A stretch of 40,756 nt of DNA. Source: a virus. The stretch lies in the IMG/VR virus record IMGVR_UViG_3300031825_000035, positions 1 to 40,756 of that record; one strand, written 5' to 3'. Of this stretch, positions 1 to 40,756 are shown in pieces; position 1 is the first letter of the stretch, and every line of letters starts with the position of its first letter. The notes beneath the pieces were generated by a model. It was not told where the DNA came from. It did no database searches and worked only from the letters and a program-made list of their open reading frames with translations. A program made the translations under genes and the position numbers.

Positions 1-130
1 TTTGATCGCGTAGCTCTCTGTGGTATCTAAAGTTCGCAGTTTCCCCATTACTTCTAATGTCTTTGGTGGGGTCGACCTTCCAAACAACGACGTCGATATC
101 GTCTTTATCCTTTGCCTCAAAAGGGGAGGT
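1..130. repeat. Terminal overlap, left copy (circle junction)
   Basis: This stretch matches 40627-40756 over 130 bp with one difference: C at 109, T at 40735. It lies inside an open reading frame that is complete only when the two ends are joined, so it is best read as the overlap of a circular or circularly permuted molecule. A true short terminal repeat is less likely, because it would fall in mid-gene. The unit length is then 40,626 bp. Confidence 0.93.
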
Positions 131-247
131 ATCTTTAACAAAGGCCTTAAGTTTTTCAGTGGAGCTAAAGACGCCTAAGATATCGTCCTCAGAATCAGGC
201 CACCCCCGTTCGATTAGGATGTATACTTTGTCATTCATCTCCTTCAT
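1..247 (-). CDS. Small acidic protein between portal and scaffold (5' part; gene crosses the circle junction)
   Basis: The protein begins MKEMNDKVYILIERGWPDSE and runs off the left end. Joined to the copy at 40607-40756 it is 88 aa and ends IRKMVS. I chose the ATG at 247 because GGGAGAGG lies just upstream; the in-frame ATG at 238 directly abuts a purine run and is poorly spaced. The start overlaps the last codons of the portal gene, so translation is probably coupled. It has no recognised domain and no membrane segment. Its place between portal and scaffold suggests a head-assembly or minor virion role, which is inference only. The base difference at 109 changes one codon (Asp here, Asn in the right-hand copy). 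Confidence 0.8.
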   Translation of the reverse strand, partial: MKEMNDKVYILIERGWPDSEDDILGVFSSTEKLKAFVKDTSPFEAKDKDDIDVVVWKVDPTKDIRSNGETANFRYHRELRDQ

Positions 248-2279
248 TCCTCTCCCTATTCTTGCGTTCAGTTTCTAATTGCAAAGCTTTGTCCTTACGC
301 TTTTGGTCTAAGATCATGGCTACATCTTTACGGGCGGTGTCCTGTTGAAGCTGGCGGTCTTTGCTAGCGTGAGCCATGGTATCAAGGCCCAGTTTGTTAG
401 CAGCTTGGGCAGCCTCATCCTCACCGATAGCCGCAGCCTGTTGAGCTTTGGCCATATTGAGTATGGTTTTTGATTCCGTCTCCCCGACTTCTTTTTCTTT
501 CTTAGCTGCTTCTAATTGAGCCAGAGCCATGGTGATTTGCTTCATCTGGTTTTCGTGCTGCTGTTTAGCTGGGTTAGCTAGCGTTTCTTTCCATTTGGTC
601 TTAAGGGCTTCAGGTAGAGGCGCGTAATCGAGAACCTCGGGGGGGATGGGGATGCCCGCTTGCAAAAGAGTGGGCATAAGGTTCGATATGACCATAAACA
701 CCTTGTCTTGCATGTTAGGCGAAGAGGGGGACTCATCGACAACCACATCATATTTAAGGCTAAGACCATCTTGCAAAAGAGGGATGAACTGTTTCTTTCT
801 TTCCCCAACCACCCGAATCAACCGCCCATCCGCGATGTAATTTTTGATAAAGGCGGCCATAACCCTGCCTTGCACCTTGCGGTATCGGCGCAGCGCATTG
901 AAGAGAGTGCCCAGAATTTTAACGCCAGCTTCCTTACGGGACAGCTCAAGGGATGCCGCCTGGTCTCTATTGGCCACGCCCAGCATTTCTAAGTTGACGC
1001 CTGTGACTTCACTTACAGACTGCATCGCGAGTTGAAGCATCCTATCTAGGCCTTCTGGATACCTGGGGGATTCTCTGGTTTGAATCTTGCCTTGGGTTAT
1101 AGCCCCTGGGTTTGTCGTTATAATGCTATTGGTCTTTGACCATTTATCTTCTGCATCTCTTATGCTTTTAAAGGCCCCCTCTTCGGCAAGTAAGCCGCCC
1201 TTGGCATTGGAATTAATGATATGGAGGATTTGAGACATCCACTTATTTGCCCACATTTGAGGGTCCTTCATGGGCCGTACAATTCCAAACCAGGTGTTTG
1301 TATTGCGGTCCCGAAACCCTGTCATGCAGTTGAGAGAAAACCGATCAATGGGAGCTGGACCCATTTCTAAAATTTGTTTCCCGTTTAGGAAAGCTTGCTT
1401 ATAAACCTTACGGGGCTGCTTGATGTACCTAAGTCCTTCGCTCTCTACAAAGTCCTTAATCTTTTTAAATTTACTATCTGTAAACCCAAGGATATTGTTT
1501 TCTCTGTCAACAACGCGATACATGGTTTCCCATTCCCACCATTGGTATTGAATTACAGAAACGCTTTTGCTTTTCTTTAAAGGGTCAGACTGGTCATTTT
1601 CATAAAGAAAGGCGTCTGTTGCATCGTGTACGTTTCCATCATAATTGTCCGGCCAGAAGCTGCCAAACTGAGGATCCTTGTCTTTCCATATCTCCCTAAA
1701 TTCCCGTTCGCTATATTCCTTTTCACGGGCGCGCCACCTTGTATCGGCGAGGTTTTGTTTACGGGCATTGGGGTCATAGATCATCTGGAGAGGGTCAATG
1801 CGATCTTCAACGATATCCCCGTTTAGGTTTTCTTCATAACTAATGCGCGTTTCTGTCCAGCCCATCCCACAAATGGTTGTATCTTGAAACATTTCTGACT
1901 CTTCGTCTTCCGCATCACAGTTGCTTCTTACCCATTTGATAGCGGCGTTCCATAGCTCTGCCTTACCCCCGTCATCTTCTTCCATGGGGCTAAAGCTGAT
2001 GTCTTGCCGATTATCCGTCTCAAGGCCAGTGACCCCGTTTACCGTTCTAAAGGTTCTATTGAACACAATGGGTGCACGGTTATCCTCTTGAAGAGTTTGT
2101 ATGTCCTCTTCGCTCCATTGATTGCCTGCAAAATAATCGAAGCACTCTCTTGCCTCATCCCTCCACTCAAGGAGGTGATTGCGCCCTTCTTTAAGGTTTT
2201 TGGTGATTTCCCTTACAAGCTCTTCATCATCACTAAATGCGGGGTCCGTATCCTTAATCTCTTCTTCTATGCCGCCCAT
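231..2279 (-). CDS. Portal protein, P22-like
   Basis: This 682-aa protein should form the dodecameric ring at the head vertex through which DNA enters and leaves. It starts with an acidic leader (MGGIEEEIKDTD), followed by features of P22-type portals: a FDYFAGNQW block, NRTFRTVNGVTGLETDNRQD, and IDPLQMIYDPNARK near residue 165. The last 110 or so residues are rich in Gln, Lys and Glu and look like the long alpha-helical C-terminal barrel known in P22 gp1. The length fits the family. It overlaps the large terminase gene by 13 bp, the usual terminase-portal order. Confidence 0.92.
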   Translation of the reverse strand: MGGIEEEIKDTDPAFSDDEELVREITKNLKEGRNHLLEWRDEARECFDYFAGNQWSEEDIQTLQEDNRAPIVFNRTFRTVNGVTGLETDNRQDISFSPMEEDDGGKAELWNAAIKWVRSNCDAEDEESEMFQDTTICGMGWTETRISYEENLNGDIVEDRIDPLQMIYDPNARKQNLADTRWRAREKEYSEREFREIWKDKDPQFGSFWPDNYDGNVHDATDAFLYENDQSDPLKKSKSVSVIQYQWWEWETMYRVVDRENNILGFTDSKFKKIKDFVESEGLRYIKQPRKVYKQAFLNGKQILEMGPAPIDRFSLNCMTGFRDRNTNTWFGIVRPMKDPQMWANKWMSQILHIINSNAKGGLLAEEGAFKSIRDAEDKWSKTNSIITTNPGAITQGKIQTRESPRYPEGLDRMLQLAMQSVSEVTGVNLEMLGVANRDQAASLELSRKEAGVKILGTLFNALRRYRKVQGRVMAAFIKNYIADGRLIRVVGERKKQFIPLLQDGLSLKYDVVVDESPSSPNMQDKVFMVISNLMPTLLQAGIPIPPEVLDYAPLPEALKTKWKETLANPAKQQHENQMKQITMALAQLEAAKKEKEVGETESKTILNMAKAQQAAAIGEDEAAQAANKLGLDTMAHASKDRQLQQDTARKDVAMILDQKRKDKALQLETERKNRERNEGDE

Positions 2280-3817
2280 GAACTTCCTCTCCTATAAGTT
2301 TTGGATTGATATCTTGTGGGTTTTTCTTCCTCGTAAGCCAAAGGCCAAACCGTTCCCATGTCCTCATCAAGGAGGCGGGCCATGGCATCTAACATGTCGT
2401 CGTGGATAGCGACAGGAAACGCGTCATACTCTTGGGAAAGGAAGATTTCTATCAAGTCTTGATACTTACCCTCGTAGTCTGTCTTGTAGAGGGTATAGGG
2501 TAAGTAAATCCTGCCCTCTTCAAACAAAGGGATAAGCTTGGCTATTCTATCTTCTTTGGCGAGTTTTCCGCCTAGCTCAGCAATGTTGAAGTGATAGTTT
2601 TCACGGGACATGCGGTCTTTGATATAGTCTATGTCCGCTTGCATTCCGTAATGTTCATAACCAGTATTTAAAGGCCTCCACTTGCGATGTAGATAAAAGA
2701 GTGAATCGCCTCTTTCGGTTAGGCTAAGGCGGTCTCTAATCATATCGAGGAGGTAAATATTGTTATCTGAGCCTAAGCCCCACACCACCATGACAGTGTA
2801 GTCACTGGATTTCTTTTTTGAGTTGGCAGGATCAACATAGATGTATTTATTGAGGTTACTCCCGTCAGACTGCTTATAAAAGCGCAGCCAATCCCTCTTG
2901 AACCCCATAGAGGTGTCAGCCTTGGGGTCAAGCAGCATTTGCGACGCAAAAGAGTAAATCCCAAGCGTCCTGCGTTTCTCGGCTAAGGACTCGCGGCTAT
3001 GTAAGACAGGCTCCCCATCCACTTGACCATTGTGGGTAGCTGGATAGATGCGGGGAATGGCGGCCCCTCGCCTGATCATGGTTCCATAGGAATCATTAAA
3101 GTGATAGCGCGTACCTGCAAACCGCCTATATCCCCCCTCAGCACCCAGGAAGGTAGACTTTTCTAAGGAGTCTTGAACCTTTTCTAACATGTCCGGTGAG
3201 CGCACATGATCGAGGGTAATCAAGTCATCATAATTCAGGATTAGAAAGTGTTTTGAAGTAGGCTGTCCTTCTATAATCCCCCACGCTTCAATTGTGGCTT
3301 CTTTAGGGTTGGTCTTACGCTTAACCACAAGTCCGTCATCTTCAGACCATTTAGGGGCTTCCTTATGAGGGTTATCCCACAAGATATCGGGAAAATGCGC
3401 TTTAAGAAGCGAGTTGTTTTCAAGCTCACTCTTAATTTGTCTTAAGAACCCCTTGGCAATGGGGCGGGTACAGCTAAAAATACCCATGGTGGTTTCACGG
3501 CCTCCCCATTCGGGCAACGGCTCATTACCGTGGCTTGCTAGAATATCTTGAATTCCCTTGCCAAAGGTAATGATGGTAGACTTGTAATGTTCACGCGCCC
3601 AAAGGTCTAAATACCCATTAGGATTAGCAGCCACTTCCTTACAACGATCAATAAGCCACTGTTTTTCCATGTCCCGTCTAGCGCACCCAAACCATAAAAG
3701 AAAGAACAGGTCAGTACGGCACAGATAGCGTATAAGGGAGGTAAGCTCATGCCCCTCAATAGTATCCAGCTTACGGGCAAGCTGCCTGTAATCCTCAAGA
3801 GTTAATAGGCTATCCAT
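2267..3817 (-). CDS. terL: Large terminase (packaging ATPase and nuclease)
   Basis: This 516-aa protein is the motor that pumps DNA into the prohead and cuts it. A degenerate Walker A motif, REHYKST, is at residues 75-81, and a Walker B-like FLILNYDD at 191-198. The C-terminal RNase H-fold nuclease is marked by YVDPA (Asp near 329) and HDDMLDA near residue 480. The ATG overlaps the stop of the small terminase by 1 bp (TAATG), so the two are translated together. A circularly permuted molecule next to a P22-like portal suggests headful packaging, but no pac site was identified. Confidence 0.95.
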   Translation of the reverse strand: MDSLLTLEDYRQLARKLDTIEGHELTSLIRYLCRTDLFFLLWFGCARRDMEKQWLIDRCKEVAANPNGYLDLWAREHYKSTIITFGKGIQDILASHGNEPLPEWGGRETTMGIFSCTRPIAKGFLRQIKSELENNSLLKAHFPDILWDNPHKEAPKWSEDDGLVVKRKTNPKEATIEAWGIIEGQPTSKHFLILNYDDLITLDHVRSPDMLEKVQDSLEKSTFLGAEGGYRRFAGTRYHFNDSYGTMIRRGAAIPRIYPATHNGQVDGEPVLHSRESLAEKRRTLGIYSFASQMLLDPKADTSMGFKRDWLRFYKQSDGSNLNKYIYVDPANSKKKSSDYTVMVVWGLGSDNNIYLLDMIRDRLSLTERGDSLFYLHRKWRPLNTGYEHYGMQADIDYIKDRMSRENYHFNIAELGGKLAKEDRIAKLIPLFEEGRIYLPYTLYKTDYEGKYQDLIEIFLSQEYDAFPVAIHDDMLDAMARLLDEDMGTVWPLAYEEEKPTRYQSKTYRRGSSWAA

Positions 3818-4179
3818 TAGTTTTCGATTATTTCCTTAAGACGCGCTCTAGCAGTTTCAACAGTGTAATTGACTTGATTAAGAGGTCCTCCATCAGGGCC
3901 GCTTACCTCTTGCCTTTGGATAGGTTTGCCCTCTAGCCTGTCGAGGATTTGATTTCTGGCTATGTTATCCCCCTTAAGAGCATCCCGAATTAATGAAGCA
4001 ACCAGCCACTCAGCAGTTGTTTTTGTTTCACTCTGCCCATTTTCTCTGTTCTTAAAGGTGAGTTCTTTCTCAATGGCCTCTTCAAGTATTTTGGTCAAAG
4101 ACTTACCTCTAGGCCTTCCGTGACCTTTAGCCGCTTGGTTGCCCTTTTTGAACGGTTTTAGATTTTCCTCTTTTGCCAT
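3817..4179 (-). CDS. terS: Small terminase subunit, DUF5681-like
   Basis: This 120-aa protein sits directly before the large terminase. Its N-terminus KPFKKGNQAAKGHGRPRGKS is the Gly/Arg/Lys-rich signature of DUF5681 proteins, which precede large terminases in many phages and prophages. It is followed by helical residues and a C-terminal VNYTVETARARLKEII helix. The expected role is recognition of phage DNA and regulation of the motor. It is the first gene of the late leftward run; the upstream 158 bp (4180-4337) probably carry its promoter. Confidence 0.82.
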   Translation of the reverse strand: MAKEENLKPFKKGNQAAKGHGRPRGKSLTKILEEAIEKELTFKNRENGQSETKTTAEWLVASLIRDALKGDNIARNQILDRLEGKPIQRQEVSGPDGGPLNQVNYTVETARARLKEIIEN

Positions 4180-4337
4180 TCTTCACGTTTTTCCCACGTT
4201 TAATATAATTATACTAAAATTATATATATCATATCACAATTACTTTTTTGATTGATTTATCCGTGTAAATATCTTTACTTCTTACTTAAAAAAACTATCT
4301 TCTATTATGTAAGGGATTGAAAAAGGGAGTAAGTGCC
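4180..4337. promoter_or_regulatory. AT-rich divergent spacer between terS and a rightward small gene
   Basis: This is 158 bp without a gene, very AT-rich, with short A/T runs. It separates the leftward packaging genes from a rightward coiled-coil gene and so should hold promoters for both. The motif CACGTTT occurs twice close to the terS start (4184-4201). I see no convincing -35/-10 pair for the late promoter, which may depend on an activator. Confidence 0.4.
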
Positions 4338-4637
4338 ATGAAAACCAACCTAAAAACCAACATAGATTTAGAGAGAATTGAAAAGAAGATGGATGATTGC
4401 TTTGTGGGCATTAGGAAACTCTTAAACAAGATAGCAAGTGTCGAGATAGAGTATAAAGATACCAAGCTGAAAGACCTAAAAAACGAAAAAGATAGAAAGA
4501 TTTATAAACTTGAGCAACGACTCAAGAAATTCAGGCAAAAAGAGGTAGATGAGCGGCTACATAGACTCGAGATTTACGACCAGGTGTATGAGTACGTAGC
4601 CGAAGCAAACCTAGCCAAGGAGAAGGAGAAGGCTTAG
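4338..4637 (+). CDS. Small basic coiled-coil protein
   Basis: This 99-aa protein starts MKTNLKTNIDLERIEKKMDD. A TTG codon at 4317 would lengthen it by 7 residues, but the ATG at 4338 has GGGAG 8 nt upstream. It is almost wholly charged helix (Lys/Glu-rich, with heptad-like KLEQRLKKFRQKEVDERLHRLE). It is the only rightward gene between two leftward blocks, and its stop overlaps the 3' end of the methyltransferase gene by 4 bp, so the two transcripts converge. A short inverted repeat (GAGAAG...CTTCTC) at the convergence may slow both. Function unknown. Confidence 0.68.
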   Translation: MKTNLKTNIDLERIEKKMDDCFVGIRKLLNKIASVEIEYKDTKLKDLKNEKDRKIYKLEQRLKKFRQKEVDERLHRLEIYDQVYEYVAEANLAKEKEKA

Positions 4638-5863
4638 CCCTCATCTTCTCTATAAATCCTCTGGGATAGGTCCTTAAAGTACTCTGCTTCCCGCTCGATC
4701 AAAACAGCGTGAAACCCTTCCTCTTGGGCTGCCTTACCTGTAGTTCCCGTTCCTGCGAAGGGGTCAAGTACGATTCCCCCTTGAGGGGTAACTAGGCGGC
4801 AGAGATAGCGCATTAATGAGATAGGCTTAACGGTGGGATGCTTAGAGCCACAACGGTCTTTCTTAGAGGCTTTAGCTGCATAGAAGAAGCGGGCGGCGGT
4901 GCCTGTGTCTCCCAAAGAAGTGATACTTCCTTTTTTTCTTGTGGGACAGAAATTAATTCCATCAGGATTGAATGTGCTATCTTTTCTATAAGTTCCTGGA
5001 TTGCTCTTTAATTCCCCATACTTCGCAAACTCGTCCATGACCTCATCACTGCCGTCGTGGATAATGTTGGCTGGGAATCGGCCTAAAGGTTTATACTGGA
5101 CTGTGTGCTTAGACTTTCTTCCCATGATCAAAGAGCCATCACCTTTTGAGACATGGTTAAAGGGGTCCTTAAAGCCTTCAAACTGCTCATTTTCAGGGAA
5201 ACCAATCCTACACCCATCGATGTTAATCCCTCCCGTGCCGTGTTTAAGCACGTTTTCAGCTATGTTCTTTTCGCTTAAAGGCTTGCGCGCCATGCATATT
5301 GGCTCATGCGCAGGCTTCAGGGCTGAACCCCATCCCTCCCATTGCTGGGCGGCTTCTGTCGCAGGCACAGTATAACTATACTCCATAAGGCCTTTATTTA
5401 ACCCTTGAGATGTCTCTAGTAAATTACCAGACCTTATATCATGAAGTTTCTTAGTCCCGATAACTTCCCTCTGCGCTCCTGCCATCTTGTCTAGGGCTTT
5501 ACTCACATTAAGGCTTTTGGGGAAGCCCTGCCCATGAAGCCACATGATTTGATCTCTGATCTCAAACCCTGCATCCTCAATAGCGCAAGCCATTCTATGG
5601 TAGGTGCGTGACCCCCCGAAGGCCAGTAAGTGACCTCCTGGCTTCAATACCTGTAGGCACAGGCTCCATAGCTCTTGATCGTAGGCTATACCAGTCTTAT
5701 CCCAGGCCTTACCCATGAATCCTAGTTCATAAGGGGGATCCGTTACGATGCTATCTACCTGCATGCCCTTAGCTGCCATGAGGCTGAGAGCTTTTTTGCA
5801 ATCGCTATTTATAGCCATGGTGTAAGGTATAGGATAAGGAAATAGATAAAGCTGGTGGGTCAC
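4634..5863 (-). CDS. DNA methyltransferase, N6-adenine/N4-cytosine type (beta order)
   Basis: This 409-aa SAM-dependent methylase modifies an exocyclic amino group in DNA. The catalytic motif IV TDPPYELG is at residues 41-48, before the SAM-binding motif LDPFAGTGTTGKAA near 375-388, which is the beta-class order. DPPY is typical of N6-adenine enzymes, but the target base cannot be proved from this. About 200 residues of target-recognition sequence lie between. The GTG start at 5863 directly follows the stop of the ParB-like gene; a later ATG at 5818 is possible. The likely role is to shield phage DNA from host restriction. No partner nuclease is present. Confidence 0.88.
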   Translation of the reverse strand: MTHQLYLFPYPIPYTMAINSDCKKALSLMAAKGMQVDSIVTDPPYELGFMGKAWDKTGIAYDQELWSLCLQVLKPGGHLLAFGGSRTYHRMACAIEDAGFEIRDQIMWLHGQGFPKSLNVSKALDKMAGAQREVIGTKKLHDIRSGNLLETSQGLNKGLMEYSYTVPATEAAQQWEGWGSALKPAHEPICMARKPLSEKNIAENVLKHGTGGINIDGCRIGFPENEQFEGFKDPFNHVSKGDGSLIMGRKSKHTVQYKPLGRFPANIIHDGSDEVMDEFAKYGELKSNPGTYRKDSTFNPDGINFCPTRKKGSITSLGDTGTAARFFYAAKASKKDRCGSKHPTVKPISLMRYLCRLVTPQGGIVLDPFAGTGTTGKAAQEEGFHAVLIEREAEYFKDLSQRIYREDEG

Positions 5864-6340
5864 TTAAAACTCATGGCCACAAGCTGGACAGGTTGTTTTC
5901 TTTGCGTCTTCCTCGGTCTCGTCCTCGAGAGATGGTTTGTCCTCCTCTTGCTCAGGTAACCAATCCTCGGGAAACCCCCAATCAAGAAGGGTTTCTATCT
6001 CATGATCAGCAGATAGCATATCAAAATCAAACTCACCGTAGGGCAGGTTATCGCGCACATTGATGCGCTTGAACTCCTCTTCCTCTAGCAATCGATCTGG
6101 CATGAGGACAGTTATCTTATCACTTGGTTTAAAGCCTGCTTCTTTAAGGGCTTTTTTGCGCTGATGCCCACCTATAATCGTGTAATCTTTGTTAACGATC
6201 AGGCGTTGATGATAGCCGTCCTCTTTAAGGCTTCTTACAAGGTGGGCATACTGATCTTTCTTTATGCGCCGTGGGTTTCTGTCGTAATCCTTTAGCTCTT
6301 TAAGGGGAACTTCGTATTCCGTCCAGGTTATACTCATCAT
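5864..6340 (-). CDS. ParB/Srx-fold protein with C-terminal zinc-ribbon half
   Basis: This 158-aa protein has the ParB N-terminal fold. YEVPLKELKDYDRNPRRI is the usual opening, and IIGGHQRKKALKEAG (about residues 56-70) corresponds to the family's nucleotide-binding box. The end is very acidic and closes with CPACGHEF, half of a zinc ribbon. Such proteins are often encoded just before phage DNA methyltransferases, as here. It lacks the HTH of a true partition protein and there is no ParA, so plasmid partition is unlikely. It begins with ATGATG, overlapping the upstream stop by 4 bp (ATGA). Confidence 0.8.
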   Translation of the reverse strand: MMSITWTEYEVPLKELKDYDRNPRRIKKDQYAHLVRSLKEDGYHQRLIVNKDYTIIGGHQRKKALKEAGFKPSDKITVLMPDRLLEEEEFKRINVRDNLPYGEFDFDMLSADHEIETLLDWGFPEDWLPEQEEDKPSLEDETEEDAKKTTCPACGHEF

Positions 6341-6945
6341 TGATTTCCAAGTTCTGTGTCATACTTTTTGTTTATCATCTCTTCCATGAAAGGTTTATAC
6401 TCCTTCACTTTTTCAGTGATCCACTCCAGATATCTATTCAGTGTTTTTATGTCTTTTTCCCTGTCTGTCTTAAATTTCCCTTTATAACCTACAATCGCTC
6501 CCACTATGTTTTGAAATAAGGAGTCTAAAATAGCCGTGACAACGGTGTCTAAATGCTCCTCGTCTTTTACGACATGGTTGATTTCTTTAATAAGTTCAGG
6601 TAATGCTTCCTTATTAAACCCAACATAGGGCCTATATTTCTTACATACGTTTTTAATTAGATGATTTCTTGCTCTCAGGATGTAGTTTAAATTTTTTAAA
6701 ATAATGTGGTCAACTTTAAATATTTCTTGCTCTTCTTCTGTTAGATTACCCTTTAAACAACAATCTAACGCGTGGTCGATTTGGTTTGACAAAAGCCCTT
6801 CTATCATAGAATCCATCGAAAAATTATCTGGGAGTTCATCACTGATTTTATCTATGATTTTTTTACAACCATTGCGCATTTTTTCGCAATCTTCTTTTGA
6901 TATTTCTACCTCTTCATTTTCCATATCTTTTTGATTATTAGTCAT
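6337..6945 (-). CDS. Hypothetical helical protein in the early leftward operon
   Basis: This 202-aa protein is not recognised. An in-frame ATG at 6984 exists, but I chose 6945 (MTNNQKDMENEEV) because GGAG lies 7 nt upstream and the start then just overlaps the previous stop. The sequence is highly charged and helical, with several Cys in the N-terminal half and a C-terminal stretch KGKFKTDREKDIKTLNRYLEW. There is no membrane segment or signal peptide. Four-base overlap with the ParB-like gene shows it belongs to the same operon. Confidence 0.7.
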   Translation of the reverse strand: MTNNQKDMENEEVEISKEDCEKMRNGCKKIIDKISDELPDNFSMDSMIEGLLSNQIDHALDCCLKGNLTEEEQEIFKVDHIILKNLNYILRARNHLIKNVCKKYRPYVGFNKEALPELIKEINHVVKDEEHLDTVVTAILDSLFQNIVGAIVGYKGKFKTDREKDIKTLNRYLEWITEKVKEYKPFMEEMINKKYDTELGNQ

Positions 6946-7678
6946 TTTTTTTCTCCAATCCCATTCGGTTTCTTCTTGGTTCAACTGTTAACGCTTTTTC
7001 AAAGGACCATTTAGCGGTTTTAATTCTGCTATAGAAGCAGTTATATGATATTTTTTTCTCTACCAGCCATTCCCTCACTGTTTTAGTGACCCCTTCTAAA
7101 GTGACAAGTTTGGCGGAAATCGTGCCCGCAGGGATAAATTTTCTGTCTGTAAGAAGAGATTCGTCTATCTTATAGATAGAATAGCCTAGGTGACTTGAAG
7201 AAAGGGGCGTTATATAATAACCGTAGGGGATGATTTTTTGATTGATTAGACACCTTTGGGATTTTATTATGTTGAACTTTTCTTTTGACGTTTGAGAGGT
7301 TTTCTCTAGATGTGCGCTGGGTTTATTACGGTAAAGGTAATGAAAAACCCTATCGCTGTTTGTAAAGTTACCGTGGTTATAGACCAAAAACATAAACATC
7401 TCGAATTGATAGGGGGTAAGCGAGACGGATCCTTTATCAAAGGTAACAATCCCGTCCTGGGCGGATTTGATGCCAAGTTCCTTAAGGTTATCTAGCTCTT
7501 TTTGCCTCCTTACGGCTTCTTGCTTATCATGGTGAGATTTTTCTAAAACTTTTGATAAGGTAGGATAATATTTTTCCTGGACCTCATCGAAAGCGTTTTC
7601 ATACTCCTGCCTTAAAGAAGATAGAAGGCTCTCTATTTTCAGCACCTGATTTTTTTTAATATTATCAATATCTATCAT
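6938..7678 (-). CDS. OmpR/PhoB-type winged-helix regulator with extra C-terminal domain
   Basis: This 246-aa protein has a helical N-terminus (residues 1-65, coiled-coil-like) and then a winged-helix domain of the response-regulator C-terminal type: GIVTFDKGSVSLTPYQFEMFMFLVYNHGN, followed by a helix and the wing strand HLGYSIYKI. There is no receiver domain. The C-terminal section (TLEGVTKTVREWLVEKKISYNCFYSRIKTAKWSFEKAL) resembles a small HTH. It lies next to a second, smaller winged-helix gene. In this position, after RusA and before the late genes, it may control late transcription; that is inference. Confidence 0.68.
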   Translation of the reverse strand: MIDIDNIKKNQVLKIESLLSSLRQEYENAFDEVQEKYYPTLSKVLEKSHHDKQEAVRRQKELDNLKELGIKSAQDGIVTFDKGSVSLTPYQFEMFMFLVYNHGNFTNSDRVFHYLYRNKPSAHLEKTSQTSKEKFNIIKSQRCLINQKIIPYGYYITPLSSSHLGYSIYKIDESLLTDRKFIPAGTISAKLVTLEGVTKTVREWLVEKKISYNCFYSRIKTAKWSFEKALTVEPRRNRMGLEKKND

Positions 7679-7680
7679 TA

Positions 7681-8040
7681 TTAAGAAACCTTTTGAACCA
7701 GGCTATAGAAAGCCCTTTCATCCCTATTGATTCTGACATTAAAGCCCTTCAACACCTGATTATTGATTTGGCTGATATTTACGCGAAGGGGATGCACATC
7801 GTCATACTTTAGGCAGCCATATATTTTTTTATAGAACTCAGTTTTATGCAAAAGATTGTTTTTAGATAAAATCATCTCCTCAACTATTCTAAACTTTGTA
7901 GGGGTAAGCCGTACTGACTTATCCCCAACGCAAAGTACTCGAGTTGCGGCATCAATCTTTATGTCTTTGAACTTCTGGCACCCTTCATTTAAGAGGGCTT
8001 GCCTGTCTTTAGGTAGGTCCGTTTTTCCAAGGTTAGTCAT
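7681..8040 (-). CDS. Small OmpR/PhoB-type winged-helix DNA-binding protein
   Basis: This 119-aa protein consists mainly of one winged-helix domain: ATRVLCVGDKSVRLTPTKFRIVEEMILSKNNLLHK is the opening hairpin and first helix, YDDVHPLRVNISQINNQV the recognition helix region, and FNVRINRDERAFYSL the wing. It has no phospho-acceptor domain, so it cannot be a two-component regulator in the usual way. It is 2 bp from the next gene, which carries a similar domain, hinting at duplication or a working pair. It is a good candidate for a phage transcription factor; the target is unknown. Confidence 0.7.
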   Translation of the reverse strand: MTNLGKTDLPKDRQALLNEGCQKFKDIKIDAATRVLCVGDKSVRLTPTKFRIVEEMILSKNNLLHKTEFYKKIYGCLKYDDVHPLRVNISQINNQVLKGFNVRINRDERAFYSLVQKVS

Positions 8041-8043
8041 AAA

Positions 8044-8403
8044 TTACCTTTCGTCTTCAGTTGAAATTAGGGAGACCCGTAGCAACCCGTTTTTAATCGG
8101 GGCATCCCTTCTAATGGTGATTAAGTCTATGTGAGAATCATTCTCAAAGACGTCCGCCCCTTGTAGAGAATCAAGCGTAACCTTTAGAAGGTTATCAAGA
8201 TCACGGGCCTTTCTATCGGGTGGATAGGCGATAATATGGGCGGCTAACCTACCCTCTATTCGCCTTGGGTTCCATGTATAAGCTAAAGTCTGGATTTCCT
8301 GCCTATAAGAGCGGGACTTTTCACTAAGTCTTACCTGCCCTCTTCCATATTTCCAGTTCTTGTTAGCAGATGGAGGCCAAGGCAGCTCTAGATCAAGCCT
8401 CAC
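8044..8403 (-). CDS. rusA: Holliday-junction resolvase, RusA family
   Basis: This 119-aa homodimeric endonuclease cuts four-way DNA junctions. The family pattern is clear: an N-terminal LPWPPSANKNW, then YPPDRKARDLDNLLK with the acidic pair Asp68 and Asp70, and ADVFENDSHI with Asp89. These match the three catalytic aspartates of the family, and the length is normal. The GTG start overlaps the preceding 53-aa gene by 11 bp. With YqaJ exonuclease and RecT encoded elsewhere in this genome, it completes a recombination set that resolves branched DNA before packaging. Confidence 0.93.
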   Translation of the reverse strand: MRLDLELPWPPSANKNWKYGRGQVRLSEKSRSYRQEIQTLAYTWNPRRIEGRLAAHIIAYPPDRKARDLDNLLKVTLDSLQGADVFENDSHIDLITIRRDAPIKNGLLRVSLISTEDER

Positions 8404-8554
8404 TTAATCCCCCGTTATCGTTAGCCCCATATAAGATTTGGATATTATAGCCATGGTCTTCAAACAGCTCTAAGCATTCAGAGAAAAAGGGCGGCAAGTT
8501 ATTGGGATATTTCACCCCTTTTCTATAGGCGTCTAGCTTAATAATGTTATCCAC
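8393..8554 (-). CDS. Small hypothetical protein, first gene of the leftward early operon
   Basis: This 53-aa protein reads VDNIIKLDAYRKGVKYPNNL...NDNGGLSEA. The GTG start has AAGGAG about 11 nt upstream, a long but workable spacing. Its 3' end overlaps the GTG of rusA, which supports a real, coupled gene. There is no known domain; it is mostly polar with one short amphipathic helix (FFSECLELFEDHG). Upstream lies the 284-bp AT-rich spacer, so it is probably the leader gene of the operon. Confidence 0.6.
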   Translation of the reverse strand: MDNIIKLDAYRKGVKYPNNLPPFFSECLELFEDHGYNIQILYGANDNGGLSEA

Positions 8555-8838
8555 TATTACTTTTGCTCCTTAGTGCAATGCAAATAAGTAATATAAGTTT
8601 AAATAAAATTTTATATATGTAAAGGGGATTAATCACTAAGAGCTTAACAATCCCTCTTGCTTTCTCAGCAATTAACGTGCTGAAATCACCGTATTTTATA
8701 TTTATTCATCATAAACAATAGTAAACATGAGTATAAATTAAATATAAATTCACTCTTTACTTGTTTTTTACATTTAATTTCTTATTTTGTTAATTGTGAA
8801 GTGTTATGAAGTGTTATTAACAGAAAAGGATTATTAAA
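8555..8838. promoter_or_regulatory. AT-rich divergent spacer
   Basis: This is 284 bp with no gene, between the leftward RusA operon and the rightward secreted-protein gene. It contains a tandem GAAGTGTTAT repeat (about 8798-8817) close to the downstream start, and TTAGTGCAATGC at 8572-8583, whose reverse complement shares ATTGCACTAA with the region after the integrase. Runs of A/T make promoter calls unreliable on the leftward side. Confidence 0.45.
8767..8795 (+). promoter_or_regulatory. Possible promoter of the 451-aa secreted protein
   Basis: TTTACA (8767-8772) and TTAATT (8790-8795) are separated by 17 bp and lie about 45 bp before the start codon. The -35 is good and the -10 only fair. 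The GAAGTGTTAT tandem repeat follows immediately and could be an operator. Confidence 0.3.
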
Positions 8839-10194
8839 ATGTATAGAGTTTTATTCATGTTTTTTACTTTTGTTTTAGGATTTCCCAGTGTTCAGGCCGT
8901 GACGCCCGATAGATTGGTTGATAGGGCGGATGTGGTCTTTTCAGTCTCAAAGAATGAAAGAAACGTTCTTACCTTTAACGTTATGGAAAAGGGGCGGGAG
9001 ATATTTAACCAGCCCATTCCTGGGAAAAATATGCCTGGGAACAGCCCCGCCGTGTCCTTAACCCAAAGGGATAGTTTAAGCTATATATGGAGCTACCGTG
9101 GAGATGACAGGACATCTATAGACCTGCTGATCTCTTACAAAGGGGATATCTCCCTTTTAAATAGGTCAAAAACTGGCTATGAATCCCGTAAGTCTTGGGG
9201 GTTCAATACCTTTGGAAAGTTTATTAACGAAAAGAAGTCCGCTTTTTATGATCTTCGGGTAAAGGCTCAGCAGATTCACAACCTGAAGCTTTTAAAGCTT
9301 GGCACGGCCTCTCTCTATACGAACTATCATTTTAATAGGGGTATTTATGATTTTGGAGATGAGACCCTTGGAGAGCTAAGTATGGATAATTATGCTAGGT
9401 ACATGAAGTACCTAGATAAAAAGGCTAACCCATCTTATAAAAAACATACCCTTGAGAACTACGGGGCTATTATATCAAAAAATGGCCTTTTGGTTGAGGG
9501 AGGAGATAAAGCGGGCACCTATAAAGAAAAAGGGATTACAGACACTCACAAGGTCATTCTTAACAAGGTGAATGTTGAGGCCCACGATTCAAAAGATGAG
9601 GCCAGGAATATCCAAAAGCCTGGGGGGGAAAAATGGACCTCAGACCCTTTTAGGTATAAAACCCATGCTTATTATACAATTACTCCCTTTTCTTTAACTT
9701 TTGAGGACGAGGCCGAAACCCGCTCCCGCTTAGATGTTTTAGGGTTTTTCCATAAAACAAGGGGTTTTTTGAAGAGAAATATAAGCAATTTTAACGTAAT
9801 TACCAAAGAGCATATAATTAGGCACGCTGAGCAATCAAAAACCCCAGCTCCAGAGCCTCTTAAGTATGTCTGTAAGGATGTCATTATCGCTTCCCACAAG
9901 ATGAAAGAGTTGCCTCTAAAGGATGACCAAATCTATAACTACCGCCTATCTAATTCGGTGGGGCATGACCTTGTAAATCCAGAGAGTGGATCCCCGATAT
10001 GGAAAAAAACAGGCCGATACCTCAAAGATAACTGGATGGGGATTGGGATTTATGTATATGATCTCATCGAGGGAGAAGAAAGCCCTGAAGTTAGTGTAAA
10101 CCCTATATTTGCCAGACGCCACAACAGTAGGCCCACTGCTGTTGAACCTAGAATCTGGAGTATGGGGGAGCTACACGGCCGCTTGAGAGACTAG
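8839..10194 (+). CDS. Secreted protein of unknown function (451 aa), moron-like
   Basis: The N-terminus MYRVLFMFFTFVLGFPSVQA is a typical Sec signal peptide, with cleavage expected after Ala20 (VQA|VT). The mature part is polar, with many Lys/Asp/Tyr residues, one Cys and no further membrane segment, so it should be soluble in the periplasm or outside the cell. AAAGG lies about 9 nt before the ATG. The gene stands alone, faces away from its neighbours, and has a strong terminator of its own at 10280-10307: the layout of a cargo (moron) gene expressed independently of phage growth. No domain was recognised. It may alter the host cell or act on a eukaryote the host lives with; both are guesses. 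Confidence 0.85.
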   Translation: MYRVLFMFFTFVLGFPSVQAVTPDRLVDRADVVFSVSKNERNVLTFNVMEKGREIFNQPIPGKNMPGNSPAVSLTQRDSLSYIWSYRGDDRTSIDLLISYKGDISLLNRSKTGYESRKSWGFNTFGKFINEKKSAFYDLRVKAQQIHNLKLLKLGTASLYTNYHFNRGIYDFGDETLGELSMDNYARYMKYLDKKANPSYKKHTLENYGAIISKNGLLVEGGDKAGTYKEKGITDTHKVILNKVNVEAHDSKDEARNIQKPGGEKWTSDPFRYKTHAYYTITPFSLTFEDEAETRSRLDVLGFFHKTRGFLKRNISNFNVITKEHIIRHAEQSKTPAPEPLKYVCKDVIIASHKMKELPLKDDQIYNYRLSNSVGHDLVNPESGSPIWKKTGRYLKDNWMGIGIYVYDLIEGEESPEVSVNPIFARRHNSRPTAVEPRIWSMGELHGRLRD

Positions 10195-10279
10195 ATAATA
10201 GGGGTGGGTGCTGGAGTACTACCACCATACCCCGTTACCTGGCCTCTACGGTCTTTAAAAGTGATTTAACCTGCATTTG

Positions 10280-10307
10280 GAGGGGGTACTTGCCCCCTCT
10301 CTTTTTA
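10280..10307 (+). terminator. Rho-independent terminator after the secreted-protein gene
   Basis: GAGGGGG (10280-10286) pairs with CCCCCTC (10293-10299) over a 6-nt loop, followed by TCTTTTT. The T tract is only on the + side, so it ends the 8839-10194 transcript. The rest of the 10195-10372 spacer holds a weaker inverted repeat (CAGGG...CCCTG, 10314-10340) and no gene. Confidence 0.85.
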
Positions 10308-10372
10308 TCTTGTCAGGGCGAGGAGCTGCCTGCCCCTGGCTAGGCATACGGTGACTAGGCTTACACGGTCCC

Positions 10373-10945
10373 TCAGTATTTAGCCCGCATTGATTCCACA
10401 AGCTTTGTGAACATTTGACCTACCTTTTCCCGCTCTTCAGGGCTTATTTCCTTGGCTTTTTGCCTCTGCGCTTCTCTTTCTTCCCTTTTGCGGTCGTGAT
10501 ATTTTGCAACTTGTGTGGCTTTTTCTATCTTCTTTTGAATAGCCTCTCCCTCCTCGTAGATATCGCATATGGCAAGGGGAAACCGTAGTTTTCTTTTGAG
10601 GTTGCTTAGAATCTTATTACCCATCTCGTAGCTGTACTGCGAAAAAGCCTCTGCGATGCCCTCGGCAAAAACTTTCATGTCATCAACATCGGGTCTCTTG
10701 AAAGAGTTTAGGGCAATGTGGGCTAAACGCCGCGCTTGATCAGGAGTTACTTTAGCTGCTTTTTCCTCTATCTCCTCTTGCAACTGGAGGAGGGCCATGG
10801 TAATTTCTATAGGGATGAGTTGAGTGTATTGGTCTACATTTCTTTCCAAATGGTAAGAAATTTGATTCATGTACTCTTCCATCTTGGCGAGCGGATTGGT
10901 GTTTGTTGTTGGGTTGGTTCCTTTTGACAAAACTATCTGGTTCAT
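10373..10945 (-). CDS. Hypothetical protein downstream of the replication gene
   Basis: This 190-aa, mostly helical protein carries a low-complexity start (TNPTTNTNPL) and a strongly charged C-terminal coiled coil (KYHDRKREEREAQRQKAKEISPEEREKVGQM). There is no Walker motif, so it is not a DnaC-type helicase loader by sequence, although its place after an O-like gene is where a loader would sit. AAGGAAT precedes the ATG. A 10-bp inverted repeat separates it from the upstream gene. Function unknown; a replication accessory role is possible from position only. Confidence 0.7.
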   Translation of the reverse strand: MNQIVLSKGTNPTTNTNPLAKMEEYMNQISYHLERNVDQYTQLIPIEITMALLQLQEEIEEKAAKVTPDQARRLAHIALNSFKRPDVDDMKVFAEGIAEAFSQYSYEMGNKILSNLKRKLRFPLAICDIYEEGEAIQKKIEKATQVAKYHDRKREEREAQRQKAKEISPEEREKVGQMFTKLVESMRAKY

Positions 10946-10975
10946 TTGTTAGATTCCTTTTGATGTTAAGTGTCG

Positions 10976-11012
10976 ATAACCGAGGTTTGGTGTGGTTCCC
11001 TGCCTCGGTTAT
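10976..11012. repeat. 10-bp perfect inverted repeat between replication gene and next gene
   Basis: ATAACCGAGG (10976-10985) and CCTCGGTTAT (11003-11012) pair perfectly around a 17-nt loop. There is no T tract on the minus side, so it is not a classical terminator for the leftward transcript; a short T run follows on the plus side. It may be an RNA-processing or stability hairpin. Its left edge contains CGATAACC (10974-10981), the half-site also found at 11829 and 11884. Confidence 0.6.
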
Positions 11013-11031
11013 TTTCTAATATACTTTCCTC

Positions 11032-11829
11032 TTAATCCGTTAGCATCCCTTTTTCTTCGGCCGCTATCATGGCATCTATGTACCCATCGGTTAAAGAGGA
11101 CCCAAACCGCTTTAGAAGCTCGTTTGAGTATACCTCTCGGCTAACCTTGGTATCTGAATAATCATCTTCCCAGTGCCCCCCATTAAGCCAGGTTGTGGGG
11201 TTTTTGGTGTATTTTTCGCTGTTCGTCATCTTGAGCATTCGCCCGTAAAGGGCGGCTCTCTCCACAAGGCAATCAAGCGTTACGGATTCCCTTGCCTTAC
11301 AAAATGACTTGTAGGCAGCCAGTTTACCTACCCTTTTCGGATAGAACTGCCACCACTCTTCAAACTCTTTTTCCAAATCTTTTTTTATATTTTTTAAATG
11401 ATGGTTTTTAATGATGGTTTTTAATGATGGTTGGAGTGCATCTCCTGCACCACCCCCTCTCGCATCTCCTGCACCACCCCCTCTCGCATCTCCTGCACCA
11501 GGTGTATCATATGCGGTAGGGTGTACCTCTTCTTCTGGGGCATCTCTTCCAATCCTGTCTACGTTTATGAAAAACACGGCTGCCCTGTGGGTTTTTGGGT
11601 CTTCTTTCCTAACCTTCTTGATGATTCCTTTCCCTATAAGGGAATTCATAGTGTTTTGGATTGTACGGGCAGAAAACCCCGTATCTTTTACTAGCCTGGA
11701 GTACCCAGGATAAATTGAACTGCCGTCGTCAGCCGCAAAATCAGCCAGACGCAATAAAACTGATTTTTCTATACCCGTTAAAAGTCCCGTGTGGTCTTTC
11801 CAAATTAAGCACATAACTTTAATGCTCAC
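11032..11829 (-). CDS. Replication initiator-like protein (lambda O-type layout)
   Basis: This 265-aa protein starts at GTG (AGGGGG 5 nt upstream). Residues 1-95 form a winged HTH typical of phage replication proteins: LTGIEKSVLLRLADFAADDGSSIYPGYSRLVKDTGFSARTIQNTM. A flexible linker follows with repeats of GGGAGDAR (residues 111-131). The C-terminal part EFEEWWQFYPKRVGKLAAYKSF...NPTTWLNGGHWEDD is common in O-like proteins. It should bind the origin and recruit host helicase. The linker-coding DNA consists of tandem repeats that may be the origin itself. No DNA polymerase or helicase is encoded, so replication relies on the host. Confidence 0.8.
   Translation of the reverse strand: MSIKVMCLIWKDHTGLLTGIEKSVLLRLADFAADDGSSIYPGYSRLVKDTGFSARTIQNTMNSLIGKGIIKKVRKEDPKTHRAAVFFINVDRIGRDAPEEEVHPTAYDTPGAGDARGGGAGDARGGGAGDALQPSLKTIIKNHHLKNIKKDLEKEFEEWWQFYPKRVGKLAAYKSFCKARESVTLDCLVERAALYGRMLKMTNSEKYTKNPTTWLNGGHWEDDYSDTKVSREVYSNELLKRFGSSLTDGYIDAMIAAEEKGMLTD
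11398..11432. repeat. 13-bp tandem repeat inside the replication gene (possible origin iterons)
   Basis: ATGATGGTTTTTA occurs at 11398-11410 and 11411-11423, then ATGATGGTT at 11424-11432. Because 13 is not a multiple of three, the repeats are read in different frames (as PSLK, TIIK and NHHLK), so selection seems to act on the DNA rather than the protein. The AT-rich tract at 11371-11397 lies alongside and could be the unwinding element. Confidence 0.75.
11437..11500. repeat. 24-bp tandem repeat inside the replication gene (linker / possible iterons)
   Basis: Units at 11437-11460 and 11461-11484 and a partial unit at 11485-11500 are near identical and GC-rich. In the gene they encode GGGAGDAR, a flexible linker between the HTH and C-terminal domains. 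They lie next to the 13-bp array, in the same relative place as the iterons of oriLambda in gene O. Confidence 0.8.
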
Positions 11830-11889
11830 GATAACCCCCTAAATAATACTTGCATTTTATTATGATTATCGTTATATTGGTAACGATAA
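11829..11889. promoter_or_regulatory. Operator-like 9-bp dyad and nearby half-site
   Basis: TTATCGTTA (11866-11874) and TAACGATAA (11881-11889) are perfect inverted repeats with a 6-bp spacer, centred one turn and a half apart, a usual repressor geometry. A further CGATAACC half-site covers 11829-11836, across the GTG start and SD of the replication gene, and another is at 10974-10981. The dyad overlaps a possible + strand promoter. The binding protein is not known. Confidence 0.65.
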
Positions 11890-11905
11890 CCCGTTTTCTG
11901 ATAGT
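11877..11905 (+). promoter_or_regulatory. Possible promoter for a short antisense RNA
   Basis: TTGGTA (11877-11882), 17 bp, then GATAGT (11900-11905) gives a plausible sigma70 pair at four of six matches each. A start near 11912 would read into the hairpin and T tract ending at 11960. The -35 overlaps the TTATCGTTA dyad, so this promoter could be repressible. Confidence 0.35.
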
Positions 11906-11911
11906 ACACTT

Positions 11912-11960
11912 CAATTTTAAAGGGCGTTTGTCCATAGTGGCAAGTGCCCTTTAATTTTTT
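11912..11960 (+). ncRNA. Candidate ~50-nt antisense RNA over the leader of the replication gene
   Basis: TTAAAGGGC (11917-11925) and GCCCTTTAA (11946-11954) form a perfect 9-bp stem; the loop can add TTG/CAA and CCA/TGG pairs. TTTTTT follows on the + strand, making a rho-independent terminator. No rightward gene ends here, so the terminator needs another explanation. A short RNA from 11912 would be complementary to the first 45 or so nt of the leftward replication transcript, whose start is predicted near 11956. This layout resembles antisense copy control in plasmids or lambda OOP. Expression is not shown by sequence. Confidence 0.4.
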
Positions 11961-11962
11961 CT

Positions 11963-11990
11963 ATTCTAAATCTTCCCCCCCTCCAGTCAA
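11963..11990 (-). promoter_or_regulatory. Leftward promoter of the replication gene
   Basis: On the minus strand TTGACT (11990-11985) and TAGAAT (11968-11963) are 16 bp apart, each five of six to consensus. The start would be near 11956, giving a leader of about 127 nt that begins with the 11917-11954 hairpin. The first TGTCNGACA site (11998) lies just upstream of the -35. Confidence 0.6.
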
Positions 11991-11997
11991 GATAAAC

Positions 11998-12070
11998 TGT
12001 CAGACACCGTCTTTAATAGGTCGGACAGAAACCCCATTTTGTCGGACCTAAACGCCGTTTTTGTCTGACT
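11998..12070. promoter_or_regulatory. Cluster of four TGTCNGACA sites, 21-22 bp apart
   Basis: The sites are TGTCAGACA (11998-12006, perfect), GGTCGGACA (12019-12027), TGTCGGACC (12040-12048) and TGTCTGACT (12062-12070). Starts are 21, 21 and 22 bp apart, two helical turns, so a bound protein would sit on one face of the DNA. They lie upstream of the leftward promoter. They could be operators or activator sites, or replication iterons. Confidence 0.8.
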
Positions 12071-12125
12071 CTAAAATTGATCTCTAAATCTTAAAAAATA
12101 CCCTTTAAAAACTGCGCAAATGATA

Positions 12126-12155
12126 TTGATAAATTTAAGAAATTTAAAATATTAG
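12126..12155 (+). promoter_or_regulatory. Rightward promoter of the recombination operon
   Basis: TTGATA (12126-12131) and TATTAG (12150-12155) are separated by 18 bp in an AT-rich stretch between the two TGTCNGACA clusters. A start near 12162 would place the three-copy cluster in the 5' leader, where a bound protein could block initiation or elongation. Confidence 0.45.
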
Positions 12156-12182
12156 ACACTCTTGAAATTCTATTCTATCGTT

Positions 12183-12245
12183 TTTATGTCAGACATTAAT
12201 AAGTTTATGTCAGACATTAATAAGTTTATGTCGGACCTTAAGGAG
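12183..12245. promoter_or_regulatory. Three 21-bp tandem repeats carrying TGTCNGACA
   Basis: Units 12183-12203 and 12204-12224 are identical; the third (12225-12245) diverges after its GTC and merges into the AAGGAGG ribosome site of the exonuclease gene. The sites are at 12187-12195 and 12208-12216 (both perfect) and 12229-12237 (TGTCGGACC). They lie about 125 bp, six repeat lengths, from the last site of the upstream cluster. Confidence 0.85.
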
Positions 12246-12256
12246 GATAAAAGTAG

Positions 12257-13165
12257 ATGTTAACACCCGAACAATTAGAAGAGAGAAGGACAGGCATAGG
12301 CGGGTCGGATGTGGCTGCCATAGCAGGTATCTCAAACTTTAATAAAAGCCCCCTAGATGTGTACTTAGAAAAAATTGGGGAAAAGAGTGGGTTTGAGGGA
12401 AATGACTACACTGATTGGGGAAACAGGCTAGAGCCAGTAGTTGCCGAGAGATACGCAGAGATTACAGGCAAAAAAATATATAAGCCAAGCCTATTTAGGC
12501 ACCCTGAACATAAGTTTATGCTCGCTAACATGGACTTCTTAATAGAGGGAGAAAATGCCGCTATTGAATGTAAGACCACCAGTGCTTATCAGGCAAGCAA
12601 ATGGGGAGAGCCTGGCACGGATGAGGTGCCCACAGACTGCCTTATGCAAGTTGCACACTATAGATATGCAAAGAACCTGGACTATATAGACATCCCTGTT
12701 CTTATAGGGGGTAATGATTTCAGGGTATACAGATACGAGAAAAATACGAGATTAGAAGAGCAGGTTCTAAATCTTGAGTTTAACTTTTGGTATAACCACG
12801 TTGAAAAACGTATACCCCCACAACCAGGGGAATTAGACAAGGCTATTAAGCTGTGGCCAAAGGCGCAAGATGAGAAGGTTGCTGTAGCTTCTGAAGAAGT
12901 GATTGACGCCATCAGGCTATACAACTCAACGAAGAATTCCATAAAAGAGCTTGAAGAGAAAGAGCAAAAATATAAGGAGGAAATATGCAGGGTCTTACAA
13001 AACGCTGCCATCCTTATAGATTCAGAAGGCTCTCAAATTGCCACATGGAAAAATCAAGAGACTCTTAGGCTCGATCAAACGACTCTTAAGAAAGAGTATC
13101 CCCAAATCTACAAGACCCTTTGTAAACCCTCGGTGAGCAGATTCTTACGAATAAAGGGCATCTAA
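12257..13165 (+). CDS. YqaJ-type viral exonuclease (lambda-exo-like)
   Basis: This 302-aa exonuclease should degrade one strand at DNA ends to expose ssDNA for RecT. The PD-(D/E)XK core is visible: GNRLEPVVAERYAE (residues 55-68), Asp93 in NMDFLI, IECKTTS with Glu104 and Lys106, and MQVAHYRYA (130-138) with the family's Gln. The N-terminal RRTGIGGSDVAAIAGIS is also a YqaJ hallmark. The C-terminal part is a coiled coil and tail. It is the first gene of the rightward operon; AAGGAGG, 11 nt upstream, abuts the third 21-bp repeat. Confidence 0.93.
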   Translation: MLTPEQLEERRTGIGGSDVAAIAGISNFNKSPLDVYLEKIGEKSGFEGNDYTDWGNRLEPVVAERYAEITGKKIYKPSLFRHPEHKFMLANMDFLIEGENAAIECKTTSAYQASKWGEPGTDEVPTDCLMQVAHYRYAKNLDYIDIPVLIGGNDFRVYRYEKNTRLEEQVLNLEFNFWYNHVEKRIPPQPGELDKAIKLWPKAQDEKVAVASEEVIDAIRLYNSTKNSIKELEEKEQKYKEEICRVLQNAAILIDSEGSQIATWKNQETLRLDQTTLKKEYPQIYKTLCKPSVSRFLRIKGI

Positions 13166-13366
13166 ATGATATTTGAAGAAAAATTACATTATGAACTGAC
13201 CGTCGAACTCGGCAGGAGCTTAAAAGAATGTCTCCAGGTCCTTAAGAAGGCCCCCTCCAGCCCTGACTTCTTTTTCTATAGAGAAATAATAGAGCTGAAG
13301 GATGAAATCCATAGGCTCGAGGATTCTGTGAGCGAAGAGTTAAAAGAAATTGAAAAGAAAATTTAA
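13166..13366 (+). CDS. Small helical protein between exonuclease and RecT
   Basis: This 66-aa protein starts MIFEEKLHYELTVELGRSLKEC. Its ATG follows the exonuclease stop directly, so translation should be coupled. The sequence is acidic helix with a C-terminal heptad pattern (IIELKDEIHRLEDSVSEELKEIEKKI). No domain is recognised. Its place between two recombination genes suggests an accessory role, by context only. Confidence 0.7.
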   Translation: MIFEEKLHYELTVELGRSLKECLQVLKKAPSSPDFFFYREIIELKDEIHRLEDSVSEELKEIEKKI

Positions 13367-13375
13367 GGAGGATTT

Positions 13376-13591
13376 ATGCAAAACACACCACTAAAGCTTG
13401 TGATTGACCACGATAAAGCGGGCATCACGCCTTTCGAATTTGAAGACCGCCTTATGAAACGGTATGACAAAAACTTGTTTTTGTCTGACAGAAACGGAAA
13501 CAGGGGAAGCCTAGATTATTTTAAGTATGCGGTCGCTGCGGCGCAGCTACTTCATGAACTCACCCGCAAAGAAAAAGGAAGCATACAATGA
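13376..13591 (+). CDS. Small hypothetical protein before RecT
   Basis: This 71-aa protein starts MQNTPLKLVIDHDKAGITPFEF, preceded by AAGGAGG. It ends by overlapping the RecT start by 4 bp (ATGA). There is no known domain. The coding DNA contains a perfect TGTCTGACA at 13482-13490, the same 9-mer as in the control region. Confidence 0.68.
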   Translation: MQNTPLKLVIDHDKAGITPFEFEDRLMKRYDKNLFLSDRNGNRGSLDYFKYAVAAAQLLHELTRKEKGSIQ

Positions 13592-14454
13592 CAACACAGC
13601 TTATCACCACCCAGCCAATGACCTCCAGGCAATGGCTAGAGAGTCCAGATTTTAAGACAACCTTAAAGAACATATTGCCTTGCCAGATAAGTCCTGATCG
13701 ATTTATTAGGATTGCCTTAACGGAACTCAGGAAGGTCCCTAAGCTGAATGACTGCACCCCTGCATCTTTTATAGGGGCCATCTTACAGTGTGGGCAGTTA
13801 GGTTTAGAGATAGGCAGTTCCTTGGGCCATGTTTACCTAATTCCCTTTGAAAACTACAAAACAAAGAAGGTCGAGTGTCAATTCATTATAGGGTACCGAG
13901 GAATGATATACCTGGCCAGACGCTCAGGCCATATCATCAGCATCCCCCGCATTGTAAATAGTAATGACACGTTTGAATACGAATACGGGCTTGAAGAAAA
14001 GCTAAGGCATATCCCCGCTTCTTCTAATCGGGGTGAAATGACCTATGTCTATGTATGGACAAAGTTTGGAAAAGACGGGGACAAATTTTTTGAAGTCTTG
14101 TCTTATGAAGAGGTGAGAGAAATTATGTCCTCTTCAAAGGGTTCTAAAAGTGGTCCCTGGCAAACTCATTTTGAAGAGATGGCAAAAAAGACGGCGATAC
14201 GACGCCTCTTTAAATACCTGCCCGTTAGCCCAGAACTTCAAAAGGCGATTGCTTTAGACGAGGAAGCCGAAAGAGGCGAGCAGGATAATTCTATTATTAT
14301 TGACCAAGAACCTATAACCGGAGAGCCTGAAGAAAAACAATCGATGTCTGCCAAGGTTTCCGATTTCTTAGAAAAAAGAAACCCTACACCGGAAAAAAAC
14401 TTTGCCGTTATAGATGACCCGCTAGAGCAAGACCATGCACCTCAAGCGACGTAA
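13588..14454 (+). CDS. recT: RecT-type single-strand annealing protein
   Basis: This 288-aa protein anneals complementary ssDNA and pairs with the upstream exonuclease. The RecT core is plain: FIRIALTELRKVPKLNDCTPASFIGAILQCGQLGLEIGSSLGHVYLIPF, then IIGYRGMIYLARRSG and a later MAKKTAIRRLFKYLPVS, the family's conserved C-terminal block. The C-terminal 60 residues are acidic and variable, as in other members. The gene overlaps the next by 20 bp. Confidence 0.95.
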   Translation: MTTQLITTQPMTSRQWLESPDFKTTLKNILPCQISPDRFIRIALTELRKVPKLNDCTPASFIGAILQCGQLGLEIGSSLGHVYLIPFENYKTKKVECQFIIGYRGMIYLARRSGHIISIPRIVNSNDTFEYEYGLEEKLRHIPASSNRGEMTYVYVWTKFGKDGDKFFEVLSYEEVREIMSSSKGSKSGPWQTHFEEMAKKTAIRRLFKYLPVSPELQKAIALDEEAERGEQDNSIIIDQEPITGEPEEKQSMSAKVSDFLEKRNPTPEKNFAVIDDPLEQDHAPQAT

Positions 14455-14791
14455 TCTAGAGATATATGGCTTATACAAGGAGGGCATCAGCGTAAGGGAA
14501 CTCTCAGAAAAATACCAACGCAGTTATAACGTCATCAAGGGAATCATAGACCATATAAAAGGTTGCGAAGAAATATTCGCTTCATATTCTTCTATAGAAC
14601 TTGAGATACCTATTGAGTTTTGGTCGATGTCTATCGATAAGGCTACCTTGACCGCCTTGAAGAAGGCCCACATATATAAGCTGCGTGACTTGGTTGATTT
14701 ATCCGATGAGGAGATAGCCAGCATCAAAGGGGTTGGCTTAAATCGGGCAGGGCAGATTATAAGATGTATAGAGAAATTCAAGGGAAGTTGA
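14435..14791 (+). CDS. HTH protein with RNA polymerase alpha-CTD-like helix-hairpin-helix end
   Basis: This 118-aa protein has two recognisable halves. Residues 1-40 (LKRRNLEIYGLYKEGISVRELSEKYQRSYNVIKGII) look like a homeodomain-type HTH. Residues 70-118 (TALKKAHIYKLRDLVDLSDEEIASIKGVGLNRAGQII) follow the fold pattern of the C-terminal domain of RNA polymerase alpha, with the helix-hairpin-helix IKGVGLNRAG. It overlaps recT by 20 bp. Both halves should bind DNA. It could be a phage transcription factor or a recombination accessory. The alpha-CTD likeness is by eye. Confidence 0.68.
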   Translation: MHLKRRNLEIYGLYKEGISVRELSEKYQRSYNVIKGIIDHIKGCEEIFASYSSIELEIPIEFWSMSIDKATLTALKKAHIYKLRDLVDLSDEEIASIKGVGLNRAGQIIRCIEKFKGS

Positions 14792-14845
14792 CGGATCATT
14801 ATCCCTGTGTTAAGTGACTATCAACCCCCTAAAGAAAGAAAATAA

Positions 14846-15151
14846 ATGGGAAGACCAAAAAAAGAAAGGCCCGAAGGCGTTGATTTAAAGCCGTGGACCA
14901 TACGGGAAGTATCAAATGAGGCACGTAACGCCGCCAGAATTGGGGCAAAAAAAGAAGGCAAGTCTCTGGGGCAATGGGTTGAAGCATCTATCCTTAACTC
15001 TCTTAAAAAGTCTACCAACCAAAAGACGGAGGTTTCCAACCCTGCGGACGTGGTCGATGTTGTAAAATTACTGTCAGACAAAATCGACAAATTGTCAGGC
15101 GAGATTAACGAGATTAATAAGCCCTGGTGGGATAAAATTAGGGGTAAATGA
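14846..15151 (+). CDS. Ribbon-helix-helix-like DNA-binding protein
   Basis: This 101-aa protein starts MGRPKKERPEGVDLKPWTIREVS. Residues 18-55 (TIREVSNEARNAARIGAKKEGKSLGQWVEASIL) have the strand-helix-helix pattern of Arc/MetJ-type proteins. A low-complexity linker and short C-terminal helix follow. It is a candidate repressor or antirepressor for an early promoter. A perfect TGTCAGACA (15072-15080) lies in its coding DNA. Its stop overlaps the next start (ATGATG). Confidence 0.65.
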   Translation: MGRPKKERPEGVDLKPWTIREVSNEARNAARIGAKKEGKSLGQWVEASILNSLKKSTNQKTEVSNPADVVDVVKLLSDKIDKLSGEINEINKPWWDKIRGK

Positions 15152-15357
15152 TGAAAGTTAAAGACCTGATTGAGCAGCTCCAAAATGAAGACCCAGAAAT
15201 GCTGGTTTTGTCAGGGTCTTTATCCCCTTATCACGGCCAGCCAACTCGTCCTCTGCTCGATGTATTCCCAGGAAAAAATAGGCCAGATTATTTTGAGGCA
15301 GTAAAAAAGAAGCTTGAAGGTAGGTATGGAGATTTTGACAAGTTTCTCCTCTTATAA
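15148..15357 (+). CDS. Small hypothetical phage protein
   Basis: This 69-aa protein begins MMKVKDLIEQLQNEDPEMLVL, an opening shared by many small phage proteins of unknown function (a helix, then an acidic turn and a strand). The first ATG overlaps the upstream stop; the second ATG is equally possible. No catalytic motif is visible. Confidence 0.68.
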   Translation: MMKVKDLIEQLQNEDPEMLVLSGSLSPYHGQPTRPLLDVFPGKNRPDYFEAVKKKLEGRYGDFDKFLLL

Positions 15358-15369
15358 GGAAATTAGAAA

Positions 15370-15831
15370 ATGAGTGATAGAAAAGAACAACATTTTTCTT
15401 GTAAATCAAGCTGGCCGGATGGTCCTTGGAAAAATGAGCCTGATCAAGTGGATTGGGTAGACGAAGCTACTGGCTACAATTGCCGTATATTTAGAAATCC
15501 AGCAGGCGCATTTTGGCTTGGTTATGTATATATCCCGAAACATCACCCTTTGTTTGGCATGGACTATGACCATAAGGAGTTATCAAAATTAAGAGTTCAT
15601 GGAGGAGTTACTTGGTCTTTTCCAAATTCTTTTCCAAATGATTATGATGATGAAGAGAGGCCGGAAGAGTGGGAAATAGGTTTCGATTGTTCTCATGCAT
15701 GGGATTTGATGCCTACAGTGAGGGAGCACATGAAGCACACTAAGAATGGGCGGTCCTATAAAGACCAAGCCTTTGTAACTGCCGAGGTGGAATCTCTAGC
15801 CAAGCAGCTAAAGGAACTTGAAGGAAAATAA
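15370..15831 (+). CDS. Conserved phage hypothetical with aromatic core
   Basis: This 153-aa protein has the pattern GYNCRIFRNPAGAFWLGYVYIPKHHPLFGMDYD, then VHGGVTWSF and IGFDCSHAWDLMP, ending in KDQAFVTAEVESLAKQL. I recall this Trp/His/Gly-rich arrangement from a widespread family of uncharacterised phage and bacterial proteins. The conserved His, Cys and Asp residues could bind metal, but no activity is known to me. AAGGAAATTAG precedes the ATG; the stop overlaps the next start. Confidence 0.75.
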   Translation: MSDRKEQHFSCKSSWPDGPWKNEPDQVDWVDEATGYNCRIFRNPAGAFWLGYVYIPKHHPLFGMDYDHKELSKLRVHGGVTWSFPNSFPNDYDDEERPEEWEIGFDCSHAWDLMPTVREHMKHTKNGRSYKDQAFVTAEVESLAKQLKELEGK

Positions 15832-16292
15832 TGACTGACATAGAAAAGTATAGGGAAATCGCTGATCATGCTCTAAAAGAGTATACAAAAGTTCTAGAAG
15901 AGCGCGTAAAAAAAGTAAAAAAATTAAACCCTATTCAAAAAGAATATATAGAAATCAGAGACAGATATATAAAAAAAGCAAAGTATATTCAAACAGAAAT
16001 TCTTGATCATTGTGGATGTAATGTCGATCAAGCTCGAACTTCTCTAAAATTTATATACCATGTTTTGAATAACTTAAAACATAAAAACCTTGATGCGCTT
16101 TTCTATGGGGACATGGGAATAAAATACACGGTTCTCTATATACTTAGTAAATACGGTCTTATAGATCATACAACTGGGGATGTTACTTCATCAAATACTA
16201 TTGAGCTGAAAGGCGCTCTCTTATTAAGAGACATAGAAGAACTTTTTTCAATGGAAAAATCTCTAAAGGAATTAGAAAGCAAGCTTTCATAA
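15831..16292 (+). CDS. Hypothetical helical protein, last gene of the rightward operon
   Basis: This 153-aa protein starts MTDIEKYREIADHALKEYTKVLEE, is Lys-rich and helical, and has a central hydrophobic patch (GIKYTVLYILSKYGLID) that is not a clear membrane segment. It overlaps the upstream gene by 1 bp (TAATG) and is followed at once by a terminator-like hairpin, so it closes the operon that begins at 12257. Its codon use is more AT-rich than that of recT. Not recognised. Confidence 0.7.
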   Translation: MTDIEKYREIADHALKEYTKVLEERVKKVKKLNPIQKEYIEIRDRYIKKAKYIQTEILDHCGCNVDQARTSLKFIYHVLNNLKHKNLDALFYGDMGIKYTVLYILSKYGLIDHTTGDVTSSNTIELKGALLLRDIEELFSMEKSLKELESKLS

Positions 16293-16327
16293 ACAAAAGC
16301 CGCCCCGTGTGGAGCGGCCTCTTGTTT
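16291..16327 (+). terminator. Terminator of the rightward recombination operon
   Basis: GCCGC (16299-16303) pairs with GCGGC (16314-16318), extended outward by AACAA/TTGTT pairs. A short T-containing run (CTTGTTTCT) follows. It sits directly after the stop at 16292. The U tract is interrupted, so termination may be partial. Confidence 0.6.
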
Positions 16328-16361
16328 CTAAGAGTCTTAAAACATTTATATCAAAGGAGTC

Positions 16362-16441
16362 GGTTACTAAGCCGTTTAACCTAAGACGTCATTTAAAGCC
16401 GAAGCCATGAGAAAGAATGTCGAAGGACAGCGTTAGTAACC
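16362..16441. ncRNA. Candidate structured RNA closed by a 9-bp helix
   Basis: GGTTACTAA (16362-16370) and TTAGTAACC (16433-16441) are perfect inverted repeats 80 bp end to end. Within them lie TGTC-GAAG-GACA (16418-16429), a tetraloop hairpin, and weaker pairing of TTTAA with TTAAA. The region has no open reading frame and lies between two terminators. It could be a small RNA, a leader element, or a protein-binding DNA site. It is not a tRNA: no anticodon or T arm can be drawn. Confidence 0.4.
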
Positions 16442-16507
16442 AAGATATGATTTAGCAAGCTGATGGGAATATTTCAAGACAAATTTTATTTATTTTTGGG
16501 GTATAAT

Positions 16508-16540
16508 AAAAAAGCCCAGGTCCGAGGAACCTGGGCCTTC
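16508..16540 (-). terminator. Rho-independent terminator of the 167-aa secreted-protein gene
   Basis: GCCCAGGT (16514-16521) and ACCTGGGC (16529-16536) form a perfect 8-bp stem with a 7-nt loop. On the minus strand it is followed by TTTTTT (16513-16508). It lies 40 bp past the stop of the leftward secreted-protein gene. Confidence 0.92.
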
Positions 16541-16579
16541 GTGCTGTAGGTGGACTGTTTTTTTTATTCTTCTATATAC

Positions 16580-17083
16580 CTACCACCAATTACGTGCGCT
16601 TTGAAACAAAGACGCCGCTCCACTGCCTATGGAAGAGACCATAAATGATGCTGCACGTCCAATATAAGGCGCACTTGCTTTAGCCAATGAGAAAGATTCT
16701 CTTGCTATAGCTTTAGAGCCAGGGATGAGGGCCTTGTGTAGGAGGACAGAAAGACCCTCTTGAGCCACAGGAGCTGCTTGTTGCCAGATGTAGCTAAGAA
16801 CGGTAACGGCTGCACCGCCTACGCTTTTAATTACTTCCACCCCGTCGATGTGAGCGGTATGCCTAGAATCACGTGAAATCCTAGCGTCGCGTGCTCTCAT
16901 GGATCCACTATATGCCTCAAATGAATCAACCTCTTCAGCTTGTTTCTTTAGGGTAGGGGCTAAAACGCCTCTTTCCAGAGAAACTAGGCTTTCTTCTAGC
17001 ATTGAGGCCGTAAGAGCCGCAGACGCATCCGAGAGCATAAAAGTTGTTGAAATCAAAGCACTTAATAACAGTTTGCTTTTCAT
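16580..17083 (-). CDS. Small secreted protein (167 aa), moron-like
   Basis: I chose the ATG at 17083 (MKSKLLLSALISTTFMLSDASA), which has AAGGAG 8 nt upstream; a longer frame from 17188 has no ribosome site and would bury the signal peptide. Cleavage is expected after ASA. The mature part is Ala/Ser-rich and helical, with two amphipathic stretches (VGGAAVTVLSYIWQQAAPV and APYIGRAASFMVSSIGSGAA) that could insert in membranes. The gene has its own promoter (17135-17163) and terminator (16508-16540) and lies against the surrounding strand, the classical moron arrangement. Function unknown. Confidence 0.82.
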   Translation of the reverse strand: MKSKLLLSALISTTFMLSDASAALTASMLEESLVSLERGVLAPTLKKQAEEVDSFEAYSGSMRARDARISRDSRHTAHIDGVEVIKSVGGAAVTVLSYIWQQAAPVAQEGLSVLLHKALIPGSKAIARESFSLAKASAPYIGRAASFMVSSIGSGAASLFQSARNWW

Positions 17084-17134
17084 CGATAGTACTCCTTCGT
17101 TTAGTTGAAACCCGAATATTATCCGGACAATTCT

Positions 17135-17163
17135 TATATAAGAAATAAACGCGGAAAATTCAA
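17135..17163 (-). promoter_or_regulatory. Promoter of the 167-aa secreted-protein gene
   Basis: On the minus strand TTGAAT (17163-17158) and TATATA (17140-17135) are 17 bp apart, with AG following. The start would be near 17128, about 45 nt before the ATG at 17083. It is among the best sigma70 matches in the window. Confidence 0.65.
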
Positions 17164-17297
17164 TAGAAAAATTCATTAAAATACACATATATAAATCATA
17201 GATAAATCAATACTATATAAATACACAGTTAAATAACTAAAATTTTAGATAAATTGAGTATATATAAGGTATTTATACTTAGTTTTCTATTTAATAT

Positions 17298-17327
17298 TTG
17301 ACATCCTACGGTTGAATTAGATATCTA
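17298..17327 (+). promoter_or_regulatory. Possible rightward promoter for the 17365 gene cluster
   Basis: A perfect TTGACA (17298-17303) is followed 18 bp later by TATCTA (17322-17327). The -10 is weak. Just after it, ATG at 17346 opens an 8-codon leader frame whose TGA overlaps the start of the next gene. The 17164-17297 stretch is AT-rich without a gene. Confidence 0.45.
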
Positions 17328-17364
17328 TGAGGAACCTACAATAATATGACCGAAGAGGCATCCC

Positions 17365-17625
17365 ATGATTGATATGAATAAGCCAGAATTCATTACAGAA
17401 GTAAGTAGACTTTATCACCTTTGGAAAAAAACAGCGCACCAAGATAATTGCTTAGACCCAAGGAGATTTTTTGAACTCTGGGAAGAATGCAGGGACGACA
17501 TTGATTTGGGGTACCTTAACTATATGAAAGATGAACCACGCACGAAACATACTTTCCATGAGCTGCACAAAGTGTGGGGTCTGCTCACTTCTATGGCCCA
17601 AGCATCCAGAACGCACATAAACTAG
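17365..17625 (+). CDS. Hypothetical protein ending at an amber codon
   Basis: This 86-aa protein, MIDMNKPEFITEVSRLYHLWKK, has GAGG 7 nt upstream of the ATG. It is polar, with Trp, His and Arg residues and a helical C-terminus (FHELHKVWGLLTSMAQAS). Not recognised. Its TAG at 17623-17625 is followed in the same frame by 55 further sense codons up to 17793, which could be a separate gene, a read-through extension or a split gene. Confidence 0.65.
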   Translation: MIDMNKPEFITEVSRLYHLWKKTAHQDNCLDPRRFFELWEECRDDIDLGYLNYMKDEPRTKHTFHELHKVWGLLTSMAQASRTHIN

Positions 17626-17634
17626 GCTGCGGTA

Positions 17635-17793
17635 GTGGGTGAGGAAAAAGAAAAAATAGAGGTTATCGGGAAAGCTACCGAAATTTTTATGCAGATGGAT
17701 GTTGTTGACATTATTGATGCTCTGATCTTATCCCTCCAAATTTATAAAGAGAAAATCCTGAGACTGAATATAGGGGACGTAAGGGATGATTGA
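17635..17793 (+). CDS. Small hypothetical protein in frame after the amber stop
   Basis: From GTG at 17635 the frame reads 52 aa, beginning MGEEKEKIEVIGKATEIFMQ and including the hydrophobic stretch DVVDIIDALILSLQIY. No clear ribosome site precedes the GTG. The same frame carries the upstream gene, separated only by TAG plus three codons. Its stop overlaps the next start by 8 bp, which supports its being translated. It could also be the C-terminal part of the 17365 gene. Confidence 0.45.
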   Translation: MGEEKEKIEVIGKATEIFMQMDVVDIIDALILSLQIYKEKILRLNIGDVRDD

Positions 17794-18025
17794 GGACATT
17801 ACTACAGAAAACCCCCATGCAGACACTCTTTCCAGGATTTGGAGGTTGGAGATTGATATTAATGGCGAGAGTCTTCTTTCAGATTTTATTAGCCTGTCTG
17901 GGCCGATTTCCTACGCTGGGGCGATAGAGGCAGCACGTGAAAAGTTCATGAATGGATTACCAGACTCAAAACTTACAGGCGTGCCAAATCTAGTGTTCAT
18001 ACGCGCCTACCCATTAGCAGGTTAA
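17786..18025 (+). CDS. Small hypothetical protein
   Basis: This 79-aa protein starts MIEDITTENPHADTLSRIWRLEID. It has a mixed pattern of strands and one helix (SYAGAIEAAREKFM) and ends VFIRAYPLAG. Such small alpha/beta proteins are common in phage early regions. There is no motif to name. It overlaps the upstream frame by 8 bp. Confidence 0.62.
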   Translation: MIEDITTENPHADTLSRIWRLEIDINGESLLSDFISLSGPISYAGAIEAAREKFMNGLPDSKLTGVPNLVFIRAYPLAG

Positions 18026-18045
18026 AAAGGGGGGAAAAAGGGGTC

Positions 18046-18444
18046 ATGACTCCACTTGATGTAAGTCCTTATCTTAGTGATGAGGAAAAGGAAGAATATG
18101 CCCAGGAGATTTTAGATCATAAAGAACTAATCGCCTGTTTAGAAGAGCACATACAAGTCCTTACCGAGGAAGATGAGGGTACTCCAAAATATAAATCAAG
18201 CTTCTTATTTTACTTCGCGAGAAACCTATGTGAATTTATGGAAAAGGATACGAAAGAGAAAGTTGCATATATAAACGGTCAACTTGAATTTCTCAGGAAA
18301 AATTTAGAAATCCTTGAAAAAGTACTAGAGAAAGCAAATAAAGGTGAACCTGTAAGGTTTATCTATGTGCTATTGAACGAGTCAATTGGGGAAGGTAGAG
18401 AGGATATGTTGAAGCTTATAATCAGGAGCAAGGCTTTAGAATAG
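18046..18444 (+). CDS. Hypothetical helical protein
   Basis: This 132-aa protein starts MTPLDVSPYLSDEEKEEYAQEI, with AAAGGGG a few bases upstream. It is acidic helix throughout, with a coiled-coil-like middle (INGQLEFLRKNLEILEKVLEKANKG). No domain is recognised and there is no membrane segment. It is the last of the 17365 cluster before the recombinase. Confidence 0.66.
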   Translation: MTPLDVSPYLSDEEKEEYAQEILDHKELIACLEEHIQVLTEEDEGTPKYKSSFLFYFARNLCEFMEKDTKEKVAYINGQLEFLRKNLEILEKVLEKANKGEPVRFIYVLLNESIGEGREDMLKLIIRSKALE

Positions 18445-18560
18445 GGGAAATCCCATATTCTGCGTATTTAATAGGATTTATAAAAACGTGACCCGCACAA
18501 ATCCTTACCGCTTGATGAAGGCTAAAATTTTAATAACTCGCGTAAAATAGGATTTTAAAA

Positions 18561-19154
18561 ATGGCCGCTTACAAGCCCGTCGGACGAAAAACCAATGAAG
18601 AGTTACGACCTCGTGAGCACCTTTATGAACATGAGATCGATAAATTAATAGAAGCAGCTCGGGGAAGACGCCACTACATACGAGATCAGGCATTAATATT
18701 AACGGCCTATAGGCACGCCTTGAGACCAGCCGAAGCCTGCGGCCTCACTTGGAAACAAATTTGTTTTGAGACAAACCGAATCATGGTCAAGCGTGCTAAG
18801 AACGGGGTTGGAGGAGAGCAATGTATAGAGGATAGGGAGATACGGTATCTAAAACGCCTTCTTAAAGAGAAAGAAAAGAAAAAGTGCGCCTCTCCTTATG
18901 TTTTCGTCTCTGCAAAGGGTGGCCCTCTAAGCGTATGCGGATTTAATGACTTAATCGAAATCCTCGGGAAAAAAGCAGGGATAGAATTTAAGGTTCACCC
19001 CCACATGCTGCGCCACTCATGGGGATATAAGGCCGTTAACAATAATGTAAGCTTAAGAAGAATGCAGGTGTATCTAGGGCATAAGTGCATTACCAATACC
19101 ACAAGATACCTAGCTGTGGAGGCCATGGACTTTTCAGAGATGTTTAACAGTTAA
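18561..19154 (+). CDS. Short tyrosine recombinase (FimB/FimE-sized integrase)
   Basis: This 197-aa site-specific DNA recombinase has the complete catalytic set: Arg55 (RPAEAC), Lys80 as likely beta-hairpin lysine, His148 and Arg151 (HMLRH), His174 (LGHKC) and Tyr183 (TRYLA). It lacks the N-terminal core-binding domain of normal phage integrases, which are about 350-400 aa, and so resembles FimB/FimE inversion enzymes and short XerC-like proteins. It could integrate the genome, resolve dimers or invert a segment. An AGGA site precedes the ATG. The spacer on its 3' side has repeated motifs that may be its sites. Confidence 0.9.
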   Translation: MAAYKPVGRKTNEELRPREHLYEHEIDKLIEAARGRRHYIRDQALILTAYRHALRPAEACGLTWKQICFETNRIMVKRAKNGVGGEQCIEDREIRYLKRLLKEKEKKKCASPYVFVSAKGGPLSVCGFNDLIEILGKKAGIEFKVHPHMLRHSWGYKAVNNNVSLRRMQVYLGHKCITNTTRYLAVEAMDFSEMFNS

Positions 19155-19305
19155 CACAGAATTGCACTAAAGCACTTATCATATTGATTTAACATAATAT
19201 CAGTGCATTGCGATTGGTTTTAGAGGCTTGTATTAAAGCACTTTTATGCCATAATAATTCAAGGGCAAGTGAAAGCCTGCTTCATGCAGTGTGTTTCGGG
19301 GATTA
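19155..19305. other. Repeat-bearing spacer after the recombinase; possible attachment region
   Basis: TAAAGCACTT occurs twice, about 65 bp apart (near 19169 and 19234), and AGTGCATTGC lies between them. ATTGCACTAA, at the left edge, is also found as its reverse complement at 8572-8581. Direct repeats beside a phage recombinase are often arm or core sites, but no core can be fixed without the host junction. Confidence 0.35.
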
Positions 19306-20184
19306 ATGGCTTATCCACCGAAATCTAGCTTGTCCCCAAATTGTTATAACACGCGAACCAATAGAGACCATACTATATTAGCCGAAATCTCTTGTGAGGA
19401 TAATCTAAAGTTCATGGGCAGACTGGCCGATGAGTCCATGAAGCTTATCGTAACGTCACCTCCTTACAATCTGGGTAAGGAATACGAAAAAAAACGCTCT
19501 CAGGATATTTATATTGAAGAGCAACGCGCTTGTATTGCGGAGGCTGTCCGTCTTTTGCACCCTCGGGGTTCGATCTGCTGGCAGCTAGGGCACCACATAA
19601 AAAATAGGGGTGTCTTTCCTCTGGACATTATCTTGTATCCCCTTTTTAAAAATCACGGCCTGCAATTAAGAAACCGCATCGTTTGGACATTCGGGCACGG
19701 CTTACATTGTCAAAAGCGGTTTTCGGGGAGACATGAAACCATTCTGTGGTTTACTAAAACTAAGGACTACACATTTAATTTAGACCCTGTCCGCATCCCC
19801 TCTAAATACCCTGAAAAGAAGCACTTTAAAGGGCCAAAAAAAGGCGAAATCTCAAGCAATCCATTGGGTAAAAACCCAGCCGACGTTTGGGATATACCGA
19901 ACGTAAAATCTAGTCATGTGGAGAAAACTGCCCACCCCTGCCAATTTCCTGTTGGGTTGGTCGAGCGTCTAGTTTTGTCTTTGACAGACAAGGGCGATAA
20001 CGTATTGGATCCTTATATCGGTGTAGGGTCTTCAGCTATTGCCGCCCTAAAGCATGAAAGAAATGCATACGGCTGTGATTTAGAACAGGCTTATATTGAC
20101 GTAGCTTGGGAGCGCATTCGTCAATTGAAAGCGGGAACGCTGAAAACACGCCCCATGAATAAGCCTATATGTGAGCCAAATTGA
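19306..20184 (+). CDS. DNA methyltransferase, N4-cytosine/N6-adenine type
   Basis: This 292-aa amino-methylase has the catalytic motif TSPPYNLG at residues 50-57 and the SAM-binding motif LDPYIGVGSSAIAAL near 230-244, the beta order. TSPPY is more usual in N4-cytosine enzymes, while many N6-adenine enzymes also carry SPPY; the target base is open. An upstream GTG at 19291 would add 5 residues; I prefer the ATG at 19306 with GGGGA before it. It is unlike the 409-aa enzyme at 4634 in length and middle region, so the phage likely protects two sequence contexts. Confidence 0.87.
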   Translation: MAYPPKSSLSPNCYNTRTNRDHTILAEISCEDNLKFMGRLADESMKLIVTSPPYNLGKEYEKKRSQDIYIEEQRACIAEAVRLLHPRGSICWQLGHHIKNRGVFPLDIILYPLFKNHGLQLRNRIVWTFGHGLHCQKRFSGRHETILWFTKTKDYTFNLDPVRIPSKYPEKKHFKGPKKGEISSNPLGKNPADVWDIPNVKSSHVEKTAHPCQFPVGLVERLVLSLTDKGDNVLDPYIGVGSSAIAALKHERNAYGCDLEQAYIDVAWERIRQLKAGTLKTRPMNKPICEPN

Positions 20185-20215
20185 ACCCTTGCAAAAAATG
20201 CAACAGTTGAAAGCT

Positions 20216-20419
20216 TCACTCATGGCCCTTCATATTCCTAATTTCTAGTAGTACATCCAATTTTTTTTCAATAGCCTCCATTTTATAGAAATGACAAAAA
20301 AGAAGAATCGCAATATTAGTAAGAAGAACAGCCACAGCGAAAGAACTGCTCCACCAGGCGTATAAAAAGCACACAATTAATATAATTGAAAAATATGGAG
20401 CAAGTTTTATCAAACTCAT
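20216..20419 (-). CDS. Tiny two-helix membrane protein
   Basis: This 67-aa protein has two hydrophobic helices (about residues 8-24 and 27-45), then a short charged tail EAIEKKLDVLLEIRNMKGHE. It overlaps the upstream gene by 4 bp (ATGA) and is the last of three small membrane proteins. It could be a holin-like, antiholin or superinfection-exclusion protein; none can be proved. It ends 31 bp from the converging methyltransferase gene. Confidence 0.65.
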   Translation of the reverse strand: MSLIKLAPYFSIILIVCFLYAWWSSSFAVAVLLTNIAILLFCHFYKMEAIEKKLDVLLEIRNMKGHE

Positions 20420-20703
20420 TTCTGGTCCTTTATCAGCAGCCTTTCAAACAGGCGTTCCCACTTTTCATCCATGCGCTCTATAGCGTTGCTCCACTTTTCA
20501 TCCATGCGCTCTATAGCGTTGCTCCACTTTTCATCCATGCGCTGCATTTTTTCATCCATGCGCTGCATGTCTTTCTTATGGTGCTCACCCATTAGACGCA
20601 ACCCCTCTCGGATAACGCCTATTTCTTCTCGTGTCATTCTATAAAATGCAAAGACCGACCCTATGATCGTGGTCATTAGCGTGACGAATTGTATCCATTC
20701 CAT
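20416..20703 (-). CDS. Small membrane protein with tandem 11-residue coiled-coil repeats
   Basis: This 95-aa protein has one N-terminal membrane helix (residues 3-20) and a long charged helix built of repeats: DMQRMDEK, MQRMDEK, then MDEKWSNAIER twice and MDEKWERLFER. At the DNA level the repeat is 33 bp (20461-20493, 20494-20526, partial to 20543). Eleven-residue periods favour extended right-handed or straight coiled coils. The protein should be anchored at the membrane with a helical rod in the cytoplasm or periplasm. Confidence 0.7.
   Translation of the reverse strand: MEWIQFVTLMTTIIGSVFAFYRMTREEIGVIREGLRLMGEHHKKDMQRMDEKMQRMDEKWSNAIERMDEKWSNAIERMDEKWERLFERLLIKDQK
20461..20543. repeat. 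33-bp tandem repeat in a membrane-protein gene
   Basis: Two identical 33-bp units (20461-20493 and 20494-20526) are followed by a partial third. A shorter related repeat continues to about 20568 (TTTCATCCATGCGCTGCAT, twice). All are in frame and encode MDEK-containing helix segments. Copy number could change by slippage without breaking the frame. Confidence 0.9.
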
Positions 20704-20706
20704 GTC

Positions 20707-20925
20707 TTAGACTCCCCTCTTCGCCTCGTAGAGCTTGATTTCATGAATCTGCTTTAGGAGGTCTGCCCAAAGCTCATCTCTTTTAAAAAACTCTTTGCGC
20801 ATGTCCTTCAACTCTTCGTCATGGCGGCGGATGTCTTCTTTTATCATGCTATAGAAAACATACAAAGCGGCCATCATAGAGCCGCTAATAGATAAGATGA
20901 TTGTTAGTGTATGCGTCCAATCCAT
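20707..20925 (-). CDS. Small membrane-anchored helical protein
   Basis: This 72-aa protein has an N-terminal membrane helix (TLTIILSISGSMMAALYVFYSM) followed by a charged helix (KEDIRRHDEELKDMRKEFFKRDELWADLLKQIHEIKLYE). AAGGAG precedes the ATG. Its design matches that of the next gene (membrane helix plus charged rod), so the two may be duplicates that diverged or partners. A 10-bp inverted repeat lies just upstream. Confidence 0.68.
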   Translation of the reverse strand: MDWTHTLTIILSISGSMMAALYVFYSMIKEDIRRHDEELKDMRKEFFKRDELWADLLKQIHEIKLYEAKRGV

Positions 20926-20946
20926 TTTTTTTATTCTCCTTATACA

Positions 20947-20990
20947 TTGCTCTCTCAGTCACAAGCTACTATATAATACCGAGAGAGCAA
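20947..20990. repeat. 10-bp perfect inverted repeat upstream of the small membrane genes
   Basis: TTGCTCTCTC (20947-20956) and GAGAGAGCAA (20981-20990) flank 24 bp that include TATTATAT on the minus strand. It lies just before the ribosome site of the 20925 gene. It could be an operator around a -10 element or a leader hairpin. There is no T tract. The rest of 20991-21145 is AT-rich and shows no gene or clear terminator. Confidence 0.55.
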
Positions 20991-21145
20991 CGGGCATATC
21001 CTACCCTTTATGTAGTGGGGAATTCAAGACATTTCAACAGAATAAATATTGATTTATCTCTGAAGCAGGGTGGGTTATAATTTATTTATGATAAACTTTA
21101 TACGGTTTCTTTTCGGTGCCAACAGAAGAAGAAGCTATCAAATCA

Positions 21146-21418
21146 CTAACGTCTCCTATCGTCTCTTAGAGCCGTTATAGCAAGCTGGTCCTTCAAAATA
21201 TAGAGTCTATTTAGCCAGTCCCACAATTGGGGGCATTTATCCCTTGTGGAGCAGTTCTTTTCTAATTCATCAGCCACAAGAGGCCCAGGGTAGGGCCACG
21301 CAGGGCAGCTAGGTATCGGCCTTCTCGTCTCGCATCCGGCGCAAAAGCTCATGAGCCCCAGCAGCAGGGCGGCTTGCAATTTCGTTATACTCTTCAAGAA
21401 CAATACGGGTTTCTTCAT
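21146..21418 (-). CDS. Rz1-like outer-membrane spanin (lipoprotein)
   Basis: This 90-aa protein has a signal sequence (KLQAALLLGLMSFCAGC) ending at Cys29 in a lipobox-like CAGC, then a proline-rich stretch RRPIPSCPAWPYPGP, as in o-spanins. Its first 110 bp overlap the end of the i-spanin gene in another frame, the well-known nested Rz/Rz1 layout. It should link with the i-spanin across the periplasm to fuse inner and outer membrane in the last step of lysis. It is longer than lambda Rz1. Confidence 0.82.
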   Translation of the reverse strand: MKKPVLFLKSITKLQAALLLGLMSFCAGCETRRPIPSCPAWPYPGPLVADELEKNCSTRDKCPQLWDWLNRLYILKDQLAITALRDDRRR

Positions 21419-21536
21419 TTAATTGAGCCTCCTTATCAGACCACCCATTCTTATAGGCCCCCTTCATGGCCATATAAAAAAGACCAGCTATCGTTACCAG
21501 GAAAATAAAACCAAAGACGATAAAAACATCAATCAT
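21309..21536 (-). CDS. Rz-like inner-membrane spanin
   Basis: This 75-aa protein has an N-terminal membrane helix (residues 3-24, DVFIVFGFIFLVTIAGLFYMA) and a periplasmic helix (NGWSDKEAQLNEETRIVLEEYNEI). It is shorter than lambda Rz (153 aa), but the topology and the overlapping Rz1-like gene support the call. Its ATG overlaps the holin stop by 4 bp. Confidence 0.8.
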   Translation of the reverse strand: MIDVFIVFGFIFLVTIAGLFYMAMKGAYKNGWSDKEAQLNEETRIVLEEYNEIASRPAAGAHELLRRMRDEKADT

Positions 21537-21712
21537 TTAGAGGACTTCTTTTCTAAGCTCAGGATATCCGTGACGCCTAAAGAGGCCAGTATAAACATAA
21601 TAATGCGGTCAACTTCATCGGGGGTAAAATACATCAAGATAGCCCCTGCAATGGCAATCAAGCCTTTTAAGGTAGATATCTCTGTAAACCTTGATTTCAT
21701 ATAATCCCACAT
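21533..21712 (-). CDS. Holin-like small membrane protein
   Basis: This 59-aa protein reads MWDYMKSRFTEISTLKGLIA...LSLEKKSSK. It has two short hydrophobic helices (GLIAIAGAILMYF and IIMFILASLGV) separated by PDEVDR, and a Lys-rich tail, a common holin design. It lies between endolysin and spanins, where a holin is expected. It should form holes in the inner membrane at a set time to release the lysozyme. Confidence 0.82.
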   Translation of the reverse strand: MWDYMKSRFTEISTLKGLIAIAGAILMYFTPDEVDRIIMFILASLGVTDILSLEKKSSK

Positions 21713-21741
21713 CTATTTATCCCTTTCCTTATTGAAAAAAT

Positions 21742-22278
21742 TTAGGTTAATGCTCTGTTCAACCATCCGCCCAAGTTTTCAAGTTGGGTATGGTTTTTCT
21801 TAACGATGTCCATATAGAACCCGACCGCCAGGCCCTTTATGCAAGCGAGGAGATACTTAGGCTCTGCCGCGTTTATAGCTTTAAGGGTCTGCGGCCCTAA
21901 GACCCCGTCGACTTTAATATCTTGTGAATTGTTGAGAAAATTAATCGCGTCCTGAAGGATAAGGTGAGATCGGCGCGCCCCCATGTTGACAGCCATGTCA
22001 AAAACCTTAAGGGCTACAGACTCATCCTTTATTCGTCCGTACCCGCCCTTATCCCAAAACTCTTTTCTATAGATAGTTCCGGCTTTTTCCTGGTCGAGTA
22101 ATTTGATGTCATCAATATCGATATCCCCGTCCCCATCAAAATCCCCGAACTTGCCCAGCGTCTTTAAGAAGCGCAGGGATATGCCATAATTGGTGGGGCC
22201 GCCTAGATCATTCTTACGATCAGAATACCCACCCTCTCTTTTAAAGATAAACCCAATAGAATTTCCAAAGTTAGCCAT
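21742..22278 (-). CDS. GH108 endolysin (N-acetylmuramidase) with EF-hand-like insert
   Basis: This 178-aa peptidoglycan hydrolase cuts the MurNAc-GlcNAc bond. The catalytic Glu15 is in FKREGGYSD, followed by LGGPTNYGIS, the GH108 signature. The C-terminal DGVLGPQTLKAIN and following helices match the family's peptidoglycan-binding domain. There is no signal peptide or N-terminal anchor, so it needs the holin. Unusually, residues 46-57 (DFDGDGDIDIDD) fit the DxDxDGxIxxxD calcium loop of EF-hand and dockerin motifs. Confidence 0.92.
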   Translation of the reverse strand: MANFGNSIGFIFKREGGYSDRKNDLGGPTNYGISLRFLKTLGKFGDFDGDGDIDIDDIKLLDQEKAGTIYRKEFWDKGGYGRIKDESVALKVFDMAVNMGARRSHLILQDAINFLNNSQDIKVDGVLGPQTLKAINAAEPKYLLACIKGLAVGFYMDIVKKNHTQLENLGGWLNRALT

Positions 22279-22281
22279 GTT

Positions 22282-22773
22282 TCACCTACATAAGTAAATG
22301 TTGAGGCCCAAAAATAAACTTATTACTCCTCCAAAGATAACCTCTCCCCAATCAGAGCCTACCCACGTGTAACCATTTTCCCTGTACTGAAACTTCACGA
22401 GCGACCCTAGCCAGTAGCATAGACCCATTAAAGCCCCCGAGAACCCGAACCAATAAAGCCCACAAAAGTAACCAGCAGGCGCGGTAAGAACAAGACCTCT
22501 TAAAGCCAGGATTAAAATATCATCTTTTGGATTGAGCATGTATTGATAGGGAGACCAGCCGAAGAGAAGGCCCGCAAAGAACAGGATAAAAAAATCAATC
22601 CACTGCCTAAAGGGAAGAGAAATAAGAACTGGCATAGAGATCATCAGGGTAAAAAACAGACGCTCCCCCAACGTATTCCAAACTGGAAATACTTCCCTAA
22701 TTTTATCCCCTAACCACCCGCCTCGAATACGGTTAGCAAGTGCGCAAGGAATGGCCCAAAGAAGAGAAATCAT
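22282..22773 (-). CDS. Polytopic membrane protein before the endolysin
   Basis: This 163-aa protein starts MISLLWAIPCALANRIRGGWLGDK, its ATG overlapping the upstream stop (ATGA). A longer frame from 22893 lies over the upstream gene and is unlikely. Four or five hydrophobic helices are evident (FFTLMISMPVLISLPF, FFILFFAGLLFGW, ILALRGLVLTAPAGYFCGLYWF, and one near the C-terminus). It lies in the lysis cassette, but is large for a holin. Function unknown; a membrane role in lysis or host alteration is possible. Confidence 0.7.
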   Translation of the reverse strand: MISLLWAIPCALANRIRGGWLGDKIREVFPVWNTLGERLFFTLMISMPVLISLPFRQWIDFFILFFAGLLFGWSPYQYMLNPKDDILILALRGLVLTAPAGYFCGLYWFGFSGALMGLCYWLGSLVKFQYRENGYTWVGSDWGEVIFGGVISLFLGLNIYLCR

Positions 22774-23003
22774 ACTGCCTTCTCTTTCTGACGCCACTGC
22801 AACCACCCGTATATGTTGAACCCTATGAATACAACGTAAAGGGCACCTTGCGCATAGATTCCCCTTGATAGGTCCACGCCGAGCCAAGCGCAATTACACA
22901 AGCCCCAGATGATGAAGCCATACTTATTCTGACGGCTGTTTAGGAAGGTTCCATAAATGGTGATAGCCGTCAGGGTCCAGGTGAAAATAGCAAAGGTGTT
23001 CAT
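22770..23003 (-). CDS. Small three-helix membrane protein (PnuC-like pattern)
   Basis: This 77-aa protein has three hydrophobic helices and a short basic tail (WLQWRQKEKAV). The pattern NKYGFIIWGLCNCAWLGVDLSRGIYAQGALYVVFIGFNIYGW recalls part of the NMN transporter PnuC and small YgjV-like phage proteins, but it is only a third of PnuC's length. It could also be a holin. The start overlaps the stop of the upstream gene. Confidence 0.65.
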   Translation of the reverse strand: MNTFAIFTWTLTAITIYGTFLNSRQNKYGFIIWGLCNCAWLGVDLSRGIYAQGALYVVFIGFNIYGWLQWRQKEKAV

Positions 23004-23278
23004 GATGGTTTTGGCTCCTCGGTTTTAACTTGAAGGCGAATGACTTGTAATGCGTCCGCCGCTTCTGGACGATCTTCCATAACCTTTTCCCATAAAGCGA
23101 CGCTTATGGCCTGGGGAGTTACACCCCTTTTGTTATATTTTTCTTGACGCCGATCTTTATAAGCAACTTTTTCATACTCAATTTGAGCAGCCGCATGAGC
23201 GGTTTCGCGCGCATTAAAGTCATCAGTCTCTTCTTGAGTAAGAGGAACCTCTACACCATCTACAAGCTTAAATGCCAT
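23000..23278 (-). CDS. Small protein after the tail fibre, possible fibre-assembly factor
   Basis: This 92-aa protein begins MAFKLVDGVEVPLTQEETDDFNARE, an opening common to small proteins encoded after phage tail fibres, some of which act as assembly chaperones. The rest is helical and Lys/Glu-rich. GGAGG precedes the ATG. It lies 11 bp after the fibre gene. The chaperone role is inferred from position. Confidence 0.65.
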   Translation of the reverse strand: MAFKLVDGVEVPLTQEETDDFNARETAHAAAQIEYEKVAYKDRRQEKYNKRGVTPQAISVALWEKVMEDRPEAADALQVIRLQVKTEEPKPS

Positions 23279-23289
23279 TTCCTGCCTCC

Positions 23290-24666
23290 TTAAGAATCCT
23301 TAATGCCAAAAAGATAAAAAGTCCCTGATGCTATGTTTCCTGCGCTAAAAAGAACTTGGATATAGTTGTCTTGCCTTGCTGTGTCGTAGCATCCACTTCC
23401 CTCACATTTTCCTAAAGTTGTTGTGGTGCTCATCCATGTGCCATTACTGGCCCCCGAGGTTTTAGCCGAAGAGTCTGAAACTCCATATAAGAACGTGTGA
23501 AAACTCACATATTCGCCCGCCGCATTTCCTATTCCATTGTCCCCAACAGGTATAGAAGTGGTGGCAGATGCGCCAGTAAAAGTAGAAGAACTATCACAAT
23601 ATGCTCTATTCCCTTTATATCCGGTCGCTGCAATAGCACCCCCATTATCAGCACTTAACCTAATGAGTAAATTAACCCCGTCTGAGGCAGGCACTACGTT
23701 TTCACCAACCAAGAGGTAATTTTTATAGGTGGTGGTTATATAGGTGCTGCTAAAATTAATTGAGGCAACACCAGAGGGAGTTTGCTTTTGAAGAAGAATC
23801 AAACTTGGCAAATTGGTTAGGGCTAGAGTATAAGTACTTCCCGCACCTGCGTCCGTACCTGTAAGCCCTGATCCGGCAGTTAAGACCCGCTCGACTGTTA
23901 GGGTACCGTTTGTCGCTAGCGTCAAATATTGGGCATCGGCTGGGGCACTACTAGAAACCACAGGCGTCCCATCCGCCTTCGTATAGTTGATACAAACCCA
24001 ATTGCCAGACCCTAAAGACCTGAAGACAGCCGTGTCGCCATTGGCCGTTGTTATATTGGCCGCCCCTGGCAAGATAAGGCTGGTTGCATTGTGGGTGAGG
24101 GTTAAGGCCCCTGTAAACCGCACCGTGCGCACAATTCCTGAACCGATAGTACCCAATCCCGTGATGGTGGTGGTCCCTGTGACATCCACGAAATCCCCCG
24201 TCGCCGCCCCGATGTCTGTCGTGGTGGCCGATGCAATGTCTGCACCCTTCCTTCCAATGGTGGAGGGCACGGAAACGCTTGTTGGGGTTAAAGCAGCAAG
24301 GGCCACAGAGGATAAACTTGAACTCAATGACCCTGAGTCGGTCACCACCGTCACGGTTGTATCGGGGGCCGAATAACTGGAGGCGGTCACCGTTGCATAG
24401 AGTGTGGTGGCATCATAGCATTTAAGGCGGCGGTGAGCCGTGTAGCGGCTCGTTACGTCGGCCGCTATTTTGAAGGTTGTATTGGATGCTCTTGAAGGCG
24501 TATCCCCCCAGTTAACCCACTCTGCATCCGTATACCAGGCCCTTATATCGGCCTGGACTTGGCGCATTCCGTCATTGACCGCACTGGGGGCCATCCCTTC
24601 AGGAAAAAGAGAGATGTTACTTGCCGCAACGTTTGAATAGCTTTGAATCCCAGGAACTCCAGGCAT
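23290..24666 (-). CDS. Tail fibre / receptor-binding protein
   Basis: This 458-aa protein has an N-terminal region (residues 1-60, SLFPEGMAPSAVNDGMRQVQADIRAWY) typical of phage fibres. A long Thr/Ser/Gly/Val repeat-like beta region follows (GAATGDFVDVTGTTTITGLGTIGSGIVRTVRFTGALTLTHNATSLILPGAANITTANGD), then a distinct C-terminal domain (from about 300) likely to bind the receptor. The Ala/Thr-rich section is GC-richer than its neighbours, consistent with module exchange. It should attach to the tail end and choose the host. Confidence 0.88.
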   Translation of the reverse strand: MPGVPGIQSYSNVAASNISLFPEGMAPSAVNDGMRQVQADIRAWYTDAEWVNWGDTPSRASNTTFKIAADVTSRYTAHRRLKCYDATTLYATVTASSYSAPDTTVTVVTDSGSLSSSLSSVALAALTPTSVSVPSTIGRKGADIASATTTDIGAATGDFVDVTGTTTITGLGTIGSGIVRTVRFTGALTLTHNATSLILPGAANITTANGDTAVFRSLGSGNWVCINYTKADGTPVVSSSAPADAQYLTLATNGTLTVERVLTAGSGLTGTDAGAGSTYTLALTNLPSLILLQKQTPSGVASINFSSTYITTTYKNYLLVGENVVPASDGVNLLIRLSADNGGAIAATGYKGNRAYCDSSSTFTGASATTSIPVGDNGIGNAAGEYVSFHTFLYGVSDSSAKTSGASNGTWMSTTTTLGKCEGSGCYDTARQDNYIQVLFSAGNIASGTFYLFGIKDS

Positions 24667-24678
24667 TATATTATCTCC

Positions 24679-25512
24679 TTACGTGTATAAAGGGGCGACG
24701 TATTGCCCATAGATAGAACCGAGTTTTTTTGCATAGTTCGGATCCGTTGCATAACCAGCCTTTTGTAAAGCCGCAAAAGCTTCTTCAGGGTTTGCAGCCT
24801 TCATAACGGGATCGTATCGGCTTGAGCCTGAAAGAAGGTTTTGGTGTTGTCTAAATGAATCCTCTAGGGTCTGGTTTGTGGCGAAGTCTTGGGTCATTCG
24901 GGAAGGCTGCCCCCCTACGTACTCCAGGGTTTGCATTCCGACCGTTCCCCCCGTTCCTGGGAAACTTCGAGACGCCTTAATACCAAAAAGGTTGTTATGC
25001 TTTGTGGCGAGTTGAGAAGGAGACCCCATAAGTCCCGATTCAAGGATTGCTTGAGAAAGGGCAACCTTTTGCATTAAGGGATTGTCAGGATAGACATTCT
25101 TAGCCGCTAAAGTAGCCTGAGATAGAAGCTCTGAGGAATTAGCAGGCTTAATCTTTCCCACCTCATCAATACCGTAATTGTTCATGACCGTAGGCCCTGA
25201 AACGGGACCTTGCATGTCTTGAGCGGGCATCGGCTCTAGAGCAGGCAGGTTAGATTGATCTGCGGGGGCGGTCTCCTCTTTAGTCGGGTTCATCCCCTTC
25301 GCGAATAAGGAAGCAATCTGCTCCATATAACCCGCATTTTGAGAAGACGCCCCTTGAGCCTGCACCGCTCTTTGATATTCTTCTTGTTTTTGCTGAGCAA
25401 GCATAGCGTTTGCAACCTGCTTTTGATGCTCTTGGTAAGGGTTAGGCCCTTGGGGTCGTCTGCTGAGGATCCCACCTTGAGATTGAGAAAAAGGATTAGA
25501 ATAAAGAAGCAT
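24679..25512 (-). CDS. Virion-associated glucosaminidase-domain protein
   Basis: This 277-aa protein has an N-terminal 120 residues rich in Gln/Pro/Ala (ejection-protein style) and a C-terminal domain of the FlgJ/glucosaminidase type: VALSQAILESGLMGSPSQLATKHNNLFGIK (catalytic Glu in ILESG) and later GYATDPNYAKKLGSIYGQY. It should open the cell wall locally when DNA enters. It is encoded between the ejection proteins and the fibre, not in the lysis cassette, which supports a virion role. Confidence 0.87.
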   Translation of the reverse strand: MLLYSNPFSQSQGGILSRRPQGPNPYQEHQKQVANAMLAQQKQEEYQRAVQAQGASSQNAGYMEQIASLFAKGMNPTKEETAPADQSNLPALEPMPAQDMQGPVSGPTVMNNYGIDEVGKIKPANSSELLSQATLAAKNVYPDNPLMQKVALSQAILESGLMGSPSQLATKHNNLFGIKASRSFPGTGGTVGMQTLEYVGGQPSRMTQDFATNQTLEDSFRQHQNLLSGSSRYDPVMKAANPEEAFAALQKAGYATDPNYAKKLGSIYGQYVAPLYT

Positions 25513-25517
25513 GGTCC

Positions 25518-28500
25518 TTACCCCTTCTTCTTATCGTTTGGTGAAGGAGGGATTGCCGCCCCTGCCACAATACCCCTTTGCGCTGGGTCACTCTCCAGAA
25601 GCTTTAATAGGCGCGTTGTTATACTTTCCATCTGAGGAGAGCCAGGATTTAGGCGGGAGGAAGAGATCATAAGATTGCGTCCCGCTTCCGTTGTAAGGAG
25701 CTTCTTCAATCCATATGTACCCGCCAGATAAGCCGCTACAGCACCTGGAATGCCAGCCCCTGAAAGATAGACTCCCCCTACATAAGAGGCTCCTACAGCA
25801 TTGGGGCTGAGTCTAATACCCGTATCAGGTTTATTCATCTGGGCAGCTCTTTCGATGTGGCGCATCAGGTTTGTAAACCCGTTAACTTCTAACTTGGCAG
25901 CACCCTTGAAGAATACCCCTTTTGCCGCTCCATATTTCTCTATCTCGCTTGCAAACTGAGCGGGACTAAAGCCCTTTTCACCTGGATTTATCCCTTTTTC
26001 TAAGGCGTGCTTTATCATTCCATAACGGACGGCGGACCTTCCTTTATCATCCAAGGCATCATAGAATTGTTTTGCGCGTCCTGTGCCTTTGTCTCCCTCA
26101 GCTCCTCCCACCTTGATAAACTTAGAATAAATTTCATCAACGGGCGCGGTGGTCATGGCTTTTGCTAGCTCAACCGTCTTGAAAGGAACGACCTTTTTTT
26201 GATAGAAATGGTCGGCGTTTTTCCAAGCGGTCCTTAGTTCAGGGCCATGCTCTTGCGCAAACTGATTCATATCCTTTTCAAATGCGCCCTTCACCTTTTG
26301 GATAATCCCAACGCCTTTTGACCCTACGGCGGCATTTGCGCCCTTGTAATAGTCATCGATAATGCGGGATAGGGACGAACGCGCTTCCCTCATTTGAGAG
26401 TAATTGAGTTCTTTTGATTGCAAGGACTCCATAATGTCTTCAAGCTGCTTAGCAAGACCTTTGTCAGGAAGGAAGCTTTCAGCATTTTCCTTGATCGCCT
26501 CCGTCACGGCTTCAATGGCATTTTTCTTATCTACGGGACCGTACTGATCAGCCAGGTGGGAAACTTTATCAAATTTCTTATCACCAATTAGCTTAGACCT
26601 AAATAGATTAAAGTTGCCGCTTACTTTCATAATAGCGTTCCAGTCATCCCCTGCGTTCTTAATGTCGTTTAGGATTTCTCTGGCTTTTGATGCTCTAATT
26701 GAGTTTCCTTGAGCGACTTGTTCAAGTCTTCTTAAGCCTGCTTTTCCTCCAAAATTAGTAGAGAGCATTTGATCTTTTAGTTTATCGGTAAGGCCTTCGG
26801 CTGCCGATTGAGCCGCATCCATCTGGGCATTACGCGCTTTCGTGACACCGGCAAATGGCACATCCTCTGCGTACTTCGTCAATTTATCAACAAACCCACC
26901 TTTTGGTGTTATATCGGCTGCAAACACAGGCACATCAAATTGTTTACCCAGCTCAATTACAGCCTTTTGCTCAGGGGTAGACGGTACACCCTTAAAGGCA
27001 TTGTAGAGCTTACCAGCAGTGGCCCCCGCTCCTCTTGCAAGGAGAGGTGAAGCGGCTCCCAGTAGCCCAAGACCTGCGGTATAATCGCTATCCGCTCCAG
27101 ATGCTTCCTTATATTTATCTAACCCGTAACCTGCGCCAGCCCCCAAGCCTCCCCCTATAACACCTTTAGAAGCTGTCTCGCCAATCTTTGGCTCAAGGAA
27201 ACTGAGTAAGCCTTTTCCCGCTTTGGAGGCCACAGAAGTCGCCATAGGAAACGCGGCCCCAAATGTGCCGCCCATAGCTGCGTTTGTCGCTCTTGATTGC
27301 CCTTCAGGAATGAAGGAGGTACCTCCTGCGGCGGCACCCGTAGCCCCCATTCCCAAAGCTCTCGCAAGTAAGGGATAGGCTCCCTTTAAAGCCTGTGCGC
27401 CACGGGCAACCCCCGCAGCTCCGGCCAAAGGCGCAGCCGCAAAGCTTGAGGCGACCCAGGGGGCTACGTTGCCTGCAAACTGCCCAGCTTTGGTTATATA
27501 GCTCTGGCCTACAGGAGAGTCCGCAAAGGCCTTGCGTTCTTTTTCGACTTCCTGAGTGTATTCTTTGGCTCGGCCTGGGTTAGAAAGACCTACCATCTCA
27601 CCCGCCTCTAAAGCGGTTTGCTTAATGCCTTGCCCAAAATCCTTCAAGCCTCGACCGACTCCAGACACCACCTTATTTGCTAAAGATGGTTCAGGAGCCA
27701 CAGGCTGAACTTGAGGAGCCTCTTGAAGAAGAGGGGAAGGCGCACGCTGCTCAGGCTCTTTCTTAAGCTCAGCAGCAGGAACCGATTGAACTTGAGAGGG
27801 TGTAGGTTGAAGAGGAGGCGGCATCTCTGCTTTTGGAGAAGAGGCAGGAGCCGCAGGACCGATAGCCTTTTCTTGTGGTTTGCTTTCTGTAGAGGGTCCT
27901 TGAAAATACCTATTGTCCAGTTCCTCGGTGAACCTCTTCGATCCGGCGGGGATACCCTCCCTTAAGAGCTGCTGTTTAAGGGCTAATCCTCTTCCTAGTT
28001 TTTCTCTAAATGCGCCAAAAGAAGCCTTGAACTCTGTTGGACTCATATCCGAGTTAAAAATAGACTCTTTTAATCTATCCAACTCTTGAACAGAGGCGGC
28101 CGCTCCCGTGATATCTTTTCTGTACTGGTTAAAGAACTGATCAACAGTAGTCTTGAACTTTGTGGCCTCTCCTAAAAACTCCTTGTTTACGAGTCCGCCT
28201 AGACCAAGTTTTTCCGCTTCCCTAGAGGTCCATCTTTTAGTTTTGCCTCCATAGGTTAAATAATTGTCAGCATATTTAGAGGCAACTTGATCTAAATCCC
28301 CCATGGTCTCTAAGGATTTGCCAATGCTCTCTTGCAAATCCCCCACAGTCTTTTGAGAGGGCTTAGACATGATTTGTTGAACTTCGCTAGGTTTGCCTTG
28401 GCTTATGATCAGACCATCAGGAGTTTGCACAAACAACCCGCTTGCTTCAGGAGGTTTGATGCCTTCTAAAACTTTAACCTGTCCTGTTTTGCTATCAATC

Positions 28501-29234
28501 GTTGCCATGATACTGTTGCCATTGGCATCTTTGGTGGCAAACGGACGGCCCCAGCTTTTTTGCTCTTCACTAAAGAGAGTTTTGTAGGCTTCCCCTGGTT
28601 TCCCACTGTAGTAGTAAGCCTTCGCGATAGCGGCTTTCCTTGGGTCTACTGTGTTTAAGAGACCAGGAGCGGGCGCACCCTGTTGAGGAGGAGTAGGCGG
28701 CTGGGAAGCCGCCTGCCCACCTGGGGAAGGGTTTCCCAGGTCACTTGGATTGAGTAACGTTGCAGAAGGGGGAGCAGCCCCCCTATCAGCCGCAGGAAAA
28801 GGAGTAGGGGCCACAGGCGGCACACCGCTTGACCCCTGTGGACTTGGCATCTGAGGAGACAAAGCATTAGCAAACGCATCGTCAGCGCGTTGTTGCCTCT
28901 CTAGTCTTGCCCGCCACTGATTAGCTTGCTCTTCCCGAAACTTAGCTAATGCCTTACGGTCCTCCACTCTGGCTTGAGAGTCTTGTTGTCTTAGAGCAAA
29001 CTCCTTCGCATCTCTTTCCTGTTGATAGGCGAATTTGTTCTTCTCTAAGTTTTGGTTCCCGAATTGGTATTGAGCATTCATCATATCCCCAATGCCCACC
29101 CCAATAGCTTGACCAAGAGAGGTAGGATGGGGAGAAGGACCACTTGAGCGCAGTAAAGAACCCGCAAGAGCCATAGCCTCGGGGCTATTTAACCAGTCTG
29201 TAAAAGATGGAGTTTTTGCGAGTTCTTCAGCCAT
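25518..29234 (-). CDS. Giant internal virion / DNA-ejection protein (1238 aa)
   Basis: This is the largest protein in the window. The N-terminal part is helical and Gln-rich (to about 120), followed by Pro/Ala/Gln-rich spacers (about 125-200 and 455-540). Then comes a Gly/Ala-rich hydrophobic section (about 600-770, including SSFAAAPLAGAAGVARGAQALKG and GGGLGAGAGYGLDKY) and a long helical C-terminal half. Such proteins sit inside podovirus heads and are ejected first to build a channel across the envelope. No lytic domain is evident; the neighbouring glucosaminidase may supply it. Confidence 0.78.
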   Translation of the reverse strand: MAEELAKTPSFTDWLNSPEAMALAGSLLRSSGPSPHPTSLGQAIGVGIGDMMNAQYQFGNQNLEKNKFAYQQERDAKEFALRQQDSQARVEDRKALAKFREEQANQWRARLERQQRADDAFANALSPQMPSPQGSSGVPPVAPTPFPAADRGAAPPSATLLNPSDLGNPSPGGQAASQPPTPPQQGAPAPGLLNTVDPRKAAIAKAYYYSGKPGEAYKTLFSEEQKSWGRPFATKDANGNSIMATIDSKTGQVKVLEGIKPPEASGLFVQTPDGLIISQGKPSEVQQIMSKPSQKTVGDLQESIGKSLETMGDLDQVASKYADNYLTYGGKTKRWTSREAEKLGLGGLVNKEFLGEATKFKTTVDQFFNQYRKDITGAAASVQELDRLKESIFNSDMSPTEFKASFGAFREKLGRGLALKQQLLREGIPAGSKRFTEELDNRYFQGPSTESKPQEKAIGPAAPASSPKAEMPPPLQPTPSQVQSVPAAELKKEPEQRAPSPLLQEAPQVQPVAPEPSLANKVVSGVGRGLKDFGQGIKQTALEAGEMVGLSNPGRAKEYTQEVEKERKAFADSPVGQSYITKAGQFAGNVAPWVASSFAAAPLAGAAGVARGAQALKGAYPLLARALGMGATGAAAGGTSFIPEGQSRATNAAMGGTFGAAFPMATSVASKAGKGLLSFLEPKIGETASKGVIGGGLGAGAGYGLDKYKEASGADSDYTAGLGLLGAASPLLARGAGATAGKLYNAFKGVPSTPEQKAVIELGKQFDVPVFAADITPKGGFVDKLTKYAEDVPFAGVTKARNAQMDAAQSAAEGLTDKLKDQMLSTNFGGKAGLRRLEQVAQGNSIRASKAREILNDIKNAGDDWNAIMKVSGNFNLFRSKLIGDKKFDKVSHLADQYGPVDKKNAIEAVTEAIKENAESFLPDKGLAKQLEDIMESLQSKELNYSQMREARSSLSRIIDDYYKGANAAVGSKGVGIIQKVKGAFEKDMNQFAQEHGPELRTAWKNADHFYQKKVVPFKTVELAKAMTTAPVDEIYSKFIKVGGAEGDKGTGRAKQFYDALDDKGRSAVRYGMIKHALEKGINPGEKGFSPAQFASEIEKYGAAKGVFFKGAAKLEVNGFTNLMRHIERAAQMNKPDTGIRLSPNAVGASYVGGVYLSGAGIPGAVAAYLAGTYGLKKLLTTEAGRNLMISSSRLNPGSPQMESITTRLLKLLESDPAQRGIVAGAAIPPSPNDKKKG

Positions 29235-29827
29235 TAGATTACCCCTTCTGGATATAGATTAAGGTACTGCTTAAAGAGTTGGCTTCTCAGGTCCCCCATA
29301 TCAGGCGAGCCGCCCCCAGGCGCACCCATACCAGGAGGCCCGCCAGGGGTTCCCATTGGACCCATCTGAGCACCTGCCATAGGACCCATCATAGGGGGAC
29401 GAGGGGGATTAAAGGTTTGGGGAGCGGTTGCACCCAATCCTAGCCCTTCCATCTTATCGGGAATCTGAGGCCCACCCATTTGAGGCAATTGACCAGGTAA
29501 TCCGACGTTTCCTATACCTGGGTTTGCTGACTGAGACAGCGCATTCATTCTCATAGAATCAGGCGGCGCATTCATTTGACCATACGCCTCACTTGGCTTT
29601 GGCATAGGGCTGGGTTGGAAAGCAGGGAATTGCTCAGGCAACCCACCTTGTTGACCCGCTCCCATGGTCGCCATCATTAAAGGATTACCTTGCATACCCC
29701 GTCTCATCTGCGCTCTTTGCGCAATCTGTTGAGCCAGTGAAGGGGGCAAGTTCGGCACCTGCGGTGACCCAGGACCTTGGGGCATCATTTGATTGCCCGT
29801 GATAAGATTCGTATCAAGTAATGGCAT
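29234..29827 (-). CDS. Pro/Gly/Met-rich virion protein
   Basis: This 197-aa low-complexity protein, rich in Pro, Gly, Met and Gln (GLGLGATAPQTFNPPRPP, MGPMAGAQMGPMGTPGG), ends in an ordinary short helix SQLFKQYLNLYPEG. The start and stop overlap neighbours (TAATG at the 3' end), tying it to the ejection-protein group. It is probably unfolded and carried in the head. Not recognised. Confidence 0.7.
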   Translation of the reverse strand: MPLLDTNLITGNQMMPQGPGSPQVPNLPPSLAQQIAQRAQMRRGMQGNPLMMATMGAGQQGGLPEQFPAFQPSPMPKPSEAYGQMNAPPDSMRMNALSQSANPGIGNVGLPGQLPQMGGPQIPDKMEGLGLGATAPQTFNPPRPPMMGPMAGAQMGPMGTPGGPPGMGAPGGGSPDMGDLRSQLFKQYLNLYPEGVI

Positions 29828-30778
29828 TTAAAAAACTCCTCCTAATAATCCGCCTAATAATCCGCCCATCCCAAGACCTACAGGCCCTATAGGGCTGGCG
29901 GCCGTTCCAAACATAGAAGCCCCTTTCATACCCATTAAGGCCCCCCCCAACATGCCAGACCCTCTATTTGAATAAGTTTGAGGGGCAGGGCTTGTTTGTG
30001 TCGTTGTACTTCCATAGTTCCCTTGAACAAGATTCATGTACTCTTGAAGTTGGCGTTGTTTAACGCTCTGATCAAAGTCGTGTCTTGCAACCTGGTCAGC
30101 TAAAGTTTCTTGCTGAAGGGCTTCTTTTTGAGCACCCACGGCGGCCAGCTTACCGATGTCGTTGTAATCCATCTCAGCCACTTGAGGCGCGAACATCATG
30201 GCCCTTAATTGGTTCGTTCGTTCTTGACCGTACTGATCAGCGAAAGCGTCCCCTACAGCTCTTGCCCTGGCCTCTTGAGCAAGACCAGAGCCATAGCGTC
30301 CAGATAATTCAAATTGGCTATCTATCCCAGGCAAAGCGCGGTTAGTGGCTGCCTCTACAGCTCTATTAAAACCATCTCCGCCATAAAGATAATCACCGTT
30401 TAAGGTTCTAGTGAGTTCATCGACTGACGAATTTGTTATAGGTGACCCCGATAAAGCCCGTTGCTTGGTCATGTCCATAGCAAGATTAGTCTCGTCTGAA
30501 TAAGGAACGACGGTGCTGCCTTCGAAGTAAGTGGGGTTCGTATTTAAAAAGCGTTGCTCAGCTTGTTCAAACCCCTTGGTTAAATAAGGCTGTTGACCAG
30601 ACCAAGGGTCAGCTTTTTGAACTGTGGTTTGTGAACCACCACCGCCGCCGCTGGGTTCGCCCCCACCGCCGCATAAAGCTAAAGGCCCTTCATATTCATA
30701 AGACTCTTCATAAATCTTCTCATAAAGGCCCGTTTCTTTATTAAACGCCCATTCGACTTGAGTGTAGATTTTCGTCAT
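29828..30778 (-). CDS. Ejection-type virion protein with glycine-rich ends
   Basis: This 316-aa protein has a Gly-rich linker after residue 35 (CGGGGEPSGGGGGSQ), a helical body (residues 60-250, e.g. GRYGSGLAQEARARAVGDAFADQYGQERTNQL) and a hydrophobic Gly/Met/Leu-rich C-terminus (GLGMGGLLGGLLGGVF) that could enter a membrane. It is followed without a gap by the Pro-rich gene. The pattern fits podovirus internal or ejection proteins, but the exact family is not certain. Confidence 0.7.
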   Translation of the reverse strand: MTKIYTQVEWAFNKETGLYEKIYEESYEYEGPLALCGGGGEPSGGGGGSQTTVQKADPWSGQQPYLTKGFEQAEQRFLNTNPTYFEGSTVVPYSDETNLAMDMTKQRALSGSPITNSSVDELTRTLNGDYLYGGDGFNRAVEAATNRALPGIDSQFELSGRYGSGLAQEARARAVGDAFADQYGQERTNQLRAMMFAPQVAEMDYNDIGKLAAVGAQKEALQQETLADQVARHDFDQSVKQRQLQEYMNLVQGNYGSTTTQTSPAPQTYSNRGSGMLGGALMGMKGASMFGTAASPIGPVGLGMGGLLGGLLGGVF

Positions 30779-31197
30779 AATTTAGCCCTCAACACTGTAT
30801 AGATTTTCTCATACCCTTCCTTGGCTAAAACCCTTTCCCACCCAGGTCTTCCGTAAAGCTGAACGCTTGTGCAGCCTTGACCCTTGGCCCACTCATAAAG
30901 TTTTTCTTTAAAGGGAAGCATCCTTTTCACGTCCTCGCCTGAATAGATTAAGATCACGAGGTGTTTTGCTTTGGGAAACTTGAGGATCCTCGTAATCATG
31001 CAGGTTGTAATCATGTCCTCTCTGAATGCAACCCAAAGTTGCATGTCTCTATCCAAAAGACCTTGTTTGATATCTTCTAAGTCGTACTCTTGGTAAGAAT
31101 ATCTAAGAGCGTTAGAGATGAGCGGGGTCACCTGATCCCACACCTCTTCGATGCGGTCATTTAGAATTCCTTGGATTTTTGGGGTGGATAGAGTCAT
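30775..31197 (-). CDS. GNAT-like acetyltransferase-fold protein
   Basis: This 140-aa protein reads as a compact GNAT fold: LWVAFREDMITTCMITRILKF as the central strands, YSGEDVKRMLPFKEKLYEWAKGQGCTSVQLYGRPGWERVLAKEGYEKIYTVLRAKL as the end. The acetyl-CoA loop (Q/RxxGxG/A) is not clear, so activity is doubtful; similar proteins lie among virion genes of other short-tailed phages. It may be an internal protein. Its stop overlaps the next start (ATGA). Confidence 0.72.
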   Translation of the reverse strand: MTLSTPKIQGILNDRIEEVWDQVTPLISNALRYSYQEYDLEDIKQGLLDRDMQLWVAFREDMITTCMITRILKFPKAKHLVILIYSGEDVKRMLPFKEKLYEWAKGQGCTSVQLYGRPGWERVLAKEGYEKIYTVLRAKL

Positions 31198-31536
31198 CTA
31201 GCCCACCAACACATAGTAAAAGGTACGGTCAACTTGAGCGTTATTGGCATGGGTTATGGTGAATGTATTGTTCGCCACGCTCCTTGAAGAAACGTACATA
31301 CTGCCCGCCCCAAATTCCGTTGCGGCATTGGCTGTGGTGGGCATAAATAAAATAACGGTCTCTTCGCCAATACGGTTAGACGCCTCCGTAACCGTGGTGG
31401 TGGCTGAACTGGCGGTTAGAGTTACGGTACCTGTATTGTTGGTTTTTCCCTGCATAACCCCGTTGATGGTTCGCGCCATGACTCGACACCACTCAGGGAT
31501 ATTCGTGAGAATAGGGGGAACGCCTAAGAAAGCCAT
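31198..31536 (-). CDS. Small Thr-rich structural protein
   Basis: This 112-aa protein starts MAFLGVPPILTNIPEWCRVMARTINGVMQGKTNNTG and continues as Thr/Ala/Val-rich beta sequence (TVTLTASSATTTVTEASNRIGEETVILFMP), ending FYYVLVG. It looks like a small beta-sandwich virion protein. Start and stop abut neighbours, so it is in the structural operon. Not recognised further. Confidence 0.7.
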   Translation of the reverse strand: MAFLGVPPILTNIPEWCRVMARTINGVMQGKTNNTGTVTLTASSATTTVTEASNRIGEETVILFMPTTANAATEFGAGSMYVSSRSVANNTFTITHANNAQVDRTFYYVLVG

Positions 31537-32579
31537 TATTTTCCCCCCTTTATGTCTTTTAAAGTGATTCCACTGTCTGGGTGAAAGAAAATAGTATGAT
31601 TGCTACCCTTGGGGCCTTGATAAGCTTCAACCGTCATCCCATCATACCCTTTTGCAAGAAGGGCATGATTTACCCGTGCCTTTTCCTCGTTTCCAAGGGA
31701 GTTATATAATTCTTTCGGGGTGAGCGACCTGTTTTCACTTTTATAAGTATTAATTATTTCATCAAGGCGATTCGTCCTATTGGCATGATAACTATTCTTC
31801 ACATCTTCAAAGCGATCATCAGTTGCATAAGCGGCAATCTCAGGGTCTTTTGATGCTTTGTATTCTAGTAACTTCCTCGTTTCATTCTCGATGTATTCTT
31901 CTTGCAGCTTCCTCGTTTCTTGCCTTACGGTGTCTAAGAAATCATCAGTCATATCGCCATCTAAATCATATAACTTATGCGGCTTATCAAAATTAATTTG
32001 ATAAACATTCCCGTCCTCGTCTATCGTGCGGTTACGTGAAAATCTTTTGGCATAATACAAATCCTCTGTGGTGTAGAAACCTGGCCCATAATTATTATTA
32101 TGCTCCATCCTCATGGAGTCTAACTTTTCAATAGGTTCCTTAGAACCATGATAAAAGGGGCCTCTTGTGAACTGGTCTTTCCAAGCTGGAACCTCTTGCG
32201 GAAACATTTTATTCCAGACTTTATTACCGTATCTCATCCCGTCTTTAATGCCTTGATTGATCGCCCCCGCAAAAGGCATCGGTGTAGTCATCCCTCCGAA
32301 TGCATTGCCAAAACTTTCCGTTAATCTTTCTGGTACGGTTTCAGCTTGTGGGTAATCCTTAATCGAGCCAATGGCGCGCATCCCTTTTTCTATTGGGTCT
32401 TTAGGAAGGAGATACCCACCACCTGACATTGAATTCAAGGCAGCGTCAGGCAGGTAAGCTATTCCTTTATTAACATCATTGAAGAACCTGGCCATTAAAG
32501 AAGGTGGTAGCTGGGGCACGGGCATTGACGGCTGCGGCGGTTGCATTTGTATAAAATCCTGGTTAAGTAGTCCTGCCAT
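31536..32579 (-). CDS. ADP-ribosyltransferase-like (polyvalent-protein type) virion-module protein
   Basis: In this 347-aa protein, residues 1-125 are Pro/Gly-rich and non-enzymatic. The C-terminal part fits the ART fold found in phage polyvalent proteins: PFYHGSKEPIEKL (His of the H-Y-E set), YGPGFYTTEDLYYAKRFSR (Tyr), a helical insert, and the closing strand NHTIFFHPDSGITLKDIK. Such domains move ADP-ribose from NAD to a target. Encoded between tail and ejection proteins, it may travel into the host with the DNA. The acidic catalytic residue could not be assigned. 1-bp overlaps bind it to both neighbours. Confidence 0.75.
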   Translation of the reverse strand: MAGLLNQDFIQMQPPQPSMPVPQLPPSLMARFFNDVNKGIAYLPDAALNSMSGGGYLLPKDPIEKGMRAIGSIKDYPQAETVPERLTESFGNAFGGMTTPMPFAGAINQGIKDGMRYGNKVWNKMFPQEVPAWKDQFTRGPFYHGSKEPIEKLDSMRMEHNNNYGPGFYTTEDLYYAKRFSRNRTIDEDGNVYQINFDKPHKLYDLDGDMTDDFLDTVRQETRKLQEEYIENETRKLLEYKASKDPEIAAYATDDRFEDVKNSYHANRTNRLDEIINTYKSENRSLTPKELYNSLGNEEKARVNHALLAKGYDGMTVEAYQGPKGSNHTIFFHPDSGITLKDIKGGK

Positions 32580-34057
32580 TAGCGGACCCCCGCTTTCTTA
32601 AAGTCCACGACCTCAATTCCCTGGGCATCATTAAAACCCCCAGAAATGTTAATACGGGCGCGGTGAAACCTGGCGTTTGTTCTAACGGGCGCATCTCCTG
32701 CGGTCGTTAAAGAAACGGCTGAATCCCAGGTGACAGAATCAGCCAGGGTATCGCGGGTTCCCATTTGAACGGTGACCGTACCGGACCCGTCAATAACGGG
32801 TCGCACCTTCATTACTTGGGTCCGGTTGTTTTCATGAAGGGTTGCTTCACCCGTCTCAATGATTGCATCCAAGGCGGTGCCTGTGTAATTGACAAGCTTG
32901 TGGGAAGAGTTAAACCCAGATAGGTTGCTTGTGTTTCCCGTCCATACCCTTGAATCCAGAGAAAAGGGCAAAGAATCAAGGTCGGTACTGTAGGTATCTA
33001 GGGAATCGAGGGTATATCCTTCCCCTGCTGAGAGATAAATAAATTCTGTTTCTGTCTCAGCATAAGACCAGCGTTTAGTTGCGCTGGGAGAATAGTTATA
33101 CATGAGGATTTTGTTGGGCCGACCGCTTGAGTTTCCCACGCCTGGGTAAGCCCAGTAGATAATTTGCTGAGCAGGGTCGACAGCAGAGGAGATATTAAAT
33201 AAGTAGTTTTGATCAAGGTCATCATAGAACGTCTTGTCTATGCGGTTTGCGCCAATGGATATAGATTGCTGACCGTCGAATATATAGAATCCTTCAATTC
33301 CAAGGTAGGCGATGAAATTCCCGACCTTCACCACAGAGCCAGGGGCGGGGGTGCCTCTACCAGACTCAACTTGGTCAAACTGAAAAATAGCAGGTGACCC
33401 CACATAGGTCATGCGCCAGATAGCGCGTTCTTGGAAAATAACCCCGTATTCCCCCCCAATAACTTTTTGACACCATCCCCCAGGCCCATCCAGGTTCTGA
33501 TAGTCAGCTTGCGTGACGCTAGAGACGGTCCAGTTTGTGGGGTCTCCAATGGCGCACCATCTAACCCTATAGGGAAGGGCACCATCAGAATCGTTTGTGT
33601 TAGCCACAACAACAAAGTCTCTTACCACCCCTATATGACGGGCTTTGGGGGGTGTGCCGCTTAAATCAGCAAAAGCCGAGCTGGTGCCCATGGTATAGGT
33701 CTGGATGGTGTCGGTGTAGTTCGTGGCTAAAATCTGATTACCCCATTGGGTAAATTCCCAAACATCATCTGAAGAAGTTGTATATCCCCCCACCTTAGAA
33801 ACGTCAGACCAAGCGGCTGAAGAAAGGCGGTAGAGTTTGGTGGTATCGCCTGCAAAATTATAAGAAACGTTACTTGGATCACGGCCTCTTACCGCTCCTT
33901 TGCACGCAGCCGTTAGGCCATTTGAGGTGTAGACGGACGGGCCTAAAAAAGGCTGATAGCTGGTGCCCGAGGGAAGGACATTCTTCGCCACGGTTGCCCC
34001 TGTGTTCATGTAATCCGGTAGGTCCGGCGTATATTCGCCTAAAGGAATAAAAGCCAT
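32579..34057 (-). CDS. Tail/stabilisation protein, P22 gp10-like
   Basis: This 492-aa protein begins MAFIPLGEYTPDLPDYMNTGATVAKNVLPSG and shows repeated beta-propeller-like segments (VWEFTQWGNQILATNYTDTIQTY, GEYGVIFQERAIWRMTY, VVKVGNFIAYLGIEGFYIFDGQQ). This matches the packaged-DNA stabilisation proteins of P22-like phages, which form the tail hub or nozzle below the adaptor. The length is close to P22 gp10 (472 aa). It lies directly after the adaptor gene. Confidence 0.8.
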   Translation of the reverse strand: MAFIPLGEYTPDLPDYMNTGATVAKNVLPSGTSYQPFLGPSVYTSNGLTAACKGAVRGRDPSNVSYNFAGDTTKLYRLSSAAWSDVSKVGGYTTSSDDVWEFTQWGNQILATNYTDTIQTYTMGTSSAFADLSGTPPKARHIGVVRDFVVVANTNDSDGALPYRVRWCAIGDPTNWTVSSVTQADYQNLDGPGGWCQKVIGGEYGVIFQERAIWRMTYVGSPAIFQFDQVESGRGTPAPGSVVKVGNFIAYLGIEGFYIFDGQQSISIGANRIDKTFYDDLDQNYLFNISSAVDPAQQIIYWAYPGVGNSSGRPNKILMYNYSPSATKRWSYAETETEFIYLSAGEGYTLDSLDTYSTDLDSLPFSLDSRVWTGNTSNLSGFNSSHKLVNYTGTALDAIIETGEATLHENNRTQVMKVRPVIDGSGTVTVQMGTRDTLADSVTWDSAVSLTTAGDAPVRTNARFHRARINISGGFNDAQGIEVVDFKKAGVR

Positions 34058-34684
34058 TTAAAACGCCGTCGGATTAATAACGGAGTCTTTAGACTGGAGT
34101 AGCTCAGATTTAGAGCGCAAAGCCTCCAAAGCCTCTAGCTCAATACCCTTATACTTATTGGCCTCCTCGTCATTCTTTAGGGTCCTTGCATAAAGGGTCC
34201 ACAAAGCACGGGCCTCAATAAGGTCTTCGGCCTCTGTCGTCCAATCGTTTGTATCCGCATCTGCTGAAAGGGTGGTATAGGTCTTTTTATAAGAAATGTT
34301 AATGGTGTAAACACCATCTGGGATAGGGTAGAGATAGATCGCATCATCATACCAGGCCCAATCTGTGGGCTGTCCTTCAAAATGACTCGCGTCTATATTT
34401 TCAAGATAAGCATAAGAACGGCGGGTAATCTTTCGTTCATCATTGCTTGTAATGGCAATTTCAAGGTAATCAATCTCGGCAATATCTGAAGGGATGCCTT
34501 GAGCGGTGCCGTACTTCTTCGTCCCGTCCACGGTTGCAAAAGTCGTGACCGTTTCTTTAAACCAGAAGGGTTCTTTCTCATAATGCAGGATGGCCCTATT
34601 AATGGCGCGATTGATTTGGGTCGTTAGATCAGACCTATCTAAATCATCTGCGATAACGGTACGCATCTGAACAAAGGTAGACAT
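34058..34684 (-). CDS. Head-tail adaptor protein (gp4 / SU10-adaptor-like)
   Basis: This 208-aa protein starts MSTFVQMRTVIADDLDRSDLTTQINRAINRAILHYEKEPFW, the usual opening helix set of short-tailed-phage adaptors, then a beta section DAIYLYPIPDGVYTINISYKKTY and a C-terminal helix pair EDLIEARALWTLYARTLKNDEEANKYKG. It should form a ring under the portal and carry the gp10-like tail protein, whose gene follows directly. Confidence 0.82.
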   Translation of the reverse strand: MSTFVQMRTVIADDLDRSDLTTQINRAINRAILHYEKEPFWFKETVTTFATVDGTKKYGTAQGIPSDIAEIDYLEIAITSNDERKITRRSYAYLENIDASHFEGQPTDWAWYDDAIYLYPIPDGVYTINISYKKTYTTLSADADTNDWTTEAEDLIEARALWTLYARTLKNDEEANKYKGIELEALEALRSKSELLQSKDSVINPTAF

Positions 34685-34686
34685 AC

Positions 34687-34887
34687 TTACCCCCTAGATT
34701 TGCAAAACCTCTGGTGCACGTTAATTCCCTTGGTCTTAAAGAGCTGGTGGCAATAGAGGCATTCCCGTGTCTCTATCTCCGCTTTAAGAACGGCCTCTAT
34801 GCTCTTGCCTGTCTCTTCAATCTTCCTGTTATTCTCGGCACTTTCTCTAGCTTTAACGCGGCGTCTATTGTACGTGTTCTCTTGCAC
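34687..34887 (-). CDS. Small C2HC zinc-finger protein
   Basis: This 66-aa protein is a basic helical stretch followed by a finger, CLYCHQLFKTKGINVHQRFC: CxxC, then HxxxxC, close to C2HC fingers. It lies between the glycosyltransferase and adaptor genes and overlaps the former by 23 bp. It likely binds zinc and perhaps nucleic acid. Role in the virion block unknown. Confidence 0.68.
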   Translation of the reverse strand: MQENTYNRRRVKARESAENNRKIEETGKSIEAVLKAEIETRECLYCHQLFKTKGINVHQRFCKSRG

Positions 34888-35638
34888 TGTGCCGCCCCAT
34901 CACGTCTTTCAAGGTGTCTATAAATTCTGGCTTTATGGCCTCTCCTGTATCGTCAAGGAAGTAACGAGGCACAGGAATAGCATCCCCCTTTTCAGGCTGA
35001 ATCATGGCGGTATGAACGGATTTACCCATAAGCTCGGCCCAGTTTGTGGCTGAGATGGCAGCACCTAACGCGCCGCGCCACATATCGGCGTGCTCACATG
35101 TACGGGTTTCAGGAAAAGCGGGGACACCTTGGGTGTAATGGATAAGTTTGGCGTCAGACCGGGGCTTATCGTAACCTACCAAATGATTCCATTCAGAAGG
35201 TAAAGCCCCGATCTCTTCTTCTTTACACCATGATATACGGTGTAAATCGTCAGCCGTTTCAACGTAGTCAGGAGTTAATATAGTACATTTATCGCAATTC
35301 ATCAGCATGACCGACGCCCATTCAAAACGCTTTTCGTTTTTTACCACCATGACGGTGTAACGGTCGTCAACCTGACTAAATAAATCACTTATATTATGAT
35401 TCAAAATCATATCTATGTCAAGAAAGAGTGCCCACCCTTTATAATCGCACAGCCAGGGAACCAGGAATCTTGAGAAGGTAAAAGGGGTAAGGCCAGTTCT
35501 TTTAAGGGGCAGTTGGTTAATAACGAGCGGCGTGATCGCAACGGGTCTTGAAGATTGACTAAAGATCGATTGCGCGAGGGCTGTGTAGGCCACAGGCTGG
35601 CGGTGATCATAGCCAATGAATATGCGTAAGGGTTCCAT
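34865..35638 (-). CDS. Glycosyltransferase, GT-A fold (GT8-like)
   Basis: I chose the ATG at 35638 (MEPLRIFIGYDHRQPVAY), 4 bp after the previous stop with GAGG 8 nt upstream; the longer frame from 35710 runs over that gene. This 257-aa protein has LRIFIGYDHRQ, WALFLDIDMIL with the DxD metal/sugar-nucleotide motif (DID near residue 74), and a C-terminal SDAKLIHYTQGVPA, the pattern of GT8-type enzymes. Set in the structural operon, it may glycosylate virion proteins or alter host glycans. Confidence 0.84.
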   Translation of the reverse strand: MEPLRIFIGYDHRQPVAYTALAQSIFSQSSRPVAITPLVINQLPLKRTGLTPFTFSRFLVPWLCDYKGWALFLDIDMILNHNISDLFSQVDDRYTVMVVKNEKRFEWASVMLMNCDKCTILTPDYVETADDLHRISWCKEEEIGALPSEWNHLVGYDKPRSDAKLIHYTQGVPAFPETRTCEHADMWRGALGAAISATNWAELMGKSVHTAMIQPEKGDAIPVPRYFLDDTGEAIKPEFIDTLKDVMGRHSAREHVQ

Positions 35639-35642
35639 AAAT

Positions 35643-35798
35643 CTACCTCTTAGAAAGACCTGATGTGCGCTTTGTGGTGTTGTCTGCGCTCTTGGTGGAA
35701 GTTGGACCACTCATGCTGACCATCTTGCCCCCGTAAGCTGTGGGAGAGCTGGTAGACCTGGTGATTTTGACTCCCTTTTTTGATCCTTTCGTTGCCAT
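35643..35798 (-). CDS. Tiny basic Ser/Thr/Lys-rich protein
   Basis: The 51-aa frame begins MATKGSKKGVKITRSTSSPTA and ends TSGLSKR, with AAGGA 8 nt before the ATG and a stop 4 bp before the glycosyltransferase. The spacing to both sides and the ribosome site support a real gene. It is strongly basic and probably unstructured. With its many Ser/Thr and the glycosyltransferase next to it, it could be a sugar acceptor or a DNA-condensing head protein; both are guesses. Confidence 0.6.
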   Translation of the reverse strand: MATKGSKKGVKITRSTSSPTAYGGKMVSMSGPTSTKSADNTTKRTSGLSKR

Positions 35799-35850
35799 AA
35801 TCAGTTTCCTTTCTCTTGGTTTTAGCCATTCACTTATGACGCGGCCTTGG

Positions 35851-36366
35851 CTAGGAGGCGTTGCGTTTCAATAAAACTGCGTTAAAATTTGTGCCAACTT
35901 GACTAAAGCTTAAGACCTCAAAACGATCCCAAAGCTTATCCATCCACCACCTTGCAGGCTTTTGAATAAGGTGGGCGTTGCGTCCATCGGGCAGGGTTTT
36001 TTTGGCGGGCACCATACAACCCGATATAAAGCAGGCTCGTCTTGTAAGAGCCTGCATATGGTCTAAGACATCATCTAGACACCAAGGCTCTATGTGCTCG
36101 ACCACATCCGTACACACCACAATATCGGCCTCCTTGGGGGGGGCTGCATATTTAGGAATGGCCGGATCATACTGCTTAATGGCGAAGGGAAGATTTAAGG
36201 CAAGGGTAGACTTACCGCATCCATAATCGAGGATGTCTTGCGTTTGAAGCATTTTGGCTAAATTGATTATATCATCAAGGTATTTTACCCCTTGAGTTCC
36301 ATAGTTTGGGTTTTGCTCATGAAGCTGGGAGTTTAATTTTAAGTATTCTTCTGTAATAAGCTGCAT
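35851..36366 (-). CDS. SAM-dependent methyltransferase (class I)
   Basis: I chose the ATG at 36366 (MQLITEEYLKLNSQLHEQNPNYG), with AAAGGA just upstream; the frame from 36408 has none. This 171-aa protein carries motif I DILDYGCGKSTLAL and the acidic/aromatic post-I region ADIVVCTDVVEHIEP, as in small-molecule or sugar methylases of the UbiE/TylF kind. It overlaps the TPR glycosyltransferase gene by 28 bp and so likely works with it, for example methylating a sugar. Confidence 0.83.
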   Translation of the reverse strand: MQLITEEYLKLNSQLHEQNPNYGTQGVKYLDDIINLAKMLQTQDILDYGCGKSTLALNLPFAIKQYDPAIPKYAAPPKEADIVVCTDVVEHIEPWCLDDVLDHMQALTRRACFISGCMVPAKKTLPDGRNAHLIQKPARWWMDKLWDRFEVLSFSQVGTNFNAVLLKRNAS

Positions 36367-37790
36367 AGCTTTTCCTTTGCTTTTAAGATGACGGGTTCCC
36401 AGGTACACGAATCGTCTTGCCAGACATTTTCAACACATGAATACCAAGGCATATTTTCCCCATAAGGCCCCATCTGCCACATAGCTTTCTTGGGGCATAA
36501 TTGAAGGGTGGGAACGCCTAACGCTCCGGCTAGATGAACAACGCTTTGAGGGGCGGAAATGATATAATCAAGGTTAGAAACAAGGCCTGCGGTCTCATCG
36601 TAATCATCCATCACATCTTGCCAGTGGTGGATTGTCTTCCCGAAATTTGCCTTCAGGTTTTCCAAATGAATGGGTGAATCTTCGTGATATTGAAGGGATA
36701 TAAAATCCACTTGATCATCTAGTTCAAGTAAGGGTAAGAACTGCTTCAACTTTATTTTTCGGTCATTTTGGTTGGTTTTAGAGGTGCCACCCTTCCAACT
36801 GATGCCAATCTTTGGTTTATCGCTTAAGGACGCGAGCTTAACTTTATACTTCTCAATTAACTCAGGGCGGCACTTAAGGTAGGGCGTGCCTGGGAAATCT
36901 TCTTTCTTCTTGCGATAGAATTTGCCCAATGTACCTATGGATACTTTAGCGTCTACGTTATAAAACTTTGCCCATTGAAGGCGGGGAATCTTACGGGTTC
37001 CAAAGACAGGGATATGGGGGTAGGTGTAGCGGAACATATCCACTAAGCGGGGGTGCATGTCTAGAATAACAGTGCAATCCTTCATGATATCAGGGAGGAT
37101 GCTTGCAAACATCAACTCATCGCCAAGTCCTTGCTCACCATAGACCACCACGGTCTTACCTGGCGTTCCATCCCAAAAGGGGGTGATCTCATGTGTATAG
37201 TTTCGGTTTTTTGTTTCTTCAACCCTGGCACCCTTTTCAAAATCCTGAAAGCCGCGCTCATAATCGCCCATCTCAAGATAGGCAAGCGCACGGTTCCAAT
37301 AGGCATCTTTATTTTTTTCTGAGCTATCAGCTATAAGAGGGATTGCCTTGTTGATAACCTCTAAGGCTTGGCTAGGGGTTCCATTGGCTGTAAAGGTAGA
37401 GGCGTAGTTATGCCAGTAGGTATATTTTTCCTCATTTGTCTTGTTAAGAGCAGGGTCTTCAATTAAGTCCAGAGCGCGTTTAAAAGTTTCTCTGGCCTTA
37501 TCGACCATCTGCATTTCTTTATAGATATAGCCTAAGTTCATAAGGGCTTCCGCGAAGTCCGGCTTTAAATCCAGGCATTTTGAAAAGAAGACTTCAGCAG
37601 CCGGATAATACTGTTTTTTCATATTTACATTGCCAAGCTGAAACAGAAGTAGCGCTGAGCTGCGGTCATTTAGCATAAGGGTATTTAGGATTTCTTCGGC
37701 GTAATTTAGATTTTCGCCTTTAACAATAAGGTCGTGAGACTGCCTATAGAGGTCGTCTATTCTAGCGTAGTTCTCTTTGTAATGTTTCAT
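36339..37790 (-). CDS. TPR protein with GT9/heptosyltransferase-like domain
   Basis: In this 483-aa protein, residues 20-200 contain TPR-like helix pairs (e.g. AEALMNLGYIYKEMQMVDKARETFKRAL and AYWNRALAYLEMGDYERGFQDFEKGA). The C-terminal half has VVVYGEQGLGDELMFASILPDI and ISWKGGTSKTNQNDRKIKLKQFLPLL, then ISAPQSVVHLAGALGVPTLQLCP, which match GT-B glycosyltransferases of the ADP-heptose type. It should transfer a sugar from a nucleotide donor, the TPR part holding a protein substrate or partner. It is the first gene after a terminator. Confidence 0.85.
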   Translation of the reverse strand: MKHYKENYARIDDLYRQSHDLIVKGENLNYAEEILNTLMLNDRSSALLLFQLGNVNMKKQYYPAAEVFFSKCLDLKPDFAEALMNLGYIYKEMQMVDKARETFKRALDLIEDPALNKTNEEKYTYWHNYASTFTANGTPSQALEVINKAIPLIADSSEKNKDAYWNRALAYLEMGDYERGFQDFEKGARVEETKNRNYTHEITPFWDGTPGKTVVVYGEQGLGDELMFASILPDIMKDCTVILDMHPRLVDMFRYTYPHIPVFGTRKIPRLQWAKFYNVDAKVSIGTLGKFYRKKKEDFPGTPYLKCRPELIEKYKVKLASLSDKPKIGISWKGGTSKTNQNDRKIKLKQFLPLLELDDQVDFISLQYHEDSPIHLENLKANFGKTIHHWQDVMDDYDETAGLVSNLDYIISAPQSVVHLAGALGVPTLQLCPKKAMWQMGPYGENMPWYSCVENVWQDDSCTWEPVILKAKEKLCSLLQKNT

Positions 37791-37808
37791 AAGTCCCTTT
37801 TATTTTAG

Positions 37809-37836
37809 AAAAAGCCCCCCCTTTTGAGAGGGGCTT
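37809..37836 (-). terminator. Terminator after the capsid-decoration genes
   Basis: On the minus strand AGCCCCTCTC pairs (with one G-T) with GGGGGGGCT around a short AAAA-containing loop, followed by TTTTTCT. It lies between the decoration protein and the sugar-transfer cassette, so capsid and decoration mRNA can exceed that of the downstream genes. Confidence 0.85.
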
Positions 37837-37849
37837 AGTCTTTGGTCAT

Positions 37850-38284
37850 TTAGCTCTGTTGATCGTAGGTATAGAAAACAGAGCATTGAAACCGCACAAC
37901 TGCTGTGTCGGTCCCTGGAGTGATACCGAACTTCAAAGTTGCCGTTCCCTGGTCAGTCGAGCTTGTGATGCTGATCTTATGAGGCACCTGCAAGCCTGTT
38001 GGGATTGCGGTACTTGCCTGTGTCCATTGGGAAGCCAATACAGAAAGCGTATCGTCATATCCGATATCAATTGGACACGTTGCCGCCCCACTAGAGTGCC
38101 TTTCAACGATCTGATGAATAACGGCCCCTGTCGGAATTCTTGGGCCTAACAACACGGCAGAGTTTGCCGAAGCTGATAGGGAAGTTCCGGCGGGGGTCGT
38201 GTAGTCAAAAGAGACCACATTCATGCCAGAGGAGAGCTTCTTAGGAACTGCGGAGTAAGCAGTAGATGTAAAGGTTTGAGCCAT
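37850..38284 (-). CDS. Capsid decoration-like / minor head protein
   Basis: This 144-aa protein, MAQTFTSTAYSAVPKKLSSGMNV, is followed by Ser/Thr/Val-rich beta sequence (TPAGTSLSASANSAVLLGPRIPTGAVIHQI) and ends FQCSVFYTYDQQS. Its size, composition and position directly after the major capsid gene suggest a decoration or head-stabilising protein. A terminator follows. The family is not certain. Confidence 0.7.
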   Translation of the reverse strand: MAQTFTSTAYSAVPKKLSSGMNVVSFDYTTPAGTSLSASANSAVLLGPRIPTGAVIHQIVERHSSGAATCPIDIGYDDTLSVLASQWTQASTAIPTGLQVPHKISITSSTDQGTATLKFGITPGTDTAVVRFQCSVFYTYDQQS

Positions 38285-38298
38285 AGTTTAATACCTCC

Positions 38299-39378
38299 CT
38301 ATGCGCGCTTGATTGAGTAGACGGGCACGGTTATGGTTCCAAAGTCAGTCGAGTTAAAGACTGTCTTCTTCGCACCCCAGATCATCCCCGCACTAACTCC
38401 AAGCTGGTTCCCGTAATCGAACAGTTCTTCAACCCAACTCATCTTGTTTTCAGAATTGTTCTGACCAAAAGCGAGGGTGGCCGCCTGTGCTCCACAGAAA
38501 ACATTTCGGTAAACGCCTTCTAGGTTGGTAGATGAGTAGCTTGCTGAGTTTGTTGTTCGAGGAATGCGGGAAGATTCGTGAAGCACCACCCCGTTATATT
38601 CACCCAAAGCACCCGTATAGATTGGGTTCTTTGAAATCTGCCCACCTTGCATCGCGGCTTTCTGGATATCCAGCCACTGACCCGTTGTGGTGCTGGTTCT
38701 CAAGTCGGTGACAGCGAAAGGATGTAAGAACATTACATACTTGTCCTCACCATTGACCTTGATAGGCCGGATTGCAGGGGAGTTGGTTTTTGCCAGAGCC
38801 ACAGCATAATCAATATATTTTAGGTTCATGATTGCAGAGGCAGAGGCAGAGGCAACGAGAGCTTCCGTAGCACGCCCATCCCCATAAACGATGTTATTGC
38901 TTGAGGGGGCAATCGTGGCGTTATGCCCCGTATAGCGGGTGTCCGATTGACCTGTGTTTCCGGTGAGCTGGTTAATCAAGGCTGTGTCAATACGGTCTGA
39001 CCACCAATCCTGAAGACCCATCCTAGCTTCCTCACGGATGCTGAACGGTATACGCTGCTCGCTCATTTTTCCATCGGAGCGCACGGCGTGGCGCAGTTGG
39101 TTTATAAGCAAGTTATCGCTATAAGTAGATAGAGCTTCTTCGTTACCCTCTAAGGTTCCGTCGGCCTCTATACCCGCTCCAGATAATTGCATACGAAGCC
39201 CGATCGTAATCCGGTCACCTGGGCCTTTGGACGTGTCTTCCATTTTTTGAATGAGAGAACTTGAATCAGAGCCGATAAACTTAGACATCCAGCATTGTTT
39301 CAAGGCTTCATGAAACAGCTTTCTTGACCAGAGTTTGACGGCTAGGGCGTGGTTAACGCCATAAGATGTTGTAGCCAT
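38299..39378 (-). CDS. Major capsid protein, N4-gp56 family
   Basis: This 359-aa protein has the features of the N4-gp56 capsid family: LAVKLWSRKLFHEALKQCWMSKFIG near the start, GPGDRITIGLRMQLSGAGIEADGTLEGNEEAL, and later KYVMFLHPFAVTDLRTSTTTGQWLDIQKAA and NPIYTGALGEYNGVVLHESSRIP. It should fold as HK97-type and build the icosahedral head. It follows a scaffold-like gene after a 247-bp spacer. AATGAGGT before the ATG gives the ribosome site. Confidence 0.93.
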   Translation of the reverse strand: MATTSYGVNHALAVKLWSRKLFHEALKQCWMSKFIGSDSSSLIQKMEDTSKGPGDRITIGLRMQLSGAGIEADGTLEGNEEALSTYSDNLLINQLRHAVRSDGKMSEQRIPFSIREEARMGLQDWWSDRIDTALINQLTGNTGQSDTRYTGHNATIAPSSNNIVYGDGRATEALVASASASAIMNLKYIDYAVALAKTNSPAIRPIKVNGEDKYVMFLHPFAVTDLRTSTTTGQWLDIQKAAMQGGQISKNPIYTGALGEYNGVVLHESSRIPRTTNSASYSSTNLEGVYRNVFCGAQAATLAFGQNNSENKMSWVEELFDYGNQLGVSAGMIWGAKKTVFNSTDFGTITVPVYSIKRA

Positions 39379-39625
39379 TTTATATATACCTCATTAAAGT
39401 TAAAAAATTTGCTTTGTCTCCGTAACGCCGGACACTGAGCGAATCTTTTGCCTTTAACGTGGGCAACAACGGAATCTTGAGAACCTGACAGATGACGCCT
39501 GTCAAACGAGGGCGTTAGATATTAAACGTAACTAAGGAAAGAACCATTTAATATCTAACGAATAATCATACCTTATCCTATCCAATCATGAAACAACTAA
39601 TTTTTCCATAATTTTAGTAATTAGG
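39379..39625. promoter_or_regulatory. Spacer between scaffold and capsid genes with large hairpins
   Basis: This is 247 bp without a gene in an otherwise packed operon. A perfect 14-bp inverted repeat (39513-39526 with 39547-39560, CGTTAGATATTAAA and its complement) has a 20-nt loop and no T tract. TGACAG...CTGTCA (39486-39503) and a 7-bp imperfect stem near 39420-39440 follow. It may carry a capsid-specific promoter, an RNA processing site or a protein-binding element. Confidence 0.55.
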
Positions 39626-40552
39626 TTAAAAAGAAGAAGACTTTATAAACTTATCCCAATTTTTATCGAACTCATCATTATCCATCATAGAAAGCTTCTC
39701 TAAGGTTAGGCCTTGAGAGGTTTGAGCTTTCCCTGGCGTACTGCTGAGGGAGCGGCTGTTTCTAAGACCTTTGTCAATTTGCTCTAATTGTTTTTCAGCA
39801 AGTGACGGCTCAGGAGGTCTATTAGAGTACCCTCTTGCTTTTGCCAAGGCATAGATGCGCTCGGCGGGGTTTACCCCCTCTCTAAAAGCTTTGTTCACAA
39901 TAAAGGCTTCTTCCTCTTGTAAACGTGCGGCGGCTTCACGTTCTGTAAAACCTGCCGCCATATGCTCTTTAATACGGGATTGCTCCATGAATCTATAAGC
40001 CTCTGCGAAGTCGGGAGTAGTCTTAGCATACTCTTGGGCGGCACCTTGGTAAGCTGAAATGAATTGAGCTTGCGCCTGGGTTTGGCGTTCTATATTCTCC
40101 CTTTGCCTTAAATACTCATTTTGCTGGATAAGATATTCTTCAGCTTGCCTTTGTTTTTCTGCCAGGTGCCCTAGAGGATCCTCTTCATACGAGGGAAGAG
40201 GAGGCACAGCCTCTTGCTGTTGTTTTTGAACTATCTTTTGAAACGCGTTTTCCATTTGAGCAATGCGCTGGTTTTGCTCTTCATAAAGACGCTGTATCTC
40301 TTGACGCCTTGCCCGCTCTTCCTTCATGGCGGCTTGGTAATTGCGTGCGTGCTTTTCTTCCTCTAAGGCTTGGGCATTGTCTTGGGCAGCCTCTTGATTA
40401 GATTCTTGGGGTTCCGCCTTCTCTTCGATAGGTTCTGGCTCTGGCGTTTCTATATCTTCCTTACCACCTTCAGCAAAGAACTTATCAACTTGCTCATCTG
40501 TAAGGCCCTCACTAACGGGTAGGGAATCCGGTTGTATTGTCTCCTCGGTCAT
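39626..40552 (-). CDS. Scaffolding-like protein
   Basis: This 308-aa protein is very acidic at the start (EGGKEDIETPEPEPIEEKAEPQES), then forms a long Gln/Glu/Arg coiled coil (YQAAMKEERARRQEIQRLYEEQNQRIAQMENAFQKIVQKQQQ) and a basic C-terminal end. The composition and place directly before the major capsid gene are those of internal scaffolds that guide prohead assembly. No protease domain is visible. Confidence 0.8.
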   Translation of the reverse strand: MTEETIQPDSLPVSEGLTDEQVDKFFAEGGKEDIETPEPEPIEEKAEPQESNQEAAQDNAQALEEEKHARNYQAAMKEERARRQEIQRLYEEQNQRIAQMENAFQKIVQKQQQEAVPPLPSYEEDPLGHLAEKQRQAEEYLIQQNEYLRQRENIERQTQAQAQFISAYQGAAQEYAKTTPDFAEAYRFMEQSRIKEHMAAGFTEREAAARLQEEEAFIVNKAFREGVNPAERIYALAKARGYSNRPPEPSLAEKQLEQIDKGLRNSRSLSSTPGKAQTSQGLTLEKLSMMDNDEFDKNWDKFIKSSSF

Positions 40553-40606
40553 TTATAAATTTTATCCTTTATTCATAAAATGCCACTGGACGCCGTGGCC
40601 ACGTTA

Positions 40607-40756
40607 TTAAGAAACCATCTTTCTGATTTGATCGCGTAGCTCTCTGTGGTATCTAAAGTTCGCAGTTTCCCCATTACTTCTAATGTCTTTGGTGGGGTCG
40701 ACCTTCCAAACAACGACGTCGATATCGTCTTTATTCTTTGCCTCAAAAGGGGAGGT
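40607..40756 (-). CDS. Small acidic protein, 3' part (second copy of the junction gene)
   Basis: The frame enters from the right end, continues the protein that starts at 247, and ends IRKMVS with TAA at 40607-40609 (a second TAA follows). Only 20 bp are not already present in the left copy. The T at 40735 gives Asn where the left copy gives Asp. Confidence 0.8.
   Translation of the reverse strand, partial: TSPFEAKNKDDIDVVVWKVDPTKDIRSNGETANFRYHRELRDQIRKMVS
40627..40756. repeat. Terminal overlap, right copy (circle junction)
   Basis: It matches bases 1-130 except at 40735, so the genome closes at 40626/1. Confidence 0.93.

Follow-up and report, generated by a model that had tools for sequence, protein, structure and literature searches.

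A phased array of GTCNGAC palindromes between divergent phage operons, with a ribbon-helix-helix protein as its candidate reader

Which protein reads the array of phased palindromes that lies between the divergent rep and yqaJ-recT operons of this phage? The window, i.e. the whole stretch of 40,756 nucleotides analysed here, is an IMG/VR virus record whose first ~130 bases (1–130) are repeated at its end (40627–40756; the first 100 bases exactly), and with this direct terminal repeat the record probably represents an entire genome of about 40.6 kb that is terminally redundant or was assembled as a circle. Leftward from the array run rep (from 11829), RusA-like, ParB-like and methylase genes, terminase and portal genes and then structural genes across the record ends, and rightward run yqaJ (from 12257), recT, two regulators and a short tyrosine recombinase. 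The names of rep, yqaJ, recT and the recombinase come from searches, and the remaining gene names are our reading of the translations. The recombinase (18561–19154) has only 197 aa, is essentially a catalytic domain (Phage_integrase 20–187) and resembles the short FimB-type enzymes.

The array and its control region

The control region and the genes that border it contain the following features:

11032..11829, minus strand: gene for an O-like replication initiator, which opens the leftward operon; repeats within the gene are the likely origin
11917..11954, no strand assigned (T run on the plus strand): 16-pair hairpin with a T tail between the array and rep; terminator or leader element
11963..11990, minus strand: best leftward promoter-like match, TTGACT-16-TAGAAT, 10 of 12 consensus positions; a consensus match alone
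11998..12070, no strand assigned: left operator cluster, four GTCNGAC sites (steps of 21, 21 and 22 bp) with identical cores and flanks at chance identity
12071..12186, no strand assigned: AT-rich core between the clusters, 116 bp, 22% GC, with weak promoter-like matches; candidate site of divergent promoters
12183..12245, plus strand: right operator cluster, 2.8 copies of the 21-bp unit TTTATGTCAGACATTAATAAG, with three sites (12187–12237)
12257..13165, plus strand: gene for a YqaJ/RecE-like exonuclease, which opens the rightward operon behind the array

All seven palindromes of the original prediction were found, at 11998, 12019, 12040, 12062, 12187, 12208 and 12229, and three of them (11998, 12187 and 12208) are, as it had held, perfect copies of TGTCNGACA. 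Each of the other four carries a single mismatch, in the outer base only, so that the GTCNGAC core is intact in all seven. Successive sites are 21, 21, 22, 125, 21 and 21 bp apart; the proposal that they share one helical face agrees both with the steps inside the clusters and with the 125-bp gap, which corresponds to about 12 turns.

The right cluster consists of two identical 21-bp units plus one 81% copy, the last copy extending into the AAGGAGG before yqaJ. This cluster is a recent tandem duplication; its three sites are therefore not independent and prove little by themselves. The left cluster has a core identity of 1.00 and a flank identity of 0.32 (about chance), and identical cores within flanks of chance-level identity are the pattern expected from selection on the palindrome.

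There are 15 sites with at most one mismatch in the window vs 9.0 in shuffled sequences, a number that 6 of 100 shuffles reach and that is thus weak evidence on its own, the strong part being the clustering. Among the 64 palindromes of the form N3-N-N3', GTCNGAC is the most over-represented in the genome (15 vs 4.4, P = 6e-5), and the site pattern read backwards, without complementing, has no occurrence in the window. A de novo search for palindromes at 20–22-bp steps returned a run of four at the array, and 200 dinucleotide shuffles yielded two runs of three and no run of four. In a similar phasing scan of ~170 related loci, this array and one 10-bp repeat elsewhere were flagged. As a prediction from sequence, an operator array at this position is close to certain.

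The seven sites give a near-palindromic extended consensus, TGTTTATGTCAGACATAAACA. The two further perfect copies that had been reported inside genes of the rightward operon are indeed present there, and in a scan with the extended consensus, for which neither was used in training, both outscore several members of the array:

13482..13490, plus strand: perfect site inside the open reading frame 13376–13591, ~100 bp before recT; score 22.2, third best in the genome and outside the training set; auxiliary operator candidate
15072..15080, plus strand: perfect site inside the ribbon-helix-helix (RHH) gene; score 18.4; auxiliary operator candidate

Judged by their scores and their common operon, these two intragenic sites look like genuine members of the set.

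An AT-rich core with a rightward promoter had also been predicted; the core stood, the promoter proved to be a weak match. The number of promoter-like matches in the region is near the shuffle expectation (6 vs 3.6 ± 1.8). A promoter at TTGACT-16-TAGAAT would place the centres of the left-cluster sites near -46, -67, -88 and -110, all upstream, whereas a leftward promoter inside the AT-rich core would put the same sites downstream as a block; because the matches barely exceed those in shuffles, neither placement is established. No recognised plus-strand gene reads into the hairpin at 11917–11954, which is a candidate leader attenuator or small-RNA terminator. Another word, CGATAACC, is found at 11829–11836, 11884–11891, 10974–10981, 6046–6053 and 17661–17668 (5 vs 0.8 expected; 0 of 100 shuffles reach 5) and near rep forms the inverted repeat TTATCGTTA-N6-TAACGATAA. 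These copies are possibly a second operator set for another regulator.

Regulators of the phage and the candidate reader

Downstream of yqaJ, the rightward operon encodes the following:

13588..14454, plus strand: RecT annealing protein gene
14435..14791, plus strand: gene for a helix-turn-helix (HTH) fused to a helix-hairpin-helix like that of the RNA polymerase alpha CTD, the second regulator of the operon and the rival binder
14846..15151, plus strand: gene for the candidate array-binding RHH protein, 101 aa, with a KPWTIREV strand, homologues at GTCNGAC clusters and weak Arc-like fold matches

The fusion in the product of 14435–14791 is unusual. Elsewhere in the genome, two adjacent genes (6938–7678 and 7681–8040) show similarity to OmpR/PhoB-type winged-helix proteins and lack a receiver domain. 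No CI-like or XRE repressor was found among the regulators and unknown proteins scanned, and the gap between the clusters holds no CI-like HTH repressor gene, just the AT-rich core.

That the array is a cooperative operator for a regulator of the phage, as originally predicted, is supported by our analysis, which singles out the RHH protein, one of four binders it had named, by co-occurrence with the sites in independent replicons. The RHH gene belongs to the array's own rightward operon and lies 2.6 kb from the array, not adjacent to it. Its product is predicted to have helices at residues 19–36 and 41–56 following an N-terminal PWTIR segment. Foldseek placed Arc at the top of the PDB matches, with PutA, AmrZ and NikA lower down (all weak, E > 1), and the best Pfam match was to the FitA-like RHH model (weak, E = 0.15). 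On these models, an RHH fold is likely. At the thresholds used, the protein has no match in PHROGs or PDB and has sub-threshold ones in Pfam and NCBIfam; no homologues were found among 50,697 phage records, nor in a search of viral contigs with the RHH alignment.

Conservation of the spaced sites in related phages had been expected. Relatives of the window by capsid protein are numerous, and a phased site pair occurred in 0 of 37 capsid relative records; the relatives fetched do not carry the RHH family of the window, so that conservation among them is the wrong criterion. The expectation thus failed for the capsid relatives; GTCNGAC clusters occur instead in several replicons that bear the RHH. 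Locus L244, a relative with the same order of rep, array region and yqaJ-recT, has a different RHH-like gene, zero GTCNGAC in its 16.8 kb and a control region without the array. The triple phased pattern was found in none of 385 alphaproteobacterial genomes, and the phased pattern in none of seven genomes with capsid homologues. The array thus follows neither the lineage of the capsid nor this class of hosts.

Co-occurrence of the RHH family with GTCNGAC clusters

A tblastn search with the window RHH protein returned homologues in plasmids only, namely those of acetic acid bacteria, one Roseomonas replicon and one Spirosoma plasmid, in segments 38–44% identical that cover at most 54% of the query. 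Each of the first three plasmids opened (NC_016029, NZ_CP062149 and NC_021977) has four GTCNGAC sites directly upstream of the RHH gene; in NC_016029 these four span 91 bp, and all six sites of the 4.6-kb plasmid lie inside ~300 bp. These plasmids suggested the link to the RHH protein and the follow-up loci were fetched afterwards, so that only the later sets and locus L399 (see below) count as tests.

In the Roseomonas phage-plasmid CP099479, GTCNGAC occurs 14 times vs 3.3 expected (rank 1 of 64 palindromes), with three site pairs exactly 21 bp apart and a 40–42-bp series at the RHH gene. A second Roseomonas replicon, NZ_CP147878, which was reached by a search with a plasmid homologue of the window RHH, has three GTCNGAC upstream of its RHH gene; like the first, it is a phage-plasmid with portal, capsid and terminase genes. 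In Spirosoma plasmid pSLIN05, from another phylum, all three GTCNGAC are located no more than 205 bp upstream of the RHH gene. Across nine non-redundant RHH loci, a pool that includes the first plasmid group and is for that reason not wholly blind, the 250 bp upstream contain 15 GTCNGAC vs 0.6 expected (P = 2e-16), the top value of the 64 palindromes; the runner-up has 5 vs 0.8.

The reverse test, a scan of viral contigs for nothing but the site pair, yielded 92 stretches, from which 80 loci were examined. One of the 80 (L399) encodes the RHH family of the window (E = 1e-12); eight of the nine GTCNGAC in its 8.5 kb lie at the RHH gene, and it also bears what we read as a YqaJ-like gene. In a set of 347 loci (3.5 Mb), this family is encoded nowhere but in the window and L399. 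A GTCNGAC cluster at the RHH gene or at the promoter of its operon was found in the window, in the nine-locus test and in L399.

The sites thus track the RHH family in independent replicons, although they are not universal in it. There was no upstream GTCNGAC cluster at the RHH loci of Gluconobacter pAG5 and of a Palleronia plasmid, and chromosomal PodJ-type relatives are without sites. The spacing in several plasmids is 9–13 or 22 bp, not 21, and some of the upstream sites extend into the 5' end of the RHH reading frame. When the Bacteroidota set was used to confirm GTCNGAC, it failed for Hymenobacter, whose family members (LWAIR strand) have no GTCNGAC and carry GTTNAAC/GTANTAC instead, and gave a variant site in Spirosoma pSLIN04 (TWSIR strand). 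In the latter, TGTAAGACA/TGTCTTACA is found shortly before the RHH gene, at 1818, 1839, 1860 and 1881 (21 bp each) and at 1913 and 1925. The architecture looks unchanged here, with another word in it.

Arrays of the same word elsewhere precede other RHH-like genes (loci L088 and L364) and genes that by eye resemble Phd/YefM (loci L086, L340 and L350); the word alone therefore does not name its reader, whereas RHH homology does. The triple phased pattern has 20 matches in viral contigs; this number is not evidence, as many of the matches are heptad repeats that lie in frame within coding sequence. In the literature searched, we found no description of such an array, of this RHH family or of this word, TGTCNGACA being found in none of the papers; the three papers with TGTCAGACA and 'operator', and those listed for other words, appear by their titles to be unrelated.

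Proposed mechanism and other readings

Given that distant relatives in phages and plasmids adjoin clusters of this word or of one much like it, the RHH protein is the most likely reader, and we consider it probable that the array is a two-cluster operator read by the phage's own RHH protein (14846–15151). Binding of the array by this protein, its cooperativity, the sign of the regulation and any role in the maintenance of lysogeny are steps that we infer as follows. Dimers of the Arc/MetJ type would bind each TGTCNGACA palindrome through the N-terminal KPWTIREV strand and, with neighbouring sites two helical turns apart, would all sit on the same face of the DNA, where their binding would be cooperative. 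The right cluster would span the region from the likely rightward transcription start to the yqaJ ribosome-binding site, so that its filling should shut off the yqaJ-recT-HTH-RHH operon. The RHH operon would then be under negative autoregulation, to which sites 13482 and 15072, inside genes, perhaps contribute. The left cluster would control the transcription of rep and of the genes that follow it leftward: a promoter in the AT-rich core would be blocked, whereas a TTGACT/TAGAAT promoter, if that is the real one, would be acted on from upstream. With a gap of 125 bp, the clusters would stay nearly in phase and could be bridged.

RHH operator arrays as such are known. Like Arc of phage P22, which also provides the best model fold matches, the candidate is a small RHH protein encoded by a phage, and its N-terminal strand is proposed to contact palindromic operators; unlike in P22, the sites number seven, at 21–22 bp in two clusters, and the RHH gene lies downstream of recombination genes and encodes a long C-terminal helix and a KPWW tail, and the matches to Arc are weak (E > 1). 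The layout recalls lambda OL/OR with CI/Cro, in that palindromic operators spaced by about two helical turns form two clusters, each with three to four of them and each beside one of the divergent early operons, with the recombination genes on one side and an O-like rep on the other, but here there is no repressor gene between the clusters (116 bp only), and the candidate binder is an RHH rather than an HTH protein and is encoded in one of the operons that it would control. RHH dimers of MetJ, omega and CopG fill tandem phased sites cooperatively; those sites are 8-bp metboxes or heptads, whereas the window has a 9-bp palindrome of different sequence every 21 bp. The stand-alone PW[ST][IV][RK] RHH proteins of acetic acid bacteria and of Roseomonas plasmids and phage-plasmids share a homologous RHH domain and the same GTCNGAC clusters beside the gene, but are 22–37% identical overall to the window RHH, with more variable spacing and the gene directly behind the sites.

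The HTH/alpha-CTD-like protein (14435–14791) is an unlikely alternative binder. Bound to the four sites upstream (about -46 to -110), it would activate the leftward operon, and bound to the three downstream, it would turn off the rightward operon that encodes it, in an early-to-late switch. Such a role fits its position in the same rightward operon, the resemblance of its HTH to Mor/C-type late activators (phrog_532, E = 0.002) and of its C-terminal part to the RNA polymerase alpha CTD, and the location of the left cluster upstream of the best leftward promoter match. However, no homologue of this protein was found in phages or viral contigs, and the RHH family accounts for the sites without it.

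The original prediction had also allowed for an iteron array, and a spacing of 21–22 bp with an AT-rich stretch is typical of plasmid iterons. With rep adjoining, the array could then be an iteron-type replication origin or an incompatibility region bound by the rep product, a reading that we now disfavour and regard as very improbable: the sites are palindromic, there is no DnaA box (TTWTNCACA) anywhere in the genome, and repeat blocks sit inside rep, as in lambda O. These are 13-bp (TTTTTAATGATGG, three times) and 24-bp tandem repeats, at 11392–11432 and 11438–11500, and by analogy are likely what is expected for an origin within a lambda O-type gene; no rep homologues were found in viral contigs. 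In addition, the GTCNGAC cluster of NZ_CP062149, which encodes an RHH homologue, is separate from a different 20–21-bp repeat upstream of its rep, the likely Rep iterons. Slightly less probable still is a centromere-like partition array for an RHH protein of the ParG/ParR kind in place of a transcription operator; the family does occur on plasmids and phage-plasmids, and site pairs are dispersed around CP099479, but no ParA-type partner was recognised among the proteins scanned, and the sites lie between divergent promoters and reach the yqaJ ribosome-binding site. A host regulator hijacked by the phage is the least probable binder of all, given the absence of the phased pattern from the bacterial genomes listed above and the fact that the sites track a mobile-element protein.

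Returning to the RHH protein, it is possible that it replaces CI, as the original prediction had suggested for the reader of the array, with a CI-like role in lysogeny. More tentatively, and we would sooner bet against it, the RHH proteins could form one undescribed family, a master switch common to phages, phage-plasmids and small plasmids, with phased arrays and a changeable strand specificity (GTCNGAC, TGTCTTACA and perhaps GTTNAAC), which in this phage would replace CI by silencing both early operons via clusters 125 bp apart. If so, elements with a common GTCNGAC code could repress one another inside one cell, and the presence of the same code on plasmids and phage-plasmids already raises the question of cross-regulation between co-resident elements. 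The analysis links a predicted operator code to an orphan RHH family, whose plasmid members are annotated as 'hypothetical', and provides a concrete candidate repressor for a phage without a recognisable CI.

The same word was also seen beside proteins of other kinds. On viral contigs, arrays of TGTCNGACA at L340 574–603, L350 10299–10352 and L086 284–421 lie ahead of small x-VTVRQ / INVRQ proteins that are Phd/YefM-like by eye, so a second protein type may read it. At L364 5338–5721, likewise on a viral contig, fourteen TGTCNGACA-like sites (at most one mismatch) are spaced at 22 and 31–33 bp beside a gene whose product resembles an RHH protein (PKVSFRLTYEQQ).
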